A stretch of DNA of 64,000 nucleotides from a bacterium (GTDB taxonomy: Bacteria > UBP6 > JAFGXH01): assembly GCA_027064085.1 (NCBI GenBank), contig JAMOQH010000157.1, forward strand, positions 1 to 64,000, written 5' to 3'. This document shows positions 1 to 64,000 of this stretch, piece after piece (the stretch's first letter is position 1; every line of letters begins with the position of its first letter). A program made the translations under genes and the position numbers. Below the pieces are notes generated by a model. That model was given only the letters and a program-made list of their open reading frames with translations, did not search any database and was not told the origin of the DNA.

Positions 1-69
1 AGAATAACAGATTTACCTATAGAAAAAATCAACGATTTACAAAAGGAATTAAATATAAAAAATAATTAA
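1..69 (+). CDS. C-terminal fragment of an unidentified gene
   Basis: Frame 1 is open from the window edge to a TAA at 67-69 and gives 22 residues ending DLQKELNIKNN. The composition (E, K, L, N) is like the real genes here, so this is probably the end of a gene that starts outside the window. The fragment is too short to assign a family. Confidence 0.5.
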   Translation, partial: RITDLPIEKINDLQKELNIKNN

Positions 70-328
70 CATCATATGTTAAAGCTTACCTTGTTTTAAA
101 TTCTTTTTTACATATTTTTTTCTTTTTCATAAAAGATTAAAAACTCTAATACCACTAAGTTTGTTGTTGATGTAGTCAATTTAAGCCCTCTTTATAAAGA
201 GGGGATTGTTAAATAAAAAAATGATTTTTTTATTCATTTTATATTTAAATCCTATTAATTTTAAACATCAGGTTAAAATTTTTGCGGAAAATACATTTTA
301 TGTAATTGAAGCAACATATAAAAAACTA
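70..328. other. Non-coding AT-rich spacer with two hairpins
   Basis: No open frame of note lies here. Positions 186-203 are a perfect 18-bp palindrome (CCCTCTTTA/TAAAGAGGG). Positions 212-234 form an AT-only hairpin (AATAAAAAAA-TGA-TTTTTTTATT). Neither is followed by a clean T-run, so neither is a convincing terminator. The rest is featureless. Confidence 0.5.
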
Positions 329-357
329 TTGACTAGTAATAACTATCACTTTATAAT
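329..357 (+). promoter_or_regulatory. sigma70-type promoter for the S41 protease gene
   Basis: TTGACT at 329-334 and TATAAT at 352-357 are separated by 17 bp. Transcription would start near 364, giving a leader of only about 19 nt before the ATG at 383. No good Shine-Dalgarno sequence is visible in that leader. Confidence 0.75.
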
Positions 358-382
358 AATATAATGTTGTTATGGACTTAAA

Positions 383-1591
383 ATGGCAAAAATAATAATA
401 ATTTTATTAATCTCAATTAACTTATTTGCAGTAACTGAAAACAAAACAATAAAAGAAAATACAAAAGAAAAAGAAAAGAAAATATATAATGCTCTAAATA
501 TATATGCAAAAGTTTTAAACCATATTGAAAACTCTTACTATAAGAATGTAGATACAGAAAAATTAATATATAAATCAATAAAAGAAATGACAAAATCACT
601 AGACCCTCACTCTGAATATATGACAGAAAAAGAATATAAAGAATTTAACGGAGACTTATCTGGTGAAACATTTGGTATAGGCATTGAATATGAAAAAAAA
701 GATGACGATGTTATAATTACAAGAGTTTACAAAGGAAGCCCTGCTGACAAACTAGGAGTTAAGCCTGAAATGAGTATAGAAAAAATTAATAATATACAAG
801 TTTATGAAAAATCAAAAGAAGAAATTGATAAACTAATTAACGGAAAACTAGGGACTAACTTAACTTTAACATATTATTATAAAAACAGATTTAAAACATT
901 AACAATTATAAGAGATAAAACAGATTTAGATGTAATTGAACACTTTTTAGTTAATAAAAAAATTATTTACATTAAAATATCTAGTTTTCAGAAAAACATT
1001 AGTAAAAAATTCTTAAACATTGCATTAAGAAATAAAAAAAAGTCTATAATTTTAGATTTAAGAGATAATCCAGGTGGTTATGTTGACGAATCTGTAAAAT
1101 TAGCAAATTTATTTATTGAAAAAGGTGTTATTGTTTCTTCTATAGAAAGAAAAAAAGGAGAAGACTTTTATTATGCTAGTAAAAAAACTCCATTAAAAAA
1201 CACTAAAACTATTATTTTAATAAATAGTGAAACAGCCTCTGCGGCAGAAATATTTATAGCAGCAATGAAAGAATACAAAAAAGCAATTATTATTGGAGAA
1301 AGGAGCTATGGAAAAGGAAGCATTCAGTCTATTATTAGAATAAACGGTAACGGGGCATTAAAATTAACAGTTGCATTATATTACACTCCAAAACATAATT
1401 TAATACAAGCAAAAGGAATAAAGCCACATATAGAAATACCAAAATTTTTTAAAATGGAAAAAAAAGAAAGAGAAGAGGATATTAAAAATATTATTAATTC
1501 AGAAAAGAGTGATAAAAAAGAATTATTTTATCCAAGTTACTTAAAAGAGGATAAACAATTTATGACAGCTATAAGTTTTTTAAATAATTAA
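383..1591 (+). CDS. S41 family C-terminal processing peptidase (CtpA-like)
   Basis: Secreted serine protease of the CtpA/Prc (S41) family, 402 aa, expected to trim envelope proteins in the periplasm. Residues 1-16 look like a signal peptide. A PDZ domain spans about 90-175 (GIGIEY, then GSPADKLGVKPEM). The peptidase core follows, with LRDNPGG at 226-232. Aligning with E. coli Tsp places the catalytic Ser at 286 (in SETASAAEIF) and Lys at 311 (in SYGKGSIQ), 25 residues apart as in Tsp. The start is fixed by the strong promoter just upstream, although the ribosome binding site is weak. folD begins 9 bp downstream, so the two are probably co-transcribed. The family is secure; the substrate is unknown. 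Confidence 0.93.
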   Translation: MAKIIIILLISINLFAVTENKTIKENTKEKEKKIYNALNIYAKVLNHIENSYYKNVDTEKLIYKSIKEMTKSLDPHSEYMTEKEYKEFNGDLSGETFGIGIEYEKKDDDVIITRVYKGSPADKLGVKPEMSIEKINNIQVYEKSKEEIDKLINGKLGTNLTLTYYYKNRFKTLTIIRDKTDLDVIEHFLVNKKIIYIKISSFQKNISKKFLNIALRNKKKSIILDLRDNPGGYVDESVKLANLFIEKGVIVSSIERKKGEDFYYASKKTPLKNTKTIILINSETASAAEIFIAAMKEYKKAIIIGERSYGKGSIQSIIRINGNGALKLTVALYYTPKHNLIQAKGIKPHIEIPKFFKMEKKEREEDIKNIINSEKSDKKELFYPSYLKEDKQFMTAISFLNN

Positions 1592-1600
1592 AGAGGAAGT

Positions 1601-2452
1601 ATGTACACATTATTAAATGGAAAAGAGTTAAGTAAAAAAATTAAAAGAGAAATAGCAAGCGAAGTTGCCAGTATAATTGACTCAGGAAAACGCTCTCCTT
1701 CACTTGCTGTTGTTTTAGTTGGAGAAGATGAAGCCTCTAAAATTTATGTTAGAAATAAAATTAAAGCAACTAAAGCAACTGGAATTATTAGTCATGAATA
1801 TAAATTACCAGAATCAATAACAGAAAAAGAATTAATAGAAACCATTAGATTTTTAAATAATGACGATGAAGTTGATGGAATATTAGTACAACTCCCCCTC
1901 CCTAAACAAATAAGTGAAGAAAAAATTATAAATTTAATTGCTCCAGAAAAAGATGTTGATGGTTTTACTCCTAAAAATACAGGAAGATTTTATATAGGCT
2001 TAAACTCTTTAAAACCATGTACCCCAAGTGGAATAATGGAGTTTTTTAAAGAATATAATATTAAAATAGAGGGAAAATCTGCTGTAGTGCTAGGTAGGTC
2101 TAATATAGTAGGTAAACCTATAGCAAATATGCTTTTAGAAAAGAATGCAACTGTTACTATCTGTCATTCTAAAACTCAAAACCTTAAAAAGATAGTTAAA
2201 AACAGCGATATCGTTGTTTCTGCAATAGGTAAAGCTGAATTTATTAAAGAAGATTGGATAAAAAAAGGAGCTGTTGTTATTGATGTTGGCATAAATTATA
2301 ACGAAGCAAAACAATTAGTTGGAGATGTTGATTTTAAAAATGTTGCAGATAAATGTTCTTTTATAACTCCCGTACCAAAGGGAGTTGGACCTATGACTAT
2401 AGCAATGCTTATGAAAAACTGTTTAACTGCATATAAAATGAGAACAAAATAA
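1601..2452 (+). CDS. folD: Bifunctional methylenetetrahydrofolate dehydrogenase/cyclohydrolase FolD
   Basis: FolD interconverts 5,10-methylene-THF, 5,10-methenyl-THF and 10-formyl-THF in the cytoplasm, supplying one-carbon units for purines and formyl-Met. The protein is 283 aa, the usual length. Tyr49 and Lys53 (YVRNK) match the catalytic pair. DGILVQLPLP (93-102), DVDGFTP (118-124) and the dinucleotide-binding GRSNIVGKP (165-173) are family signatures. AGAGGAAG lies just before the ATG. It follows the S41 protease gene by 9 bp and converges on mfd with only 4 bp between the two stop codons, so their 3' ends must share termination signals. Confidence 0.97.
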   Translation: MYTLLNGKELSKKIKREIASEVASIIDSGKRSPSLAVVLVGEDEASKIYVRNKIKATKATGIISHEYKLPESITEKELIETIRFLNNDDEVDGILVQLPLPKQISEEKIINLIAPEKDVDGFTPKNTGRFYIGLNSLKPCTPSGIMEFFKEYNIKIEGKSAVVLGRSNIVGKPIANMLLEKNATVTICHSKTQNLKKIVKNSDIVVSAIGKAEFIKEDWIKKGAVVIDVGINYNEAKQLVGDVDFKNVADKCSFITPVPKGVGPMTIAMLMKNCLTAYKMRTK

Positions 2453-2456
2453 CAAG

Positions 2457-5400
2457 TTAATCAAGCTTTATCATTAAACCATCAATAATTTTATTAAAAT
2501 AATCCAATGCTTGTTCTAAATTACTAAACTGACTAGTAATTGTTATATCATTTTTTTGACCAAATTTAATATTTGGATATTTATTTAAAAAAGGCATTAA
2601 ACTAACCAAGTCTAGTAAATCCGGGTCGTCTAAAATCATATAAATTATAGCTCTACTAATAGTTATTTTAGATATTTTATATTTCATTGCTCTGATTTTA
2701 ATTTTTACTAAATTTAAAAAGTTAATAAGTTCCTCGGGGAACACTCCAAATCTATCTCTTAATTCTTCAGTAATTTCATCAACTTCTGTATCATCTATTG
2801 AGTTTGAAAGAGATTTATAAAATGATAACCTCGTAAATTCATCTTCAATATAAGAAGCCGGAATAAGAGCAGAAAAGGCGGTATTTAATTCTGTTTTGAA
2901 ATCAACAGAAGACTTCTTATCCCCCTTTAGTTCGGCAAGAGCTTCTTTTAGAAAATTCATATAAGTTTCATAGCCAACTTCATCAACATGTCCTTTTTGA
3001 GCAAAACCGAGTAGAGTTCCTGCTCCTCTAATTTCCATATCTTGTAAAGCTATTTGAAAACCACTTCCCAAATCAGTATATCTTGAAATAACAGATAACC
3101 TTCTTTCGGCAATAGATGTAATTTTTCCTTTTTTAGGTAACTGTAATATGCAATAACCTTGTCTTTCTGCTCTTCCTACTCTACCCCTAAGCTGATATAA
3201 AGATGCTAATCCAAAATTATCAGCTCTATCAATTATCATAGTATTTGCATTTGGTATATCAATCCCTGATTCAATAATATTTGTAGAAAGTAATAAATCA
3301 AATTTTCCATCATAAAACTCCATCATTAACTTTTCTAGTTTTGATTTAGCTAGCTCTGCATGAGCAATTGCAAGTTTGATATTAGGAAAAAGCTCTAATA
3401 AGTAATCTGCCTCTTGATAAATTGTAGCTATCCTATTGTGAATATAAAAGACTTGCCCCCCTCTATCTAGTTCAAAGGAAATTGCTTCTTTTAATTTTTT
3501 AGGATTTTTACGAACAACTATAGTTTTTACTGATTTTCTGTTTTTTGGTGGGGTATTTATTATACTTAAATCCCTAATTCCAGAAAGGGAGAAGTTTAAA
3601 GTTCTAGGAATAGGAGTTGCAGTCATAGCGAGAGTATCTATATTTAGTTTTAATTCTCTTAATTTTTCCTTATCTTTTACTCCAAATTTATGCTCTTCAT
3701 CTATAATTAATAAGCCTAGCGATTTGAAATTAACCATTTTAGCTAAAATAGCCTGAGTACCAATTAAAATATCTATTTTTCCTCTTTTTAACTGTTCAAA
3801 AATGATTTTTTTATCTTTAACAGACTTAAAACTACTAATAAAATTTATTTCTATAGGAAAATTAGAAAACCTTTTTTTAAATGTCAAATAATGCTGAAAC
3901 GACAAAACTGTTGTTGGAGCAAGTATTGCAACTTGCTTGTTATCTGCAACAGCCTTAAATGCTGCTCTCATCGCAACTTCAGTTTTTCCAAATCCAACAT
4001 CTCCACAAACAAGCCTATCCATAGGCTTAATATTTTCCATGTCTCCCATAATTTCATTAATTGTTTTTTCTTGATCTACAGTTAAAATATATGGAAACTC
4101 TGAAACAAAAGCATCATATAACTCATCATTTTGAGTAAAAGCATAACCTCTTGCAGTCATTCTAGAAGCATATAGTTGAATTAGTTCTTTTGCTATTTTT
4201 TCTATAGACTTTTTAATTCTTCGTTTTCTATTTTCCCAAGCCTTAGACCTAAAACTATCTAACTTAGTAGTAGTTTCACTAGAGCTATGTTTATAGAGTA
4301 ATGACATATTATAAACAGGAAGAAATAATTTATCACCCTTTGCGTAATCAATTTCTAAAAAATCAGTAATATTTCCATTTATTGTTTTTGAAGAAATGCC
4401 TATATATTTCCCTATACCATAATTAGTATGAACAACAAAATCCCCTTTATTTAAATCAGAAAATGAAGAGATTATATTTTTCATTCTTTTAGTTGATGCT
4501 GGAGGCGAATAAACCCCTAAAATCAAATAATCAGATAAAAATATTTCTTCATTTGTCTGAAAAGCATCTTTTAATAACCCTGTTTTCCAAATAATTCCGC
4601 TACTTAACAAATCAAGTTGATTTAATATTTTTTCTATTTTTTGTTTTCTTTCTTCAACAACATAAAAAATAATAACTTTTTTATCCTGTTTTAAATTATC
4701 TTCAATTAATTTTGATAACCTAAAATATGTTTTAGGTTCTTGTAAGATTATTCTATAGGGTGAAGTTATTTCTGAATTTAATACTATAGTTTGCTTAGTT
4801 CCATCTTGAATAGGAGATATTTGAAATATTTTTTTACTGTTTTTACTATTATTATCTAAAATTGTTTTTAATGTTTTTAAATCATAATATATTTCACTTT
4901 TATTAACTTTGTATATTTCATCTATTTCCTGAGCAATATTATTTGTATCGTATAAAAAAATATTTTTATACTTCTTTTTAATTAAGGTAAAAACTGTTGT
5001 TGGATCTTTATAAAAAAATGGAGCATACTCTATTAATTCTTGACTAATATTTTTTTCTTCAATAAGTGATAATAATTTATCTAATTTATCATAAGAAATT
5101 ATTTCATTTTCAAATTCACTATTTATATATTTTTTAAAATTTTCAATATTGTTATCAGTAAAATCAAAGCGAATTGAAGAAATCAGTTTAAAAGACTTAA
5201 TTTCTTCTATTGTTGTTTGAAAATCTGCATCAAAAAACCTGATTGATTCTATTTCATCTCCAAAGAGCTCAATTCTTATTGGATTTTGATAATAAGGAAC
5301 AAAAACATCTATTATTCCACCCTTTATTTGAAAACACCCCTTCTCCTCTACGGGAACCTCATATCTATAACCTAAATCCAATAATTTTCTTCTAAAATTA

Positions 5401-5768
5401 TCTACATTGATTTCTTGTTCTATTTTAATTTCATCATAATCATTTTTGTTTATTTCTGGTATTTTTTTAAAAAGAGCTTCTAGAGTAATTATTGGTATTG
5501 AATTTTCAACAAATATTTTATAAAGACTAGAAGTTTCCTCTATAAATTTTTCGTAATCAAAAAATTGATTATTTTCTAATATATTTTTATATAAAATATT
5601 GCTTTTTTTCTTTATTTTTAAAAATTCAGCAAATAAATCAATTTCAGTTTTTACTTTTTCAGCTACTTTATTACTAGGAACAATAATCGCAAACTTTTTA
5701 ATCTCTTTTATATTTTTTAAAAGATAATAAACAGGAGCAGGATTTAATATTGATTGTATATTTCTCAT
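2457..5768 (-). CDS. mfd: Transcription-repair coupling factor Mfd
   Basis: Mfd is a DNA translocase that displaces RNA polymerase stalled at lesions and recruits UvrA. The protein has 1103 aa, close to the usual 1150. An N-terminal UvrB-homology region comes first. The CarD-like RNA-polymerase-interaction domain lies near 440-500 (HTNYGIGKYIG). The RecG-like translocase follows, with Walker A GDVGFGKTE near 590, DEEH near 689 and LRGRVGR. A TRCF C-terminal domain ends the protein. The start is the ATG at 5768, with only a weak TTGG upstream. A separate CarD-family protein is encoded at about 52 kb. The gene lies 34 bp after the Rpn-like gene on the same strand and may be read from its promoter. 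Confidence 0.97.
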   Translation of the reverse strand: MRNIQSILNPAPVYYLLKNIKEIKKFAIIVPSNKVAEKVKTEIDLFAEFLKIKKKSNILYKNILENNQFFDYEKFIEETSSLYKIFVENSIPIITLEALFKKIPEINKNDYDEIKIEQEINVDNFRRKLLDLGYRYEVPVEEKGCFQIKGGIIDVFVPYYQNPIRIELFGDEIESIRFFDADFQTTIEEIKSFKLISSIRFDFTDNNIENFKKYINSEFENEIISYDKLDKLLSLIEEKNISQELIEYAPFFYKDPTTVFTLIKKKYKNIFLYDTNNIAQEIDEIYKVNKSEIYYDLKTLKTILDNNSKNSKKIFQISPIQDGTKQTIVLNSEITSPYRIILQEPKTYFRLSKLIEDNLKQDKKVIIFYVVEERKQKIEKILNQLDLLSSGIIWKTGLLKDAFQTNEEIFLSDYLILGVYSPPASTKRMKNIISSFSDLNKGDFVVHTNYGIGKYIGISSKTINGNITDFLEIDYAKGDKLFLPVYNMSLLYKHSSSETTTKLDSFRSKAWENRKRRIKKSIEKIAKELIQLYASRMTARGYAFTQNDELYDAFVSEFPYILTVDQEKTINEIMGDMENIKPMDRLVCGDVGFGKTEVAMRAAFKAVADNKQVAILAPTTVLSFQHYLTFKKRFSNFPIEINFISSFKSVKDKKIIFEQLKRGKIDILIGTQAILAKMVNFKSLGLLIIDEEHKFGVKDKEKLRELKLNIDTLAMTATPIPRTLNFSLSGIRDLSIINTPPKNRKSVKTIVVRKNPKKLKEAISFELDRGGQVFYIHNRIATIYQEADYLLELFPNIKLAIAHAELAKSKLEKLMMEFYDGKFDLLLSTNIIESGIDIPNANTMIIDRADNFGLASLYQLRGRVGRAERQGYCILQLPKKGKITSIAERRLSVISRYTDLGSGFQIALQDMEIRGAGTLLGFAQKGHVDEVGYETYMNFLKEALAELKGDKKSSVDFKTELNTAFSALIPASYIEDEFTRLSFYKSLSNSIDDTEVDEITEELRDRFGVFPEELINFLNLVKIKIRAMKYKISKITISRAIIYMILDDPDLLDLVSLMPFLNKYPNIKFGQKNDITITSQFSNLEQALDYFNKIIDGLMIKLD

Positions 5769-5802
5769 AATTTACCAAAAATAAATAATAAAAGCAAAAT
5801 AA

Positions 5803-6789
5803 CTATTCTTTTTTAATTTTATTTATTTCTCCTTTTGATAATCCTGTTAATTCCATAATTTTATTAATATCTGTTTTAGTATTTATTAATAATTTCACTA
5901 AATTTACAATTTGTTTTTTAGCTTTTTCCTCTCTCTCAAGAGCTTTTTCTTTTTCTTTTTGAGCTTTTTCTATCTTTTCTTTAGCTTCTTCAAGACCTTT
6001 TTGTATCCCTTTGTTTTCAGCTGTGCTTAGTACAGCATACCAATCTCGGTATTCCTTTAAACTTGCTAGATATTTGTTTTGGTCTTTTTTATCCATATTT
6101 ACAAATTCTGCTTTATTAAAAGCATCTTTTATCACTTTATCATCATTAAATATCTTGGGAATTTCATTTAGAGAATCTAAATTATTTAAAAAATAAAACC
6201 ATTTATCCAAATATGTATTTAATTCATTTTCTCTTTTGGTAAATTTAGGCATCTCTACAAATACATAATTTAATTTATCGTAAAATACATCATTATTCTG
6301 GTCTTTTAACTTCACATAATGAAGATAATCTTTATTATTGTTTTCTTTAAACTCAAAATCAAGTATTCCTATACAATAAACAGCACTTAGTTTATAGTCC
6401 CAACTCACCTTTCTTGGACTTCCATCTCTTGTTAATGCAGTTCCATCGTAATATAAGCCTTTTAAACCTTGCTCCTGTATTAAAATACTTGAATAATATA
6501 CCATTCTATCTTTAAAATAGGTTTGCTCTGCTCTTTGCAATTCTACAAGTATGTGATTATTGTCTTCGTCAAGGCAGTAAATATCAAAAACGGTATTCCT
6601 GTCTCTTTTGCTTAAACCCAGCTTTTCTAAGTTTTTAAACTCTAAATCAACTATTTTAGCCCTATTTTCAAGCTCCAAAAAAGCATTGATAAAAGATATA
6701 AGCTGTGGTTTACTTCCTTCTTCACCAAATAGTTTTTTAAAACCATAATCTGTGAATGGATTTATATATTTTGATGTTAAACACATCAT
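5803..6789 (-). CDS. Rpn-type PD-(D/E)XK nuclease family protein (putative transposase)
   Basis: 328 aa of the PDDEXK_2/Rpn family, members of which are often annotated as transposases and act as recombination-promoting nucleases. N-terminal INPFTDYGFKKLFG is a hallmark. The nuclease core shows Asp69 (TVFDIY) and Glu83-x-Gln85 (LVELQ), the D...ExQ form typical of this family. The C-terminal third (about 255-300) is a Lys/Glu-rich coiled coil followed by a short helical domain. AGGAGG lies almost on top of tandem ATGs at 6789 and 6786, so the second ATG may be used. The gene looks intact. No terminal inverted repeats or target duplications are visible around it, and a decayed gene fragment lies upstream, suggesting an accessory island. 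Confidence 0.85.
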   Translation of the reverse strand: MMCLTSKYINPFTDYGFKKLFGEEGSKPQLISFINAFLELENRAKIVDLEFKNLEKLGLSKRDRNTVFDIYCLDEDNNHILVELQRAEQTYFKDRMVYYSSILIQEQGLKGLYYDGTALTRDGSPRKVSWDYKLSAVYCIGILDFEFKENNNKDYLHYVKLKDQNNDVFYDKLNYVFVEMPKFTKRENELNTYLDKWFYFLNNLDSLNEIPKIFNDDKVIKDAFNKAEFVNMDKKDQNKYLASLKEYRDWYAVLSTAENKGIQKGLEEAKEKIEKAQKEKEKALEREEKAKKQIVNLVKLLINTKTDINKIMELTGLSKGEINKIKKE

Positions 6790-6824
6790 TCCTCCTCTGG
6801 CTCTTTATGCAATTGCCCTAGTAT

Positions 6825-6852
6825 ATTATAACTTATATTTGGGATTATGCAA
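6825..6852 (-). promoter_or_regulatory. Promoter of the Rpn-like gene
   Basis: On the minus strand, TTGCAT (6852-6847) and TATAAT (6830-6825) are 16 bp apart and precede the start by about 35 bp. Confidence 0.6.
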
Positions 6853-6942
6853 GATTTTTTATGTGATTTTATTGATGTATTAAATACTTATCAACAACAA
6901 AATAGTAAAGAGGAAAAGAACTACTTAAAACGAGAGTAATTT

Positions 6943-6960
6943 ATCTCTTTTTAAAGAGAT
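6943..6960. repeat. Short palindrome ATCTCTTT-TT-AAAGAGAT
   Basis: An 8-bp perfect stem with a TT centre lies in the non-coding stretch upstream of the Rpn-like gene. It shares the core CTCTTT...AAAGAG with the palindrome at 186-203. No T-run follows. The surrounding 6853-7059 holds no gene I can support, and only one DnaA-box-like TTATCAACA (6888-6896). Confidence 0.4.
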
Positions 6961-7059
6961 ATTAGTAGTGTCAGTGGAAGAATACTGTAATTTGCACTAT
7001 TTTATTAGTTGTAACAATAGGTTAGAAAATATATTAAGTTTTATAAAAAAAATATTGAG

Positions 7060-7323
7060 TCAACTATAAATAATGATTTTATTTTTTAACCCATATTTCC
7101 TTTTTTTATTAAGGAGCATTGTTTTTGTAGTAATAAATGCTGTATTTAGTGGAAGAATTGCAAATAACTCTCTTGCAACTCTTAAAGCAACTCCACAGAC
7201 ATAATCTTGATATAATTCATAAAATTTAGCTTTAGTCATATTTTTTTCAGATACCTTTCCACTTTTATTTATAAAAGTTAGCTTATTTTTGTGAAGAAAA
7301 CACTTAAAGGTGTTTGATGAACC
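7060..7323 (-). pseudogene. Decayed gene fragment (about 87 codons)
   Basis: The minus strand is open from GGT at 7323, just after an in-frame TAA, to a TGA at 7062-7060. The reading looks like real coding sequence: KFYELYQDYVCGVALRVARE followed by LFAILPLNTAFIT. The only internal ATG (7239) would give 59 aa with no good ribosome binding site, and nothing upstream continues the frame. I read it as the C-terminal remnant of a larger gene. The core is reminiscent of a conserved segment found at the end of some bacterial cytoplasmic proteins, possibly DUF4236-containing ones, but I cannot name the family with certainty. Its position beside the Rpn-like gene fits gene decay in an accessory island. 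A small functional 59-aa protein is the alternative. Confidence 0.5.
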
Positions 7324-7414
7324 TTAATAATATTTAAATTTATACTAACGGAATAATAAAACGGTAGAAAATAAACACTTTTCTATAAATTTACTTAAAA
7401 AATAAATATTAATG

Positions 7415-7423
7415 TGTTATAAT
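7415..7423 (+). promoter_or_regulatory. Extended -10 promoter (TGnTATAAT)
   Basis: TG at 7415-7416 and TATAAT at 7418-7423 form an extended -10 element. The -35 region is weak. It lies 28 bp before the ATG at 7451, which has TGGAGG upstream, and would drive the four-gene operon that follows. Confidence 0.55.
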
Positions 7424-7450
7424 GTTGCTCATTAAAGTTATGGAGGTTTT

Positions 7451-10327
7451 ATGATTTGTCCTAATTGTGGCCATAAAGAAGATTATGATTTTTATATTTG
7501 TCCGAAATGCCAATACGATATTGATGTGGATATCAATAAAGATGACCCCGACTTTGATGATGAACTGGCAAGTGTTTTAGATGAACAAACCAATTATCAA
7601 ATAGATGCTAATGAATTAATGTTTGAGGAAGATACAAGTATCCGATATGATAATAATGTTATAGAAGAACTGGTTGATGATTTAATTGAAGAAAATAAGT
7701 CTCAACTTGAAGTTAATCAGGTTTTCAACTTACATATTAATGAAAAAGATCTTATTGGTCGAGATGATGAACTAAATAAACTGTTATTATATTTTAAAAA
7801 AATAAGAGAAAATAATTCAGTAGCCTCCTTAACTGTAGTGAGCGAACATGGCCTTGGAAAAACTGATTTAATTTCATTATTTTTAAGAAAAATAAAATCT
7901 TCTGACTCCACAATTATGATTATAGAAGCAACAGGATTAGGTAACACTAAAAATGAAGATTACTCTATTTTTAAATCAATACTTAAAAAACTAACCCAAA
8001 TATCTGATTCTGATATTAGTGATATAAAAAAACAAAAACTAAAAGTTTTTTTAAAAGAATCAACTCCATTTCACCTATACCATGAATTAAAGGTTGTTTT
8101 TAGCCGATTATTAGAAATGAAAACAGAAAAAGATATTGAAGAAATGGATATAATGTCCTATGATAGACTTTTAAAAAGAAGCTTTAGGCAAATATTTAAC
8201 TATTACACATCTCAAAATATTTTTTTAATTTTAGCAATTAAAGATTTTCATAATATTGATATTAGATCTATAGAAATGATTGACTACTTTATGTCTTTAC
8301 CAAACTACAAGAATTTACTCTTTTTATTGACATCAGAATTAGAAGATAAAGTTCAAAGATTTTTAAAAGGAGAACATTCAAAAAGATTTTTTCTAAAGTT
8401 ATTACCCTTGACACAAGAAGATTCTGTAAAATTAGTTAAGCACATATTAAAAGATATTAAAAACTTAGAATTAGAAACTATAGAATTAATTGTAGCAAAT
8501 ACCAAAGGAACACCACTGCATATAAAAGAAAGCATTAGTTATTTAGTAAATTCAGGTGCAATTATTCAAAAAAACGGAAAATATACTGGAATTAATAAAT
8601 TAGTACTAAAAAGAATTCAGATTCCAATGACTTTTGAAGAAACAATCAGAGCTAAAATAGATAGATTATCTAAATTTGACTACTCTATTTTACAATTAGC
8701 ATCAATATCAGGAGAAATATTTAAATATAGCTATATAAAGTTACTTATAAATATTGATAACCTCGTTGTAAAAGAAGAAAATAAAATAAAATTGTGGAAT
8801 ACTAAAAATTTAGAAAATAAATTAAGTAAAACATTTGAAAATTTAATTAAAGAAGATGTATTAAAAAAACAAAAAGGGACTCTAAATGATCAAGAATACT
8901 TATTTAGTAATACAGTAGAACAAAAACTCATATATTCTACAATTCCGCCAAGATTAAAAAAAATATATCATGGATATTTAGCTCAATATTTAGAGTCTAA
9001 ACTTGATAAAAAAATGGAAAAAAACTTAGAACAATTATCGCTACAATATAAATTAGCATCAAATACATATCAAGCATCTAAATATTATTTTGTTGCAGCT
9101 AAAAAAGCTGAAGAAAGATATGCAAACCGAAGAGCCATAAAGTATAACTTAGAAGCATTAAACCTTCTTCCTGCTGAAAATGTACTAAACAGGCTTGAGG
9201 TATTACATAACCTAGGCTCTTTATATACGCTTATTGGTAAAACAGAGGATTCTATAGTAACTTTTGAAGAAATGGTTCAACTTTCACAAATAATACTAAA
9301 CAACAATAAACTTGGAGCTGCATATAATAAGATAGGAAGAATCTATAGAGATATTGGTTCTCATAAAAAATCATCAAACTACCTAACCCTTGCTTACAAT
9401 AGCTTTAGGATAGCAAAAGATAGAAGAGGTATTGCATCAACACTTGATGACTTAGGTCGCTTATATTGGCAACAAGGTAAATTTGAAGAGTCTCTAAAAA
9501 ACTATATGAAATCTCTTGATATAAGAAAAAAACTAAACATGCCTAAGTCAATAGCATTATCATTAAACAATATTGGCTTACTATATTATTCTCAAGGCTT
9601 TGTTGATGAAGCAGAGGAATATTTATTTGAAGCCTATAAACTAAGAAAACAAATTAAGGACAAACAAGGTGAAATGTCTTCTTTAAATAATCTTGCAATA
9701 TTAACAGATAATAAAGGAGACGACATTGAAGCAAGGGCATTATGGCTTAAATCTTTAACAATTGCAGAAGAAATAGGTGACATAAAATACCAAGCAACTT
9801 GTATGAATAATTTAGGCGGGCTGTTTATTGAAAGCAATAAGTACAATAAGGCACAAGACTATCTGAAAAATGCTTTAGAGATAGCTCTGGAATCCTCTAA
9901 CAAGAGAATACTAGGATACATTTACCTTAATTTGGGTGAACTAAACTTAAAGCAACATAAAACATCTAATGCTAAAAAATATCTTGAGAGAGCATTTGAG
10001 CTTTCAGAAGAATCTGGAGATAAACAAGTCGCAGGAAGAGTTTATTGTTTATTTGGAGACATTGAGTCCGCTACACTATTTAATGATAATGGTGGTGATG
10101 GAGTTGCTCCAGCTGAAGATTATTACCTAAGAAGCTTAGATTTACTAAGAAAGGTATCTGAACCTTTAATGGCTGCAACAAATATCTCATATGCAGAATA
10201 CTTATTAAGCAAAGGCAAAAAAGGCAAAGCTAAAAAATTATTAAATCAAGCAGAAAATATATATCAAAATTACAATATGCAACTTAAATTATCTAAAATA
10301 AGAAGATTAAAAAAAGATATACTATAG
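7451..10327 (+). CDS. Zinc-ribbon / AAA-type ATPase / TPR protein
   Basis: 958-aa cytoplasmic protein with three parts. Cys3, Cys6, Cys17 and Cys20 form an N-terminal zinc ribbon (CPNC...CPKC). An acidic linker leads to a STAND/AAA_16-like ATPase at about 92-480, with GRDDELNKL, a P-loop near 131-138 (SEHGLGKT, with Ser in place of the usual first Gly) and a Walker B-like LAIKDFHNID. From about 550 to the end at least eight tetratricopeptide repeats of the TPR_12 type follow (for example LSLNNIGLLYYSQGFVDEA). Such architectures are common in Myxococcota-like genomes as signalling or scaffold ATPases, often linked to kinases or cyclases. It is first in an operon with a DUF72 protein, a pseudopilin-like protein and a histidine kinase. 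GGAGG precedes the ATG. The domain call is firm; the role is unknown. Confidence 0.85.
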   Translation: MICPNCGHKEDYDFYICPKCQYDIDVDINKDDPDFDDELASVLDEQTNYQIDANELMFEEDTSIRYDNNVIEELVDDLIEENKSQLEVNQVFNLHINEKDLIGRDDELNKLLLYFKKIRENNSVASLTVVSEHGLGKTDLISLFLRKIKSSDSTIMIIEATGLGNTKNEDYSIFKSILKKLTQISDSDISDIKKQKLKVFLKESTPFHLYHELKVVFSRLLEMKTEKDIEEMDIMSYDRLLKRSFRQIFNYYTSQNIFLILAIKDFHNIDIRSIEMIDYFMSLPNYKNLLFLLTSELEDKVQRFLKGEHSKRFFLKLLPLTQEDSVKLVKHILKDIKNLELETIELIVANTKGTPLHIKESISYLVNSGAIIQKNGKYTGINKLVLKRIQIPMTFEETIRAKIDRLSKFDYSILQLASISGEIFKYSYIKLLINIDNLVVKEENKIKLWNTKNLENKLSKTFENLIKEDVLKKQKGTLNDQEYLFSNTVEQKLIYSTIPPRLKKIYHGYLAQYLESKLDKKMEKNLEQLSLQYKLASNTYQASKYYFVAAKKAEERYANRRAIKYNLEALNLLPAENVLNRLEVLHNLGSLYTLIGKTEDSIVTFEEMVQLSQIILNNNKLGAAYNKIGRIYRDIGSHKKSSNYLTLAYNSFRIAKDRRGIASTLDDLGRLYWQQGKFEESLKNYMKSLDIRKKLNMPKSIALSLNNIGLLYYSQGFVDEAEEYLFEAYKLRKQIKDKQGEMSSLNNLAILTDNKGDDIEARALWLKSLTIAEEIGDIKYQATCMNNLGGLFIESNKYNKAQDYLKNALEIALESSNKRILGYIYLNLGELNLKQHKTSNAKKYLERAFELSEESGDKQVAGRVYCLFGDIESATLFNDNGGDGVAPAEDYYLRSLDLLRKVSEPLMAATNISYAEYLLSKGKKGKAKKLLNQAENIYQNYNMQLKLSKIRRLKKDIL

Positions 10328-10337
10328 GAGTAAATAA

Positions 10338-11075
10338 ATGCAAATATTAATAGGGACAGATAATCCAACATTTAGTCTAAAAAAATACACAGAACAATTT
10401 AATTTTTTAGAATATGGGGATACGTATAAAGCTTTTGTAAAAAAGAAAACTCTTTTAAATATAAGAAAAAAAGCTGGAGACAATTTTTCCTTTTCATTAA
10501 AAGCTCCATTATTTATTGCAGAAGACCAAGAAACAATAAAAAGATTTTCATCAAATGTTCCACTGCTAAACAAAGAAAGCTTAAGCAACTATGGATTATT
10601 CAAAAAAACGCAAGAAAATCAAAAACTTACAGAAATACTTATACAGGAAATTGAAAATTTAGATGCAGATGCTACAATTTTTTATACTTCTAACAAATTT
10701 CAACCTACCAAAGAAAACATTAAAAATATAAATCAATACTTTAAAGATTTAGGCTCATATCTAAAAAAAGATGACAGGGACCTATTTTGGACCCCTTTAG
10801 GTTTTTGGTCTCCAGATATCATTATGGAAGCATTAAAAGATACATCGGTTATTCCAGCTTATGATCCGCTCATAGATGAAATAGAAATAAACTCTCTTGT
10901 TAATTATTTTGTAATGAGAGGACTAGGAAGATACTCAAAAGGATACTCTGATTCTGCTCTTGAAAACCTAGCCGAAATTATTTTCAATAAAGGCGTTGAT
11001 ACCTATGTTGTTTTTCAAGGAACATATCAAGTTTCAAATGCAAAAAGATTCAACGAAATTATAAAATATTGGTAA
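10338..11075 (+). CDS. DUF72 (YecE-like) TIM-barrel family protein
   Basis: 245 aa. The pattern of the DUF72 family is visible in order: N-terminal IGTDNPTF (counterpart of IGTSGW), FLEYGDTY (for the usual VEINSTFY), FSFSLKAPLFI (FRFSVKAP), a central TIFYTSNKFQPT, and C-terminal VMRGLGRYSKGYSDSALENL (RFHG...YSDEEL) ending DTYVVFQGTYQV. The biochemical activity of DUF72 proteins is not established. This member is divergent: the usual Trp of GTSGW is absent. GGAG lies 8 bp before the ATG, and the gene follows the ATPase/TPR gene by 10 bp and precedes the pseudopilin-like gene by 4 bp, so it belongs to the same operon. Confidence 0.7.
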   Translation: MQILIGTDNPTFSLKKYTEQFNFLEYGDTYKAFVKKKTLLNIRKKAGDNFSFSLKAPLFIAEDQETIKRFSSNVPLLNKESLSNYGLFKKTQENQKLTEILIQEIENLDADATIFYTSNKFQPTKENIKNINQYFKDLGSYLKKDDRDLFWTPLGFWSPDIIMEALKDTSVIPAYDPLIDEIEINSLVNYFVMRGLGRYSKGYSDSALENLAEIIFNKGVDTYVVFQGTYQVSNAKRFNEIIKYW

Positions 11076-11079
11076 TAAT

Positions 11080-11565
11080 ATGAAAACAGCATTTACCTTA
11101 CTTGAAGTTACAATTATAACAATGATTGTTGCTTTTTTAGTTATATCTACAAATTTTTTTAATAAGGAAATAGTTTCCAATAACATAAAAGGAGCTCAAT
11201 TATCCTTAATGAAGTTATATAAAGCAGAGAAGCTGTACTTTAAAGAAAACAAAAAATACACAGATAATTTAGAAAAAATTTGGAAATATCAAAAAAGAAT
11301 ACCGGAATACCCTGTAACAATTGTAGATTTCAGAAAAAGAAGTTTGCATAAAGAAAAAGAACCTATCCTGCACTTCAGGATTGACCACTACTACATCGAT
11401 ATAAAAACCTCTGACAACAATCAAAAATTTAAAATAATTGCAAAGGTTCCTACTGCAGATAAACGCTCTAAAGAACTTCCAGTATTTACAATAAATAATG
11501 ATAAAGAGAAAATGCCTAAAAGTAAAAATTTATGGTTAATAAATACTCAAAATGATGATGAATAA
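11080..11565 (+). CDS. Type II/IV pseudopilin-like protein
   Basis: 161 aa with a class III prepilin leader. The leader is only MKTA, followed by FTLLEVTIITMIVAFLVIST, so a prepilin peptidase would cut between Ala4 and Phe5, leaving Phe+1 and Glu+5. One hydrophobic N-terminal helix is followed by a soluble domain with AQLSLMKLYKAEKLYFKENK, as in GspG/PilE-type major pseudopilins. No other pilus or secretion gene lies nearby, so its assembly partners are elsewhere. No strong Shine-Dalgarno sequence is seen and the gene starts 4 bp after the DUF72 gene, suggesting translational coupling. The histidine kinase gene overlaps its end by 14 bp. Confidence 0.8.
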   Translation: MKTAFTLLEVTIITMIVAFLVISTNFFNKEIVSNNIKGAQLSLMKLYKAEKLYFKENKKYTDNLEKIWKYQKRIPEYPVTIVDFRKRSLHKEKEPILHFRIDHYYIDIKTSDNNQKFKIIAKVPTADKRSKELPVFTINNDKEKMPKSKNLWLINTQNDDE

Positions 11566-12730
11566 TACTTATGCTGTAGTAATTACAGTAAAAAAAAATA
11601 TAATCTATAATTATAAATTATTAATAACAGTTTTATTAATAATGCTTTTAACTCAATTTATATATATTATTGTACTGAAAATAAAAAGAAAGAAGCGTAA
11701 AAAAAACCTAAATAAGTTTGAAGACTTATCATCAATTCTTATACCATTAAATCAAAAAATAAACACTCTAAAGGAAGATAAAAAAAATTATATAACAACC
11801 TTATCAGAAATACAAGAAGAAATAAAATTATATAGCGAAGAAATACTTAATATTATAGAAACAGGTGTTTTATTACTTGATAAGGATAGTAATGTTATAT
11901 ATCAAAATAACTGGTTTAAAGAAAACAATATTAACAATTTATCTTTAATAACTAAAATTAAGGATAATAATACTGAAAAAGAAATAAATAATAATTTTTT
12001 TTTAATTAAAAATAAAAAATATGAAAACATGTCTGTTTATACAATTAATGATATAACAGAAATAAAAAAACTAGAACAAGAAATTCAGATAAAAGAAAAA
12101 CTAGCTTATTTAGGAGAAATGTCCGCTTCAATAGCTCATGAATTTAAAAATTCTCTTACAGCGATAAAAGGATTTGCCTCTGCTCTAAGAAGAAAATCAG
12201 ATAACCCAGCAATCGTTAAAAATGTTTCAGCAAACATAGAAGAAGAAGTTGATTATTTCCATAAAATACTAATTGATTACTTAAATTATTCTAAAGAAAT
12301 AAGCTTAATAAAAGAAAATATAAATGTTAAATCTTTTTTTAATGAAATAATTTCAAAGATTTTTAATGATTCAAATATCACAATAACTACACATATTAAA
12401 AATATTTATGCAGATAAAGACAAATTAAAACAGGTTTTTATAAATTTAATAAAAAACTCTGTGGAAGCATCAGACAATTCATCTTTGATCGAAATAGAAA
12501 TAGAAAATATTGATAAAATGACAAAAATTTTAATAAAAGATAAAGGAACCGGCATTACTGAAGAAAATATGAAAAAAATATACAATCCTTTTTTTACTAC
12601 TAAATCCACCGGTACCGGCTTAGGCACATCTATTTCTTATCAAATTATAAAAGCCCATAAAGGAACATTAGAGTACAAAAACAGACCCCATAAAGGAACA
12701 ATTACAATTGTTAACATTCCAAATTCTTAA
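11552..12730 (+). CDS. Membrane-anchored PAS-like sensor histidine kinase
   Basis: 392 aa. A single transmembrane helix lies at about 22-43, followed by a basic stretch and a coiled linker. A PAS-like domain spans about 95-170. The HisKA dimerisation helix carries the phospho-acceptor His196 in SIAHEFKNSLTAIKG. The HATPase_c domain shows the N box (NLIKNSVEAS), G1 (DKGTGI), F box (NPFFTT) and G2 (GTGLGTSI). This is the NtrB/AtoS-like class, which often pairs with sigma54 activators; rpoN is present in the window (45.7 kb), but no response regulator is adjacent. The start overlaps the pseudopilin gene; three consecutive ATGs at 11552-11560 leave the exact start open. The 3' end overlaps the convergent roadblock-like gene by 4 bp. 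Confidence 0.88.
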   Translation: MMMNNTYAVVITVKKNIIYNYKLLITVLLIMLLTQFIYIIVLKIKRKKRKKNLNKFEDLSSILIPLNQKINTLKEDKKNYITTLSEIQEEIKLYSEEILNIIETGVLLLDKDSNVIYQNNWFKENNINNLSLITKIKDNNTEKEINNNFFLIKNKKYENMSVYTINDITEIKKLEQEIQIKEKLAYLGEMSASIAHEFKNSLTAIKGFASALRRKSDNPAIVKNVSANIEEEVDYFHKILIDYLNYSKEISLIKENINVKSFFNEIISKIFNDSNITITTHIKNIYADKDKLKQVFINLIKNSVEASDNSSLIEIEIENIDKMTKILIKDKGTGITEENMKKIYNPFFTTKSTGTGLGTSISYQIIKAHKGTLEYKNRPHKGTITIVNIPNS

Positions 12731-13086
12731 ATACTAATATCTTTTAAAAATTGTTTCAAAAGGAGTGTCTTGAAAAGACCAAATTCTAATTTATTAGGGT
12801 CTAATATAATCGTGAAGTTAAAGTCTGGATTTAATTTACCTGTATAAAAAACCTTATTATCGAAAACGATAGCAAAACTCTTTAAAGAATCTGAAAAATT
12901 AAACATATTTAAAGAGTTAAAAAACGATTTAAACAAATTATTAGATACACTTGATATTCCATAATCTATATTACTTCCAGTAATAACTAAATCATCTTCA
13001 CTTGAATAAACTCCAACCGACACAATTCCATCATTAGAATTTTTTACCATGGTTGAAATAGCTTTATTCATTTTATCAATATCCAT
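12727..13086 (-). CDS. Small roadblock/LC7-like protein
   Basis: 119 aa, cytoplasmic. It starts with a helix (MDIDKMNKAISTMVKN), then strands (DGIVSVGVYSSEDDLVITGSN), a helix, two more strands (FAIVFDNKVFYTG and FNFTIILD) and a final helix. This order and size suit a Roadblock/LC7 fold, which regulates small GTPases such as MglA, but no diagnostic motif is present. GAGG precedes the ATG. It is the last gene of a tight three-gene operon with hemerythrin (7 bp gap) and an unknown protein. Its 3' end overlaps the histidine kinase gene on the other strand by 4 bp. Confidence 0.45.
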   Translation of the reverse strand: MDIDKMNKAISTMVKNSNDGIVSVGVYSSEDDLVITGSNIDYGISSVSNNLFKSFFNSLNMFNFSDSLKSFAIVFDNKVFYTGKLNPDFNFTIILDPNKLEFGLFKTLLLKQFLKDISI

Positions 13087-13093
13087 AATACCT

Positions 13094-13504
13094 CTATATC
13101 TTATCTTTAAAAAATTCCTTATACTTCATATCTGACTTCAAAATATGATTTATTATCCATTCTCTTAAAAAATCAAGTAACTTAATGACCTCTATCATTG
13201 TTATGCCTTTTTTATATGCATCTATAGCTTCAACAACAGTGTTTAGAAACTTTTCATGTTCAACATGTTGTAAAGCTAAGTGGTGATAGTTATACTTTTC
13301 CATCATCTTTTCTTCTGCCTTAAAGTGATATACGGTATATTTTGCTAATTCATTAAAAATAATCTCTATATGCTTTTTATTATTAGTACTATCAACAACA
13401 GAATGCAGTAAGTTTAATAAATCAACAAGCCTTTTATGATGGGTATTAAAAAGTTCAACTCCAACATTAAATTTATCTTTGTCCCATTTTATAATTAAGC
13501 CCAT
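13094..13504 (-). CDS. Bacteriohemerythrin
   Basis: 136-aa non-haem di-iron protein that binds O2 (or NO) in the cytoplasm. The ligand pattern is complete: His in NTHHKRL, HFKAEEKMM (H...E), HVEHEKF (H..H) and WIINHILKSDMKY (H....D). The N-terminal WDKDKFNVGVELFN is typical. In motile microaerophiles such proteins buffer oxygen or feed oxygen sensing. The gene overlaps the upstream unknown gene by one base (TAATG), with AGGAG before the ATG, so translation is coupled. It is followed by the roadblock-like gene. The pairing suggests oxygen or redox input to a signalling module; this is inference. Confidence 0.93.
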   Translation of the reverse strand: MGLIIKWDKDKFNVGVELFNTHHKRLVDLLNLLHSVVDSTNNKKHIEIIFNELAKYTVYHFKAEEKMMEKYNYHHLALQHVEHEKFLNTVVEAIDAYKKGITMIEVIKLLDFLREWIINHILKSDMKYKEFFKDKI

Positions 13505-14133
13505 TATACTCCTATCTCGCCCTTAATAACAGATATAAATTTAGGATATATCGCATTTAAAAACATCCCTACCCCTAATTTTTTTAAATCAATAAGAAAA
13601 CTAAACGAAATCTCAGTATTCTTAATATCACCTAACACCAAAGCTACATCTTCTGATATTTCAAAATATACATATTTAAATTCACTTTCAGAAACATTCA
13701 TCAAGCTAAACTTTGAACGAAGTTCTTGATATACAGAGTAATAAACATCAGTTGCAAATGTATTTTGATTATATCCAGAAATAAGAGTCCCATCATTCTT
13801 CTTAAATAATTCAATAAAAAAGATTCCCCTTCCAAAATCATCTTTAAAATCCATAATTAAGTTATTAAGCTTTAATATATTTAATTTAATATTATTGTTT
13901 TTATTCTCAAAAATAGTTTTTAAATGTCTGATTGCATTTTTATGAGATTTTTCCATAATATCTTTATATACTAAATCTTCTTTTTTAGTATAAACATTTT
14001 TGTTGCTCCAAACGACCTCACCTTCTTGAAAGACCTGAGAAACAACAACATTTACTTTTTTCCTATTAATGAACTCTGTCTGTATATGATAAATTACATC
14101 TTGAATATTAATATTGTGATTTAATAACTGCAT
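13504..14133 (-). CDS. Conserved-looking protein of unknown function in the hemerythrin operon
   Basis: 209 aa from the ATG at 14133, which has AAAGG five bases upstream and lies about 20 nt after the predicted transcription start. A TTG at 14157 would add eight residues but falls before that transcription start. The protein is soluble, mixed alpha/beta, and has an N-terminal half with strands VNVVVSQVFQEGEVVWSNKN and a long Lys/Asn-rich helix, then FGRGIFFIELFKKNDGTLISG and YVYFEISEDVALVLGD. The last part resembles the strand-helix pattern of roadblock-like domains, but I do not recognise a family. It is the first gene of the operon with hemerythrin and the roadblock-like protein. Confidence 0.7.
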   Translation of the reverse strand: MQLLNHNINIQDVIYHIQTEFINRKKVNVVVSQVFQEGEVVWSNKNVYTKKEDLVYKDIMEKSHKNAIRHLKTIFENKNNNIKLNILKLNNLIMDFKDDFGRGIFFIELFKKNDGTLISGYNQNTFATDVYYSVYQELRSKFSLMNVSESEFKYVYFEISEDVALVLGDIKNTEISFSFLIDLKKLGVGMFLNAIYPKFISVIKGEIGV

Positions 14134-14160
14134 CTGAACCTTTAAAAACATAAACAATAA

Positions 14161-14189
14161 ATTATAAACTTTTTTAGTAAAAAAAACAA
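14161..14189 (-). promoter_or_regulatory. Promoter of the hemerythrin operon
   Basis: On the minus strand TTGTTT (14189-14184) and TATAAT (14166-14161) are 17 bp apart. The start of transcription near 14153 supports the ATG at 14133. Confidence 0.65.
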
Positions 14190-14203
14190 GTTTTTAATAA
14201 ATA

Positions 14204-14232
14204 TTGATTATTTTGCTTTATTTTGCTATAAC
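14204..14232 (+). promoter_or_regulatory. Promoter of the PEGA lipoprotein-recF pair
   Basis: TTGATT (14204-14209) and TATAAC (14227-14232) are 17 bp apart, with a TG one base before the -10. GAGG precedes the ATG at 14258. It lies back to back with the hemerythrin-operon promoter. Confidence 0.7.
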
Positions 14233-14257
14233 TAAAATTAGTTTTTAAGAGGTTTTT

Positions 14258-15340
14258 ATGAAAAAAATTTTAGCATTATTCGCAATTTTAATATTTATTA
14301 CCATTTCTTGTTCTAAAGAAACAAAAAAAATTGTTCACTTAAGATACAATTCGCTTGATAGGATAAAAGTTATTCCTATTGCTATAAACGAAAGAGGTGG
14401 AACAGACCAAATAACAACTTTTATTTCTCAACTAACAGAAAACTCATTTAAGCAATCAAAAAGATTTGAACTTATGGACTTAAATAATTGGGCATTAATG
14501 AGAGATAATCCTAACACTATTGTTAAAATAAATAAAATACACTCTCAAATTAAAAGAGTTATAACATTCTTCCAAAACAATAAAATGGAAAAAGCTTTTG
14601 ATTTATCAGAAAGACTATTAACTCATTTATCTAAAAACTTTCAATATTTTGAAGATATAGATGAGGTTTATCTATTAAAGTCATATCAGGCTGCATCTGC
14701 AATGCTTGGTGATGTCATAGACTCTGAAAGATTTTTCAAACAACTTGCCATACTTGATCCTCATTATGATTTTGATTCAAATAAATTTGGCCCTGGAATA
14801 CTCAAACAATTTAAAGAAGCAGTAAAAGAAGCTAAAAGAGAGAAAAAAGGAATAATAACAGTTAATTCATCTCCTGTTACTGCTAAGGTTTTTATAAATG
14901 GTAAATATGTTGGAGTAACTCCATTTCAATCAGAAAAAGTAAGAGCGGGTGAACACTATGTGAAAGTAGAAGCGGATGGCTATCTTCCTTATGGAGAAAT
15001 CATTACCGTTTTACCTCAAGAAAATCCGGTTGAAGCAAATTTTAAAAGTTTTTCAATTAACCGAGAATTAAATATTTTAAGGACTTCATTAACAAAATCA
15101 ATAGAGAGCAAAGATGTAAAATTCCCAAAAATGGTTTTAAAGTTCTTAAGAGTAATTCCATTTGATCAACTCATTCTTATTAGAGCAAGAACAGTAAATA
15201 GTGAAATATTTATAAAAGTATTTGTATATGATGTCCCAACAACATCTCTATATAAAACCGGTAACTTTAAGCTAAACCTAGATAGTGAACACCTTGAAGA
15301 CATATTCAAAAATAATATCGAAAGAATCTTAAACTACTAA
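14258..15340 (+). CDS. PEGA-domain lipoprotein
   Basis: 360 aa. A lipoprotein signal peptide ends in the lipobox ITISC (Cys18), so the mature protein is lipid-anchored in the envelope. Residues about 35-80 contain a strand/helix segment (IKVIPIAINERGGTDQITTF) like those of CsgG/penicillin-binding activator lipoproteins. A helical, TPR-like middle follows. A PEGA domain lies at about 205-250 (VNSSPVTAKVFINGKYVGVT, then GEHYVKVEADGYLP). PEGA domains are surface carbohydrate- or peptidoglycan-associated folds. recF follows with a one-base gap, an unusual partner that is probably read from the same promoter. Confidence 0.8.
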   Translation: MKKILALFAILIFITISCSKETKKIVHLRYNSLDRIKVIPIAINERGGTDQITTFISQLTENSFKQSKRFELMDLNNWALMRDNPNTIVKINKIHSQIKRVITFFQNNKMEKAFDLSERLLTHLSKNFQYFEDIDEVYLLKSYQAASAMLGDVIDSERFFKQLAILDPHYDFDSNKFGPGILKQFKEAVKEAKREKKGIITVNSSPVTAKVFINGKYVGVTPFQSEKVRAGEHYVKVEADGYLPYGEIITVLPQENPVEANFKSFSINRELNILRTSLTKSIESKDVKFPKMVLKFLRVIPFDQLILIRARTVNSEIFIKVFVYDVPTTSLYKTGNFKLNLDSEHLEDIFKNNIERILNY

Positions 15341-15341
15341 A

Positions 15342-16436
15342 ATGTTCTTAAAAAACATCAAAATCAATAATTTTAGAAATATTCAAAACGAAGACATTAA
15401 CTTTTCTAAAAACATTAATATAATATACGGAGATAATGGTAATGGAAAAACAAATCTTCTAGAATCTATTTACTACACAACATCTCTCAAGCCTATTAAA
15501 AAAAAACACAAATTAATTCATTTAATAAATGAAAACAGTAAAGCTTCAATAATTAAATCTACTTTTGAAAATAACGACTATAAAGAGATTATAAAAATAG
15601 CAATAACACCAGAAAAGAAAGCTTTAATTTATAATCAAAATAACAATACAAATATTCAATCATATCTCCACAAATTCAAATCGGTTCTTTTTACACCTGA
15701 TGATTTAATGATAATAAAAGGAGAACCACAAAAAAGGAGAGATTTCTTCAACAAAGCAATATTTCATTTAAATCAATATTATTACAGCAATCTTATAGAA
15801 TACAACAAAATATTAAAAACAAGAAATAAGATTTTAAAAGATATAGCAGAAGGAGATAAAAGGCAATTAGCAATACTTGAAATAATCAATGAACAATTTA
15901 CAGATATTTCATTAAAAATATATCAAAATAGAATTAACTACCTAATAAACTATATTCCAATCTTAATAAATACAGTAAATCAATTATCAAAAAAAGATTT
16001 TTTACCATATTTAATATACAAAACAGATTTTAACTATAAAAATAGAGATGACTTCTTAAGTAAATTAAAGTCAAAACAAAAAAGAGAAATATTATACAAA
16101 AGAACATTAACTGGCCCCCACTTTGATGATTATAAAATAATTACCAATGATAAAGAAATAAAATTCTTTGGTAGCCAAGGAGAAATAAGACTTTTTACAC
16201 TAGCCATGAAAATTGCTCATATAATATATGTCAAAGAAACAACAAATAATTACCCTATATTATTATTAGACGACATCTCAAGTGAACTAGACAGTAATAG
16301 AAAAGAGTTTTTATTTAACTTTCTCAAAACAATTGACTCACAAATATTTATAACAACAACTGCCATTAATCATATACCTAAGCTAGAAAACATGGACTTC
16401 CTCGAAATAAAAAATGGAAAAACTAATTGGAAATGA
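15342..16436 (+). CDS. recF: DNA replication and repair protein RecF
   Basis: 364-aa SMC-like ATPase that loads RecA at single-strand gaps together with RecO and RecR. Walker A is GDNGNGKT at 30-37, after FRNI. The ABC signature-like FGSQGEIR and Walker B with D loop (ILLLDDISSELD) are present. KGEPQKRRDFFNK and LTGPHFDD are family marks. There is no clear Shine-Dalgarno sequence; the gene starts one base after the lipoprotein stop, so coupling is likely. In many bacteria recF lies next to dnaN and gyrB near the origin; those genes are not in this window. A parS-like site begins 5 bp after the stop codon. Confidence 0.97.
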   Translation: MFLKNIKINNFRNIQNEDINFSKNINIIYGDNGNGKTNLLESIYYTTSLKPIKKKHKLIHLINENSKASIIKSTFENNDYKEIIKIAITPEKKALIYNQNNNTNIQSYLHKFKSVLFTPDDLMIIKGEPQKRRDFFNKAIFHLNQYYYSNLIEYNKILKTRNKILKDIAEGDKRQLAILEIINEQFTDISLKIYQNRINYLINYIPILINTVNQLSKKDFLPYLIYKTDFNYKNRDDFLSKLKSKQKREILYKRTLTGPHFDDYKIITNDKEIKFFGSQGEIRLFTLAMKIAHIIYVKETTNNYPILLLDDISSELDSNRKEFLFNFLKTIDSQIFITTTAINHIPKLENMDFLEIKNGKTNWK

Positions 16437-16440
16437 AAAA

Positions 16441-16456
16441 TGTTTCACGAGGAACA
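16441..16456 (-). promoter_or_regulatory. parS-like ParB-binding site
   Basis: The minus strand reads TGTTCCTCGTGAAACA. The parS consensus TGTTNCACGTGAAACA differs only at position 7 (T for A), so 15 of 16 positions fit. It lies in the recF/aroA junction, and its centre contains the last Ser codon and the TGA of aroA. An alternative is a weak aroA terminator (TGTT...AACA then TTTTT), but the match to parS is better than expected for that. Confidence 0.55.
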
Positions 16457-17758
16457 TTCTATAAAAAAACCCAGCATTTCAATATCTGAAAAATAATTTG
16501 GATATGATGATCCAAGATTCTTAACATTGACTATTTTAACTCTTTTATTTTTTTTCATCCCAAGCAAGGAAGCCCCCATAATAATCCTATGATCATCATG
16601 TGCATCAATCTTTATATTATTTAAACTATCACTGCCCATGAAACGAAGTTTTGAATTAGTCATTTCAACATTTATCCCCATATTAATTAGGTTTTCATAT
16701 AAAACACTTACCCTGTCTGTTTCTTTATAGCGAATTGACTCCAAATTAAGAAATTCATAATAATATGGATATTGAACAAGAAAAAAAACAAGTGCCGGCA
16801 ACATATCCGGAGTATCAGCCATGTCAAATACAGCACTTTTTTTTACATTTCCTATAAGATTTAAGATATTATTATTATAAGTATACTCAACTCCCAGTTT
16901 ATTTAAAAAATGAAGAATTTTTTTATCTCCCTGAGCATCATTTAAATCCAAATTATGAATATTTATATCTCCCTCAGAAAGAACTGACGCAAGAATAACA
17001 TAAGTAGCAGAAGAAAAATCACTTGGAACGGTAAATTCAAAATACTCCATCTTTCTAATAGGATTTATAATCATTTTTTTGTAATTATGATTTTTAATAT
17101 TTACCCCTACTCTTTTCAGGTGAAATAAAGTCATGTCAACATAAGGTTTCTCACTTAATTCATCGATGTAAACAGTTGATTGTTCAGTTAAAAAAGATAA
17201 GCTCAATAAAAGAGATGATAAAAATTGCGAAGATTTTCCTGAGATATGAGTAATTCCTGGTTTAATATTTTTTGTGATATAAAAAGGGATTTCTTTTTCT
17301 GTATTAAATCCATAGTCTAAACCAAGGGAGTGTAGAGATATTAATAATTTTTTTATTTTTCTTTTTCGTAATTGATTATCTCCATCTATTATAAGCTTTT
17401 GATTATAAGATTTTAAATTACTGAAATATGTTACCATAAATCTTAATGCTGTTCCCGAATTTTTAAAGTTATAATTTTCTTTAATAATTAATTTGCGAGA
17501 TTCTTTAATAAATAAAACATCATTTTTTTTATCAATACTGAATCCTAAGGATTTTATTATTTTTACAAAATTATCTACATCCTCACTTTTTAAAAGATTT
17601 TTTATAATAGAGCTTTTACTATATAAAGATAACAATAATGCTCTAAATGAATGTGATTTAGATGGTGGTGGAAAATAATCACCTTTAACAAAACCTCTAT
17701 TGCTCACAGTAATTTCATTGAAGTCACTCAAAAAACGACCTCCAAAATCAAACGACAT
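16445..17758 (-). CDS. aroA: 3-phosphoshikimate 1-carboxyvinyltransferase (EPSP synthase)
   Basis: Sixth step of the shikimate pathway: transfers enolpyruvyl from PEP to shikimate-3-phosphate in the cytoplasm. About 437 aa. Motifs seen are PSKSHSFRALLLS near the N-terminus, NSGTALRFM (for GNSGTAMR), SSQFLSSLL, PSDFSSATY, DTPDMLPAL, RYKETDRV and DAHDDHRIIMG. All the usual substrate-binding Lys, Ser, Asp, Glu and Arg positions appear present. The first ATG is at 17758. A TTG at 17770 would add four residues but lies almost on a G-run, so I prefer the ATG. The stop codon is embedded in the parS-like site. The gene converges on recF and has no other aro gene beside it. Confidence 0.95.
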   Translation of the reverse strand: MSFDFGGRFLSDFNEITVSNRGFVKGDYFPPPSKSHSFRALLLSLYSKSSIIKNLLKSEDVDNFVKIIKSLGFSIDKKNDVLFIKESRKLIIKENYNFKNSGTALRFMVTYFSNLKSYNQKLIIDGDNQLRKRKIKKLLISLHSLGLDYGFNTEKEIPFYITKNIKPGITHISGKSSQFLSSLLLSLSFLTEQSTVYIDELSEKPYVDMTLFHLKRVGVNIKNHNYKKMIINPIRKMEYFEFTVPSDFSSATYVILASVLSEGDINIHNLDLNDAQGDKKILHFLNKLGVEYTYNNNILNLIGNVKKSAVFDMADTPDMLPALVFFLVQYPYYYEFLNLESIRYKETDRVSVLYENLINMGINVEMTNSKLRFMGSDSLNNIKIDAHDDHRIIMGASLLGMKKNKRVKIVNVKNLGSSYPNYFSDIEMLGFFIECSS

Positions 17759-17839
17759 TAAATAAACCAAACCAACGCCCCCCTATTCCACGCAAAGATA
17801 AAAAAACACTCACCAGTGGGTAAATTAAAGGCGTTTCAG

Positions 17840-18331
17840 TCATCCAACAGCGACAATACCTTTTATTTTTGCTAAATCAAGTAATGACGGAGTTATTAAT
17901 ATAGGATATTGAATATCTGATGAAGTACTCAATAAATAAAATTGTTCTTCTATTTTATTTTTAATAAGTATTGTATTTAAAAAATCTAATAAAGTTTCAA
18001 CATCAAACCTAGAGCCATTTATCCTAAAAGCTTTTTTATATTTTTTACCATTTACAACTAGTTCTAGTTTATTTTTTTTTAAACAATTTATTTTTTCTAT
18101 TTTGAATTGAGGATATCGATTAATAACATTATGAGTTAGTTTATTTATTATATAGTGATAATCTTCACAATCATTATATTCAAATAAGTCAAATTGAAAA
18201 ATTGCTAAATTTATATATTTTTTTTCTGGAAAATTTAAAAACTGTTCTTTGATGATATTGATTTCAGTATTTTTAAAATTATTAAACCAATTTATATTAT
18301 CATAATCTTCAAAAATTATTATATCCTTCAT
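17840..18331 (-). CDS. Unknown protein, 163 aa
   Basis: No family recognised. The protein is soluble, rich in Ile, Asn, Lys, Phe and Tyr, with predicted alternating strands and helices (DIIIFEDYDNINWFNNF, INLAIFQFDLFEYND) and a C-terminal part LLDFLNTILIKNKI...QYPILITPSLLDLAKIKGIV. GGGAG lies seven bases before the ATG at 18331 and only one base before the ATG at 18337, so the former is the better start. It stands alone between aroA and the long non-coding region. Its size and composition would suit an immunity or small accessory protein, but nothing proves this. Confidence 0.65.
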   Translation of the reverse strand: MKDIIIFEDYDNINWFNNFKNTEINIIKEQFLNFPEKKYINLAIFQFDLFEYNDCEDYHYIINKLTHNVINRYPQFKIEKINCLKKNKLELVVNGKKYKKAFRINGSRFDVETLLDFLNTILIKNKIEEQFYLLSTSSDIQYPILITPSLLDLAKIKGIVAVG

Positions 18332-18444
18332 AATCATACTCCCAAATAAATATTAGTTTATTATATTTATTTATATACTTAAATCAATCTTTTTATTAAT
18401 TTATTATATATCTTTTTCTTTTATTGTTATGCTTGGGGGTAAAA

Positions 18445-18690
18445 TGTGGAAAACTTTTATAGTTAAGTAATTTCAGTGTATTAGACGCGAAAACACTGTT
18501 GGTAACTTTGTTGATAAGTCGTTATGTAGCTGTTATTAACTTCTTTAGTTAACACTGGTTAAGAGTATTTTACCAAGAATTAACTAATTAAAGATTTAAT
18601 CAAGATTAAGGAAAGGAGATATTAATCTTTCTTTAGTATTTAGTAATTGTTTATAAGGTGTTAATTAAATATTGATAAGTTTGTTGATAA
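18445..18690 (+). other. DnaA-box-like cluster in a long AT-rich non-coding region (candidate origin)
   Basis: The stretch 18338-19103 (766 bp) has no substantial gene. It contains TGTGGAAAA (18445-18453) and two tandem pairs of DnaA-box-like 9-mers in the same direction with a 12-bp step: TGTTGGTAA/TGTTGATAA (18497 and 18509) and TATTGATAA/TGTTGATAA (18670 and 18682). The canonical box on this strand is TGTGGATAA. The context of each pair is alike (TTTGTTGATAAGT). Very AT-rich tracts flank them. With recF and a parS-like site within 3 kb, this could be a chromosomal origin or a DnaA-binding control region. dnaA, dnaN and gyrB are not seen here. Confidence 0.4.
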
Positions 18691-18798
18691 GTTTTTATGC
18701 TGATTGTAATCTAATAATAATAATAACTAGTACTTATAGTAAATAAAGAGTTAAAAAAGTATTTTTAAATCTAAAGATGGTAATAAATTTGAAAGTCG

Positions 18799-18867
18799 TC
18801 ATCGTAATAATAAAAAGAAAAGTGCATTTACTTCTTCTTTACTCATAAAAACTCCTTCCTTTTCCAT
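18799..18867 (-). CDS. Possible 22-aa leader peptide or gene remnant
   Basis: The minus-strand reading is MEKEGVFMSKEEVNALFFLL plus LR and a TGA. Both in-frame ATGs (18867 and 18846) have a GGAG ribosome binding site, and an extended -10 (TGTTATACT) lies about 40 bp upstream. Two well-placed ribosome binding sites in an otherwise empty region are suggestive, but the product is too short to judge. Confidence 0.25.
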   Translation of the reverse strand: MEKEGVFMSKEEVNALFFLLLR

Positions 18868-19103
18868 TTAAACTCCTAAAAAAATCAAGAAAATCCTATT
18901 AAGAGTATAACATAAAATAGGACATTTCTACTTTGCTCCTACAAGCTATTTATTGTTATTGTAATTTATTCTATTATATGATAAACTAATAATATAATGA
19001 AGCTAGAGTGTTTCATTAACCGTTAATTATATTAAACAGGTGAACTTATACCGTTTATTTCGTAAAATAAAATCAAAAAGCTTACCTAAAAAAGAGGAAA
19101 AAC

Positions 19104-20828
19104 ATGGAAAATTTTAAAAAACTAGGCCTATCTGCAAAAACTTTGGAAACTTTAAAAATAAAAGGTTTTGAAGAACCAACTGAAATACAAGAATTAGTAA
19201 TTCCTGTAATTTTAAAAGATGAAACAGATGTCATTGCACAAGCTCAAACAGGAACAGGAAAAACAGCTGCATTCGGCCTTCCATTAATAGAGAAATTAAA
19301 AAAAATAGGTAAAGTACAAGCTATTATTATTGCACCAACAAGAGAATTAGTTTTACAAGTAACTGAAGAAATAAATTCATTGAAAGGTAGCAACAAGCTT
19401 GACATTGTAACAATTTATGGCGGTCAATCTATTGATATTCAACTTAAAAGATTAAGAAGAGGAGTTGATATTGTTGTTGGAACCCCTGGAAGAGTAATTG
19501 ATCATTTAAATAGAGGAACATTAAATATAAGTGAAGTAAAATACTTTATACTTGACGAAGCTGATGAAATGTTAAATATGGGCTTTTTGGATGATATTGA
19601 AATTATCTTTAAGAAGACACCTAAAGACAAAAGAGTTATGTTGTTTTCAGCAACAATGCCCGACAGAATAAGAAGACTTGCTGAAAACTATATGGGAAAA
19701 TATACTCATGCTAAAACTAAAACTAAATTAACAACTAATTTAACAGAACAAATATATTTTGAAGTTAATGGAAGAGATAAACTAGAAGCTTTAACTAGAA
19801 TTATTGATATTGAGACTAAATTTTATGGAATTGTTTTTTGTAGAACCAAAGTCGAAGTAGATGAAATTACTAGTAAATTAACAGAAAAGGGATATTTTGT
19901 CGATGGTTTACATGGAGACATTTCACAAGCACAAAGAGAAAGAACCCTCAAGCGTTTTAAACAAGAAATTATTTCTGTTTTAATTGCAACAGATGTTGCA
20001 GCAAGAGGAATTGATGTAGATAACTTAACTCATGTTATAAATTATTCTATACCTCAGAATCCAGAGGCTTATGTTCATAGAATAGGTAGAACCGGAAGAG
20101 CAGGAAAAAAAGGAACTGCAATTACCTTTATTACTCCATCTGAATTTAGAAAGCTAGGATTTATTAAAAAAGTAACAAATACTGATATTAAAAAAGAAGA
20201 AGTTCCGAATATTAAAGACATAATTAGTTCTAAAAAAGAGAAAATTGAAGCAGATATTAAAGATAATATACAAGAAAATAAAAATAAAGCTTATGTTGAG
20301 TGGGCTAAATCAATAATTAAATCAAATGAAGATAAAACTACTGAAGACATAATGGCTTCTATTTTGAAACTTGCTTATGGTAAAGAGTTAAATGAAGGAA
20401 ATTATAATAAAATCAAACCAGTAAGAGAAAGAGGAGAAAAGAGAGAAAAAATAAAATTAAATGGAAAATCAAGATTATTTATCGCAAAAGGTTCTTCTGC
20501 AAGTATAGATACAAAATCTTTAATAGAGTTTATTGCTAAGAAAGCTAATGTTTCTAAAAAATTAATTGAGGATGTTGATATTCATGAAAATTTCTCTTTT
20601 GTAACTGTTCCATTTAAAGAAGCTAAGCAAATTTTAGATGTATTTTCAAAAGTTAAGGCAGGTAAAAAACCATTAATTGAAGAAGCAAATCAAAAAAGAA
20701 ATTCTAATGGTGGTAATTCAAGAGATAGAAACCGAGGAAGAAGTAGAGATAGTTATAAAGGTAATAAGGGTTCAAAAACAGAGGGGGGAAATAATAACAG
20801 AAGAAACTCTAAGTATAGAAAAAAATAA
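19104..20828 (+). CDS. DEAD-box ATP-dependent RNA helicase with C-terminal RNA-binding tail
   Basis: 574-aa DeaD/CsdA-type helicase that remodels RNA in ribosome assembly and mRNA decay. The Q motif (GFEEPTEIQ, 21-29), Walker A (AQTGTGKT, 47-54), DEAD near 151, SAT (LFSATMP), and HRIGRTGRAG are intact. Residues about 453-530 form a DbpA-like RNA-binding domain (RLFIAKGSSASID...VTVPFKEA). The tail is an Arg/Gly/Asn-rich basic disordered stretch (SRDRNRGRSRDSYKG). AGAGGAAAAAC precedes the ATG. The upstream leader appears long (about 100 nt after a TATAAT at 18993-18998), as in cold-inducible helicase genes; regulation is inferred only. deaD would be the closest symbol. Confidence 0.93.
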   Translation: MENFKKLGLSAKTLETLKIKGFEEPTEIQELVIPVILKDETDVIAQAQTGTGKTAAFGLPLIEKLKKIGKVQAIIIAPTRELVLQVTEEINSLKGSNKLDIVTIYGGQSIDIQLKRLRRGVDIVVGTPGRVIDHLNRGTLNISEVKYFILDEADEMLNMGFLDDIEIIFKKTPKDKRVMLFSATMPDRIRRLAENYMGKYTHAKTKTKLTTNLTEQIYFEVNGRDKLEALTRIIDIETKFYGIVFCRTKVEVDEITSKLTEKGYFVDGLHGDISQAQRERTLKRFKQEIISVLIATDVAARGIDVDNLTHVINYSIPQNPEAYVHRIGRTGRAGKKGTAITFITPSEFRKLGFIKKVTNTDIKKEEVPNIKDIISSKKEKIEADIKDNIQENKNKAYVEWAKSIIKSNEDKTTEDIMASILKLAYGKELNEGNYNKIKPVRERGEKREKIKLNGKSRLFIAKGSSASIDTKSLIEFIAKKANVSKKLIEDVDIHENFSFVTVPFKEAKQILDVFSKVKAGKKPLIEEANQKRNSNGGNSRDRNRGRSRDSYKGNKGSKTEGGNNNRRNSKYRKK

Positions 20829-20852
20829 ATACTTACAAATTATGATATAGTC

Positions 20853-22055
20853 TTAAATTTTTTCAAAAACTTCTTTAATAATTGCGATTGCTTTCATTAA
20901 TTCATCTTCTTTAATAGTAAGTGGAGGAGCAAATCTTATGATATTACCATGAGTTTGCTTGGCAAGTAAACCTGCTTCTTTTAATGCTAGGCAGGTGTTC
21001 CAAGCTTCAAAACCTTCTTCAAACAACACCGCATTAAGCAACCCTTTTCCTCTTACTTTTACTACTTTATCACATTTAATCTTTCTAACTTCATCTCTGA
21101 ATATTTCACCAAGTTTTTCAGATCTGTCAGCAAGGTTTTCGTTGTCCAAAACATCTAAACTAGCCATAGCAACCGCACATGCCAATGGGTTACCACCAAA
21201 AGTAGAGCCATGAGTTCCTGGAGTGAACAATTCCATAAATTTTTTATCTGCAACAACTGCAGAAACAGGGAAAACTCCACCACCCAATGCTTTACCTAGA
21301 GTCATAGCATCTGGCTTTACATTTTCGTGATTAACAGCGAATTTTTTACCAGTTCTACAAAAACCTGTCTGTACTTCATCGGCAATCATCATAATATTAT
21401 TTTTAGTACATATTTCTCTTACAGTTTTTAAATATCCCGCATCGGGAACATTTACTCCTGCTTCTCCTTGAATTGGTTCAAACATAAATGCAACTGTATT
21501 TTCTGTGATAGTTTCTTCAAGGGCTTTTGTGTCATTGTAAGGTATTAATTTAATTCCTTCTGTATATGGACCATAGTTGATTCTTGCTTCAGGGTCATTT
21601 GAAGCTGAAACAATTGCAATTGTTCTTCCATGAAAGTTTTCTTTGGCAAAGATTATCTCTTGTTTACCATTTTCAACTCCTTTTACTTCAACACCCCATC
21701 TTCTTGCTAGTTTCATTGCTGTTTCAACGGCTTCTGCTCCTGTATTCATAGGCAAAGCCATTTCATAGCCAGTGTAATTACATAATTGTTCTAAAAAATC
21801 ACCTAAAATATCATTGTGAAATGCTCTTGATGTTAATGTAACTCTATCTGCTTGGTCTTTTAATGCTTTAATTATTTTGGGATGCCTGTGCCCTTGATTT
21901 ACTGCTGAATAAGCAGATAAAAAATCATAATAGATATTTCCTTCTGGGTCTTCAACCATTATTCCTTCTGCTTTTGCAATAACAACTGGAAGAGGATGAT
22001 AGTTATGTGCTCCAAATTTTTCTGTTTTTGCTATTATTTGTTCTGATTTAGTCAT
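20853..22055 (-). CDS. rocD: Ornithine aminotransferase (ornithine--oxo-acid transaminase)
   Basis: 400-aa class III PLP aminotransferase that converts ornithine and 2-oxoglutarate to glutamate-5-semialdehyde and glutamate, linking arginine and proline metabolism. Signatures: MPMNTGAEAVETAMKLAR, NFHGRTIA, EPIQGEAGV, IADEVQTGFCRTG and the PLP lysine near 253 in TLGKALGGG. The GTHGSTFGGNPLACAVA segment matches RocD better than ArgD. AGGAG precedes the ATG. It lies 8 bp after the TorD-like chaperone gene and is probably co-transcribed with it. No other arginine or proline gene is adjacent. Acetylornithine aminotransferase is the alternative. Confidence 0.9.
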   Translation of the reverse strand: MTKSEQIIAKTEKFGAHNYHPLPVVIAKAEGIMVEDPEGNIYYDFLSAYSAVNQGHRHPKIIKALKDQADRVTLTSRAFHNDILGDFLEQLCNYTGYEMALPMNTGAEAVETAMKLARRWGVEVKGVENGKQEIIFAKENFHGRTIAIVSASNDPEARINYGPYTEGIKLIPYNDTKALEETITENTVAFMFEPIQGEAGVNVPDAGYLKTVREICTKNNIMMIADEVQTGFCRTGKKFAVNHENVKPDAMTLGKALGGGVFPVSAVVADKKFMELFTPGTHGSTFGGNPLACAVAMASLDVLDNENLADRSEKLGEIFRDEVRKIKCDKVVKVRGKGLLNAVLFEEGFEAWNTCLALKEAGLLAKQTHGNIIRFAPPLTIKEDELMKAIAIIKEVFEKI

Positions 22056-22063
22056 TTATACTC

Positions 22064-22609
22064 CTATAAGTTAAAAAAATTATTAACATCATTAATAAAC
22101 GTTTCTAATTGATTTGCTATTTTTATAAAATATTCATTTTTTGTATTTCTTTTTATATTACTTGAAAATTCATCAAGCCATGATAAGTACTCTTTATAAA
22201 AACTTTTAGCTTCTTTTTCTAAATCATTTGTTAATAAAAGAGTCATAAATTCCATCATTGTAGGAACAAAATCAGGAAACTGTTCATTTGATAACTCTAT
22301 TCCGTATTCTTCGTATAGATCATATAACTTATTACTATATTCAGATACCACCATACCGGTTTGATATGCAGAGAAATAAGGTGGACATGGTGTTTTAGGG
22401 TAACCTGTAATAAACAAGGAAGTATATTCAGCTTCTAACTCTTCTCTATTGTTATCAAATCCAATTAAAATTTCATTAAAAGTTTTTTGCGTATTCTCTT
22501 CTTTAATTTGGCTAATAGTTTTTTCAATATCATCTTTCAACTCTTTAGTTGGATATGTTAAAAACTTAGCTAAAACAAAGAATTTTTGTGCTAATATTTC
22601 TGTATTCAA
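22064..22609 (-). CDS. TorD/NarJ-family molybdoenzyme chaperone-like protein
   Basis: 181 aa, all-helical. The central segment LFITGYPKTPCPPYFSAYQT followed by GIELSNEQFPDFVPTMMEFMTLLL has the pattern of TorD/DmsD/NarJ chaperones (LF..G.P..P..P..S.Y and the later PDHL..ELEFM). These proteins insert the molybdenum cofactor into, and guard the Tat export of, oxidoreductases such as DMSO, nitrate or selenate reductases. The start is a TTG at 22609 with GGAG five bases upstream; no ATG fits. It is upstream of rocD in one transcription unit, with no molybdoenzyme gene nearby, so its client is elsewhere. tatA occurs at 62 kb. Confidence 0.75.
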   Translation of the reverse strand: MNTEILAQKFFVLAKFLTYPTKELKDDIEKTISQIKEENTQKTFNEILIGFDNNREELEAEYTSLFITGYPKTPCPPYFSAYQTGMVVSEYSNKLYDLYEEYGIELSNEQFPDFVPTMMEFMTLLLTNDLEKEAKSFYKEYLSWLDEFSSNIKRNTKNEYFIKIANQLETFINDVNNFFNL

Positions 22610-22648
22610 TATGTCTCCATCAAAATAAGAAATTAATGAGTATCAAAA

Positions 22649-22677
22649 ACTATATCTTTTGTCAATTTAAGTTTCAA
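22649..22677 (-). promoter_or_regulatory. Promoter of the TorD-like/rocD unit
   Basis: On the minus strand TTGAAA (22677-22672) and TATAGT (22654-22649) are 17 bp apart, about 40 bp before the TTG start. Confidence 0.6.
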
Positions 22678-22731
22678 AAAAATACATAAAGTTTCATTTT
22701 AAAACATTTTCTTTTTTATTTATTTATGTAG

Positions 22732-22773
22732 TTTTTCCTAAAATAAGGTTTAAAAAACTTATTTTAGGAAAAA
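22732..22773. repeat. Perfect 16-bp inverted repeat between divergent genes
   Basis: TTTTTCCTAAAATAAG (22732-22747) and its exact reverse complement (22758-22773) flank a 10-base AT loop. It sits in the divergent promoter region of the TorD-like gene and the small lipoprotein gene, just upstream of a TATAAC (22799-22804) that could serve the latter. Neither gene ends here, so termination is not its obvious job. An operator or a degenerate mobile-element end are the options. Confidence 0.6.
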
Positions 22774-22834
22774 GTTTAAATTTAGGAAATAAAATTTCTA
22801 TAACTCCAATGTTTTTAATTGATTTGGAGGAAAT

Positions 22835-23176
22835 ATGTTTAAAACTTTAATTCTTGTTACAATGTTACTGTCATTAATATCTTGCTATGGAAATAATAAT
22901 GACTTATATAGTAAAAGCTTAAATATTATCAATAAGGCCAAGGTATATGATGTTGATAGAATAGAAAATAGTATTGTTGTGTTGATATCAAAAGATTTGA
23001 AAGAAATAAAGAAAATAAAGTTATCTGTTTTCAAAAAAGAAATAAGAGAGGGATATCAAGTTACTTATATTAATGGAGAAATTTATGTTAATTCAAATAA
23101 AAAGTTAGAATCTAAAGTTTCTAAAATTTTATTTGAATTAAATCCTGAAAACAAAAAGTTTTCATTAAATCTATAA
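22835..23176 (+). CDS. Small lipoprotein with DUF3006-like domain
   Basis: 113 aa. The signal peptide ends in lipobox SLISC (Cys17). After a short Asn-rich linker, YDVDRIENSIVVLISKDLKE, then KEIREGYQVTYINGEIYVN, follows the pattern of DUF3006 proteins (VDRFEG..AVLL....EGDVL). Function is unknown. GGAGG lies 5 bases before the ATG. The gene converges on the VanX-like gene with one base between stops. The domain assignment rests on a short motif and is moderate. Confidence 0.65.
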   Translation: MFKTLILVTMLLSLISCYGNNNDLYSKSLNIINKAKVYDVDRIENSIVVLISKDLKEIKKIKLSVFKKEIREGYQVTYINGEIYVNSNKKLESKVSKILFELNPENKKFSLNL

Positions 23177-23177
23177 G

Positions 23178-24251
23178 TTATTCAAATGAAAACTCAAGAG
23201 GGATTTTGCCTAATCTAGGCATAGGGATTCTATTTGTTTTAATGGTTTTAAATGCTTTTAATATACAGTAATTTAAGTCATCTTTTTTATTTTTATATTT
23301 AGAATCTTGAATTGTAACATCATAAAAATAACCATTTTTTCTCACAGTATATGTAATTACTATTTGAGTGGGTAATTCAATACCTTTGTTACTTTCTTTA
23401 ATAAAACAATTTATTATTTTGGGTTTTATTTTTGATATTTTTTGTTTTATTTCGGATTCTATATTTCTATTGTTGTTAATATTCCCCTTAAAGGAAACGT
23501 ATGAAACATCTCTATTTTTTTTATTATTATTTTTAAATACTTGTTCTCTTTTTTCTTTTCTTATTTTTTTGACATAATCCGAAATACTAAAATTAGAAAT
23601 AGGATATCTTTTTCTTGTTTTTAAAGAATAGTGCCACCACTTACTTTTACTATATGACAGACCATTTCTTATCATTACTCTTTTTAATAAGTTTCTGTTT
23701 TTTTTAACTTTTTTATTTAATCTTTTATACTTATGCCATGATTTTTTAGAAAAACTATCAAATTTTGTAGGCATTCTTACTTTTTTACCTTTTAAATCTA
23801 CTAAGGTAACATCAACAGACAAACCTCTGTTGTGTTTAGAACCTTTTGACGGATGTTCTATGTATTTTTTATTGTGGAACCTTTTCCATCTTTTTTTCTG
23901 AATACTCCAAGGTCTGTAGCAGTCCCAAAATTTTAATCTTTTTTTGTATTTTCTTTTTAATTTATTATTTATTCTCTTTAATTTTTGGGCTAGTCTTTTA
24001 TTCACAAGACAAATATTCTTTTTATATAAAGCTCTTTTTGAAATCCTATTTTTTTTATTATAACTTAAATCAACAATTGCATCTGGAATGTAATCTTGGA
24101 TATTAACAAGCTTTGCTTTATTTACATCTTTGTTTATATTTATTCTTATTGTTCTTCCTTTTAAGTTTTTAATTTTTTTTATATTTCCTAAAAGAAAAGT
24201 TGGCAGTAGCAACAACAGTAGTAAACATTTAATAGTTAAATATAATTTCAT
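23178..24251 (-). CDS. VanX-like D-Ala-D-Ala dipeptidase fold with AgmX/PglI-type C-terminal domain
   Basis: 357 aa. Residues 1-22 form a signal peptide. About 50-225 is a peptidase M15D (VanX/DdpX) domain: the substrate Arg113 in CYRPW, zinc ligands His140 and Asp147 in SKHNRGLSVDVT, and His207 in KWWHY. In VanX the last motif is EWWH, where the Glu is the catalytic base; here that position is Lys204. The domain is very Lys/Arg-rich. Residues about 265-357 match the TonB-like AgmX/PglI C-terminal domain (KIINCFIKESNKG...IVITYTVRKNGYFYDVTIQD...LNYCILKAF), with two Cys. Known members cleave D-Ala-D-Ala for cell-wall recycling; this one may bind but not cut. recX lies upstream on the same strand 168 bp away. 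Confidence 0.82.
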   Translation of the reverse strand: MKLYLTIKCLLLLLLLPTFLLGNIKKIKNLKGRTIRININKDVNKAKLVNIQDYIPDAIVDLSYNKKNRISKRALYKKNICLVNKRLAQKLKRINNKLKRKYKKRLKFWDCYRPWSIQKKRWKRFHNKKYIEHPSKGSKHNRGLSVDVTLVDLKGKKVRMPTKFDSFSKKSWHKYKRLNKKVKKNRNLLKRVMIRNGLSYSKSKWWHYSLKTRKRYPISNFSISDYVKKIRKEKREQVFKNNNKKNRDVSYVSFKGNINNNRNIESEIKQKISKIKPKIINCFIKESNKGIELPTQIVITYTVRKNGYFYDVTIQDSKYKNKKDDLNYCILKAFKTIKTNRIPMPRLGKIPLEFSFE

Positions 24252-24419
24252 TTTTCTCCTAAAAGAACTTATGTTAATTATAAAGATAATTTATTATTCT
24301 TTCAACTATTTGGTAACTATTCTGGTTGATTTCCATTAATTTTAAATATCAAACAATTATAACACAATCTTTTTTAAACTCTTTTGTATATTTATGAATG
24401 TGAGGAGTAAATAATAAAG

Positions 24420-24863
24420 TTATAAACCTTGATTAATTTCAGATTCGGCAGTTAAAATATCAGATATTGAAAATCCTCTTCTTACACAATAAGCAATTAC
24501 TTTATTTCTATCATCTTGGCTTTTAGATTTCTTAATAATTAAAATTTTAATATTGTTATTAATTAGTTCTTGAGTATAAAACTCATCTAAAGATATTTCT
24601 ACATCACTACTGTTAGCACCAAGCATAAATAATTTATTTCTTATTCTGTTAGGACCATTTAACTTTCTTATTCCTGACTTTACGAAAGACTTTATAAAGG
24701 AATTATCATCAATATATCCCAACTCTTTTAATCTGCTAATACTCTCTGTTATAACAACTTGACTTGCACCTTTTTTAGATAATTTATCTATTAAGGTTTT
24801 TTCTAGATATTCTCTTTGAGAGATTAATCTATATAAATATTTGAGAGCGTTTTCTTTGTTCAC
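24420..24863 (-). CDS. recX: RecX-family regulatory protein
   Basis: 147-aa helical protein that caps RecA filaments and limits recombination. ALKYLYRLISQREYLEKTLIDKL (for AL..L..R..S..EL...L) and LKELGYIDDNSFIKSFV are the family signatures, with IRNKLFMLGANSSDVEISLDE in the second repeat. Length is normal for RecX. recA is not adjacent. The gene is separated from its neighbours by 168 and 88 bp and no clear promoter was found. Confidence 0.88.
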   Translation of the reverse strand: MNKENALKYLYRLISQREYLEKTLIDKLSKKGASQVVITESISRLKELGYIDDNSFIKSFVKSGIRKLNGPNRIRNKLFMLGANSSDVEISLDEFYTQELINNNIKILIIKKSKSQDDRNKVIAYCVRRGFSISDILTAESEINQGL

Positions 24864-24951
24864 TATCTTTCTACCTACTTAATTTACCTCTTGCGAAATG
24901 TAGAGGAATTCTTCACAAGCAACAGGTGGCTTGCTTTAAGTTTAAGCATTT

Positions 24952-27255
24952 CTATTTTTCTAGTTTTCTTGCTTTAATTTTAACTGCTCTGTTTGAATCA
25001 GTGAAAATCAAATAGGAGTTACCCTTTTTAATGATTTTCCATATATCTTTGTTTTTTAATTTTCTGTTTTTAAATACTTTTAAAGTATTAGCATTTTTAT
25101 CAAAAATAATTAATCCATCATTTTGAGTACCAAGAAATATTTTATTATTTGAATAATTTAATGCTGTTACAAAATTTCTTTTAATTTTAGAAACATAAAG
25201 AATATAGGATTTATTTGTATTTCTATCGTATGCCGTTACAATACCTTTATAATGAGCTCTATAAACAACATTATTGGCAGTAATTGTTGCAATTATAGGA
25301 TGAATACCTTTTGCAACAAATTTACTATCTTGGTCACCATTATACATTCTGAGTCTTAATTGTAATTCTCTGTTTTTATTTAAAAAACCATTATCTCTAA
25401 CCCATAATTGAACAGCATCCTTAGGATCATTCTGAGAAATTTCTCTTGGCTTTTTAACAAATCCAAATTTAAAAATCATTCTTTTAAACCATGGCTTTAA
25501 ATTGTTAGGTGTATTTTTTGTAAATTTAAATTCAACTTCAGGATCAAAATCACCAATTGCTTCACCCATTCTAGCATAAGCTGTATAAGTCTTTTTGTTC
25601 CCTACTGAATATAAATTTAAAAGATTATAAGCTTTTCTTTTATCAACAGTAGTATAATAAATATCCTTTAAATTATCTTTCTGAACATCTTCCATACCAT
25701 TAAAATTCATAGCCATTTTTACTCTTTTAAGCTTTATATTGCTCTTTAAATTAACTCTCCATGAATAATTTTGGTTTACTAAAATATATAATTTTCTTGT
25801 TGTAATTACAGCAATTTTTATTTGATTATTTTCTTTGTAAACAAAAACATTTACTATAGTTTCATTTCTTCTTAATCTTACATTATTATTAAAAATATTT
25901 CTAGCTTCCTGATTATTTGGCATTTTCACAATAATAGCTTTTTTATAAACTCTTACTTTTGTAACAGAGCTATCATATCTTTCATGTGCACCATTTACAG
26001 AAAAGTTTATATGTGTTGATTTATTGGTTTTTCTTACATCAGATAATCTTAAAGTTTTCATAGCACCTTTATAAGTTAATTTCCAAGTGCCATTTCTGTA
26101 TCTTTCATGAGCTGCAATATAATTTACAGGACCATATACTTGTTGAAATATAATTTCGTATCCCTTAAAGTCATTTATGGAAATACCACAGTAGTTTCCA
26201 CCAGTTCGGTATCCACCTTTTCCATTTGTAGTGATATCACACAAATAAATGTAGCTTCCACCAAGCATTGGCTTATCTTCTTTTGGTGCTTGAACAATGA
26301 CAGTATCATTAATTCCTAGTTTTTTTTTCATCCATTTATGAAATTTACCATTAATTTTTAAATTTCCTGATTTTGTTAAGCTACCATTAGTTTTTTTCAT
26401 TAATAAATAGAAACTATATTTTCCTTGCTTAGGTTTTGTATTTACAACAGATAAAACTTTATTGCCTGCATTATTTTTTACCATATAGTAAAAATCACCA
26501 AATCCATTTCCTTTAACATCATACATACCTACACTATTTAAAATAAGTTGATATCTATTTTTTAATTTTTTATTAAAAAACTTTTTGTATGAGTTACCAT
26601 TATTTAAAAATAAATATGCTTTTGAAGATGTTAATGCAAATAAGAATTTACTTCCATTTTGATTTGTATAAAAACCTGCTCTTAATACTTTTCCATCAAC
26701 TAATCCTTCAGCTATTTTAACTGCATTTGGTTTAACTAATTGTAAAGGAGGTCTTTTAGATGTTTTATTTACAACATTAACATTTTGATTTAAATGTTTA
26801 ACTTTATTTGTCATCCATTTATGAAATTTTCCATTGACTTGTAAGTTTCCAGATTTAACAACAGAGCCATTATTTCTTAAGGCCACTATATAAAAACTAT
26901 ATTTTCCTTTTTTGGGTCTTGTATTAACAACATATAGTGTTTTTTTATTATTAGATTTTGTTGCATACCATAAATCTAAAGAACCATTTTTATCTATATC
27001 GGTAAGGCCTGCAGATCTAAACAATGGTGTTTCAGTATTTTTAAAAGTTTTTGCAAAAAACTTATTAAAATTAGAACCGTGTTTAATGAATAAGTAGGCT
27101 CCACTAGAAGTAATTGCAAATAGCTTTTGACTTCCATCACTTGCATAAGAAGCAGCTAGAACTTTACCATTTGTTAAGTTTTTAGCTTGATTCATAGCAT
27201 TATTACCAAGAATTGTTAAGCTAAACATCAACATAAACAACAATAATTTACTCAT
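24952..27255 (-). CDS. Large secreted repeat protein, unknown
   Basis: 767 aa with a signal peptide (about 1-20). Two homologous units occupy 23-150 and 183-311. Each has a 'DGKVL..A...GS..LFA(I/L)TSS.AYLF' segment, a 'D..G.GD..Y' segment like FG-GAP/VCBS propeller blades, 'VVNT(R/K)PK.GKYSFY' and 'SGNL.(V/I)NGKFHKWM'. A diverged third unit covers about 445-600. Between them, 331-445 holds two Cys and twin AHERY motifs. The C-terminal 150 residues look like PQQ/propeller strands (YKGIVTAYDRNTNKSYI; NKIFLGTQNDGLIIFD). It is probably a periplasmic or surface beta-propeller-like binding protein. GGAGG precedes the ATG, which lies directly behind a terminator. I recognise no named family. Confidence 0.75.
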   Translation of the reverse strand: MSKLLLFMLMFSLTILGNNAMNQAKNLTNGKVLAASYASDGSQKLFAITSSGAYLFIKHGSNFNKFFAKTFKNTETPLFRSAGLTDIDKNGSLDLWYATKSNNKKTLYVVNTRPKKGKYSFYIVALRNNGSVVKSGNLQVNGKFHKWMTNKVKHLNQNVNVVNKTSKRPPLQLVKPNAVKIAEGLVDGKVLRAGFYTNQNGSKFLFALTSSKAYLFLNNGNSYKKFFNKKLKNRYQLILNSVGMYDVKGNGFGDFYYMVKNNAGNKVLSVVNTKPKQGKYSFYLLMKKTNGSLTKSGNLKINGKFHKWMKKKLGINDTVIVQAPKEDKPMLGGSYIYLCDITTNGKGGYRTGGNYCGISINDFKGYEIIFQQVYGPVNYIAAHERYRNGTWKLTYKGAMKTLRLSDVRKTNKSTHINFSVNGAHERYDSSVTKVRVYKKAIIVKMPNNQEARNIFNNNVRLRRNETIVNVFVYKENNQIKIAVITTRKLYILVNQNYSWRVNLKSNIKLKRVKMAMNFNGMEDVQKDNLKDIYYTTVDKRKAYNLLNLYSVGNKKTYTAYARMGEAIGDFDPEVEFKFTKNTPNNLKPWFKRMIFKFGFVKKPREISQNDPKDAVQLWVRDNGFLNKNRELQLRLRMYNGDQDSKFVAKGIHPIIATITANNVVYRAHYKGIVTAYDRNTNKSYILYVSKIKRNFVTALNYSNNKIFLGTQNDGLIIFDKNANTLKVFKNRKLKNKDIWKIIKKGNSYLIFTDSNRAVKIKARKLEK

Positions 27256-27264
27256 ATTTCCTCC

Positions 27265-27293
27265 AAAAAAAAAGTTGTCTTCGTATAGACTAC
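27265..27293 (-). terminator. Rho-independent terminator immediately before the 767-aa gene
   Basis: Read on the minus strand, GTAGTCT-ATACGA-AGACAAC (one mismatch) is followed by nine T. The T-run abuts the GGAGG of the next gene, leaving no room for a separate promoter between terminator and start codon. It would end the corC-gpsA-tlyA transcript or act as an attenuator. Confidence 0.7.
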
Positions 27294-27309
27294 TTTGGTT
27301 TATAAATAT

Positions 27310-28038
27310 TCATTCATTTTTTATAAAATAAATAATATACTCTTGATTTCCATGTGTCCCAGCTAAAACTGATGGAATAACATCTATTATTTTTATACTA
27401 TAATCATTTAGAAAACTTTTAATATCACTAATTACATCATTATGTATCAGCTTATCTTTAATTATTCCGTTGTATTTGTCTGCAATATCCTTGCTAACCT
27501 CAAATTGAGGCTTAATTAACATCAAGGCTTTACTTTTAGGTTTCATTGCAGGGATAAACTGTTTTAAAATTAGTTTTAGTGAAATAAAACTTAAATCTCC
27601 TGTATATAAATCAATATTTTCTAATTTCATAAAATCAAAATATCTTGCATTTGTTTTTTCAAGCGACTTTACTTTTTTGTTTGTTCTTAATTTATATGCT
27701 AATTGATTAGTTCCTACATCTATTGCATAAACAAAGCTAGCACCATTTTGCAATAATAAATCAGTAAATCCGCCAGTAGAAGAACCTATATCAACACAAT
27801 TATAATTAGTTACATCAAGTTTAAAATTATCTAATGCTGTTTTTAACTTATAAGCTGCTCTTGAAACATAAGGACTTTTACTTTTTACTCTTATTTTATC
27901 CGTTTCTTTAAATTTTACTGAAGAATTAGCAACTTTCTGCTCATTTACAAGTACATCACCTGCAATTACAAGAGCCTGAGCCATTTTTATAGAATCAGCA
28001 AATCCTAACTTTACAAGAAGCTTATCAATTCTTTCCAA
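27310..28038 (-). CDS. tlyA: TlyA-family rRNA 2'-O-methyltransferase
   Basis: 242 aa. An N-terminal S4 RNA-binding domain (ERIDKLLVKLGFADSIKMAQ) is followed by an FtsJ-like methyltransferase: YVSRAAYKL, the SAM-binding DIGSSTGGFTDLLLQNGA, DLSFISL and LIKPQFEV. The K-D-K-E-type residues are in place. TlyA enzymes methylate 16S/23S rRNA and were once called hemolysins. The start is a TTG at 28038 directly after the gpsA stop, with GGAG inside the end of gpsA; no better start would keep the S4 domain. It is the last gene of a corC-gpsA-tlyA operon. Confidence 0.9.
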   Translation of the reverse strand: MERIDKLLVKLGFADSIKMAQALVIAGDVLVNEQKVANSSVKFKETDKIRVKSKSPYVSRAAYKLKTALDNFKLDVTNYNCVDIGSSTGGFTDLLLQNGASFVYAIDVGTNQLAYKLRTNKKVKSLEKTNARYFDFMKLENIDLYTGDLSFISLKLILKQFIPAMKPKSKALMLIKPQFEVSKDIADKYNGIIKDKLIHNDVISDIKSFLNDYSIKIIDVIPSVLAGTHGNQEYIIYFIKNE

Positions 28039-29040
28039 TTATTTAATCTCCGCTTTTAAATCTCTAGTCATCAATTCTTTTCCAGCCTCTTTAATTGTTA
28101 ACCCCTTGTATAGAATTTTATAAATCGTATTAAATATTGGCATTTCAACATCTATTTTTTGAGCCGCAAAGTAAATTGACTCACTATTTTTTATACCTTC
28201 TGCAATCATATTCATACTATTTAGAATATCATCTATTTTTTCACCTTTGCCTAATCTATTTCCAACTGTCCAATTTCTAGATAACGAGCTCGTAGATGTT
28301 AGAACTAAATCACCTAAACCACTTAATCCACTTAATGTCAATGGATTTGCACCTCTTTTTATTGCAAATTGAGTCATATTAGCAAGCCCTCTTGTTATAA
28401 GGGCTGAAGTAGTATTACTTCCATATCCTAAACCAGAAACAATACCTGCACCAATGGCAATTACATTTTTTAATGCTCCTCCAATTTCAACACCAATAAC
28501 ATCGTTGGTTGTATAAGCTCTGAAAAATGAAGTTGAGAAGAATTCTTGTACTTTTTTAGCGAGTTTTTGATTTATAGATGCTACAGTAACCAAAGTAGGA
28601 TGTTCAGAAGCAACTTCTCTTGCAAATGAAGGGCCTGATAAGAAAGTTAAGTAGTAGTGATATCTTTCATGCAAAACATCTTCTAATATCTCTGATATCA
28701 AAAAGGAAGTATCTAACTCTATTCCCTTAGTTGCAGAAACAATAGGTATATATAAAGGAATGTCATCTTTTATTTCAGTAAAAATTTTTCTTACAAATTG
28801 AGAAGGAAGAACTGATAGCAACATATCTGCATCTCTTATTACTTCTTTTATATTATTATGAGCTACCAAATTATTAGATAAACTAAAATCTGGTAGAAAT
28901 GTAATATTTTCATGTTTATTATTTATCTCTTTTTTTACAGACTCTTCATAAACCCATATTTTAACATTATATCCTTTATCTGAAAGCAATTTAGCTAAAG
29001 CTGTTCCCCAGCTACCTCCGCCTAATACAGCTATATTCAT
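28039..29040 (-). CDS. gpsA: Glycerol-3-phosphate dehydrogenase [NAD(P)+]
   Basis: 333-aa cytoplasmic enzyme that reduces dihydroxyacetone phosphate to sn-glycerol-3-phosphate for phospholipid synthesis. GGGSWGTALAKLL is the nucleotide-binding motif, FLSGPSFAREV and EIGGALKNVIAIGAGI (catalytic Lys) are family signatures, and GLSGLGDLVLT matches the C-terminal domain. Length is standard. AAGGAGAAG precedes the ATG. It lies 17 bp after the CorC-like gene and abuts tlyA without a gap. Confidence 0.96.
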   Translation of the reverse strand: MNIAVLGGGSWGTALAKLLSDKGYNVKIWVYEESVKKEINNKHENITFLPDFSLSNNLVAHNNIKEVIRDADMLLSVLPSQFVRKIFTEIKDDIPLYIPIVSATKGIELDTSFLISEILEDVLHERYHYYLTFLSGPSFAREVASEHPTLVTVASINQKLAKKVQEFFSTSFFRAYTTNDVIGVEIGGALKNVIAIGAGIVSGLGYGSNTTSALITRGLANMTQFAIKRGANPLTLSGLSGLGDLVLTSTSSLSRNWTVGNRLGKGEKIDDILNSMNMIAEGIKNSESIYFAAQKIDVEMPIFNTIYKILYKGLTIKEAGKELMTRDLKAEIK

Positions 29041-29057
29041 ATAAACTTCTCCTTATT

Positions 29058-30329
29058 TTATTTTTTATTATCTAATTTTAAAACAGTAAGCTTGGTTAAA
29101 TTAACACCATCAACATCGTTTACTGTAATTTTAACACCATCTTTAATTAATTCATCACCTACTTTCGCAACTCTTCCTAGTTCATTAAAAACCAGTCCAC
29201 CAATAGTTTCAAAATCATCTTCAGGTAAATTTATTTCTAATAAATCATTAATTTCACCAATATCTGCCCTACCCTTAATTAATACTTTGCCTATTGCTTT
29301 ATCTAAATGAAGAACATCATCTTCTTCTTTATCGTATTCATCTCTAATTTCACCAACAATTTCTTCTAAAATATCTTCAATTGTTACAAGCCCTTCTGTT
29401 CCTCCATATTCATCAATAACAATAGCCATTTGTAAATGAGATTTTTTCATTTCCCATAATAATTCATTTATTTTTTTATCTTCGGGTATTCTGTATGGCT
29501 TTCTCATTATTTCTTTAACGGTAATTGTTTCAATATCATTATACTTTTCTAAATAAACTTTAAAAATATCTTTTATGTGTACAATTCCAATTATATTATC
29601 CACAGATTCTTCAATAATAGGAATTCTACTAAAACCAACACTTGTTGCATATTCCATTGCTTCTTTAATTGTAGTATTTTTATTTAATCTTTCAATATCT
29701 ACTCTTGGGGTTAATATTTCAGAAACGGTAATATCCTTAAATTCAACAGCATTAGTAATTATTTCAGAAGCATCTTGATCAAATACTCCATTTTGGCTAC
29801 TTTTTTCAAGTTGATATTTAAAATCATCTTCTGTCATATGTAGAATAATAGGAGATTTAAACTTTCTTAATATTGGATATGTAAATATATTTATTAAAAC
29901 AATAAATGGTTTCATTATAAATTCAAATAATTTAATCCACTTATAGTATTTTTTAGCAAGGGTTAAAGAATAATGTGTTGCTAATGATTTTGGAATAATT
30001 TCTCCAAAAATTAAAACAACAAAAGTAACACCAAAAGTTGATACTAAAACAGCATATTCTCTATTTTTAATTAACTCTATTGCTATATATGTTGAAATTG
30101 ACGCAGCTGCAATATTAACAATATTATTGCCGAGTAAAATAACTGTTAGAAATTGTTTAGGGTTATTTATTAAATTTAATATTTTTTGTGACCTTTTATC
30201 TCCATTTTTAGCATCACTTTCTAATCTTATTTTACTTAATGAAATATAAGCAGTCTCTGCCGATGAAAAGAAACTAGATAAAAGGAAAAGAATAAACAAG
30301 AGTATAAAACTCCCGACTAAATCGTCCAT
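29058..30329 (-). CDS. CNNM/CorC-type (HlyC) membrane transporter family protein
   Basis: 423 aa. The N-terminal CNNM (DUF21) domain has transmembrane segments at roughly 5-25, 58-80, 90-112 and 130-150, with SSFFSSAETAYISLSK and LTVILLGNNIVN. Paired CBS domains follow at about 195-325 (ILTPRVDIERL; LQMAIVIDEYGGTEGLVT). A CorC_HlyC domain (about 340-420) ends the protein. Members are linked to Mg2+/Co2+ efflux; older names include hemolysin. GGAGG precedes the ATG. First gene of the operon with gpsA and tlyA. Substrate not determinable from sequence. Confidence 0.9.
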   Translation of the reverse strand: MDDLVGSFILLFILFLLSSFFSSAETAYISLSKIRLESDAKNGDKRSQKILNLINNPKQFLTVILLGNNIVNIAAASISTYIAIELIKNREYAVLVSTFGVTFVVLIFGEIIPKSLATHYSLTLAKKYYKWIKLFEFIMKPFIVLINIFTYPILRKFKSPIILHMTEDDFKYQLEKSSQNGVFDQDASEIITNAVEFKDITVSEILTPRVDIERLNKNTTIKEAMEYATSVGFSRIPIIEESVDNIIGIVHIKDIFKVYLEKYNDIETITVKEIMRKPYRIPEDKKINELLWEMKKSHLQMAIVIDEYGGTEGLVTIEDILEEIVGEIRDEYDKEEDDVLHLDKAIGKVLIKGRADIGEINDLLEINLPEDDFETIGGLVFNELGRVAKVGDELIKDGVKITVNDVDGVNLTKLTVLKLDNKK

Positions 30330-30412
30330 TTAAATTTTACCTCCATAATCAATACACCTAAATTGGCATATTATAATTTGTTTAATAGCTTCTATCTTTG
30401 TTAATATCATAA

Positions 30413-31534
30413 TTAAAAATAAGGACTTGCCTGAACAGGCTCTAATTCTACATTTGTATTACTTGATGTATCTGTTTTTTTAAAAGAAATGTCCATAGGA
30501 TCACTCTTTTCTTCAATATAATCATTTTCAACAATTAATTCTTCCACTGTTGGAGTGATATTATTATTATCATCTCCGTATGTAATAATATCATTGTTAC
30601 AACTTTTCATTGCAATCTCTGCTTGCTTAACTTCATTAAATGAGGAATAAACCTTAGCTAGTAATTGTTTTGCTTTACTTAAATTAGATTTCGCAATCGC
30701 TTCATCTATTGCAACACCATTATCTTCAGCCCTTCTAACATACCCTTTTATTGTCATTACATTACCATTAATACAATCTAATTTAGGTATATTCTTTTCT
30801 TTTCTAGTTTTCTTTAATACTGTATAAGCATTAGATAAAATAGACCTCATCTTTCCAATATATTTATTCGCAGAACTTGTTACTTCTCCTTCATTAAAAG
30901 ACTTAAATTTATTTGTTTTGCTTGAATTTTTATTTTCTATAGTTTCAAATTTTGAATTAAAACTTTTTATTTGAGCCATATTTATATTTGTAACAATAGG
31001 TAAATTTTCTCCGCTTACTTCTAATACTTTATTAGAAGTAAGCTTTAGCTTATTAAATTTATCAAGAACTGATTTAACTGCAATAATTCCTTCTGTAAGA
31101 AATATTTTTACCTTTTGGGAGTGGTTAGTTAAAACAAAGGAAGTTCCTTTAATTTCTAGTGTAATATATCCACTAGTTATTTCAAAAAGGTTATTTCCAA
31201 ACTTTCTTTTAACATTAACTTTAATGTCTCCAGAAATTAATTTTAAAAGTGCAAACCTTTTACTTTTGCTAGCATCGACTACAAATTTTTTAATTGATAA
31301 TTTTGTTTTTTTAGCTAATGATATTTCTGTTTCATCATTAAATTTTATTTTTATTTTACCTTTTTTAGTGTCAATTAAATCACTACTATAAATAGAATCA
31401 CCTTTATTTAGTATTTCGTCTCTGCTTGTGGAGCGCACTCTATAAACTTTTCCTTCAACAGATCTGATAACTCCAACTTGCTGTTCAAGCCCTAAAAGAC
31501 TAAATGATAATAGAAAAAATATTATATATTTCAT
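30413..31534 (-). CDS. Secreted FecR-domain protein
   Basis: 373 aa. A signal peptide (1-17) precedes a FecR-type domain at about 20-175: GVIRSVEGKVYRVRS, then 'LNKGDSIYSSDLIDTKKGKIKIKF.D.TEISL', ISGDIKVNVK, FEITSGYITLEIKGTSF and VKIFLTEGIIAV. This is the periplasmic FecR fold found in many Myxococcota-like proteins without FecI/FecA partners, where the role is structural or ligand binding. The C-terminal half is a helical, Lys-rich segment (about 190-310) and an acidic Asn-rich tail. AGAGG precedes the ATG. It stands between corC and a small lipoprotein gene on the same strand, 83 and 70 bp away. Confidence 0.85.
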   Translation of the reverse strand: MKYIIFFLLSFSLLGLEQQVGVIRSVEGKVYRVRSTSRDEILNKGDSIYSSDLIDTKKGKIKIKFNDETEISLAKKTKLSIKKFVVDASKSKRFALLKLISGDIKVNVKRKFGNNLFEITSGYITLEIKGTSFVLTNHSQKVKIFLTEGIIAVKSVLDKFNKLKLTSNKVLEVSGENLPIVTNINMAQIKSFNSKFETIENKNSSKTNKFKSFNEGEVTSSANKYIGKMRSILSNAYTVLKKTRKEKNIPKLDCINGNVMTIKGYVRRAEDNGVAIDEAIAKSNLSKAKQLLAKVYSSFNEVKQAEIAMKSCNNDIITYGDDNNNITPTVEELIVENDYIEEKSDPMDISFKKTDTSSNTNVELEPVQASPYF

Positions 31535-31604
31535 ATTAAACCTCTAAATCTATCTTAGATTATACTTTATAATAACTAAAAAATCAATATTCACAAGTAA
31601 TTAT

Positions 31605-32372
31605 TTATATATTCTTAATTTTTTCTAAATCATCTTCTGTAAAATTTAAAAATAAGATAGATTTTTCTTTATTCCATAAAAATAATGAATTGTTATCTTC
31701 TATTGTAAATAAAATGTATTTATTTGTTTCTTCTGTAACTTTTTGTTTTTTAATAAAAACTTTTAATTTATTAATAGAGTCTTGATTTATTTTCAATGGC
31801 TCTATCGTTGATATAATAATTCCTTTATATTGTGCTTCCCTTTTAATATATTGCTTAAAAAAAGGAAAAGAATTATCATCATTTATAAAAAGTTTTTGAT
31901 AATTGGAAATAGAATCTATTTTATTTTTAGGAAGTTTTATTTTAGTATTTGCTACAATTTTTAATTTATTTAAATCACATAATGGCAAACTTACTATGTA
32001 AATATACTCATTAGACAAAATTACAACTTTACCTGCTACTTGATAAGCGAATTCAGATTTATCAAATTTGCCGTAACTGCTATCTCTTGCAATTGTAAAT
32101 TCAGAATAAGCATAAAGAGCTGTCTTATATTTATAGCGATAAATCTCTAGATTTTTATCATATTTTGCATTAATAAATTCTGTCATTGCATTATTTTCAT
32201 TATATTTTTGATATAAATTTAACTTTTTGGAGTTGTTTTCAATAATTTCTGATGTTTTATTATATTTATTAATTGTTTTAGGGAATACTCCTTGTATTTT
32301 TGCTTTTTTGTTATTATTACAAGAATATACAAGAACAATTAATAACCCAAATAAAAAAAATCTAAACTTCAT
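31605..32372 (-). CDS. Lipoprotein of unknown function, 255 aa
   Basis: Signal peptide with lipobox LVYSC (Cys18) followed by an Asn/Lys-rich linker. The rest is mixed alpha/beta: a tyrosine-rich stretch (YRYKYKTALYAYSEFTIARD), VAGKVVILSNEYIYIVSLPL, and a C-terminal LFTIEDNNSLFLWNKEKSILFLNFTEDDLEK. The AGKVVILSNEYIYIVS part resembles domains that bind anti-sigma or surface ligands, but I recognise no family. It lies 24 bp after the Cys-rich lipoprotein gene on the same strand, so the two are probably co-transcribed. Confidence 0.7.
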   Translation of the reverse strand: MKFRFFLFGLLIVLVYSCNNNKKAKIQGVFPKTINKYNKTSEIIENNSKKLNLYQKYNENNAMTEFINAKYDKNLEIYRYKYKTALYAYSEFTIARDSSYGKFDKSEFAYQVAGKVVILSNEYIYIVSLPLCDLNKLKIVANTKIKLPKNKIDSISNYQKLFINDDNSFPFFKQYIKREAQYKGIIISTIEPLKINQDSINKLKVFIKKQKVTEETNKYILFTIEDNNSLFLWNKEKSILFLNFTEDDLEKIKNI

Positions 32373-32396
32373 TTAATTCTCCATTTAATTAATATC

Positions 32397-34022
32397 TTAA
32401 GGGCGAGGTCTGCAATATTTACTAGGATATGGATAAGAAGTATTTTCATAACAATAAAAATTACTACTATAGCAATCACTATCCGTTTCGCAAGTATCCA
32501 TCCAATACATCATCCAAGAATCATTTACATTCATACCTACACACATAACTTCATTAGGATAAGTTGTATTATCAAGAGCTCCTTGCTGAGGACAATCACT
32601 TGCCACACATATATTGTAATGTTCAAAAGCCATACATGTTCCATTTTGATAATCACAATCAAAATCTGAATTACACTCTATACCAACTGGTTTCAATGAG
32701 CTATCATATTTACAGTAACCTAAATCATCCCAGTTATTAACAGAAATACACCTGTTGTATTCCTCACATTTAGAATTATTAATATTACCTTCACTTGGCT
32801 TGCAAGCAGGCTCACACCTTTTGGTCGTTTCTGAATTATTATCGTGATCAACACAAATACTACCTTGTAAACAAAGATTATTTTTATTACACAATCTTCC
32901 ATTTTCTAAAGTACCTGTTACAGCACAAGCATTATAACTAATTTCATCAAAAGGATAACATGATTTTCCCACTTCTGAACAAGAATTATCAGAGAACATA
33001 TCACAGTTTATGTCTTGAGTAACACATAAACCACTATTATTGTCACAAATTTGATAATCTTTACACTCACTATCACTTAAACATTTAGGCCTACATAATT
33101 TATCATTATTACAAGTAAAATCACTTCTGCAATCTAAAATATTATTACAAGCTTGTAAACAGTATTTACCACTTAAATAATCACCACATTTATAATCATT
33201 ACAAACACTATCATCTGTACATCTTTTAGTACAATAACCATTTTCTATACCGTTTAAAAGACAAATCATATCACTAGGACACTGACTTTGTGTATTACAC
33301 ATAGACCCCATAGTAGGAGGCGGTGTACATGCTCCATCTATACACAGATAACCATCTATATCACATATACCAGTAGGATGCTCTGCACTGCATTTGTCAA
33401 GTTCAACAATACATAATTCACCGGTTTCATCTTTTTTAAATCCTTGTTTACAATCCCATTCACATTTTGTTGTTTCTTCCCAGGCATCATTTACCCAGTT
33501 AATTTCAAACTGGGTAACAATGATTTCTCCATTTTCAGGAATAGTTATATGCCTATCACATTGAACAAGTTTTGTATTTTCCTTACAATTATCATTTTCA
33601 CAATGTTGTGTATCTGTGCATTCTATATTACCACATAACTCAAGGCCATCTTTAACACAATTTAAACCAACAGGATGATAGCCACTTGTACAAATACAAA
33701 TAGCTTTATCAAAATCATTTAAATCACATGTTCCATTACCACTACAATCAACAGAATTACATTTAGCTTCCTTTAGAGTTTTACAAACTCCATCATAGCA
33801 TTCCTTATCTTTTTCTCTGCAATAGCCAAATTTATTTGTTTCAGAACATTCCAAATCGACTTTTTCACATTTATTTTTAACACATTCATACCCTTCAAGA
33901 CACTTAACAGAGTCATCACAATAAGCCTTACTTGCTGTTGAAGCAGCACATGATGATAATAATAAAAAGATAAATATTATTATATAGTGGAAATTATTCC
34001 TGATTATATTACCTAAATTCAT
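32397..34022 (-). CDS. Cys-rich multi-EGF/dickkopf-like lipoprotein
   Basis: 541 aa from the ATG at 34022 (a TTG at 34034 would add four). The signal peptide ends in the lipobox LLSSC. The mature part has more than 60 cysteines in repeated modules of 30-45 residues of the type C.....C..G..C....C (for example CLEGYECVKNKC, CSGNGTCDLND..CICTSGYHPVG.NC, CPSDMICLLNGIENGYCTKRC, CRSDFTCNNDKLC). The first half resembles EGF-like modules, the second the Cys-rich modules of Myxococcota-like surface proteins. It is almost certainly a disulphide-rich, surface-exposed lipoprotein. An odd/even Cys count and adhesive role cannot be settled by eye. No catalytic domain is visible. Confidence 0.85.
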   Translation of the reverse strand: MNLGNIIRNNFHYIIIFIFLLLSSCAASTASKAYCDDSVKCLEGYECVKNKCEKVDLECSETNKFGYCREKDKECYDGVCKTLKEAKCNSVDCSGNGTCDLNDFDKAICICTSGYHPVGLNCVKDGLELCGNIECTDTQHCENDNCKENTKLVQCDRHITIPENGEIIVTQFEINWVNDAWEETTKCEWDCKQGFKKDETGELCIVELDKCSAEHPTGICDIDGYLCIDGACTPPPTMGSMCNTQSQCPSDMICLLNGIENGYCTKRCTDDSVCNDYKCGDYLSGKYCLQACNNILDCRSDFTCNNDKLCRPKCLSDSECKDYQICDNNSGLCVTQDINCDMFSDNSCSEVGKSCYPFDEISYNACAVTGTLENGRLCNKNNLCLQGSICVDHDNNSETTKRCEPACKPSEGNINNSKCEEYNRCISVNNWDDLGYCKYDSSLKPVGIECNSDFDCDYQNGTCMAFEHYNICVASDCPQQGALDNTTYPNEVMCVGMNVNDSWMMYWMDTCETDSDCYSSNFYCYENTSYPYPSKYCRPRP

Positions 34023-34098
34023 AAAAATACCCAAAAAACAATAAGTTATTATACTACGAATTATACTTTATTTCAAGATAGAGTTTTAAATTATTTAT

Positions 34099-35307
34099 TT
34101 ATTTTTTAATATCTTTCACTGCCAATACAGCCATACTTGAGGCCACCTGAATATTGTAGCCCCCTGTATCTCCATCTATATCAAGAACTTCTCCTGCAAA
34201 GTATAGCCCTTTTACAAGTTTACTTTCCATAGTTTTAGGATTTATCTCTTTGATATTAATTCCACCTGCTGTTGCCATACCTGAAGGAGAAATTTTATAT
34301 ATTTTATTTTTATATTCTGTTAACATTCTAAGCAAAGATTCTCTCATTTTTTTATTTATATCTGCAATTTTAATATTTTCATCTATATTTATAATATTTA
34401 ATATTTTTAGTATAAATCTAGTTGGTAAATTATATTTTTTTAAATAATTTTTTAATAATCTCCTACCGTTTTCTTGTTGTGTGTGTAATAAATCGTCTTT
34501 AACTTCACTTTTACTAAATCCAACAAAGTTAATTTGTAAATAATAGCCTACTTTTGCATACCTAGATATATTTAATATTACCGGCCCTGATAAATTTCTA
34601 TGTGTTAATAATAAATCATTTTTTAATGTAGCTATTCTTTTATTATTCTCATTTAAGATTATTATTTCAACATTTTTAAATGAAATACCACTAATATCTT
34701 TAAATTGATAATTTTCTATGAAAATTGGAGATAATGCTGGCTTAGGCTCAATTATTGTATGCCCAAAATATTTTGCGAATTTATAACCATCTCCCGTACT
34801 ACCGGTATGGGGATATGTTATTCCACCTGTTGCAATCAACACATTTTTAGAGTAAAAAACTCCGTTATTTATTATAAAATTATTACTATATTCAATAGAT
34901 TCAACTTTTTGATTTACAAATATATCCACATGGTTTTTTCTGCACAAATCATATAATAAAGAGACTACATCTCCTGCTTTTTTGCTTTCGGGAAATACCT
35001 TTCCATCATCTCTAATGTATAAATTCAATCCATTATCTTTGTAAAAACTCATGAGGTCAGTCGGAGTAAAATTATATAAAGAATTTCTCAAAAACTTATT
35101 GTTTTTACCATATTTTGTTAAAAATTCACTTATCTCATCAGAATTTGTAATATTACATTGACCCGCACCAGAAATTAGAATCTTTCGTCCTAGCTTACCG
35201 TTCTTTTCAAGAAGAGCAACTTGTAACCCCTTTTCTGCTCCCTTTATTGCCCCTATAAGTCCTGCTACTCCACCACCTATTATAATTAAGTCATATAGTT
35301 TATTCAT
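34099..35307 (-). CDS. HI0933-family FAD-dependent flavoprotein (YhiN-like)
   Basis: 402 aa. The N-terminal Rossmann motif is DLIIIGGGVAGLIGAIKGAEKG. The family signature GRKILISGAGQCNITN follows at about 41-56, then FPESKKAGDVV, LIATGGITYPHTGSTGDGY and, near the end, GLYFAGEVLDIDGDTGGYN (FAD-binding). Annotated variously as an NAD(P)/FAD-dependent oxidoreductase or aminoacetone oxidase family; the physiological substrate is unknown. It starts one base after the barrel-protein stop, so it belongs to the 38.7-34.1 kb operon although its cytosolic role seems unrelated to the envelope genes there. Confidence 0.9.
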   Translation of the reverse strand: MNKLYDLIIIGGGVAGLIGAIKGAEKGLQVALLEKNGKLGRKILISGAGQCNITNSDEISEFLTKYGKNNKFLRNSLYNFTPTDLMSFYKDNGLNLYIRDDGKVFPESKKAGDVVSLLYDLCRKNHVDIFVNQKVESIEYSNNFIINNGVFYSKNVLIATGGITYPHTGSTGDGYKFAKYFGHTIIEPKPALSPIFIENYQFKDISGISFKNVEIIILNENNKRIATLKNDLLLTHRNLSGPVILNISRYAKVGYYLQINFVGFSKSEVKDDLLHTQQENGRRLLKNYLKKYNLPTRFILKILNIINIDENIKIADINKKMRESLLRMLTEYKNKIYKISPSGMATAGGINIKEINPKTMESKLVKGLYFAGEVLDIDGDTGGYNIQVASSMAVLAVKDIKK

Positions 35308-35308
35308 C

Positions 35309-36601
35309 TTAAAACATATACTTTAATTCAAAAAAGAATCTACTAAATTCTTCAAGCCGCCCAAATCTTGTACCACTAGCTCCTCTAAAATTTATTACAC
35401 CTATGTAAGATTTTAATTGGCTTGATATATTCCAAGAAGCAAACAATAAATTCATCATATTTAAATCTAATAAATCAGCAGAACCTAAAAATTGAAAACT
35501 TAACATTGGAGTAAATGAATATCTTATTCTGTAAATAGTGCTATATGTATTTATTCTTGATACAAAAATATCATCTCCAAGCATAGGACTCAAACTATCA
35601 TACTCTAACTGCCTGTTGTAATTTAATAATCTTGTGTAAGATATTTGTAAAGAAATAGATAAACCATTAGAAAATTCTTTTTCAAAGCCAAATGCTGTTT
35701 TTATATTTCTATTTTTAATACTAACATCTTTACCAATTTCATCTTCTGTATGATGATATGCTAATTCAAAAAGCCAAACTGTATCAAATAATATTGTTTC
35801 AAAATCTAAACCCATTACTTGTAGCTTTTTGTATTCTGGAGTAAATGTTGCCACATTCATATCAACAACAACAGAAAAATTTCTATCATATCCTTTAAAA
35901 TAATTTAATGAAAAATCAGTATCTTCTCCTACCTCAAATGTAATTTTAGCACCAATTTCAGTATTGGTAATATTTCTTGATGAATGTTTTGCTATTGTTT
36001 TAGTTAGTGGCCCCATTTGATTTGGTAATTCCATTTTATTTATAGGAGCAATTGGAAGAAATACTGTTTCTAATGTTGCAATATCAAAAAGATTAAAATC
36101 TAATTTTAAGGCATCAACAGCAACTCTATAGTTCTCTTTTTCTGCACTCATAGTCATAAAATTCCATGGAGAAATAACATCAAGTGCCCCACCCCATTCA
36201 AATTTTCCCCAAAAAATATACTGACGCCCTAATTTTAAATCAAGGAACCCTCCTATATCTCTAATCCCTATATAACCTTCTTTAAAATAAGTTGTCATGC
36301 CATCTGAATTCAAAGAAGTTGGTTCTTGTTCTAAAATTTTAAAATCATAATCAAATTCTAATATTGTATTAAAATAAATATCTTTAGTTACATCGTTATT
36401 AAACCTTAATTGTAAAGTTAAACCACCTCTATCATATATAAATTTATCTTTTTTTAATTTTTGATTACTCCAATTTATGTCAGACATAGCTCCACTAATA
36501 TCAGTATAATTGTAGTCCTTGATATAACCTGATATTAAATTATTTTCTGCAAATAAATTAACAGTAAATATAAAAAATGCCAAAATAGGTATTATTCTCA
36601 T
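35309..36601 (-). CDS. Outer-membrane beta-barrel protein (DUF1302-like)
   Basis: 430 aa with a signal peptide (cut near LFAEN, residue 18). The mature protein consists of alternating amphipathic strands and ends in an aromatic residue (ELKYMF), a barrel-insertion signal. GFLDLKLGRQYIFWGKFEWGGALDVISPWNF matches the DUF1302/alginate-porin-like pattern (LR.GRQ...WG......D.I.P.D). These barrels often sit with a LolA-like lipoprotein carrier and an RND/MMPL exporter. Here the LolA-like gene is 12 bp upstream, but no exporter is present. AGGA(A) lies before the ATG. Confidence 0.8.
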   Translation of the reverse strand: MRIIPILAFFIFTVNLFAENNLISGYIKDYNYTDISGAMSDINWSNQKLKKDKFIYDRGGLTLQLRFNNDVTKDIYFNTILEFDYDFKILEQEPTSLNSDGMTTYFKEGYIGIRDIGGFLDLKLGRQYIFWGKFEWGGALDVISPWNFMTMSAEKENYRVAVDALKLDFNLFDIATLETVFLPIAPINKMELPNQMGPLTKTIAKHSSRNITNTEIGAKITFEVGEDTDFSLNYFKGYDRNFSVVVDMNVATFTPEYKKLQVMGLDFETILFDTVWLFELAYHHTEDEIGKDVSIKNRNIKTAFGFEKEFSNGLSISLQISYTRLLNYNRQLEYDSLSPMLGDDIFVSRINTYSTIYRIRYSFTPMLSFQFLGSADLLDLNMMNLLFASWNISSQLKSYIGVINFRGASGTRFGRLEEFSRFFFELKYMF

Positions 36602-36613
36602 GATTTCCTTATT

Positions 36614-37348
36614 TTATAAAGTTTTTAAATATCTTGTTGTAAATATCTTTGAAGAGATTTTCTTTATTTTTATATTTGTTAATATAATTTCAGCCTTAAC
36701 GCCCTCATCAAGGTCACTTGTTTCCATTTTAGTAATAAAATTAACATTATTTATCTTTTTTGATTCTAAAACAGTTTGTATTCTTCTTTTTTTGCCATCT
36801 TTACCAAAAAATTCTGTTTTAACAATAATGTTTTTTTTCTTGTTAATATTCAATATAAGTTTTTTATAACCTGTAATTTCTATGGTTTTATCAGATTTAG
36901 CAATAGCTTCAACAGTAACAATACTATTTTCTTCTTTTAATAATTTGTAATTCCATAATTCAACTCTTGGTTTTAACAAATAAAGAGACAAAAAATCTCT
37001 TAACATAAAATTATCACCATTAGCAGGAACCTTTTTAACTCTTCTTAGTGCTCTTAAATAAATATACCTTTTATCTTTTAGGTTTTTATTACAATGAGCT
37101 AAAAAAGCCATCCCTTTCATGTGAGAAGGAAAAGTAAATATTGCTAAAATTTTTTGTCCATCTTTAGTATCAATAGCTTTGACTGTCATTTTTTTTATTA
37201 GGCTTTCCTTATTTCCTCTTTTTAAATCTAATTGCATATTTGCAGAAAATCCTGTCCAAGACATATTTTTTAAAATATTTTCTATATTTGATTCATAAGA
37301 AAATAATTGGAGATTAAACATAAAAACAAATAAAATCAAAAACTTCAT
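36614..37348 (-). CDS. Outer-membrane lipoprotein-sorting (LolA-like, TP0789-type) protein
   Basis: 244 aa with a signal peptide of about 17 residues. The pattern is that of the LolA_like/TP0789 domain: an N-terminal helix with 'NMSWTGFSANMQLDLKRG', KILAIFTFPSHMKGMAFLAH, YIYLRALRRVKKVP, NFMLRDFLSLYL and TNIKIKKISSKIFTTRYL at the end. Such proteins bind lipid-like ligands in a curved beta-sheet and work with RND/MMPL transporters to move lipids across the periplasm. It lies between a small membrane protein gene and the DUF1302-like barrel gene. Confidence 0.8.
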   Translation of the reverse strand: MKFLILFVFMFNLQLFSYESNIENILKNMSWTGFSANMQLDLKRGNKESLIKKMTVKAIDTKDGQKILAIFTFPSHMKGMAFLAHCNKNLKDKRYIYLRALRRVKKVPANGDNFMLRDFLSLYLLKPRVELWNYKLLKEENSIVTVEAIAKSDKTIEITGYKKLILNINKKKNIIVKTEFFGKDGKKRRIQTVLESKKINNVNFITKMETSDLDEGVKAEIILTNIKIKKISSKIFTTRYLKTL

Positions 37349-37356
37349 AAAATCTC

Positions 37357-37716
37357 CTATTCAAATAATAATTTTTCAACCAAATAAAAATCACTTAAAA
37401 AAGCGACTATCATAAATATATTCGACCACAAAATTCTATATTTATTCTTTTTTAAAATAAAATACCAAACATTTAGTATAAATGGATACATTAAATTGAG
37501 ATATTTAGGCTCATTTAACTTTATGGAAAGAACTGTAAAAATAGTAATTACTAAAAATGACAACACCGAACCCAAAACAGAATATTTTACAGTAGTTTTT
37601 ATATTTTTACTTGAAAGAAATAAAACAATAATAGCAACTATTAATAAAACTCCAGTTGTAAGAAGTGCAGGCTTTAAAACAAATTCTTCTATAAGTTTTA
37701 GTATACTTTTTAACAT
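37357..37716 (-). CDS. Small integral membrane protein
   Basis: 119 aa with four predicted transmembrane helices at about 15-34 (ALLTTGVLLIVAIIVLFL), 43-64 (YSVLGSVLSFLVITIFTVLSI), 72-88 (LNLMYPFILNVWYFIL) and 95-115 (ILWSNIFMIVAFLSDFYLV). No family recognised. The ATG at 37716 is three bases after the upstream stop codon, and the LolA-like gene starts 8 bp further on, so it is part of the envelope operon and may be an accessory subunit of that system. Confidence 0.7.
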   Translation of the reverse strand: MLKSILKLIEEFVLKPALLTTGVLLIVAIIVLFLSSKNIKTTVKYSVLGSVLSFLVITIFTVLSIKLNEPKYLNLMYPFILNVWYFILKKNKYRILWSNIFMIVAFLSDFYLVEKLLFE

Positions 37717-37719
37717 TTA

Positions 37720-38721
37720 TTAATCAATATCTAGTATTTCAACATTTTCGGTAATATTACTTTCGGGTAAAACTACTGAAAATTTAACTTGAGGGTCAGT
37801 ATCTTCTGCCTTAAAACCAGTTCCATCAACATCACCATAAAGCCAAATATAAAAATCACCATTATAATCAGTTGCAAGTTTAAATGTTCCTTCTTTTGTT
37901 GGGTCTAAAGTAAAGGTATATGGAAAAGTAATAGGTCCGTCTATAAAATGAGCATATTTAGGCATTCCCCCATAAGTATCATTATCATAACCAGCAAGAC
38001 CTATTCTTTTTATTTCTTTTGAACCTGTGTAATTAACGGTAATATTCATTTCATAAGATTTTGTAGTTGCTTCACATGTTAATTGGTCTTCACTACAAAT
38101 AGTACCTGCCTCACAAGTTCCACAAGTATTACCACCACAACCATCATCGCCACAAACTTTATCTGTACAATCAGGCACACAATTGTCTTCACAAACACCT
38201 TCATTACATACTTTATTATCTTCACATTTTCCATTTGGATGTTCTTTAGAACATAAATCTTCATTAGTTGTTTGGTCTTTTAATTCAACATTAAATGTTT
38301 CATCTTTAGTTGGAGTAAAATCAGCTCCTAGATAAACCGGGTCTATACTATGAACTTCTAGTTTTCCGTCTGTTGTATCAACATCACCATAAATAACAAC
38401 TAAATATTTTTTCCCTTTAAATCCTTCTAGTTTAATTTCAACTTCTTTAGAAAAATCAACTCCACCTGTTGTAAGGGCTTCAGTAGGAAAAGAAAGCGCA
38501 CTTGCAGGAGAGCCAGCAGGCATTTGATTTTGTACACTTGTTTCATAATCAAAAAAAGCTGCTCTTACTTGTTTAATTTCAGAACTTCCTTTATAGTCTA
38601 TTTTATAAGTTAAGGTATAGCTTTCTTTATCTGTATTTTTTACAATTTTCTCATCTCCACATGCAGAAAACACAAACATTGAGATTAAAGAAAGAGCTAG
38701 AATTTGGTAAATTCTTTTCAT
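37720..38721 (-). CDS. Lipoprotein with duplicated domain around a CGDDGCGG Cys-rich linker
   Basis: 333 aa. Lipobox VFSAC (Cys21). Residues about 36-150 and 215-333 are related beta-rich domains: both start SY(T/E)(L/M).(Y/I)(K/T)(I/V)(D/N)Y(K/T)GS.EIK and contain IYGDVD/LYGDVDGTG followed by a 'DP' element. Between them is a linker with about 16 Cys: LCSKEHPNGKCEDNKVC, then CVPDCTDKVCGDDGCGGNTCGTC. The CGDDGCGG motif is frequent in secreted proteins of Myxococcota-like and Bradymonadota-like genomes. Probably a calcium- or ligand-binding surface lipoprotein. First gene of the envelope operon that continues to 34.1 kb. Confidence 0.85.
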   Translation of the reverse strand: MKRIYQILALSLISMFVFSACGDEKIVKNTDKESYTLTYKIDYKGSSEIKQVRAAFFDYETSVQNQMPAGSPASALSFPTEALTTGGVDFSKEVEIKLEGFKGKKYLVVIYGDVDTTDGKLEVHSIDPVYLGADFTPTKDETFNVELKDQTTNEDLCSKEHPNGKCEDNKVCNEGVCEDNCVPDCTDKVCGDDGCGGNTCGTCEAGTICSEDQLTCEATTKSYEMNITVNYTGSKEIKRIGLAGYDNDTYGGMPKYAHFIDGPITFPYTFTLDPTKEGTFKLATDYNGDFYIWLYGDVDGTGFKAEDTDPQVKFSVVLPESNITENVEILDID

Positions 38722-38885
38722 TTTTATACTCCTATTTATAATAAAATAAAAAATTTTTGTTATACATAATGTATAAACTATAGTTTTATAGCTTAATTTA
38801 TAAAATTTGTCAATACAAATAAGTTAAAAAAATACTTGTTTATGTTTATTCTTTGTTTTTATTTCTAGTGAATTTTAATTACTGC

Positions 38886-38914
38886 TTGACAATATTTCCT
38901 TTCTACAATATAGT
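38886..38914 (+). promoter_or_regulatory. Strong sigma70 promoter upstream of suhB
   Basis: TTGACA (38886-38891), 17-bp spacer, TATAGT (38909-38914). Transcription should start near 38921, leaving a leader of about 107 nt. Confidence 0.75.
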
Positions 38915-38920
38915 TTTTAT

Positions 38921-39027
38921 CTGGTATTAAAGGGGGTGACTAAGCTTAAAAATCGTTTATCCAGATTGAAATAGGGATTACACAAAGGCATTCTAAGGGA
39001 ATATTTGTGCATAAAAAAAGGAGAAAA
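38921..39027 (+). promoter_or_regulatory. Structured 5' leader of suhB
   Basis: The leader contains CTGG...CCAG closing a first stem and then CACAAA-GGC-ATTC...GAAT-A-TTTGTG, a 6-bp plus 4-bp stem. The second stem ends 15 bases before the AAGGAG ribosome binding site. No known riboswitch class could be matched by eye. A regulatory role is only a possibility. Confidence 0.3.
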
Positions 39028-39807
39028 ATGAATGATATAGAAAGCAGAATAGAATATGCAAAAATATTTGCAAAAGGAGCAGGAAAAGTGCTTCTTAAAA
39101 GATTTAAAAAAAGAAAATTAGTTATAGAAAAAAAGGGAGATATCGATTTAGTTACAGATGCTGATAAAAAAGCAGAAGCTCATATAATTGGTTCTATTTT
39201 TAACAAATTTCCTGAAGATTCAATTTTGGCAGAGGAAAGTGGAGATATTCTTGTTAAAAACAGTAAATATAGATGGATAATAGACCCATTAGATGGAACA
39301 ACTAATTTTGCTCAAAAATTTTATTTATTTGCTGTTTCTATAGCAATAGAAAGCGAAAGAGGCATAGAAGCAGGTGTTATTTATATTCCTTATTTCGATG
39401 AAATGTACTATGCAATAAAAGGAAAAGAAGCTTTTTTAAATAATGACCCAATTAAAATATCACAAAAGGAAAAGCTAATAAACTCAGTTATCGCAACAGG
39501 TTTTCCATATAGTAAAAATGAAAATAATGACAATAATCTCAAAGAACACAATAAAATGATAACTAAATGTAGAGATATACGAAGAACAGGTAGTGCAGCT
39601 ATTGATTTAGCTTATACTGCAAGTGGAATTTGGGATGGATACTGGGAAAAGAAGTTAAAGCCTTGGGATATTGCAGCAGGAGCTTTAATTGTTAAAGAGG
39701 CTGGGGGAGTAATAAAGGGCTTAAAAGGTGAAAACTTTGATTATATGAGTGGAAATATTATCGCAGGCAATGAAAAAATTGTTAATTTAATGATTAATGA
39801 ACTTTAA
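39028..39807 (+). CDS. suhB: Inositol monophosphatase family protein (SuhB-like)
   Basis: About 259 aa, Mg2+-dependent phosphatase of the IMPase superfamily. DLVTDADKKAE, ILAEESGD (metal-binding Glu), WIIDPLDGTTNFAQKF (motif A, D-P-L-D-G-T) and KPWDIAAGALIVKEAGG (motif B, WD.A) are all intact. The ATG at 39028 has AAAGGAG five bases upstream; a GTG at 39007 would add seven basic residues (HKKRRK) but has no ribosome binding site. Substrates could be inositol-1-phosphate, fructose-1,6-bisphosphate or NADP-related phosphates; SuhB also binds rRNA antitermination complexes in E. coli. It stands alone. Confidence 0.92.
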   Translation: MNDIESRIEYAKIFAKGAGKVLLKRFKKRKLVIEKKGDIDLVTDADKKAEAHIIGSIFNKFPEDSILAEESGDILVKNSKYRWIIDPLDGTTNFAQKFYLFAVSIAIESERGIEAGVIYIPYFDEMYYAIKGKEAFLNNDPIKISQKEKLINSVIATGFPYSKNENNDNNLKEHNKMITKCRDIRRTGSAAIDLAYTASGIWDGYWEKKLKPWDIAAGALIVKEAGGVIKGLKGENFDYMSGNIIAGNEKIVNLMINEL

Positions 39808-39901
39808 TTATTTACTCCATGCCAACAAGTTGGAGCTTATGTATAAAATATGAATTATTTAATTTAACATATTAAGTAAATCAATATTATTATAAAGAAA
39901 A

Positions 39902-40008
39902 TGTTATAATCCCACTGTAGTGGAGAGAAAATTATAAAAAATTATAAAAAAACTCTATTCAAAAGTTTTAAAGTATGATATATAAACTATCCGTCTATTT
40001 AAATAGAC
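39902..40008 (+). promoter_or_regulatory. Promoter region and palindromes upstream of ygeW
   Basis: An extended -10 (TGTTATAAT, 39902-39910) is followed at the presumed transcription start by CCACT-GT-AGTGG (39912-39923). A perfect 16-bp palindrome GTCTATTTAAATAGAC lies at 39993-40008 in the leader, about 50 bp before the ATG. The palindromes could be operators for substrate control of ygeW and its partner. Confidence 0.45.
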
Positions 40009-40056
40009 AAATTCAAGCATTTAATGTTTTAAACAATATATTTTTTAGGAGTCGCA

Positions 40057-41244
40057 ATGAATGAAAAAATTAAAAAAAATCTTGAAAGATTAAAAGAACT
40101 TAATATTGATATGTTTGGTAAAGATTTTTTATTAACTTGGGAAAAAAGTGACGATGAAATCGAAGCGACTATGCTTTTTACTGAAATAATAAAAGAAATG
40201 CACAAAAATAACATCTCAACAAAGGTTTTTGATTCTGGTATTGCTGTTCCTGTATTTAGAGATAATTCTACAAGAACTAGATTTAGCTTTAGCTCAGCTT
40301 GTAACGCTTTAGGTTTAGGCTTACAAGATTTAGATGAAAAAAAATCACAAATTGCTCATGGTGAAACTGTTAGAGAAACTGCAAATATGATATCATTTTT
40401 AGCTGATGTTATTGGAATTCGTGATGACTTATATATTGAAGAAGGTGATAGATACCAAAGAGAAGTGGCTTCTGCATTAGATTTTGGCTACAATGAGGGA
40501 TTATTACACCAAAGACCAACTATAATTAATTTACAATCAGATATAGACCACCCAACTCAATCTATGAGTGATTTATCTAAAATTAAGGATCACTTTGGTT
40601 CTTTAGAAAATTTAAAGGGTAAAAAATTAGTAATGTCATGGGCATATTCACCAAGCTATGGAAAACCATTATCTGTTGCTCAAGGAATGATAGGTTTACT
40701 TACTAGATTTGGTATGGATGTTGTTTTGGCTCACCCTGAAGGATATAATGTAATGGATAGTGTTATTGATGTTGCAAAAGAAAATGCTGAAAAGAGTGGT
40801 GGTAGCTTTACTATTAGCCATGATATGAAAGAAGCATTTAAAGATGCTGATGTTGTATGTCCTAAATCTTGGGCTTCTTATTCTGTTATGGAGCAAAGAA
40901 GAGATTTACTGCATGCACAAGACTTTGACGGACTTGATGCTCTTGAAAAAAGTTGCTTACTTGAAAATGCAGACCACATGAACTGGGAATACACCAAAGA
41001 AATGGAAGCATTAACTAATAATGCACTATACATGCATCCTCTTCCTGCTGATGTAACTGGCTTGAACTGCGAACACGGCGAAGTAACAAGAGAAGTTTTT
41101 GATTCTCACCTAAAAGATACTTATCATCAAGCATCATTTAAGCCTTTTGCTATGATGGCTATGATTTGGTTGAGTAAGTTTGAAAATCCTATAGCAAAAA
41201 TAGAAGAAGTTTTAGAAAATAACAAAAAGAGATTAAATAAATAG
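40057..41244 (+). CDS. ygeW: Knotted carbamoyltransferase YgeW
   Basis: 395-aa member of the aspartate/ornithine carbamoyltransferase superfamily with a trefoil knot. The carbamoyl-phosphate motif STRTR is at about 71-75 (FRDNSTRTRFSF). HGETVRETANMISFLADVIGIRDD, HPTQSMSDL and the late MHPLPAD are YgeW-type signatures. YgeW enzymes belong to anaerobic purine/urate breakdown clusters, acting on an unidentified acceptor near 2,3-diaminopropionate metabolism. TTTAGGAG precedes the ATG. It is followed 56 bp later by a fold-type II PLP enzyme, as in other ygeW loci, but the xanthine dehydrogenase-like genes (xdh, ygfK, ssnA) usual for those clusters are absent. Confidence 0.9.
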   Translation: MNEKIKKNLERLKELNIDMFGKDFLLTWEKSDDEIEATMLFTEIIKEMHKNNISTKVFDSGIAVPVFRDNSTRTRFSFSSACNALGLGLQDLDEKKSQIAHGETVRETANMISFLADVIGIRDDLYIEEGDRYQREVASALDFGYNEGLLHQRPTIINLQSDIDHPTQSMSDLSKIKDHFGSLENLKGKKLVMSWAYSPSYGKPLSVAQGMIGLLTRFGMDVVLAHPEGYNVMDSVIDVAKENAEKSGGSFTISHDMKEAFKDADVVCPKSWASYSVMEQRRDLLHAQDFDGLDALEKSCLLENADHMNWEYTKEMEALTNNALYMHPLPADVTGLNCEHGEVTREVFDSHLKDTYHQASFKPFAMMAMIWLSKFENPIAKIEEVLENNKKRLNK

Positions 41245-41300
41245 ATAATAGGCTTTTAACGATGATATTAGAGGCCTTGTTGATTTTTTAGGAGAAAAAA

Positions 41301-42767
41301 ATGGCAAAAAAAACAAGAGAAGAAGTTTTAGAAAACACTATTCAAAGATTTAAAGAAAAGGGACTTATTTTACCCACTTATGAACAAATGAGAAATCCTG
41401 AATTGGTTCCTCAAAAAATTAAAGAAGAGTTAAAAAATATTGGTTTATGGGACTTTAACCCTCTTAATTTATTCAGATTAACATGGAAGAACGATCCTGA
41501 AACAGGAGAATTTGGTAAAGTTAACTATATAGAACTTCCTACTGAATTAACAGGAGTTAAAGCTAAAATATTTGTATTAACTGGTAAATTTTTTCCTACA
41601 GGAGCACATAAAGTTGGTGCAACTTATGGTCCACTAATAGAAAAATTAATTAATGGAACATTTGATCCAACAACTCAAAAAGCTTTATGGCCTTCTACAG
41701 GTAACTATTGCCGTGGTGGAGCTTATGATAGTAAACTATTAGGATGTGAAGCTATAGCTATTTTACCCGAAGATATGTCTCAAGAAAGATTTGAATGGTT
41801 AAAAGAAACAGGTGCTGAAATTTTTGCAACTCATGGTTCTGAATCTAATGTTAAAGAAATTTATGACAAAGTTAAAGAATTAATGGCAGAGAGAGGTGAT
41901 GAAATAGTTAATCTTAACCAATTTGCAGAAATAGGAAATCCACTATGGCATTATGCAGTAACAGGGCCTGCTATGGAAGAAGTTTTTGGATACCATAAAG
42001 ATGAAAACTCAAGATTTGCAGGTATTTTCTTAACTCAAGGAAGTGCAGGAACACTCGGTGCAGGTGAATACTTAAAAACAGTATTTCCTAATATGAAACT
42101 TGGTGTTGGTGAAGCTGTTCAATGTCCTACTTTATTAAGAAATGGATATGGTTCTCATAGAATAGAGGGAATAGGTGATAAACACATTCCTTGGGTACAT
42201 AATATTAGAAGTATGGACTTTGTTGCAGGTATTGATGATGAACCAAATATGCACATTATGCGTTTGTTCAATGAGCCTGAAGGACATAAATATTTATTAG
42301 AACAAGGTGTTAAACAAGAGTTAATTGACCAACTTCATTTACTTGGAATCTCTGGTATTGCAAATGTTATGGGTGCAATCAAACAAGCTAAATACTATGA
42401 AATGGATGAAAATGATTTTATTCTTACTATAGGTACAGATTCTATGGAAATGTATCAATCAAGAATGAAAGAAGAACAAGAAAGATTAGGAGATTTTACT
42501 CATGAAGTAGCTGCTATGACTTATTATGGTGACTTAATGGGTTTAGGTACTGATAACATTATTGAGCCTAACTATGTTGAACTTAGAAGAATGCATAATT
42601 TAAAATATTTTACTTGGATAGAGCAACAAGGTAAAACAGTTGAAGAGTTAGATGCTCAATGGTATGATAGAGATTATTGGACAAGAGAATGGCATAAAGC
42701 TGATGAGTGGGATGCCAAAATTAAAGAATTTAACGCTAGAACAGGTGTTGAAAAGAAATTTTTATAA
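41301..42767 (+). CDS. PLP-dependent fold-type II lyase (cysteine synthase/threonine synthase-like)
   Basis: 488-aa cytoplasmic enzyme of the tryptophan-synthase-beta family. The PLP lysine is Lys104 in FPTGAHKVGATYG. WPSTGNYCRGGAYDSKLLG provides the phosphate- and substrate-contacting loop, FLTQGSAGTLGAG is the glycine-rich phosphate cradle, and ILTIGTDSMEMY lies near the end. It is longer than YgeX (2,3-diaminopropionate ammonia-lyase, about 400 aa), but sits where YgeX-like enzymes sit next to ygeW, so a diaminopropionate-like substrate is plausible. TTAGGAG precedes the ATG. A clear terminator follows the stop by 9 bp, closing the two-gene unit. Confidence 0.82.
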   Translation: MAKKTREEVLENTIQRFKEKGLILPTYEQMRNPELVPQKIKEELKNIGLWDFNPLNLFRLTWKNDPETGEFGKVNYIELPTELTGVKAKIFVLTGKFFPTGAHKVGATYGPLIEKLINGTFDPTTQKALWPSTGNYCRGGAYDSKLLGCEAIAILPEDMSQERFEWLKETGAEIFATHGSESNVKEIYDKVKELMAERGDEIVNLNQFAEIGNPLWHYAVTGPAMEEVFGYHKDENSRFAGIFLTQGSAGTLGAGEYLKTVFPNMKLGVGEAVQCPTLLRNGYGSHRIEGIGDKHIPWVHNIRSMDFVAGIDDEPNMHIMRLFNEPEGHKYLLEQGVKQELIDQLHLLGISGIANVMGAIKQAKYYEMDENDFILTIGTDSMEMYQSRMKEEQERLGDFTHEVAAMTYYGDLMGLGTDNIIEPNYVELRRMHNLKYFTWIEQQGKTVEELDAQWYDRDYWTREWHKADEWDAKIKEFNARTGVEKKFL

Positions 42768-42776
42768 TTATCTCCT

Positions 42777-42796
42777 CCCACTTGTGTGGGTTTTAA
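42777..42796 (+). terminator. Terminator after the ygeW-PLP enzyme unit
   Basis: CCCAC-TTGT-GTGGG followed by TTTTAA, starting 9 bp after the stop codon. The stem is short but G+C-rich against an AT background. Confidence 0.65.
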
Positions 42797-42874
42797 CCTC
42801 ATAAATGATACTCATTCAAATTTGATAAAAATATAGTTTAATTATTTAATATATTGTTTTTATTATAAAATCAT

Positions 42875-42939
42875 AAAAAAGAAAAGCTTTGCTTTTACTT
42901 TTTTCAGTGTAAAAGACCTATAAAGCCAATGCTTTGGCT
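42875..42939. terminator. Hairpins between convergent genes, likely bidirectional termination
   Basis: 42875-42904 forms AAAAAAG-AAAAGC-TTT-GCTTTT-a-CTTTTTT, a 13-bp stem with one bulged A, flanked by A and T runs and so usable in both directions. 42924-42939 is AGCCAA-TGCT-TTGGCT. Both lie between the PLP enzyme gene and the 3' end of glgB. Confidence 0.6.
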
Positions 42940-42972
42940 AGGGCTTTGAAACTGCACTAAAAAAACGAAAAA

Positions 42973-45165
42973 CTACTTAATAGGCTTTAAAATTAAAGCT
43001 CCTAATGGTGGTAAAGTTAACTCTATAGCATACGGATTTTCTTGCCAAAACATTTTAACAGGTTTTAAAGGAAGCGGGGCTCCAATATTACTGCCACCAT
43101 AATATTCACTATCTGAATTAAAAATTATTTCGTATTCACAATTTTCAGGAACACCAATTTTATAACTATCCCTAACAACAGGAGTAAAATTTAAAATTGT
43201 AATAGTGTAATTATCTTCATCCTTTCCTTTTCTTATGTATGAAACAATGCTATTATCGCTATCATTAAAATCAATCCATTGAAACCCGTCATGTGAAAAA
43301 TCTACTTCAAAAAGAGATGGATTTTCTTTATAAACTCTATGTAAATCTTTAACAAAATAATTAAATTTTCTATATCTTTCTTCTTCAAGTTGATACCAAT
43401 CTAACTCTCTATCATGATTCCATTCTCTCCATTGTGCGATATCCATTCCCATAAAAGTTAATTTTTTGCCTGGATGAGTAAACATATATGTGTATAACAA
43501 TCTTAAATTTGCCATCTTTTGCCATGTATCACCAGACATTTTTTCAATTAATGAACCTTTACCATGAACAACTTCATCATGTGATAATGCAAGAACAAAG
43601 TTTTCGCTAAAAGCATACCATAAAGAAAAGGTCAAAGAGCCTTGATTGTATTTTCTGTAAATAGAATCCTGTTTCATATAATCTAAAATATCATGCATCC
43701 ATCCCATATTCCACTTATATCCAAAACCTAGTCCTCCTGCATATATAGGCTTTGAAACAGATGGCCAAGATGTAGATTCTTCGGCAATAGTAACAATATC
43801 ACTAAACTGCATATAAACAGTTTCATTTAATCTTTTTAAAAATTCAATAGCTTCAATATTTTCTCTTCCACCAAACTTATTAGGAATCCATTCTCCTTCA
43901 TTTCTAGAATAATCTAAGTACAACATAGATGCTACAGCATCTACTCTTAATCCATCTATATGATATTTATCTAACCAAAATAATGCATTTGAGATTAAAA
44001 AATTTCTTACTTCATATCTTCCAAAATTAAAGATTTTTGTTCCCCAATCTTTATGCTCTCCTAGCCTTGGATCTGAATGCTCATACAGAGCAGTTCCATC
44101 AAATAGTGAAAGAGCATGCTCATCTTTAGGAAAATGTGCAGGAACCCAATCTAAGATTACTCCAATATCATTTTGATGCATAATATCAACAAAATAAGCA
44201 AAATCTTCTGGATTCCCATACCTAGATGTAGGAGCAAAATAACCCGTTACTTGATAACCCCATGATGCAAAAAATGGATGTTCTGCAATAGGCAGTAATT
44301 CAATATGAGTATAACCCATTGATTTTATGTACTCAACTAATGGATCTGCAATTTCTCTATATGACAAATATCTATTATTCTCTCCTCGCTTCCAAGAACC
44401 AATGTGAAGTTCGTAAATAGATATAGGGGCGTTTAATGCATTTTTTTCTTTTCTTGTTTTCATCCATAATTCATCTTTCCAATTGTGTTTATCAGAGTTA
44501 TAAACAATTGATGCTGTTTTAGGTGCAGATTCAATAAAAAAAGAATATGGGTCTTGTTTTAAAAGAGTTTGATTATTTTGTGTTTTAATTTCATATTTAT
44601 ATAATTCTCCCTCAATTAACCCTGGTATAAAAATTTCCCAAAAGCCATTCATATTTCTCATTTGATGAATTCTGCCATCCCAATGATTAAAATTACCAAC
44701 AACACTAACCATCTTAGCATTAGGAGCCCATACAGCAAAGTAAACTCCAGTTATTTTATTTACTTCTTTAGTGTGAGCACCTAATATTTCATAGGATTTA
44801 TAATGATTACCCTCTGATAAAAGATGCAAATCTATTTCTCCCATAATAGGTAAAAAATGATATGGGTCATCAAATTGCCATGAATGTCCTTCAAAGTTTA
44901 TTACTTCAAATTTATAATCAAAAAACTTCTTTCTTCTTTTAAACTCAATTTCAAAAAAACCTCTTTCATCTGTTTGAACCATTTTATGCTTTTTAGATGT
45001 TTTCCTGTCAATAACAAAAGCCTGCTCAATTCTTGGTAAAAATAATCTTACAACAAGTCCCTGTCTTTTTGTCTCATTAATATAATGAATGCCTAAAACA
45101 GAGAAAACATCCCCGCACTCTAAGTTCATTAAATTTTGTATTTTCTTTATATTTTCTTTACCCAT
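42973..45165 (-). CDS. glgB: 1,4-alpha-glucan branching enzyme
   Basis: About 730-aa GH13 enzyme that makes alpha-1,6 branches in glycogen. An extra N-terminal beta domain (about 1-130) precedes the CBM48 module ([20 protein letters not shown]). Numbering from a GTG three codons earlier, the nucleophile is Asp412 (DGLRVDAV) and the acid Glu465 (IAEEST), 53 residues apart as in E. coli; [13 protein letters not shown] carries the third carboxylate. The C-terminal all-beta domain is present. The ATG at 45165 has GGGGTG seven bases upstream, so I prefer it to the GTG at 45174. No other glycogen gene is adjacent. Confidence 0.95.
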
Positions 45166-45255
45166 TATGTTCACCCCAAAAATTAAGTACTACATTATAA
45201 ACATTTTACTAACATTTAACAAATATTTAAATATTTTATAAGTTTTTTACAAAAC

Positions 45256-45284
45256 TTGAATATTGGAAAAAATAATGCTATAGT
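45256..45284 (+). promoter_or_regulatory. Promoter of the lipoprotein-rpoN unit
   Basis: TTGAAT (45256-45261), 17 bp, TATAGT (45279-45284), with TG one base before the -10. Transcription near 45291 makes the ATG at 45293 unlikely and supports the one at 45311. Confidence 0.7.
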
Positions 45285-45310
45285 AGAAATGAATGATGGC
45301 TAGGAATAAA

Positions 45311-45703
45311 ATGAAATATTTTTTAATAACAATTATAATAATATTATTTTTGGCATGTAATGCTAGTACAAAAAAAATTGAATTTACTAAACACTATCCT
45401 GATAATTACAATGCATTTATTAGGTGGAAAAGATTTGATAATTTAAAGGTATTTCTCAAAGCAGAAGACTATAAAACTTTAGATAAAATCAAAAAGAAAT
45501 ATAAAAACAGCACTGTAAACTCATATAAATTAATTTTAATGAAAAAAATAAATAAAGATGAGTATAAAGTGATTATAGAAAGAGAAGAGGTTATTCTTCC
45601 TTCAAATACCTTAAAAACTAATAGGTACATTCAATATTGGAATTTTAATAAAGAATTAAAACTATGGAAAATAGAGAAAGAAATAGAAGATAAGGAGGAC
45701 TAA
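45311..45703 (+). CDS. Small lipoprotein upstream of rpoN
   Basis: 130 aa from the ATG at 45311, which has TAGGA five bases upstream. The lipobox is LFLAC (Cys16 from this start). The mature part is Lys-rich and mixed: YPDNYNAFIRWKRFDNLKVF, then LILMKKINKDEYKVIIEREEV and YIQYWNFNKELKLWKIEKE. The closing pattern resembles small NTF2- or immunity-like folds seen in many lipoproteins. Its stop overlaps the rpoN start (TAATG), so rpoN translation is coupled to it. Function unknown. Confidence 0.72.
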   Translation: MKYFLITIIIILFLACNASTKKIEFTKHYPDNYNAFIRWKRFDNLKVFLKAEDYKTLDKIKKKYKNSTVNSYKLILMKKINKDEYKVIIEREEVILPSNTLKTNRYIQYWNFNKELKLWKIEKEIEDKED

Positions 45704-47259
45704 TGGAATTAGGACTACAACAAAAACTGGCTCTAAAACAAAAAATTACTCCACAAATGATACAATCCGTAACATTTCTTCAATATAATTTAACTGACTT
45801 AAATCAAGAGATTGATAAACAAGTTGAAGAAAATGTCCTACTAGAAAAAGAAACTCATGAAATATACTCAGAAGAAATAAATACTATTAATAGTTCAATA
45901 CCTGAAACAGAAAAAGAATTTCCCATAGAAACTGCTAAACTAGAGGAAATAGAAAAAAAAAATGAGTTTAGTATTGAAGACTGGAAGGCTCACTATGAAA
46001 ATGGAGGGCAAACCTTTGAAGGATATAAAACAAGAAACTCTGATTATGATGACTTGTATGATCCAGATAAAAAAGGCAAAAATACCAAAACATTAAAGTC
46101 TCACCTTCTTGAACAAGCAAATATTCACCTTAAAGATGAATTTGATAGAAAAATTGCAGAATTATTAGTAGAAAATATAAATTATGATGGTTTCTTAGAT
46201 GAAACAATAACTATTTATAGTGATAAACTTAATGATAAAAAAGAAAGAGAAATAATAAAACAGGAAAATATTTTTGACCACATAATAAATAAAATAAATA
46301 AAATTTATAATAAAATTTATAATAATGATATTATTGAAGAAGATGATATTCAGGATGTTTTAAATAAAATCTATACATTTGACCCTATTGGTTGTGGAGC
46401 TTTTAGCAAAATAGAATCACTATACATCCAGGCTAAACTTTACAACTATCCATCTTATGTTATTGATATAATAAAAAATGACTTGGAACTTCTTGCTGAT
46501 AATAAAATTAAAGAGTTAAAAGAAAAGTATAATATTCCTGATAGCAAACTAATAAAAGCAATAAAATTAATTAAAAAACTAGAACCCATTCCCGGAAGAC
46601 AGTTTTATCCTGAAGAACCTCAAAATATTGAACCAGAAATTAGATTAATCAAAGAAGGAAATAATTATAGAGTTGAATTAATCAAAGAGAGAATCCCCTC
46701 CCTAAGAATTAGTAATCACTATAGAAAACAACTAATGGACCCAAATACGGACAAAGAAACAAGAGAATATATAGAAGAAAAAATACAAGCGGCAATTCAT
46801 ATTATAAATGCAATAAAACAAAGAAAAAAAACAATAATTCGGGTTATGGAAGTTATTATAAAAATACAAAAAGACTTTTTTGATAATAGTGGAAACTATG
46901 ATTTTTTTAAAGCAATTACTTTAAAAGATGTCGCTCAGGAGCTTGAACTAGACGAATCAACAATTAGTCGAGCTACTTCAGGTAAATATTTAATATCAGA
47001 TATTGGTATATATGAATTAAAACACTTCTTTTCAACATCGGTAAAAGTTATAGGAGGAGAAAACCAATCTATGATGCAAGTTAAAAACTTAATAAAAAAA
47101 ATCATAGATAATGAAGATAAAAAGAAGCCTTTGTCTGATGCTAAAATATCTAAAATATTAAAAGAAGAACATAATCTTAATATATTAAGAAAAACTATTG
47201 GTAATTATAGAAAATATCTAGACATTCCTTCTACAACAAAAAGAAAAAAAATATTATAA
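45703..47259 (+). CDS. rpoN: RNA polymerase sigma-54 factor
   Basis: 518 aa. Region I is the Gln/Leu-rich N-terminus (LGLQQKLALKQKITPQMIQS) needed for activator response. Region II is acidic and fairly long. The core-binding region and helix-turn-helix follow (LKDVAQELELDESTISRATS, with ELKHFFSTS). The RpoN box at the end reads LRKTIGNYRKYL against the usual ARRTVAKYREML, so the box is diverged, with the usual Lys before Tyr replaced by Asn. AAGGAGG is placed optimally before the ATG. It is unusual for rpoN to be led by a lipoprotein gene rather than lptB, hpf or ptsN. Sigma54 activators are not in the window. Confidence 0.95.
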   Translation: MELGLQQKLALKQKITPQMIQSVTFLQYNLTDLNQEIDKQVEENVLLEKETHEIYSEEINTINSSIPETEKEFPIETAKLEEIEKKNEFSIEDWKAHYENGGQTFEGYKTRNSDYDDLYDPDKKGKNTKTLKSHLLEQANIHLKDEFDRKIAELLVENINYDGFLDETITIYSDKLNDKKEREIIKQENIFDHIINKINKIYNKIYNNDIIEEDDIQDVLNKIYTFDPIGCGAFSKIESLYIQAKLYNYPSYVIDIIKNDLELLADNKIKELKEKYNIPDSKLIKAIKLIKKLEPIPGRQFYPEEPQNIEPEIRLIKEGNNYRVELIKERIPSLRISNHYRKQLMDPNTDKETREYIEEKIQAAIHIINAIKQRKKTIIRVMEVIIKIQKDFFDNSGNYDFFKAITLKDVAQELELDESTISRATSGKYLISDIGIYELKHFFSTSVKVIGGENQSMMQVKNLIKKIIDNEDKKKPLSDAKISKILKEEHNLNILRKTIGNYRKYLDIPSTTKRKKIL

Positions 47260-47325
47260 ACAGTTAATATTCAAATAGTGTAACGATTCAGGTTAATTTT
47301 TTATTTTTTAGTAAAACTCATTTTA

Positions 47326-47664
47326 TTACTTCTTTTCTTTCTTTTGGCATTCATCAAAAATTTTAGCTTTCATCAAACAATCAATTTTTTCACTGCTATA
47401 AAACAAACTACATTCTGTTTCTAGATTTTTAACTTTTTTAAATTTTTCTGATATTTTTTTACATTTTCTAGATTTTTCTTGTTGATGACATTTTTTAGTT
47501 TCTTTATCAGTTTTAGCATTTATCAGGCAGGTTATTAAATCTCCGGAGTCTCCTTCTCCTATTAAGCAACCTCCATCTTTTTTATCAGGTATTACTGTAT
47601 CGCAATCTGCACTGTAAATTGTGATACTTAATAATATTAAAATCAAAAGTGATAAAAACTTCAT
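47326..47664 (-). CDS. Small secreted 8-cysteine protein
   Basis: 112 aa with a signal peptide (cut after IYSA, residue 19). The mature protein is 93 aa, Lys-rich, with eight cysteines, enough for four disulphides: ADC, GGC, ITC, KKC, RKC, TEC, IDC and DEC. The spacing resembles tandem 'CL..A.....C' helical pairs (LITCLINAKTDKETKKCHQQ, IDCLMKAKIFDECQ), similar in style to small Cys-rich repeats in deltaproteobacterial secreted proteins. No family assigned. It starts 8 bp after the RNA methyltransferase stop, so the two may be co-transcribed. Confidence 0.7.
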   Translation of the reverse strand: MKFLSLLILILLSITIYSADCDTVIPDKKDGGCLIGEGDSGDLITCLINAKTDKETKKCHQQEKSRKCKKISEKFKKVKNLETECSLFYSSEKIDCLMKAKIFDECQKKEKK

Positions 47665-47672
47665 AATTCCTC

Positions 47673-48794
47673 CTATATTATCCCATGATAGATATTTAAC
47701 AATATTCCACCATTTTTTATTTTTAAATTGTCCTTTTTTAATTTATTGAATTTATGATTTCTAGAAACTAAAATTAAATATTCCCAGTTTTTAAAATCTT
47801 TTAATAATTTATGTTCTATTTCTTTATAAAAATCTACTTCCACCTTAATCCTTTTATTATAGGGTAAGTTCATAACAATAAATCCACTTTCTTTTGACGG
47901 AGTGATATTTAAAAAATTCTCTTTTTTTGCTTTTATTCCATTAAAAATTGATAAATTTTCATTTGAAACCTTAACTGAAGCTTCTTCTAGGTCTGATGGC
48001 ATAATGTTTTTAATATTATAATTAAGATTTTTGGTATATTTATTTTTTAGAAAATTAAATGTTTTTTCTTTAAAATTAACCCAGTTCATAAAATTAAATT
48101 CTCTATTAAATCCAGGAATTATATCATTTTTTATCATAGATGCTTCTATGGAAAATGTTGCACTTCCACACATAGGGTCAAGTAAATATTTATTTTTATC
48201 CCAGTACTTTAATAACAGGGCCGCCGCAATATTTTCTCTTATTGGAGCTTTTGAAGTTTTCTTTTTTATATTCCTTTTATATAAAAAATCTCCACTAGCA
48301 TCAAGGCTAATTGTTATTTCATTATCTTCTATTCTAACATATAGTTTTTCTTGAGATTTTTTATCCAAAATATAATTAAAGTCATTTTTTTTACCAAAAC
48401 TTAAGATTTCTTTAGCAAGAAACTCTTTTACCATATCTGTATGATATAACTTAGAGCTTTTTGAGCTTACTATAATATCAAAATTAGTGTCTTTAGGCCA
48501 AAACAAGCAAAAATCTAGCCTTGTTAAAGCTTTTTTTATTTCAGAGAGGTGAGTTGCTTTAAAAGTTGCTAACCTGAAAAGAATTTTAGTTGCAACTCTT
48601 GTTTTTAGTGATAAATCATATAAAACATCAAGCTTTCCCTTTACCTCTAAACCTCCATTTGTTTCTTTTGTAGTGTTATATCCGAAAGATATGATTTCAT
48701 TTTTTAGAATTGATTCTAGGCCAGGCTGTACAATTAAGAAATAATTATGTTCTTTACTCCATATTTTTTGTTTAATTTTTCTTTCAATATTCAT
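47673..48794 (-). CDS. THUMP-domain class I SAM-dependent RNA methyltransferase
   Basis: 373 aa, RlmL/YpsC (COG0116) type. The N-terminus FLIVQPGLESILKNEIISFG is the ferredoxin-like part, followed by a THUMP domain (about 60-165) for RNA binding. The methyltransferase domain shows APIRENIAAALLLKYW, LLDPMCGSATFSIEASMI (SAM-binding) and, as motif IV, VMNLPYNKRI in place of the usual NPPYGER. Members N2-methylate guanosine in 23S rRNA (G2445-like). The start overlaps the end of the DUF364 gene by 11 bp. Confidence 0.9.
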   Translation of the reverse strand: MNIERKIKQKIWSKEHNYFLIVQPGLESILKNEIISFGYNTTKETNGGLEVKGKLDVLYDLSLKTRVATKILFRLATFKATHLSEIKKALTRLDFCLFWPKDTNFDIIVSSKSSKLYHTDMVKEFLAKEILSFGKKNDFNYILDKKSQEKLYVRIEDNEITISLDASGDFLYKRNIKKKTSKAPIRENIAAALLLKYWDKNKYLLDPMCGSATFSIEASMIKNDIIPGFNREFNFMNWVNFKEKTFNFLKNKYTKNLNYNIKNIMPSDLEEASVKVSNENLSIFNGIKAKKENFLNITPSKESGFIVMNLPYNKRIKVEVDFYKEIEHKLLKDFKNWEYLILVSRNHKFNKLKKDNLKIKNGGILLNIYHGII

Positions 48795-49488
48795 CTTTTA
48801 TAATAGAGATAGATTCTCTTCCTTTTAAATTTTTAAAACCTTTACCTTCTTTAATACCATTAATAAATAAATCTTTATCTTTTATTATTGTTCCACTGAT
48901 AATATCTATTCCATAATCAAACAGTATCGGGCTTAGAGGAGTAGAGGGACCAAGTAATATAATTTTAGTTTTATTGGTTTTATATTTTACTAATTCTTCA
49001 AATGTATGATTAATTAAAGTTGTTGCTGTTATTGCTAGTATATCTAATTCATTTATGTAGTTTTTTAGATATTTTGAATGATACTCTCCTTTTTGTGGAA
49101 ATAGTTCAAAAACATATAGCTTATTTATTTGATGTTTTAATTTTTTTATAAACGGAAAGCGTCCAACGACCCCAACATTATTATAATTTGGTAATAAATC
49201 ATAGGCATTTATTTTTTTTAATTTTAAATTATCTCTATTTAATGCCGAATTTATTGTGGCAATGCCTATTGAGGCTTCCAATTCGTTATCTGATAGAGCA
49301 AGTTTAGCTACTTTCTTAGCGGAATTACCAATAATATCAATATTATTATATGGTTTTCTGTATGCTGGTTTTAAAGTTGAAGAAATTCCACAGTATTTAC
49401 TTTCTATTATTGTTTCAAAAACTCCAACAAGGCTATCTTTTATTTCGTAGTCTTCAATATTTTCTATTAACTTGTTTAAAATTTCCAT
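48784..49488 (-). CDS. DUF364/DUF4213 Rossmann-fold protein (putative heavy-metal chelatase-like)
   Basis: 234 aa from the ATG at 49488, which has GGGA six bases upstream; further upstream codons to 49518 lack an ATG with a ribosome binding site. N-terminal DUF4213 part: YCGISSTLKPAYRKP, LALSDNELEASIGIATINSAL. C-terminal DUF364 part: VGVVGRFPFIKKL, YVFELFPQKGEYH, DILAITATTLINHTFEELV and ILLGPSTPLSPILFDYGID. The family has an enolase-N-like plus Rossmann structure and is annotated as a possible metal-chelating protein; activity is not established. Overlaps the RNA methyltransferase gene by 11 bp. Confidence 0.85.
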   Translation of the reverse strand: MEILNKLIENIEDYEIKDSLVGVFETIIESKYCGISSTLKPAYRKPYNNIDIIGNSAKKVAKLALSDNELEASIGIATINSALNRDNLKLKKINAYDLLPNYNNVGVVGRFPFIKKLKHQINKLYVFELFPQKGEYHSKYLKNYINELDILAITATTLINHTFEELVKYKTNKTKIILLGPSTPLSPILFDYGIDIISGTIIKDKDLFINGIKEGKGFKNLKGRESISIIKDEY

Positions 49489-49532
49489 ATTTCCCAATAT
49501 AAAAATTATATATAGCACATTTTTAAAAAAAA

Positions 49533-49561
49533 TTGTATATTTGTTTTTCTTATTATATAAT
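49533..49561 (+). promoter_or_regulatory. Promoter of the unknown-HDOD pair
   Basis: TTGTAT (49533-49538), 17 bp, TATAAT (49556-49561), 25 bp before the ATG at 49586. Confidence 0.65.
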
Positions 49562-49585
49562 AAAATGGTTTAAAATGGAGGCGTT

Positions 49586-50224
49586 ATGATTTTTAGAAAA
49601 GAAGAGTATAATAAAATAACGGCAATTCTTTTATTTCCTGAAAATCAAATTTGGAAAGATATTTTATATATTTTTACTCAAGAGCAAGAAAATCTAGAAA
49701 CAGATATTGATAAGATATCAAATGTTTCTTTAGATACCATTGATGAATTAGAAAATGTAATTTTTTATAAAATTGAAAAATTTAATGGTGATCAGGATAT
49801 TAAGTTATTTGAAATTGCTAAATATGTAATTAAATTTGTTGTTGAATTAGAAGAGTTTTTTGATACAGAACTTGAAAAGTCATGTCCTGAAGTAAGAATA
49901 ATATATAATATGATATTTAAAATAGGGATTGATACAATAAAGCAAAAAAGTTTTAAGAAAATAAGAGAAGTTGTTGAAAAGCAAGTAGAGTTAGAAATAC
50001 AAGGTAATCATAATCCTAGTACAATCACTGCATTAAATTGTATTATTAATGCTACTGATAAAAACTTTAAATCTGCTTCATTTCATTCTATAAAAGAGGC
50101 TGTTAATACTTGGATACCATATTTTATACAAGAATATTCAAGTTTTGGTCATGAAGACATAAATTTAATTATAAAAGCTTTAAAGTTTACATTTTTAAAA
50201 TCAATTATACCATTTTTAATATAA
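49586..50224 (+). CDS. Unknown all-helical protein next to an HDOD gene
   Basis: 212 aa, soluble, predicted all-alpha (for example IWKDILYIFTQEQENLETDI, LFEIAKYVIKFVVELEEFFD, HSIKEAVNTWIPYFIQEYSSFG). No family recognised. GGAGG lies five bases before the ATG. The HDOD gene follows 55 bp later with no visible promoter between them, so they are probably one unit, and the protein may be a partner or regulator of the HDOD protein. Confidence 0.7.
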   Translation: MIFRKEEYNKITAILLFPENQIWKDILYIFTQEQENLETDIDKISNVSLDTIDELENVIFYKIEKFNGDQDIKLFEIAKYVIKFVVELEEFFDTELEKSCPEVRIIYNMIFKIGIDTIKQKSFKKIREVVEKQVELEIQGNHNPSTITALNCIINATDKNFKSASFHSIKEAVNTWIPYFIQEYSSFGHEDINLIIKALKFTFLKSIIPFLI

Positions 50225-50279
50225 ATATTTTGATTTTATCATAAAAATTCCGAGAACATATTGTTGAGAAGGAGGTTTT

Positions 50280-51305
50280 ATGAAAAATTTAATTAATGAT
50301 TTAGACCCAAATAAAAAAAATAAAAATTTATTATCCAAAGTGCTAGGTTTTATTAAAAATATAAATAAACAAGAAGATGAAAGCCAAATTCTTATAGATA
50401 TTGAGAAGTATCATACCCTACAAGAAAATACTTTAAAAAATGCAAAAATTCCTATAGAAAAATTATTTCTTGACTACATTAAAACAAAATCACAAGAAGA
50501 AAGTTTTGATGTTCCTTCTTTTCCAAATATTATACTAGAATTAAATAAAGCAGTTGCAAACCCAAATAGTACTTTTTTGGTATTTTCTGATATAATTAAA
50601 CTAGACCCATCTTTAACTCTTAAAATCTTAAAACTTGCAAATTCTCCTATTTATAAAAAAAATAAAGATATTGTAAACCTGGAAGATGCCATTGGATTAA
50701 TTGGCCTAAAAGCGACTAAAAACTTAATTTTAGCTGTAATAATGAAGGGAAGTTTATTTAAATCAGGATATTCTGAAAAAATTGCTCAAAAATTTTTTAA
50801 GGATGCACTTTTAACTGCTATTATTGCAGAAAATTTTGCAAAATTGCAACAACTAAATGAAAGTTTTTTATATACATTGGCATTGTTACATAATATTGGT
50901 GGAATTGTAGCATTAAATTTAGCAAGTAATTTTATTAAAGAAAACAATATTGAATTATCTGAAAATGAATTAATTTTAAGAATTATAAAAAAATTTCAAC
51001 TTCAGTTAACAAAAACAATTTTAAAAAAATGGAAATTTAATGATTTATATATTAAGGCTGTTGTTAATCAAGATGAGGAAAAAGAAGAAAAAGATAATGT
51101 ATTATCAAAAATTTTATATTTCTCTCAAACAGTGTCTAAATCTTTACTTTCAGGAGGCTTAAAGTCTTTAGATAAAGAAGGTTTAACGATATTTTATGAT
51201 GAAACACTTAAAAATGCCAAATTAAAAATATTCTCAAGAACAGCAAGAATTATCATGAATGAATCTATAAGAGAGTTTGAAGTGGTTTCCAGATTTATTT
51301 CTTAA
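50280..51305 (+). CDS. HDOD-domain signalling protein
   Basis: 341 aa. After an 80-residue variable N-terminus, the HDOD domain runs from about 80 to 280: VPSFPNIILELNKAVANPNS, VFSDIIKLDPSLTLKILKLANSPIY, LEDAIGLIGLKATKNLILAVI and LALLHNIGGIVALNLA. HDOD is an HD-like domain usually lacking phosphohydrolase residues; here the second motif is HNIG rather than HD.G, so hydrolysis is unlikely. HDOD proteins commonly act in c-di-GMP, chemotaxis or stress signalling. GAAGGAGG precedes the ATG. Its 3' end overlaps ispD on the other strand by 11 bp. Confidence 0.9.
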   Translation: MKNLINDLDPNKKNKNLLSKVLGFIKNINKQEDESQILIDIEKYHTLQENTLKNAKIPIEKLFLDYIKTKSQEESFDVPSFPNIILELNKAVANPNSTFLVFSDIIKLDPSLTLKILKLANSPIYKKNKDIVNLEDAIGLIGLKATKNLILAVIMKGSLFKSGYSEKIAQKFFKDALLTAIIAENFAKLQQLNESFLYTLALLHNIGGIVALNLASNFIKENNIELSENELILRIIKKFQLQLTKTILKKWKFNDLYIKAVVNQDEEKEEKDNVLSKILYFSQTVSKSLLSGGLKSLDKEGLTIFYDETLKNAKLKIFSRTARIIMNESIREFEVVSRFIS

Positions 51306-51972
51306 AGTATTTTTGAATTAGAAATTCAGCATAATCCAAATCATTTTGAGTTGTTATTTTTATATTATTTTTTTCTCCTTCAATGTAGAAAACTTGTTCT
51401 TTAATATTTTCAACTAATTCAGAATCATCAAAGTTAATGTTTTTAAGATTAATATTAGAGTATGCTTTTTTTATTATATTAGTATGGAATCCTTGTGGTG
51501 TTTGTACGGAAATAAGGTTTTCTCGGTTTATGGTATTTATTATTTGATTATTTTTTACTTTTTTTATTGTATTTGTTAGTTTTAATGCAGGAATTATCGC
51601 ATTATGTATTTTTAATGCCTCTATTACTCTTTTTATAAGTATATTTGTTACAAATGGCCTTGCCCCATCATGAATAAGGGTATATGGATTTTTATTATCT
51701 AGTATTTTTATAGCATTATTTATTGATTCAGCTCTAGAGCTTCCCCCAATTATGGGAATGATTTTATTACTTAATTTTTGATATTTATTTTTATTATATT
51801 CAAACTCCAGTTGTGGCAAAACTAAATAAATTTTATCTACTAATTTAATGTTAATCCAAGTCAATAAGTTCATTTCTAAAATTTCTATCCCTTGTATTTT
51901 TACAAATTGTTTAGGTGTTTTTTCTGAAAACCTTGATCCGCTACCTGCTGCCGGGATAATTAAATTAATCAT
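51295..51972 (-). CDS. ispD: 2-C-methyl-D-erythritol 4-phosphate cytidylyltransferase
   Basis: 225-aa enzyme of the MEP isoprenoid pathway: couples MEP with CTP. The nucleotide-binding IPAAGSGSRFSEKTPKQFV (with the Arg and Lys that bind phosphate), GGSSRAESINNAI, LIHDGARPFV and ENLISVQTPQGF are all present. Length is standard. It starts 5 bp after the carD stop, an arrangement seen in several lineages (carD-ispD), and is likely co-transcribed with it. ispF does not follow. Confidence 0.95.
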   Translation of the reverse strand: MINLIIPAAGSGSRFSEKTPKQFVKIQGIEILEMNLLTWINIKLVDKIYLVLPQLEFEYNKNKYQKLSNKIIPIIGGSSRAESINNAIKILDNKNPYTLIHDGARPFVTNILIKRVIEALKIHNAIIPALKLTNTIKKVKNNQIINTINRENLISVQTPQGFHTNIIKKAYSNINLKNINFDDSELVENIKEQVFYIEGEKNNIKITTQNDLDYAEFLIQKYFKK

Positions 51973-51977
51973 TTATT

Positions 51978-52451
51978 TTACTTTAAGCACTCTTCTAATT
52001 TGATTTCAATTACAGATTTGTTTGAATTATCAGAAACAACTAATTCTTGTATTATTAATTCTTTAGCTTGTTTATATATTTTATCTTCACTAAATGATAA
52101 TTTTTTACTCATTTTAGCAAAGCTTAATTCTTTTAAGATAGTTGCAACATCATAGATTGAGCCGTTTTTAAGTTTTTCAGTATATTCTCTTAATCTTTTA
52201 TTCCAATTACTTTTTTTTATTTCAAAATCTTTATCTCCAAGAAAATCAAAAATTTCTTTAACTTCTGTTTCTGGAATAGGGCGTCTTATTGATGTTTGAT
52301 TACTAGTTGGAACCATAAATTCAACATCTTTATTAAATACTTTTAAAACATAATAATCAAGATTATTCCTTTCTACAATATTAATAATCTCTGCAACTCC
52401 TTGCCCTCTGAATATAACTCTTTCATTTAGTTGGTAATTAGTTTGAAACAT
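51978..52451 (-). CDS. carD: CarD-family transcriptional regulator (CdnL-like)
   Basis: 157 aa from the ATG at 52451, with GGAGG five bases upstream; upstream in-frame codons to 52475 lie almost at the promoter. N-terminal RNA-polymerase-interaction domain (about 1-60): NERVIFRGQGVAEIINIVE, YYVLKVFNKDVEFMVP. The helical C-terminal DNA-binding domain includes SNWNKRLREYTEKLKNGSIYD and LSFAKMSKKLSFSEDKIYKQA. CarD/CdnL stabilises open promoter complexes, chiefly at rRNA promoters. It leads the carD-ispD unit. Confidence 0.93.
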   Translation of the reverse strand: MFQTNYQLNERVIFRGQGVAEIINIVERNNLDYYVLKVFNKDVEFMVPTSNQTSIRRPIPETEVKEIFDFLGDKDFEIKKSNWNKRLREYTEKLKNGSIYDVATILKELSFAKMSKKLSFSEDKIYKQAKELIIQELVVSDNSNKSVIEIKLEECLK

Positions 52452-52475
52452 TAAAGCCTCCATATAATGTACCAT

Positions 52476-52504
52476 ATTCTACTATAAAAATAGAAAAATG
52501 TCAA
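52476..52504 (-). promoter_or_regulatory. Promoter of carD-ispD
   Basis: On the minus strand TTGACA (52504-52499), 17 bp, TAGAAT (52481-52476), about 25 bp before the ATG. Confidence 0.7.
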
Positions 52505-52543
52505 ATCACATTAAATTTTACTAGATTTTTTAAAGATAATCTG

Positions 52544-53359
52544 TTATAAAGGTAAATTTTTGAAAAACTTATTTGATAATTTTATATTTCTTACTGTTGA
52601 TGCAACATCATGAACTCTCAATATATTGGCACCATTTTTGTATGCAATGAATTCTGTAATTGAGTTTCCTTCAACTTGGTTTTCTCTTTTTTTATCATTT
52701 ATTGTGTTAAAAATATAAGATTTATTAGAAGCCCCTAATAGAATAGGTAAATTGAACACTTTTAAATAGTTTAGTTTTGATATTATTTCAAAATTATTAT
52801 CTATTGATTTACCAAAACCAATACCTGGATCAATAATAATATTTTCTCTTTTTATATTTTGACTTGTTAGCTCTATTATCCTTTTGTCAAAAAAAGAAAT
52901 AATATTGCTCATTACACCATTTGGGTAGTGATATTTTTTTTGCATTTCATTTGGTTTCCATGGAGAGTGCATTATAATGACTGGGAGATTGGAATTTGCA
53001 ACAATTTTAGTAGAATTTTTATCCCACATAAGCCCTGAGATATCGTTTATTATATCAATTCCTTCATTTATGGCACTTCTCATCAATTCTGACTTAGTTG
53101 TATCAATAGAGAGTGTTATTTTAGGGAATTGTTTTCGTATTTCTTTTAATATTGGTATCACTCTATTGGTTTCTTCTTTTAGGGATACAGGTTTTGCAGA
53201 TGGTTTTGTTGATTCTCCGCCTATATCTATAATATCAGCACCACTTTCTATTAAGTTTTCAGTATGTTTTAATGCCTTAGTTATAGAATTATGTTTAGCT
53301 CCATCAAAAAAAGAATCTGGAGTTAAATTTAAAATTCCCATAATTTGAATATTTTTCAT
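52544..53359 (-). CDS. folP: Dihydropteroate synthase
   Basis: 271-aa TIM-barrel enzyme that joins p-aminobenzoate to dihydropterin pyrophosphate in folate synthesis; target of sulfonamides. MGILNLTPDSFFDG is the N-terminal signature with the pABA loop, GADIIDIGGESTKPSA the second, then SIDTTKSE, INDISGL, IIDPGIGFGKS and a C-terminal LRVHDV. All key residues appear intact. It lies 37 bp downstream of tRNA-Phe on the same strand and may share its transcript. The other folate gene here, folD, is 50 kb away. Confidence 0.96.
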   Translation of the reverse strand: MKNIQIMGILNLTPDSFFDGAKHNSITKALKHTENLIESGADIIDIGGESTKPSAKPVSLKEETNRVIPILKEIRKQFPKITLSIDTTKSELMRSAINEGIDIINDISGLMWDKNSTKIVANSNLPVIIMHSPWKPNEMQKKYHYPNGVMSNIISFFDKRIIELTSQNIKRENIIIDPGIGFGKSIDNNFEIISKLNYLKVFNLPILLGASNKSYIFNTINDKKRENQVEGNSITEFIAYKNGANILRVHDVASTVRNIKLSNKFFKNLPL

Positions 53360-53396
53360 AATGCTACCAATTAAATTATAAGGAAAAAATAGAAAG

Positions 53397-53469
53397 TGCC
53401 CAGGGTCGGAATCGAACCAACGACACGGGGATTTTCAGTCCCCTGCTCTACCGACTGAGCTACCTGGGC
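53397..53469 (-). tRNA. tRNA-Phe (anticodon GAA)
   Basis: On the minus strand the 73-nt sequence folds into a full cloverleaf: acceptor GCCCAGG/CCTGGGC, D arm GCTC...GAGC, anticodon stem GGGGA/TCCCC with loop CTGAAAA (anticodon GAA), T arm GTTGG-TTCGATT-CCGAC and discriminator A. The 3' CCA is not encoded, since CTT follows the discriminator base. Confidence 0.97.
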
Positions 53470-53482
53470 ACGTGTGAATATG

Positions 53483-53511
53483 TATATATACTTTTTATAA
53501 GATAATGTCAA
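53483..53511 (-). promoter_or_regulatory. Promoter of tRNA-Phe
   Basis: On the minus strand TTGACA (53511-53506), 17 bp, TATATA (53488-53483), placed about 14 bp before the tRNA 5' end. Confidence 0.75.
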
Positions 53512-53539
53512 TACTTTTTTTAAAAATCTTATATTTTTT

Positions 53540-53950
53540 TTACGAAACAAACCATTTGTCAATAATGTTTTTTTCAGCATACTTTGTTAGTTCATTTTTA
53601 GATTTTTCTGTTCCTGCAATAAATTTAATCCCTAATTTAAGAGATTTACCATCATCAGAAAGGGTTGTGTTTGTTACTTGTCCTGCAACTGTAATAATTC
53701 CAGCATTACTTTCAGGTACAGAAAAAGACATTAAAAGTTCTGTTCCTACATCATAAGGGACTCTGCTTTCTAAAGAAATACCATTGTCACTAACATCATT
53801 TGCTTTTAATATTGTCATTGAGGTTTCTGTTTCTGCTTCAACAACAGCATTAATAGGTACTCTGTCTGATTTTCTTCTTGAAACTCTTTTTACTACCTTA
53901 ATTTTGTTATTAACTTCAATTAAGTCTATGATATTCTTCCTTCTTTCCAT
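53540..53950 (-). CDS. PilZ-domain protein
   Basis: 136 aa, one PilZ domain. The c-di-GMP-binding pattern is present: RRKSDRVP near 24-31 (RxxxR) and DVSDNGISLESRV near 53-65 (D/NxSxxG). The following VAGQVTNTTLSDDGKSLKLGIKF completes the barrel. It is therefore likely to bind c-di-GMP and act as a small adaptor. The gene starts just upstream with a GGAGG and is divergent from the chemoreceptor gene 142 bp away, suggesting a shared motility or signalling theme. Confidence 0.92.
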   Translation of the reverse strand: MERRKNIIDLIEVNNKIKVVKRVSRRKSDRVPINAVVEAETETSMTILKANDVSDNGISLESRVPYDVGTELLMSFSVPESNAGIITVAGQVTNTTLSDDGKSLKLGIKFIAGTEKSKNELTKYAEKNIIDKWFVS

Positions 53951-54092
53951 GATTACCTCCTATCAGTATTTTTATAATAATAAAGTAAGTTGTAAAAAAT
54001 CAATTTTTTGAATAAAAAAAGAAAAATTACTTTATAGCTTTATAGAAAAATCCGAATAAAAAGTAATATGCCATTATAGAAGGAGTACAATT

Positions 54093-56300
54093 ATGAGCTT
54101 TTTTAAAAACCTTAAGATACAATATCAAATGATAATACCAGTAATATTTATATTTTTATTGGTAATTATAGCTAGAATTATTACAGGACAAGCAAATTTA
54201 ACTAATTTAGGAGATATTATTATTTCTGAAACAATAGTTAATATGCCTGAAAAAATAAAAAGTGATATTGATGCTAAAATAAAGGTAACTGCAGAGAGAG
54301 CTAGTTTATTATCTGAAAATAGAAAGTTAATTGAATTATTTAATGATGCAGAATATGCTAAAGATGGAGAAAAAGAAGAAAAAAGAAAAAAATTTACTGA
54401 TTATTTAGACTCTATTATTGCTAGAATAAAGGAAATGTCAGATGAAAAAACTGTTAAAATACATTTTCATACAGCAGATGTTAAATCATTTTATAGAGCT
54501 TGGAAAAAAAATAAACATGGAGATGATTTAAGTAGTTTTAGAAAAACAATCATAGATGCGAATAAAACCAAAAAAATAGTAAAAGGTATGGAAGTAGGGA
54601 AAGGAGCTATTCCTGTTAGAGCAATAGTACCAATACAATACAAAGGAAAATGGATAGGAACATTTGAGTATATGGAAGACATAAGGCCATTATTTAAAAA
54701 CGAAAAAACAGAAAATATGACAGTTGCTTTTTTTGTTGATTCAAAAACAATGAAAGGAGCCCATAGAGAACTTAAAGAGAGTGAAAGATTTGGAGATTTG
54801 TATCTAACAACTAGCAATAATGATAAAATTTTAAAAAAGCATAAAAAATTATTTACTCAAATTATAAAAAAAGCATATATTGGCAAAAAAGAAACTTTAA
54901 ATGAAAATGATGACTATATTACTGCAAGACCATATAAAGATTACTCAGGTAATATTATAGGGGTTATTTTAGTTCATTATGATAAACATGAAGTTATTAA
55001 GGCCAAAACTTCTGTTATGAAGAAAACTCTTATGTCTGCAATGGTTGCAATTAGTATTATTTTTATTCTTTTGTTTTTTATTTCCAGATTAATATCAAAA
55101 CCAATTTTGAATTTAAAAAGCTTTTTTGAAATTGCTTCTAGTGGAAAAGCTGATTTGACATTAAGGTTAAATGAAGTTTCTAATAGTAATAATGAAATAA
55201 ATGAAGTTTCTATATTTTTTAATAAATTTATTTCTAATTTGCAAAAAATGATAATAGATTTAAACAGTAATGCTAGAAACTTAAATAAATCATCAGATAT
55301 TTTAAAATCTGAAAGTATTGAAATGAAGGAAGGAAATAAAAATAATAATGAAATAACTAAACAAGTAAAAGATAAATTAGAAAATATAAATAGTAAAAAC
55401 ACAAAAATGACTAAAGAGTTAAATACAGCAACTTCGGATATAAATAATTTAGAAAATAAATTACAAAAAATTAATAGTTCGTTTAAAGAAATTGAGCAAG
55501 ACTCTAATAATATAAAAGATATGACTTTAAGTGTGTCATCGGCAATAGAAGAAATGAATGCCACAATTAATGAAATATCATCAAATACAGTACAGGCAAG
55601 TGCTCTTTCTCAAAAAGCCTCAGAAAACGGAAAAGAAACAACCAAATTAATGAAAGAATTAAATCGTTCTACACAATCAATAACTGATATTGTAACTTTA
55701 ATTGAAGAAATTGCTAGTCAAACTAATTTACTTGCCTTAAATGCAACTATAGAAGCTGCAAGTGCAGGAGAAGCAGGTAAGGGGTTTGCTGTTGTTGCTA
55801 ATGAAATTAAAAATCTAGCAAATCAAACAGCAGATGCAACTAAAAAAATATCACAACAGGTTGGTGGGATACAAACTGAAATGGAGAAATCTGTAGAGCA
55901 TATTATCAATATGTCTGATGATATTGAAAGTGTTAATCATGTTAATATTAATATTGCATCAGCTATAGAGCAACAAAACTCAACTATTGCTGAAATATCA
56001 AATAATGTGCAACAAACATTGACAGCAGTTAATAATAGTACTGGTAACATTAAAGAAGTAGCTATCGAAATTGATGATGCCTCTGAAAAGATAGATTATA
56101 TAACAGAAAATGTAAATAATATTATGCATAAAACTACTGAAATAAATGAAGAGCTTGGTAATTCTATGGATTCGGTTATAGAAGCAAGTAACTTATCTAT
56201 TAAGTTGTATGAAAAGAGTGAATCTGTTTATGATAAATCTAATGAAACATCAGCTTTATCAGAAAATTTAAATGAAATTGTTAAAAAGTTTAAATTTTAA
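54093..56300 (+). CDS. Methyl-accepting chemotaxis protein
   Basis: 735-aa transmembrane chemoreceptor. TM1 at about 13-31, a periplasmic Cache-like sensor domain at about 35-308 ([36 protein letters not shown] as in double-Cache-type sensors), TM2 at about 312-333, a HAMP domain, a long coiled coil, and the signalling hairpin tip near 537-557 ([20 protein letters not shown]) followed by [23 protein letters not shown]. There is no CheB/CheR-tethering pentapeptide; it ends VKKFKF. No che or fla gene is nearby. AAGGAG precedes the ATG. Its stop codon abuts the stop of the convergent Lys-rich gene. Confidence 0.95.
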
Positions 56301-56516
56301 TTATTTTTTAATAACTTTAACTTTAACCTTTTTTTTAGTTTTGGTTTTAACTTTAACGCCTTTGTCATCTTTTTTAATTGTTGTTTTTTTAGTTTTAACT
56401 TTAACATTATCATTATCTGTTTTTACAACAACTTTTTTAGTTTTAACAACAGTTTTACCTGCATAAATTGTAGATACTGCAAATAATGCTACTAATCCAA
56501 TCATAATTGCTTTCAT
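56301..56516 (-). CDS. Small secreted Lys/Val/Thr repeat protein
   Basis: 71 aa from the ATG at 56516, which has GGAGG six bases upstream. The signal peptide is MKAIMIGLVALFAVSTIYAG. The mature 51 residues consist almost only of Lys, Val, Thr and a few Asp, in alternating K-V-K-T-K patterns (VKVKTKKTTIKKDDKGVKVK). It is a highly basic, beta-prone, low-complexity periplasmic or surface peptide. No family known to me. The GC-poor repeats make the opposite strand open too, but the ribosome binding site and signal peptide support this strand. Binding to DNA, LPS or polyanions is conceivable but unproven. Confidence 0.65.
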   Translation of the reverse strand: MKAIMIGLVALFAVSTIYAGKTVVKTKKVVVKTDNDNVKVKTKKTTIKKDDKGVKVKTKTKKKVKVKVIKK

Positions 56517-56614
56517 ACTTTCCTCCAAAAAATAAATATGAGATAATATCTATACATAAAATTGCTATAAAATCAAATAATTATGAGTTTTTAGAGTAAA
56601 AATGAATAAAATTA

Positions 56615-58975
56615 TTAAAACCAGTTGTTATATATCATGTTTATCCCAAAAAATAGATTATATGAATAAGACCAATTTTTTTCTTTTTCTTTATAAGCAT
56701 AAGAATCTATTTTTGTAGAAAAATGAAAAAATCCTAATATTGGAATATTTATATTAAATAAAAAATTTGCTATATTTGTTTGATTAAATCCAAGGAAATA
56801 ATCAAGTTTAGATGTTATTTTAATTGGAATATCTAAACTTTTAATTTCATAGTTGTTTAAGTTATATCCAATAATTGAACCTAATAAAATATCATCATCT
56901 TTTCTGAAATCTTTAGAACCTTGTAAGCCTAGTTTAAATTCAAATTTATTATCAGAAGAAAGAAATGATATTCCACTTGAGAAAAATAATTCAAAATAGT
57001 GTTTTTCTTCTATTTTGGGTTTTGTCAATTCACTGTTAAGTTTACTTTCTAAAAATGGAAGTGGGATTAATATGTTATTCTGATTATTTATTTTAAAGTA
57101 ATTACTTTTGTAATTAAAAGCATAACTTATTGTGTCATTACTTTCCATAAATTCAGTATTATTTTCATTAGATTGATAGTAATGTAATTCAAATCTATTT
57201 TCAATTATATGATATTTAGAACTTCCAATAAGATTAATATTTGAATCTAGTTTTAATAATTCTGTTGGAGTTGTATCAAATCTAGGCTTACTATATACGG
57301 AGTCATTGGATACATCATTTTTTATATAGTAGATTCCTAAATTACTATAAAATTCCCATAAAAACCTTTTAGATAAGTCTTCAAATTCAATACTAGGATT
57401 AAAAAAAGAGTTTTTCTTTTTAAATTTTTCTTTTTTTAAATAATTTTTAAATATGTTTTTTATTCTACCATAATACTTCTTCTTTTTAATAAAAAATTCA
57501 TCTTTAAAAAATCCATCACCACCATTTACAATAAATTCAGTTGTTACTACTTTGTATTTTTTTTTATCAATAATATTACGGCCATTAATTTTAATATTTT
57601 TGCCAAAATTTATATTTGTAAAAAGGAGTTTATTTTTATTTTTTTTTAAGAATTTTTTTAGTAATTTTCCTTTTATTCTGAAACTTGCGATTTTATTGTT
57701 ATAAGTGATCGATTTTTCTATAGTATCGTATGTGAGTTTATTTATAGGGAAAGGTTTATTATTGAAATTACCTTCATTAATCATAGCTATTTCACTGTTT
57801 GTTTTCATAATCATTAATTTTAAAATAAAACTATAAAATGTTTTAAAAGAAAGAGATTTTATCTTCATATTATTTATAGGTAAATCATATTTTTTAAAAT
57901 ACTGTTTTCTATAGTTTTCTAAGATTTTTTTAAAAATAATGGAAACTTTTGATTTGTATTTAAATTTCTTGTTTAAATTTTCAATATTTTTTATTTGAAA
58001 TTTATTATTTATCTTTTTGATTTTTAATAGTAATAAATTAGGGGTATATCTATCAGGATTTGCTCCTATTATATAGATGTCATTATTATATCTTCTTATT
58101 AACCTTGTGTTTTCAGCATTACTAATTATTAAATCTATATTTTTTAATTTTTCAGATAAATTCATTGTTTTTTTAGGAGAAGTCTCCTTGTCTTCTACCT
58201 GAGCTAAAAGAATAATTACATCAACGCCCTTTTTTTCTTTTAAATATTTTGCTAGTTTATTAGTTTGCTTTATTTCTGGTAAAATATTCATATTTTTAAT
58301 AGATTTATAAAATGCTTTTTTCATAATAGTATGTGAAACGACTGAAATTATTCCAATTTTTACATTATTTATTTTAAGAATTCTGTATTTTCTGTTTTTA
58401 GTTAATTTACAAAGTGGTAAATTTTGAGAATTAGTGCAATTCATATTTGATGATAAAAACGGAAGGCTCATAATTTTTTTATTTTGAGATAGTTTTTTCA
58501 TTATATTATAGGGAGTATAAAAATCCTTTTTTCCTATATTTATTATGTCAAAATTATTTTCTTTAAGTAATGAATATACAAAATCTATGCCTTTAGGTTG
58601 TTGTAATAAAAACTTAATTGAAATACTTGGCCAAAAACTTGCTCCGTTATTTAGAGTAATAGGTTTTTCCCAGTTATTAATTAGAGGTAATATATTTTGG
58701 TAATATTTTATTTTTCCGAGTAGGTTATAGTAGCTATTTTTTTGAGTTTTATCTATGTTTATAAAACGGCCTTCAAAATCGGATATATATATAATGGGTA
58801 TATTTATTATTTTTTCTTTTTCTCCCCTAGCTTGAGTTGTTATTCCCGTAGAATAAGGTATCGCCTTATCCATACTATGATCAGGAGATTTAGAAATTTG
58901 ATGTGTTACATCACTATTGGGTAAAGCCCAAACTATAATATTTAATAAAAACAAACTGATTACTAGTTTTATCAT
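56615..58975 (-). CDS. 5'-nucleotidase/UshA-like fold with degenerate active site fused to a barrel-like C-terminus
   Basis: 786 aa from the ATG at 58975 (GAGG seven bases upstream); longer starts would overlap the previous gene. Signal peptide about 1-17. A calcineurin-like metallophosphatase domain (about 55-330) is recognisable, but its motifs are changed: ISDFEGRF for DxHG, NIGKKDFY for GNHEFD, ILLAQVED for LSHLG, and IIGANPDR for GHTH. A 5'-nucleotidase C-terminal domain (about 365-510) keeps its shape, with NINFGKNIKING and the usual VNGGDGFF. The last 270 residues are amphipathic beta strands ending GINMIYNNWF, typical of an outer-membrane barrel. Probably a catalytically dead, outer-membrane-anchored binding protein. 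It lies 10 bp after the GATase-like gene. Confidence 0.75.
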   Translation of the reverse strand: MIKLVISLFLLNIIVWALPNSDVTHQISKSPDHSMDKAIPYSTGITTQARGEKEKIINIPIIYISDFEGRFINIDKTQKNSYYNLLGKIKYYQNILPLINNWEKPITLNNGASFWPSISIKFLLQQPKGIDFVYSLLKENNFDIINIGKKDFYTPYNIMKKLSQNKKIMSLPFLSSNMNCTNSQNLPLCKLTKNRKYRILKINNVKIGIISVVSHTIMKKAFYKSIKNMNILPEIKQTNKLAKYLKEKKGVDVIILLAQVEDKETSPKKTMNLSEKLKNIDLIISNAENTRLIRRYNNDIYIIGANPDRYTPNLLLLKIKKINNKFQIKNIENLNKKFKYKSKVSIIFKKILENYRKQYFKKYDLPINNMKIKSLSFKTFYSFILKLMIMKTNSEIAMINEGNFNNKPFPINKLTYDTIEKSITYNNKIASFRIKGKLLKKFLKKNKNKLLFTNINFGKNIKINGRNIIDKKKYKVVTTEFIVNGGDGFFKDEFFIKKKKYYGRIKNIFKNYLKKEKFKKKNSFFNPSIEFEDLSKRFLWEFYSNLGIYYIKNDVSNDSVYSKPRFDTTPTELLKLDSNINLIGSSKYHIIENRFELHYYQSNENNTEFMESNDTISYAFNYKSNYFKINNQNNILIPLPFLESKLNSELTKPKIEEKHYFELFFSSGISFLSSDNKFEFKLGLQGSKDFRKDDDILLGSIIGYNLNNYEIKSLDIPIKITSKLDYFLGFNQTNIANFLFNINIPILGFFHFSTKIDSYAYKEKEKNWSYSYNLFFGINMIYNNWF

Positions 58976-58985
58976 AAAAACCTCT

Positions 58986-61247
58986 TTAAATTTTATATCT
59001 TTTAATGTATATTTCAAGTAAAAATAATAGTATTAATAACAATAACATATAAACATTATCCCAAATAGGAACATATTTTTTTTCTGTAATTTCTGAGATT
59101 AATTTTTTAATTTTAATTTTACTTGCACTTTCATCATAACTTAGTATTTTAATATTCTGATATTTTGATATTTCTGATAAAAACTTTTTATTAATTTGTG
59201 GATTGTCAAATTCTTTGGATTTATCTTTAACAATAAACATACTGTAACTATTTTCTAACAACTTGCCTTTTAGATAAGTTTTAAATTCTATTTTATATCT
59301 TCCATTTTTCTTAATTTTTTCTAATATTTGGGCTGTTCCAGAATTGTCTAGTTTTACTTCTTTTTTTATTAAAAACTTGTCATTGTCAATATTTGTTATT
59401 TGATAATATAGTTTATTATTTTTTAATGGATTATAGTGGTAGTCATATGCTTTAATTAAAATGGATAAAGTTTCCTTTTTAGAAATGATGTTAGCATCAA
59501 ATGACACTTTGATTAATTTCATATCAGGGTCTTTAATTAACCATTTTATTGCTTTATCCCAAAAATAACTATATATTTGCTTATGGGTAATATCTATTAA
59601 TTTATGAAAATTCCAAGTCCATTGGCTATCTGTTGTAATTGCCATTGTTCTTCCGTTTCCTGATTGTATAGTTGCTATTAAGGGATAAGTTTTATTGTTA
59701 CATACTTTATCTGTTTTAGCAATTAAAGTTGCTGTTGGTTTTAATGTCGTTTTATTGAAACCCTCTGATAATGGTAAGCCTGCTAAAGCAGATTTTTGTT
59801 TTTTATAGTTGTTTGCAAACTTAAAGAATGGAGAGTCTAAACCATTTTTAGTTATTTTATAATGTGTATTTTTATAACAAATACTATCTTTTGCTGATTT
59901 TGAGCTTAAATTAACGGGTAAAATATCTTCTATTGGAGTGCCTTTATAGCCTCCTGCAGTAAAGGAATTTAGGCCTCCTATCATAACAAGTCCACCACCT
60001 CTTTTAGTAACAAAATCTTTAATATTTTGTAGATATGGTGATATTCCATAGGGAGCGTAATTAAAATTTTGTAAAATAATTAAATCAAAACTATTTAATC
60101 TATCATAAAATAATTCGTGTGCAGGAAAGGGTATAAGAGATAGTTCTCTTTCAGGTACTAAATATACATCATTAGTTGTTCTTAAAATAAAAAATGATAC
60201 CAAATCAACATCTGGATGATTTTTTAATAATTGCCTCATAAATCTAACATCCCAACTAGGTTTTCCAACAACTTGTACAACTCTTATTTTATCTCTTATT
60301 ACATTAATTATAAAATCTTTTTTATTATTAATTAGTAACTCTTCATTCTTTTCAGGTGGAATAATTACCGTGTATATGTATGTTCCCACATTTTTAGGTT
60401 TAAATTTAAATGAAATTTTAATGTTTTTATTATCACTTAAAGAAACAGTTTTTCTATCAATAATTTCTTTATTTCTATACAGAAATACTTTTTTATTTAT
60501 ATTTTTATATCCAATAGATGATATTTCTAAGTCTATTGAAGTTGTATTTTGTACAAAAGCATAGCTATCATATTGTATTTTTTTAATGAAGATATCTTTT
60601 GTAGTCTTAATTTGTGGTAATATTAAGTTTAAGGGAATTTTATTTTTTATTAATTTTCTTATTATACCCGTTGAGCTTGTTAATTTTTCATCTGTATCAA
60701 TAAAATCAGATGCTATTATTATTGAGGATATTTCATTTATTGTATGATTTTGTAAAAATTTATTTAATGAATATCTTATTCTTGTTTCATCATCTATTGG
60801 AGTAATCTTATGTTTATTATCAATTGCTTTAAGAGTTGTTCCAATACTATAAAAGATTGTATTGTATTCTTTTCTTAATTTATCAATTATAATTTTATTA
60901 TTTTTAAAAAAATAATTTAAATTTTGAAACCTATTATTTTCTGTATTTTTCAGAGGGAGGGTTAATGATTTAGAGGTATCTTTAAAGAAAAATATTGATT
61001 TTTTACCTTTATTAAATTTAACATACTCTAAAGATGGTTCTAAAAAAATAAAAAGCATTAATAGTAACAGTAGTGATCTAATGGACAATAATAAAATTCT
61101 TTTTTTAGGTAGTTTTAGATAACTATATATACTAAAAATAATAATACCCAAAAATCCAATATATATAAAAATATTTATTGGAGATAAATTTAAATTTAAA
61201 AATGTAAATTTATTATATGCAAATTCACTTAATATTTTACTATTCAT
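58986..61247 (-). CDS. Membrane protein with glutamine-amidotransferase-like/VWA-like periplasmic domain
   Basis: 753 aa. Two N-terminal transmembrane helices (about 25-43 and 50-69), then a large periplasmic part and a C-terminal helix (IWDNVYMLLLLILLFLLEIYI). The central domain has VQVVGKPSWDVRFMRQLLKN, LSFIPFPAHELFYDRLNSFDLIILQNF-type strands, KRGGGLVMIGGLNSFTAGGY and EDILPVNLSS, the pattern of 'glutamine amidotransferase-like' domains in batA-, DUF58- and DUF4159-containing clusters of aerotolerance type. A fibronectin-like module follows at about 590-660. It overlaps the DUF4159 gene by 4 bp (ATGA). MoxR and DUF58 genes normally found with it are absent from this side of the cluster. Confidence 0.8.
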   Translation of the reverse strand: MNSKILSEFAYNKFTFLNLNLSPINIFIYIGFLGIIIFSIYSYLKLPKKRILLLSIRSLLLLLMLFIFLEPSLEYVKFNKGKKSIFFFKDTSKSLTLPLKNTENNRFQNLNYFFKNNKIIIDKLRKEYNTIFYSIGTTLKAIDNKHKITPIDDETRIRYSLNKFLQNHTINEISSIIIASDFIDTDEKLTSSTGIIRKLIKNKIPLNLILPQIKTTKDIFIKKIQYDSYAFVQNTTSIDLEISSIGYKNINKKVFLYRNKEIIDRKTVSLSDNKNIKISFKFKPKNVGTYIYTVIIPPEKNEELLINNKKDFIINVIRDKIRVVQVVGKPSWDVRFMRQLLKNHPDVDLVSFFILRTTNDVYLVPERELSLIPFPAHELFYDRLNSFDLIILQNFNYAPYGISPYLQNIKDFVTKRGGGLVMIGGLNSFTAGGYKGTPIEDILPVNLSSKSAKDSICYKNTHYKITKNGLDSPFFKFANNYKKQKSALAGLPLSEGFNKTTLKPTATLIAKTDKVCNNKTYPLIATIQSGNGRTMAITTDSQWTWNFHKLIDITHKQIYSYFWDKAIKWLIKDPDMKLIKVSFDANIISKKETLSILIKAYDYHYNPLKNNKLYYQITNIDNDKFLIKKEVKLDNSGTAQILEKIKKNGRYKIEFKTYLKGKLLENSYSMFIVKDKSKEFDNPQINKKFLSEISKYQNIKILSYDESASKIKIKKLISEITEKKYVPIWDNVYMLLLLILLFLLEIYIKRYKI

Positions 61248-61981
61248 CGTCTATTCTTCAATAAATAATCTACATGAACTTGGTCTGCCTTGTAAGCTAA
61301 ACAAGTTGCATACATAATTATATTAACCCCTGTTCTGTAGGCCATTTCCCTTGTTTTATTTCCTTCAGGAACCGAGTATTTCCAGTTACTAAAATCATCT
61401 ACTGTGAGTGCTCCTATTATATCATTCTTGGAATATAATATTTCTATTCTGTTGTCTTCTTCTATTATATAAAAATTTGAGCTTATATTTAATCTTCCAT
61501 ATGGTTTATCAAGCAAGTTAAATGTTCTGTAAATAACATGATCTTTAGGAGCTATTTTTAATTTCTTTTTAGGATATAAGCTCTCAATTAAATTTTCTAT
61601 AGATTTATTAAATGTTCCACTTGCTTCATCACTTGCAGAGTCAATAAAGAGCAAACCCCCAAAAGTTAAATAATTTTTTAAATTTTTAATTTCTGTTTTT
61701 GATAGTGAAAATTTTTTATCACCTGTTAAAAATAAAAGAGGATGTTTAAACAGTTTCTTTTTATTTTTTAAATCTATATCAATAATATCAAAAGAAACTT
61801 CAATACTTGTTCTTTTAGAAACTTCCCAAAGCATTTTTTTTAAACCACTGTTTCTAAAGTTGTAATTTCCAGAATATTTTAAAATCCCAATTTCTAGAAA
61901 TGATGATTTTCCTATTGCTTTTAGTGATTGTGAAAAAAATGGAATTGATAAAATAGATAAAATAAATTGTTTTCTATTCAC
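61244..61981 (-). CDS. DUF4159-domain protein
   Basis: 245 aa. The leader NRKQFILSILSIPFFSQSLKA resembles a twin-arginine signal but has Arg-Lys where Arg-Arg is normal. The DUF4159 domain follows: LEIGILKYSGNYNFRNSGLK, 'LFKHPLLFLTGD', LSKTEIKNLKNYLTFGGLLFIDSA and AYRTGVNIIMYATCLAYK near the end. DUF4159 proteins are periplasmic and belong to clusters with MoxR, DUF58 and GATase-like membrane proteins. It lies 2 bp after tatA and overlaps the next gene by 4 bp, so the three are one operon. The pairing with tatA makes Tat export attractive. Confidence 0.85.
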   Translation of the reverse strand: MNRKQFILSILSIPFFSQSLKAIGKSSFLEIGILKYSGNYNFRNSGLKKMLWEVSKRTSIEVSFDIIDIDLKNKKKLFKHPLLFLTGDKKFSLSKTEIKNLKNYLTFGGLLFIDSASDEASGTFNKSIENLIESLYPKKKLKIAPKDHVIYRTFNLLDKPYGRLNISSNFYIIEEDNRIEILYSKNDIIGALTVDDFSNWKYSVPEGNKTREMAYRTGVNIIMYATCLAYKADQVHVDYLLKNRR

Positions 61982-61983
61982 TT

Positions 61984-62223
61984 TTATGATTCACTGTTTT
62001 CATTTAATTGTTTGTTTGATTCAGAGGTTGCCAATACTTTTTTTTCTTCACTTTCTTCTTTTTTATCATCATCGGTAACACCTTTTTTAAATTCTTTTAT
62101 ACCTTTACCAAAACCACCCATTAATTTAGGGATTTTACTTCCTCCAAAAATAACTAAAACGATAAATAGAACTATTAGTAATTCTGGTGTTGAGGGCATT
62201 GCAAGTAATATATTTTGATTCAT
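61984..62223 (-). CDS. tatA: Sec-independent protein translocase subunit TatA/E
   Basis: 79 aa. One N-terminal transmembrane helix ([20 protein letters not shown]) ends in the FG hinge, followed by the amphipathic helix [16 protein letters not shown] and an acidic/basic disordered tail. TatA forms the pore for folded-protein export. tatB and tatC are not adjacent. A ribosome binding site GAGG is seen near the ATG. It heads the operon with the DUF4159 and GATase-like genes. Confidence 0.95.
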
Positions 62224-62286
62224 ATTTACCTCAAAAATAAAATATTCGAAATTATATTATATTTATTATTAAATTACAAGAAAGAA

Positions 62287-63861
62287 CTACTGTTCAATAT
62301 AATCTTCTTCTACTAGTTTGTCTAAAATAGCATAGGTTTCTTCTTCTGATAGTTCTGTATTTTCTATAATTTCAGATATAGAACTGAAGTTATGAACAAG
62401 TTGTAAAACTTTGAGTTCATTTTTATTTAGCTCATCAAGAGGACTAAAAAGTGGCAACGGAAGAATATATTCATCATCCAAAGGAAATTTTTCTTTTAAC
62501 TCGTCTATATTTATTTCTGTTTTATTTTCTTCTTCAACTAAGTCACTACTTACTGCATTTGAATTTTCTTCACTAAGTTTATTAGGTAAACTATCATGTT
62601 CTGAAATAATTTCCTTAGGCACATCATCTAAATCATCAAGAGCAAAATCATTATCGTCATCGTCTAAATCATCAAGGTTGAAGTCATCATTTTTAGGCTT
62701 TGCTGTTTTTTGAGCATCGTCATCTAAATCATCAAGAGCAAAATCATTATCGTCATCGTCTAAATCATCAAGGTTGAAGTCATCATTTTTAGGCTTTGCT
62801 GTTTTTTGAGCATCGTCATCTAAATCATCAAGAGCAAAATCATCATCGTCATCTTCTAAATCATCAAGGTTGAAGTCATCATTTTTAGGCTTTGCTGTTT
62901 CTTGAGCATCGTCATCTAAATCATCAAGAGCAAAATCATCATCGTCATCTTCTAAATCATCAAGGTTGAAGTCATCATTTTTAGGCTTTGCTGTTTCTTG
63001 AGCATCGTCATCTAAGTCATCAAGAGCAAAATCATCATCTTCTAAATCATCAAGAGCGAAGATATCATCTTCAGCATCTATGTTTTCATCGTTAAAGTCG
63101 TCTAAGCTAAGAATGTCCTCCGAATCGTCAACATTAACACTTATTTCATCAAAACTATCTAGCATTAAATCATCGTCATCTTCTTCTAATTCAAAGTCTA
63201 GGTCATCTAAACCAACTTCATCTTCGTACTTTGCAGCTTCAAGGAGGAATGCATCTAAACTAATATTTAATCTATTTCCAAAATCACTAGGATCTTTTTG
63301 TTCAAATTCAAAAAAACCAGAATCAAGCTTTATGAGCTTGATAAGTATTTTCTTAGGTTCTGCATTACTACTAGTCATAATAATATCTTTAAAGATTCCT
63401 TGAACTAATTGTATTTCAGCAGAAATAGAACCTGAAGTTATTCTTAAAACTCCTGTTTTTTTACTAGTTGCAAGTAATTGTAATACTTCTGGAATTGGAA
63501 TATCCTCAATTGAGCCTGATACTGCATTTGTTCCAATTTTAGCCGCATCTTCCATATTTTGTCCAGTGTCATCACTATCTATAAACTTGGCAATAGATGT
63601 TCCAATTAATATTCTATCATTAAGCTTAAGCTTAATTTTTTTTATTCTATTACCGTTTACAAAGGTTCCATTGGTAGAGCCCATGTCTTCAAGTATTATA
63701 TCACTTCCTGATATACTTATTTTTGCATGTTTTCTTGATACCATATCTTCAGAGAGAACCATTTCTAAATCACTGTGACGCCCAATAACAATTACATTTT
63801 TGTCTAATGGAAATTCACCACCTTTATATTTACCCGAAATAAACTTAAACATTAAAGCCAT
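62287..63861 (-). CDS. FHA-DUF4388 (PATAN) protein with Asp-rich tandem repeats
   Basis: 524 aa. FHA domain at about 1-95: VIVIGRHSDLEMVL, MVSRKHAKI and GSTNGTFVNGNRI are canonical phosphothreonine-binding motifs. DUF4388/PATAN at about 115-215 (IPEVLQLLATSKKTGVLRIT), a domain tied to gliding and type IV pilus signalling in Myxococcota-like and cyanobacterial proteins. Residues about 216-415 are extremely acidic and contain tandem 32-residue repeats. The C-terminal 60 residues resemble a winged helix (NELKVLQLVHNFSSISEIIE...YAILDKLVEEDYIEQ). GAGGTAGTA precedes the ATG. Partner kinases are not adjacent. Confidence 0.9.
   Translation of the reverse strand: MALMFKFISGKYKGGEFPLDKNVIVIGRHSDLEMVLSEDMVSRKHAKISISGSDIILEDMGSTNGTFVNGNRIKKIKLKLNDRILIGTSIAKFIDSDDTGQNMEDAAKIGTNAVSGSIEDIPIPEVLQLLATSKKTGVLRITSGSISAEIQLVQGIFKDIIMTSSNAEPKKILIKLIKLDSGFFEFEQKDPSDFGNRLNISLDAFLLEAAKYEDEVGLDDLDFELEEDDDDLMLDSFDEISVNVDDSEDILSLDDFNDENIDAEDDIFALDDLEDDDFALDDLDDDAQETAKPKNDDFNLDDLEDDDDDFALDDLDDDAQETAKPKNDDFNLDDLEDDDDDFALDDLDDDAQKTAKPKNDDFNLDDLDDDDNDFALDDLDDDAQKTAKPKNDDFNLDDLDDDDNDFALDDLDDVPKEIISEHDSLPNKLSEENSNAVSSDLVEEENKTEINIDELKEKFPLDDEYILPLPLFSPLDELNKNELKVLQLVHNFSSISEIIENTELSEEETYAILDKLVEEDYIEQ
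62625..63060 (-). repeat. 96-bp tandem repeat within the FHA-DUF4388 gene
   Basis: Four full units begin at 62625, 62721, 62817 and 62913, with a partial fifth from 63009, exactly 96 bp apart. Each codes for 32 residues (DDFALDDLDDDAQ(E/K)TAKPKN plus DDFNLDDL(E/D)DDD). The two copies nearest the gene's 3' end share a QKT variant and the other two a QET variant, showing stepwise duplication. Copy number should vary between strains. Confidence 0.9.
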
Positions 63862-64000
63862 TACTACCTCTAAAATAATAAAATAGACAAGATAAAGCCC
63901 ATAAAATAAAATAAAGGATATATTATTTATGATTATTAATCAAGTTTTTAGTGTGTTATATGAAAATCATAATAAAAAACATTGAAAAATTATGCTTTAA

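Follow-up and report, generated by a model that had tools for sequence, protein, structure and literature searches.

In this study, which was based on a window of 64,000 nucleotides from the draft genome of an uncultured, very AT-rich bacterium and on a comparison with its relatives, we found that a gene-free gap of 766 bp most likely holds the chromosomal origin of replication (oriC), or its core, detached from dnaA. The computed features of the locus are the DnaA boxes and their non-random clustering, a change-point of the strand skew, a parS-like site, linkage to recF and an AT-rich flank of low stability. The original prediction had offered two readings, oriC and a DnaA titration or control locus. 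The first of them fares better, as the skew change-point is of the origin type and the boxes match those in the dnaA-dnaN spacers of the phylum. The origin is probably of an ordinary kind, set in an unusual place and without a recognisable DnaA-trio module.

DnaA boxes in the gene-free gap

The gap, which is flanked by an ORF of 165 aa and a CshA-type helicase gene, had been described as the longest gene-poor stretch in the window. It is indeed the longest ORF-free gap (766 bp, with a runner-up of 661 bp), but approximately 18806-18945 is an insertion-sequence remnant rather than plain intergenic sequence. Six DnaA-box-like 9-mers, all on the minus strand, span 18445-18690, each with no more than one mismatch to TTATCAACA/TTATCCACA; only two of the six (18509 and 18682) are perfect copies of TTATCAACA. 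The two tandem pairs of 9-mers that had been predicted, with a step of 12 bp within each pair, were confirmed and lie 173 bp from one another, and further single boxes were found at 18445 and 18648. The features are as follows:

17840-18337, minus strand: 165-aa ORF, left neighbour, family not recognised
18338-18435, no strand: AT-rich stretch (14% G+C), candidate DNA-unwinding element
18445-18453, minus strand: DnaA box next to the AT-rich stretch, TGTGGAAAA on plus, TTTTCCACA on minus; 52 bp to the following box
18497-18517, minus strand: tandem box pair 1, minus reading TTATCAACA-AAG-TTACCAACA
18497-18505, minus strand: first box of pair 1, TGTTGGTAA on plus, TTACCAACA on minus
18509-18517, minus strand: second box of pair 1, TGTTGATAA on plus, TTATCAACA on minus
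18531-18539, minus strand: degenerate box TTAATAACA with two mismatches, 22 bp from pair 1, a spacing as in the sister-genus array
18648-18656, minus strand: DnaA-box-like 9-mer, TGTTTATAA on plus, TTATAAACA on minus
18670-18690, minus strand: tandem box pair 2, minus reading TTATCAACA-AAC-TTATCAATA
18670-18678, minus strand: first box of pair 2, TATTGATAA on plus, TTATCAATA on minus
18682-18690, minus strand: second box of pair 2, TGTTGATAA on plus, TTATCAACA on minus
18711-18727, minus strand: trio-like TTATTATTATTATTAG tract, placed on the side of the boxes opposite to that expected of a known unwinding module (geometry compared with G001, G002 and G013)
18806-18945, minus strand: insertion-sequence end and truncated transposase start (MEKEGVFMSKEEV...), a remnant of ~140 bp outside the origin
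19104-20828, plus strand: cshA/deaD-type DEAD-box RNA helicase gene, right neighbour

Dinucleotide shuffles of the 766 bp (n = 3000) contained 0.6 boxes on average and five at most, and the 12-bp box pair appeared in none of the 3000. The contig-wide scans covered 1.66 Mb, which is 45% of the 3.65-Mb assembly, an incomplete draft in which ~5% of the genome is missing; in these 1.66 Mb, the strongest intergenic cluster of DnaA boxes, as expected of an oriC, was the one at 18445-18690. The sole denser cluster (C81:8312-8452, locus L297 on G000:C81), which is composed of the boxes TTATGCACA, TGTGGATAA, TTATCCACA and TAATCCACA upstream of an S-layer gene, was rejected as a rival origin; its contig carries S-layer and HD-GYP genes and is probably a clostridial contaminant.

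Pairs with the 12-bp step and no more than one mismatch occur at four places in the whole 3.65-Mb assembly: two in this gap, one on C138 and one on C117. The latter two are signal-peptide codons (TTG TTG ATA ACT, read as LLIT; 12 bp equal four codons), and the pair by itself was therefore rejected as a signature of DnaA, while the two pairs in the gap are thus the sole non-coding ones in the assembly. The near-identity with signal-peptide codons raises the question of whether the gap holds a protein-coding fossil, in which codon repetition as in lipoprotein signal peptides had produced the 12-bp step. We consider this scarcely credible, because the frames that contain the pairs are short (~25-30 codons) and have neither an ATG nor a ribosome-binding site, and because the remaining boxes stand outside any codon-repeat context.

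Other searches of the gap detected no RNA family in Rfam and no promoter or terminator that exceeded the shuffles, and in the comparison of the whole gap with relatives, convincing sequence homology was limited to the boxes and the insertion-sequence remnant. The left neighbouring ORF had no Pfam, NCBIfam or PHROG match. Within the remnant, 18844-18936 is 96% identical to C157:67656-67748, with more copies in C140. Truncated copies of this one insertion-sequence end, ~96% identical and with the rest of the element missing, lie at 18806-18945, C157:67624-67748, C140:16856 and C140:28765. A similar end in a relative precedes an ORF that we take to resemble an ISNCY-type transposase.

An easily melted AT-rich stretch, another feature of oriC, lies beside the boxes. 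In nearest-neighbour stability, the 100 bp from 18311 rank second lowest across the 81-kb contig, within its least stable 0.02%. No other 100 bp of the locus are less stable, and they overlap the start of the 165-aa ORF. In a set of 2070 predicted origins, 85% were reported to have the BUS unwinding module, which comprises a DnaA box, a spacer of no more than 16 bp and at least three DnaA-trios (PMC8287927). According to this definition, the pattern box-spacer-TTATTATTA was absent from the locus and from the assembled genome, also when the minus strand was read.

Strand skew, recF and the parS-like site

The skew was measured as the third-position GC skew corrected for gene strand, and change-points were tested on 32 contigs. 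The contigs were bimodal, with b ~ +0.2 or -0.2, as expected of two replichores. As the original prediction had proposed, GC skew served as a check of the origin, and the outcome favoured it: the strongest change-point among the 32 contigs was that of C157, the contig of the window (dLL 13.0, compared to 6.4 for the next contig), it has the sign of an origin and it brackets the box locus. The best break was at 16436, nearly equalled up to 20853 (16.4-20.8 kb), and the box locus itself reached a dLL of 11.5. The sign fits an origin in that rpsL and rplB are on the G-rich strand; the raw plus-strand skew of four relatives likewise changes from negative to positive at the dnaA-dnaN spacer, and two of them show this among same-strand genes too. 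The skew minimum expected of an oriC is thus found at the locus, though its right side is weak: b was -0.29+/-0.06 on the left and +0.07+/-0.04 on the right (18.4-64 kb), which is near zero or mosaic and not the +0.2 seen for a replichore. Along C157:18400-81342, the skew is ~0, then +0.23 at 50-64 kb and then -0.08, while the other contigs are uniform. This mosaic suggests that the DNA near the origin was recently rearranged, which would fit the departure of dnaA-dnaN from it. The orientation of the genes showed no divergence away from the box locus. The skew of the sister-genus contigs, which are short, was weak.

The proximity of recF and of a parS-like site to the gap, which had also been predicted, was borne out:

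15342-16436, plus strand: recF (TIGR00611, 301 bits), clustered with dnaA-dnaN in relatives of the phylum
16441-16456, plus strand: parS-like site TGTTTCACGAGGAACA, directly behind recF, with one mismatch to the 16-bp palindrome TGTTNCACGTGNAACA, located in the central CACGTG

With up to one mismatch, this is the sole parS-like site in the 1.66 Mb, where permuted control palindromes average 0.14. The gathering of parS sites near oriC is established (PMC7022226), and the candidate site would be the parS palindrome that a ParABS system has near the origin; parB was not located in this genome. A one-mismatch parS lies inside recF in seven genomes of another family of the phylum (f2), and a perfect parS lies up to 7 kb from dnaN in G012 and G013. 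Hence, recF and a nearby parS mark the origin region in the phylum. Elsewhere in the window, the protein encoded at 13504-14157 weakly resembles, with a score under the curated cut-off, the N-terminus of RomY, which is known as a regulator of polarity in Myxococcota.

In E. coli, datA and DARS are DnaA-titration or reactivation loci that consist of intergenic clusters of DnaA boxes, and the present locus resembles them in this respect. The boxes here are clustered without a trio module, the array lies upstream of a helicase gene, and in the sister genus box pairs also occur upstream of arsenic-operon genes, all of which would suit a titration or control locus, or a promoter region of cshA under the control of DnaA, rather than an origin. 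Such a reading is quite improbable, as it accounts for neither the skew change-point nor the parS-like site nor the linkage to recF, and no other cluster in the scanned 1.66 Mb could then serve as the origin. Unlike this locus, datA and DARS are not known to coincide with a switch of the skew or to have parS and recF as neighbours.

The boxes of the phylum and the array of the sister genus

The dnaA-dnaN genes of this genome are on contig C80, where they are 9 bp apart and the space in front of dnaA measures 76 bp; no cluster of boxes was found around them. Linkage to dnaA and dnaN is therefore missing at the proposed origin; since this linkage is common but not universal among origins, it does not strictly define an oriC. 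The position of dnaA-dnaN on another contig that has no boxes there indicates that dnaA has left the origin. The f2 family has dnaA, dnaN and recF side by side, and TTTTCAACA boxes stand in the dnaA-dnaN spacer of nine genomes, of which G013 has TTATCAACA as well; the box word of the phylum in these spacers is TTWTCAACA, which the boxes of the gap match. The RDHST motif of domain IV is kept in the DnaA of this genome. Judged by their sequence, the boxes are of the origin type used in the lineage. The word TT(T/A)TCAACA is the box of phytoplasmas (PMC3322544), and TTATCAACA is present in the predicted origin of the linear chromosome of Cyanothece (PMC4674748). It is probable that dnaA-dnaN became separated from oriC in this family, while the other family of the phylum keeps dnaA, the box spacer, dnaN and recF together.

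Two genomes of the sister genus, G001 and G002, have in common seven perfect boxes arranged in a non-coding array, which is 89% identical over 314 bp:

L206 (G002:C118) 12419-12603, mixed strands: seven-box array of G002, perfect boxes in both orientations
L209 (G001:C6) 5943-6127, mixed strands: seven-box array of G001, perfect boxes in both orientations

The genes that flank the array differ between G001 and G002, with neither dnaA nor recF adjacent. The last box of the array is followed by a spacer and the trio-like TTATTATTATTAATAA; this fits the module of box, spacer and DnaA-trios (PMC8287927), so that the array is very likely the oriC of the sister genus. Among 21 genomes, the pattern box-spacer-TTATTATTA was found only in the arrays of G001 and G002 and in the dnaA-dnaN spacer of G013. 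A nuclease of the PD-(D/E)XK (Rpn-type) transposase family, encoded at 5803-6789 of the window, has a 57% identical relative beside the array on G002:C118. Non-coding tandem box pairs also lie directly upstream of arsenic-operon genes (arsR and a thioredoxin-like gene) of the sister genus (L206 14359-14379 and 16552-16572; L208 2015-2035); those of G002 are 2-4 kb from its array and may be DnaA-regulated or outliers of the origin.

The array of the gap shares with that of the sister genus the box word, the tandem pairs with 3-bp gaps, the spacing 22/12/52 and an AT-rich flank at the same end, where it adjoins the box at 18445. The sister array differs in that its boxes are perfect and face both ways, in its trio-like TTATTATTATTAATAA module and in not lying beside recF. 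For a four-box template (0/22/34/86, gaps 22/12/52), a subset of the sister array that was picked after inspection, the sole match with up to seven mismatches in the 1.66 Mb was this locus (4/36 positions mismatched). Of 3000 templates whose outer spacings were randomised, none matched it equally well. With the full, unselected seven-box template, 20 of 2000 gap-shuffled templates were equally good, and the locus tied with a chance match inside a gene. A template match at C159:5110, which is inside a transporter gene, was discarded. The two arrays are likely homologous. No counterpart of the sister array besides this locus was found in the assembly, and the counterpart of its DsbD neighbour, on C105, has no boxes upstream.

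The latter comparison bears on the view that the array and parS mark a former, decayed oriC and that the active one is in the unassembled part and closer in form to the seven-box array with a trio module. The assembly is ~95% complete and has no other counterpart of that array, and at the locus itself the trio module is missing, the boxes are degenerate and insertion-sequence debris lies within the same gap. We regard a former origin as unlikely, because the sharp skew change-point is located here, the parS-like site and recF are still present and the spacing of the boxes is still non-random.

Comparison with other origins and proposed working

The locus, which is probably the active oriC, resembles the dnaA-dnaN-type origins of the f2 relatives in its TTWTCAACA boxes, AT-rich flank, nearby recF and parS and the change of skew sign, whereas here dnaA and dnaN are not adjacent, the boxes are on one strand and no trio module was found. 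Origins apart from dnaA are known: in gammaproteobacteria the origin is at gidA-mioC (PMC10225481), and Synechocystis and Prochlorococcus have no boxes near dnaA (PMC4674748). The present case is similar in that dnaA is distant and its locus has no boxes, but unlike them, recF and the parS-like site remain with the origin and dnaA-dnaN are gone.

In the working that we propose, DnaA from the distant dnaA-dnaN locus would bind the same-strand boxes at 18445-18690 and oligomerise towards the low-coordinate end. The AT-rich region at ~18311-18435 would then be opened, and the helicase would be loaded there. ParB may bind the parS-like site beside recF, 2 kb away, and gather the new origins for segregation. 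More tentatively, it is possible that this is a working origin without dnaA-dnaN and the DnaA-trio module, which uses one-way TTATCAACA-type boxes, is being rebuilt over a short evolutionary time (the sister genus has another arrangement and other neighbours) and retains recF and parS as its landmark.

A probable origin has thus been located in a draft genome in which dnaA, normally used as the marker, would mislead, and origin finders that rely on dnaA would miss such an origin. In this family, oriC and dnaA appear to have become separated, with recF and parS left at the origin. With its intact, moved and altered origins, the phylum offers material for comparisons of how much of an origin a bacterium can do without.
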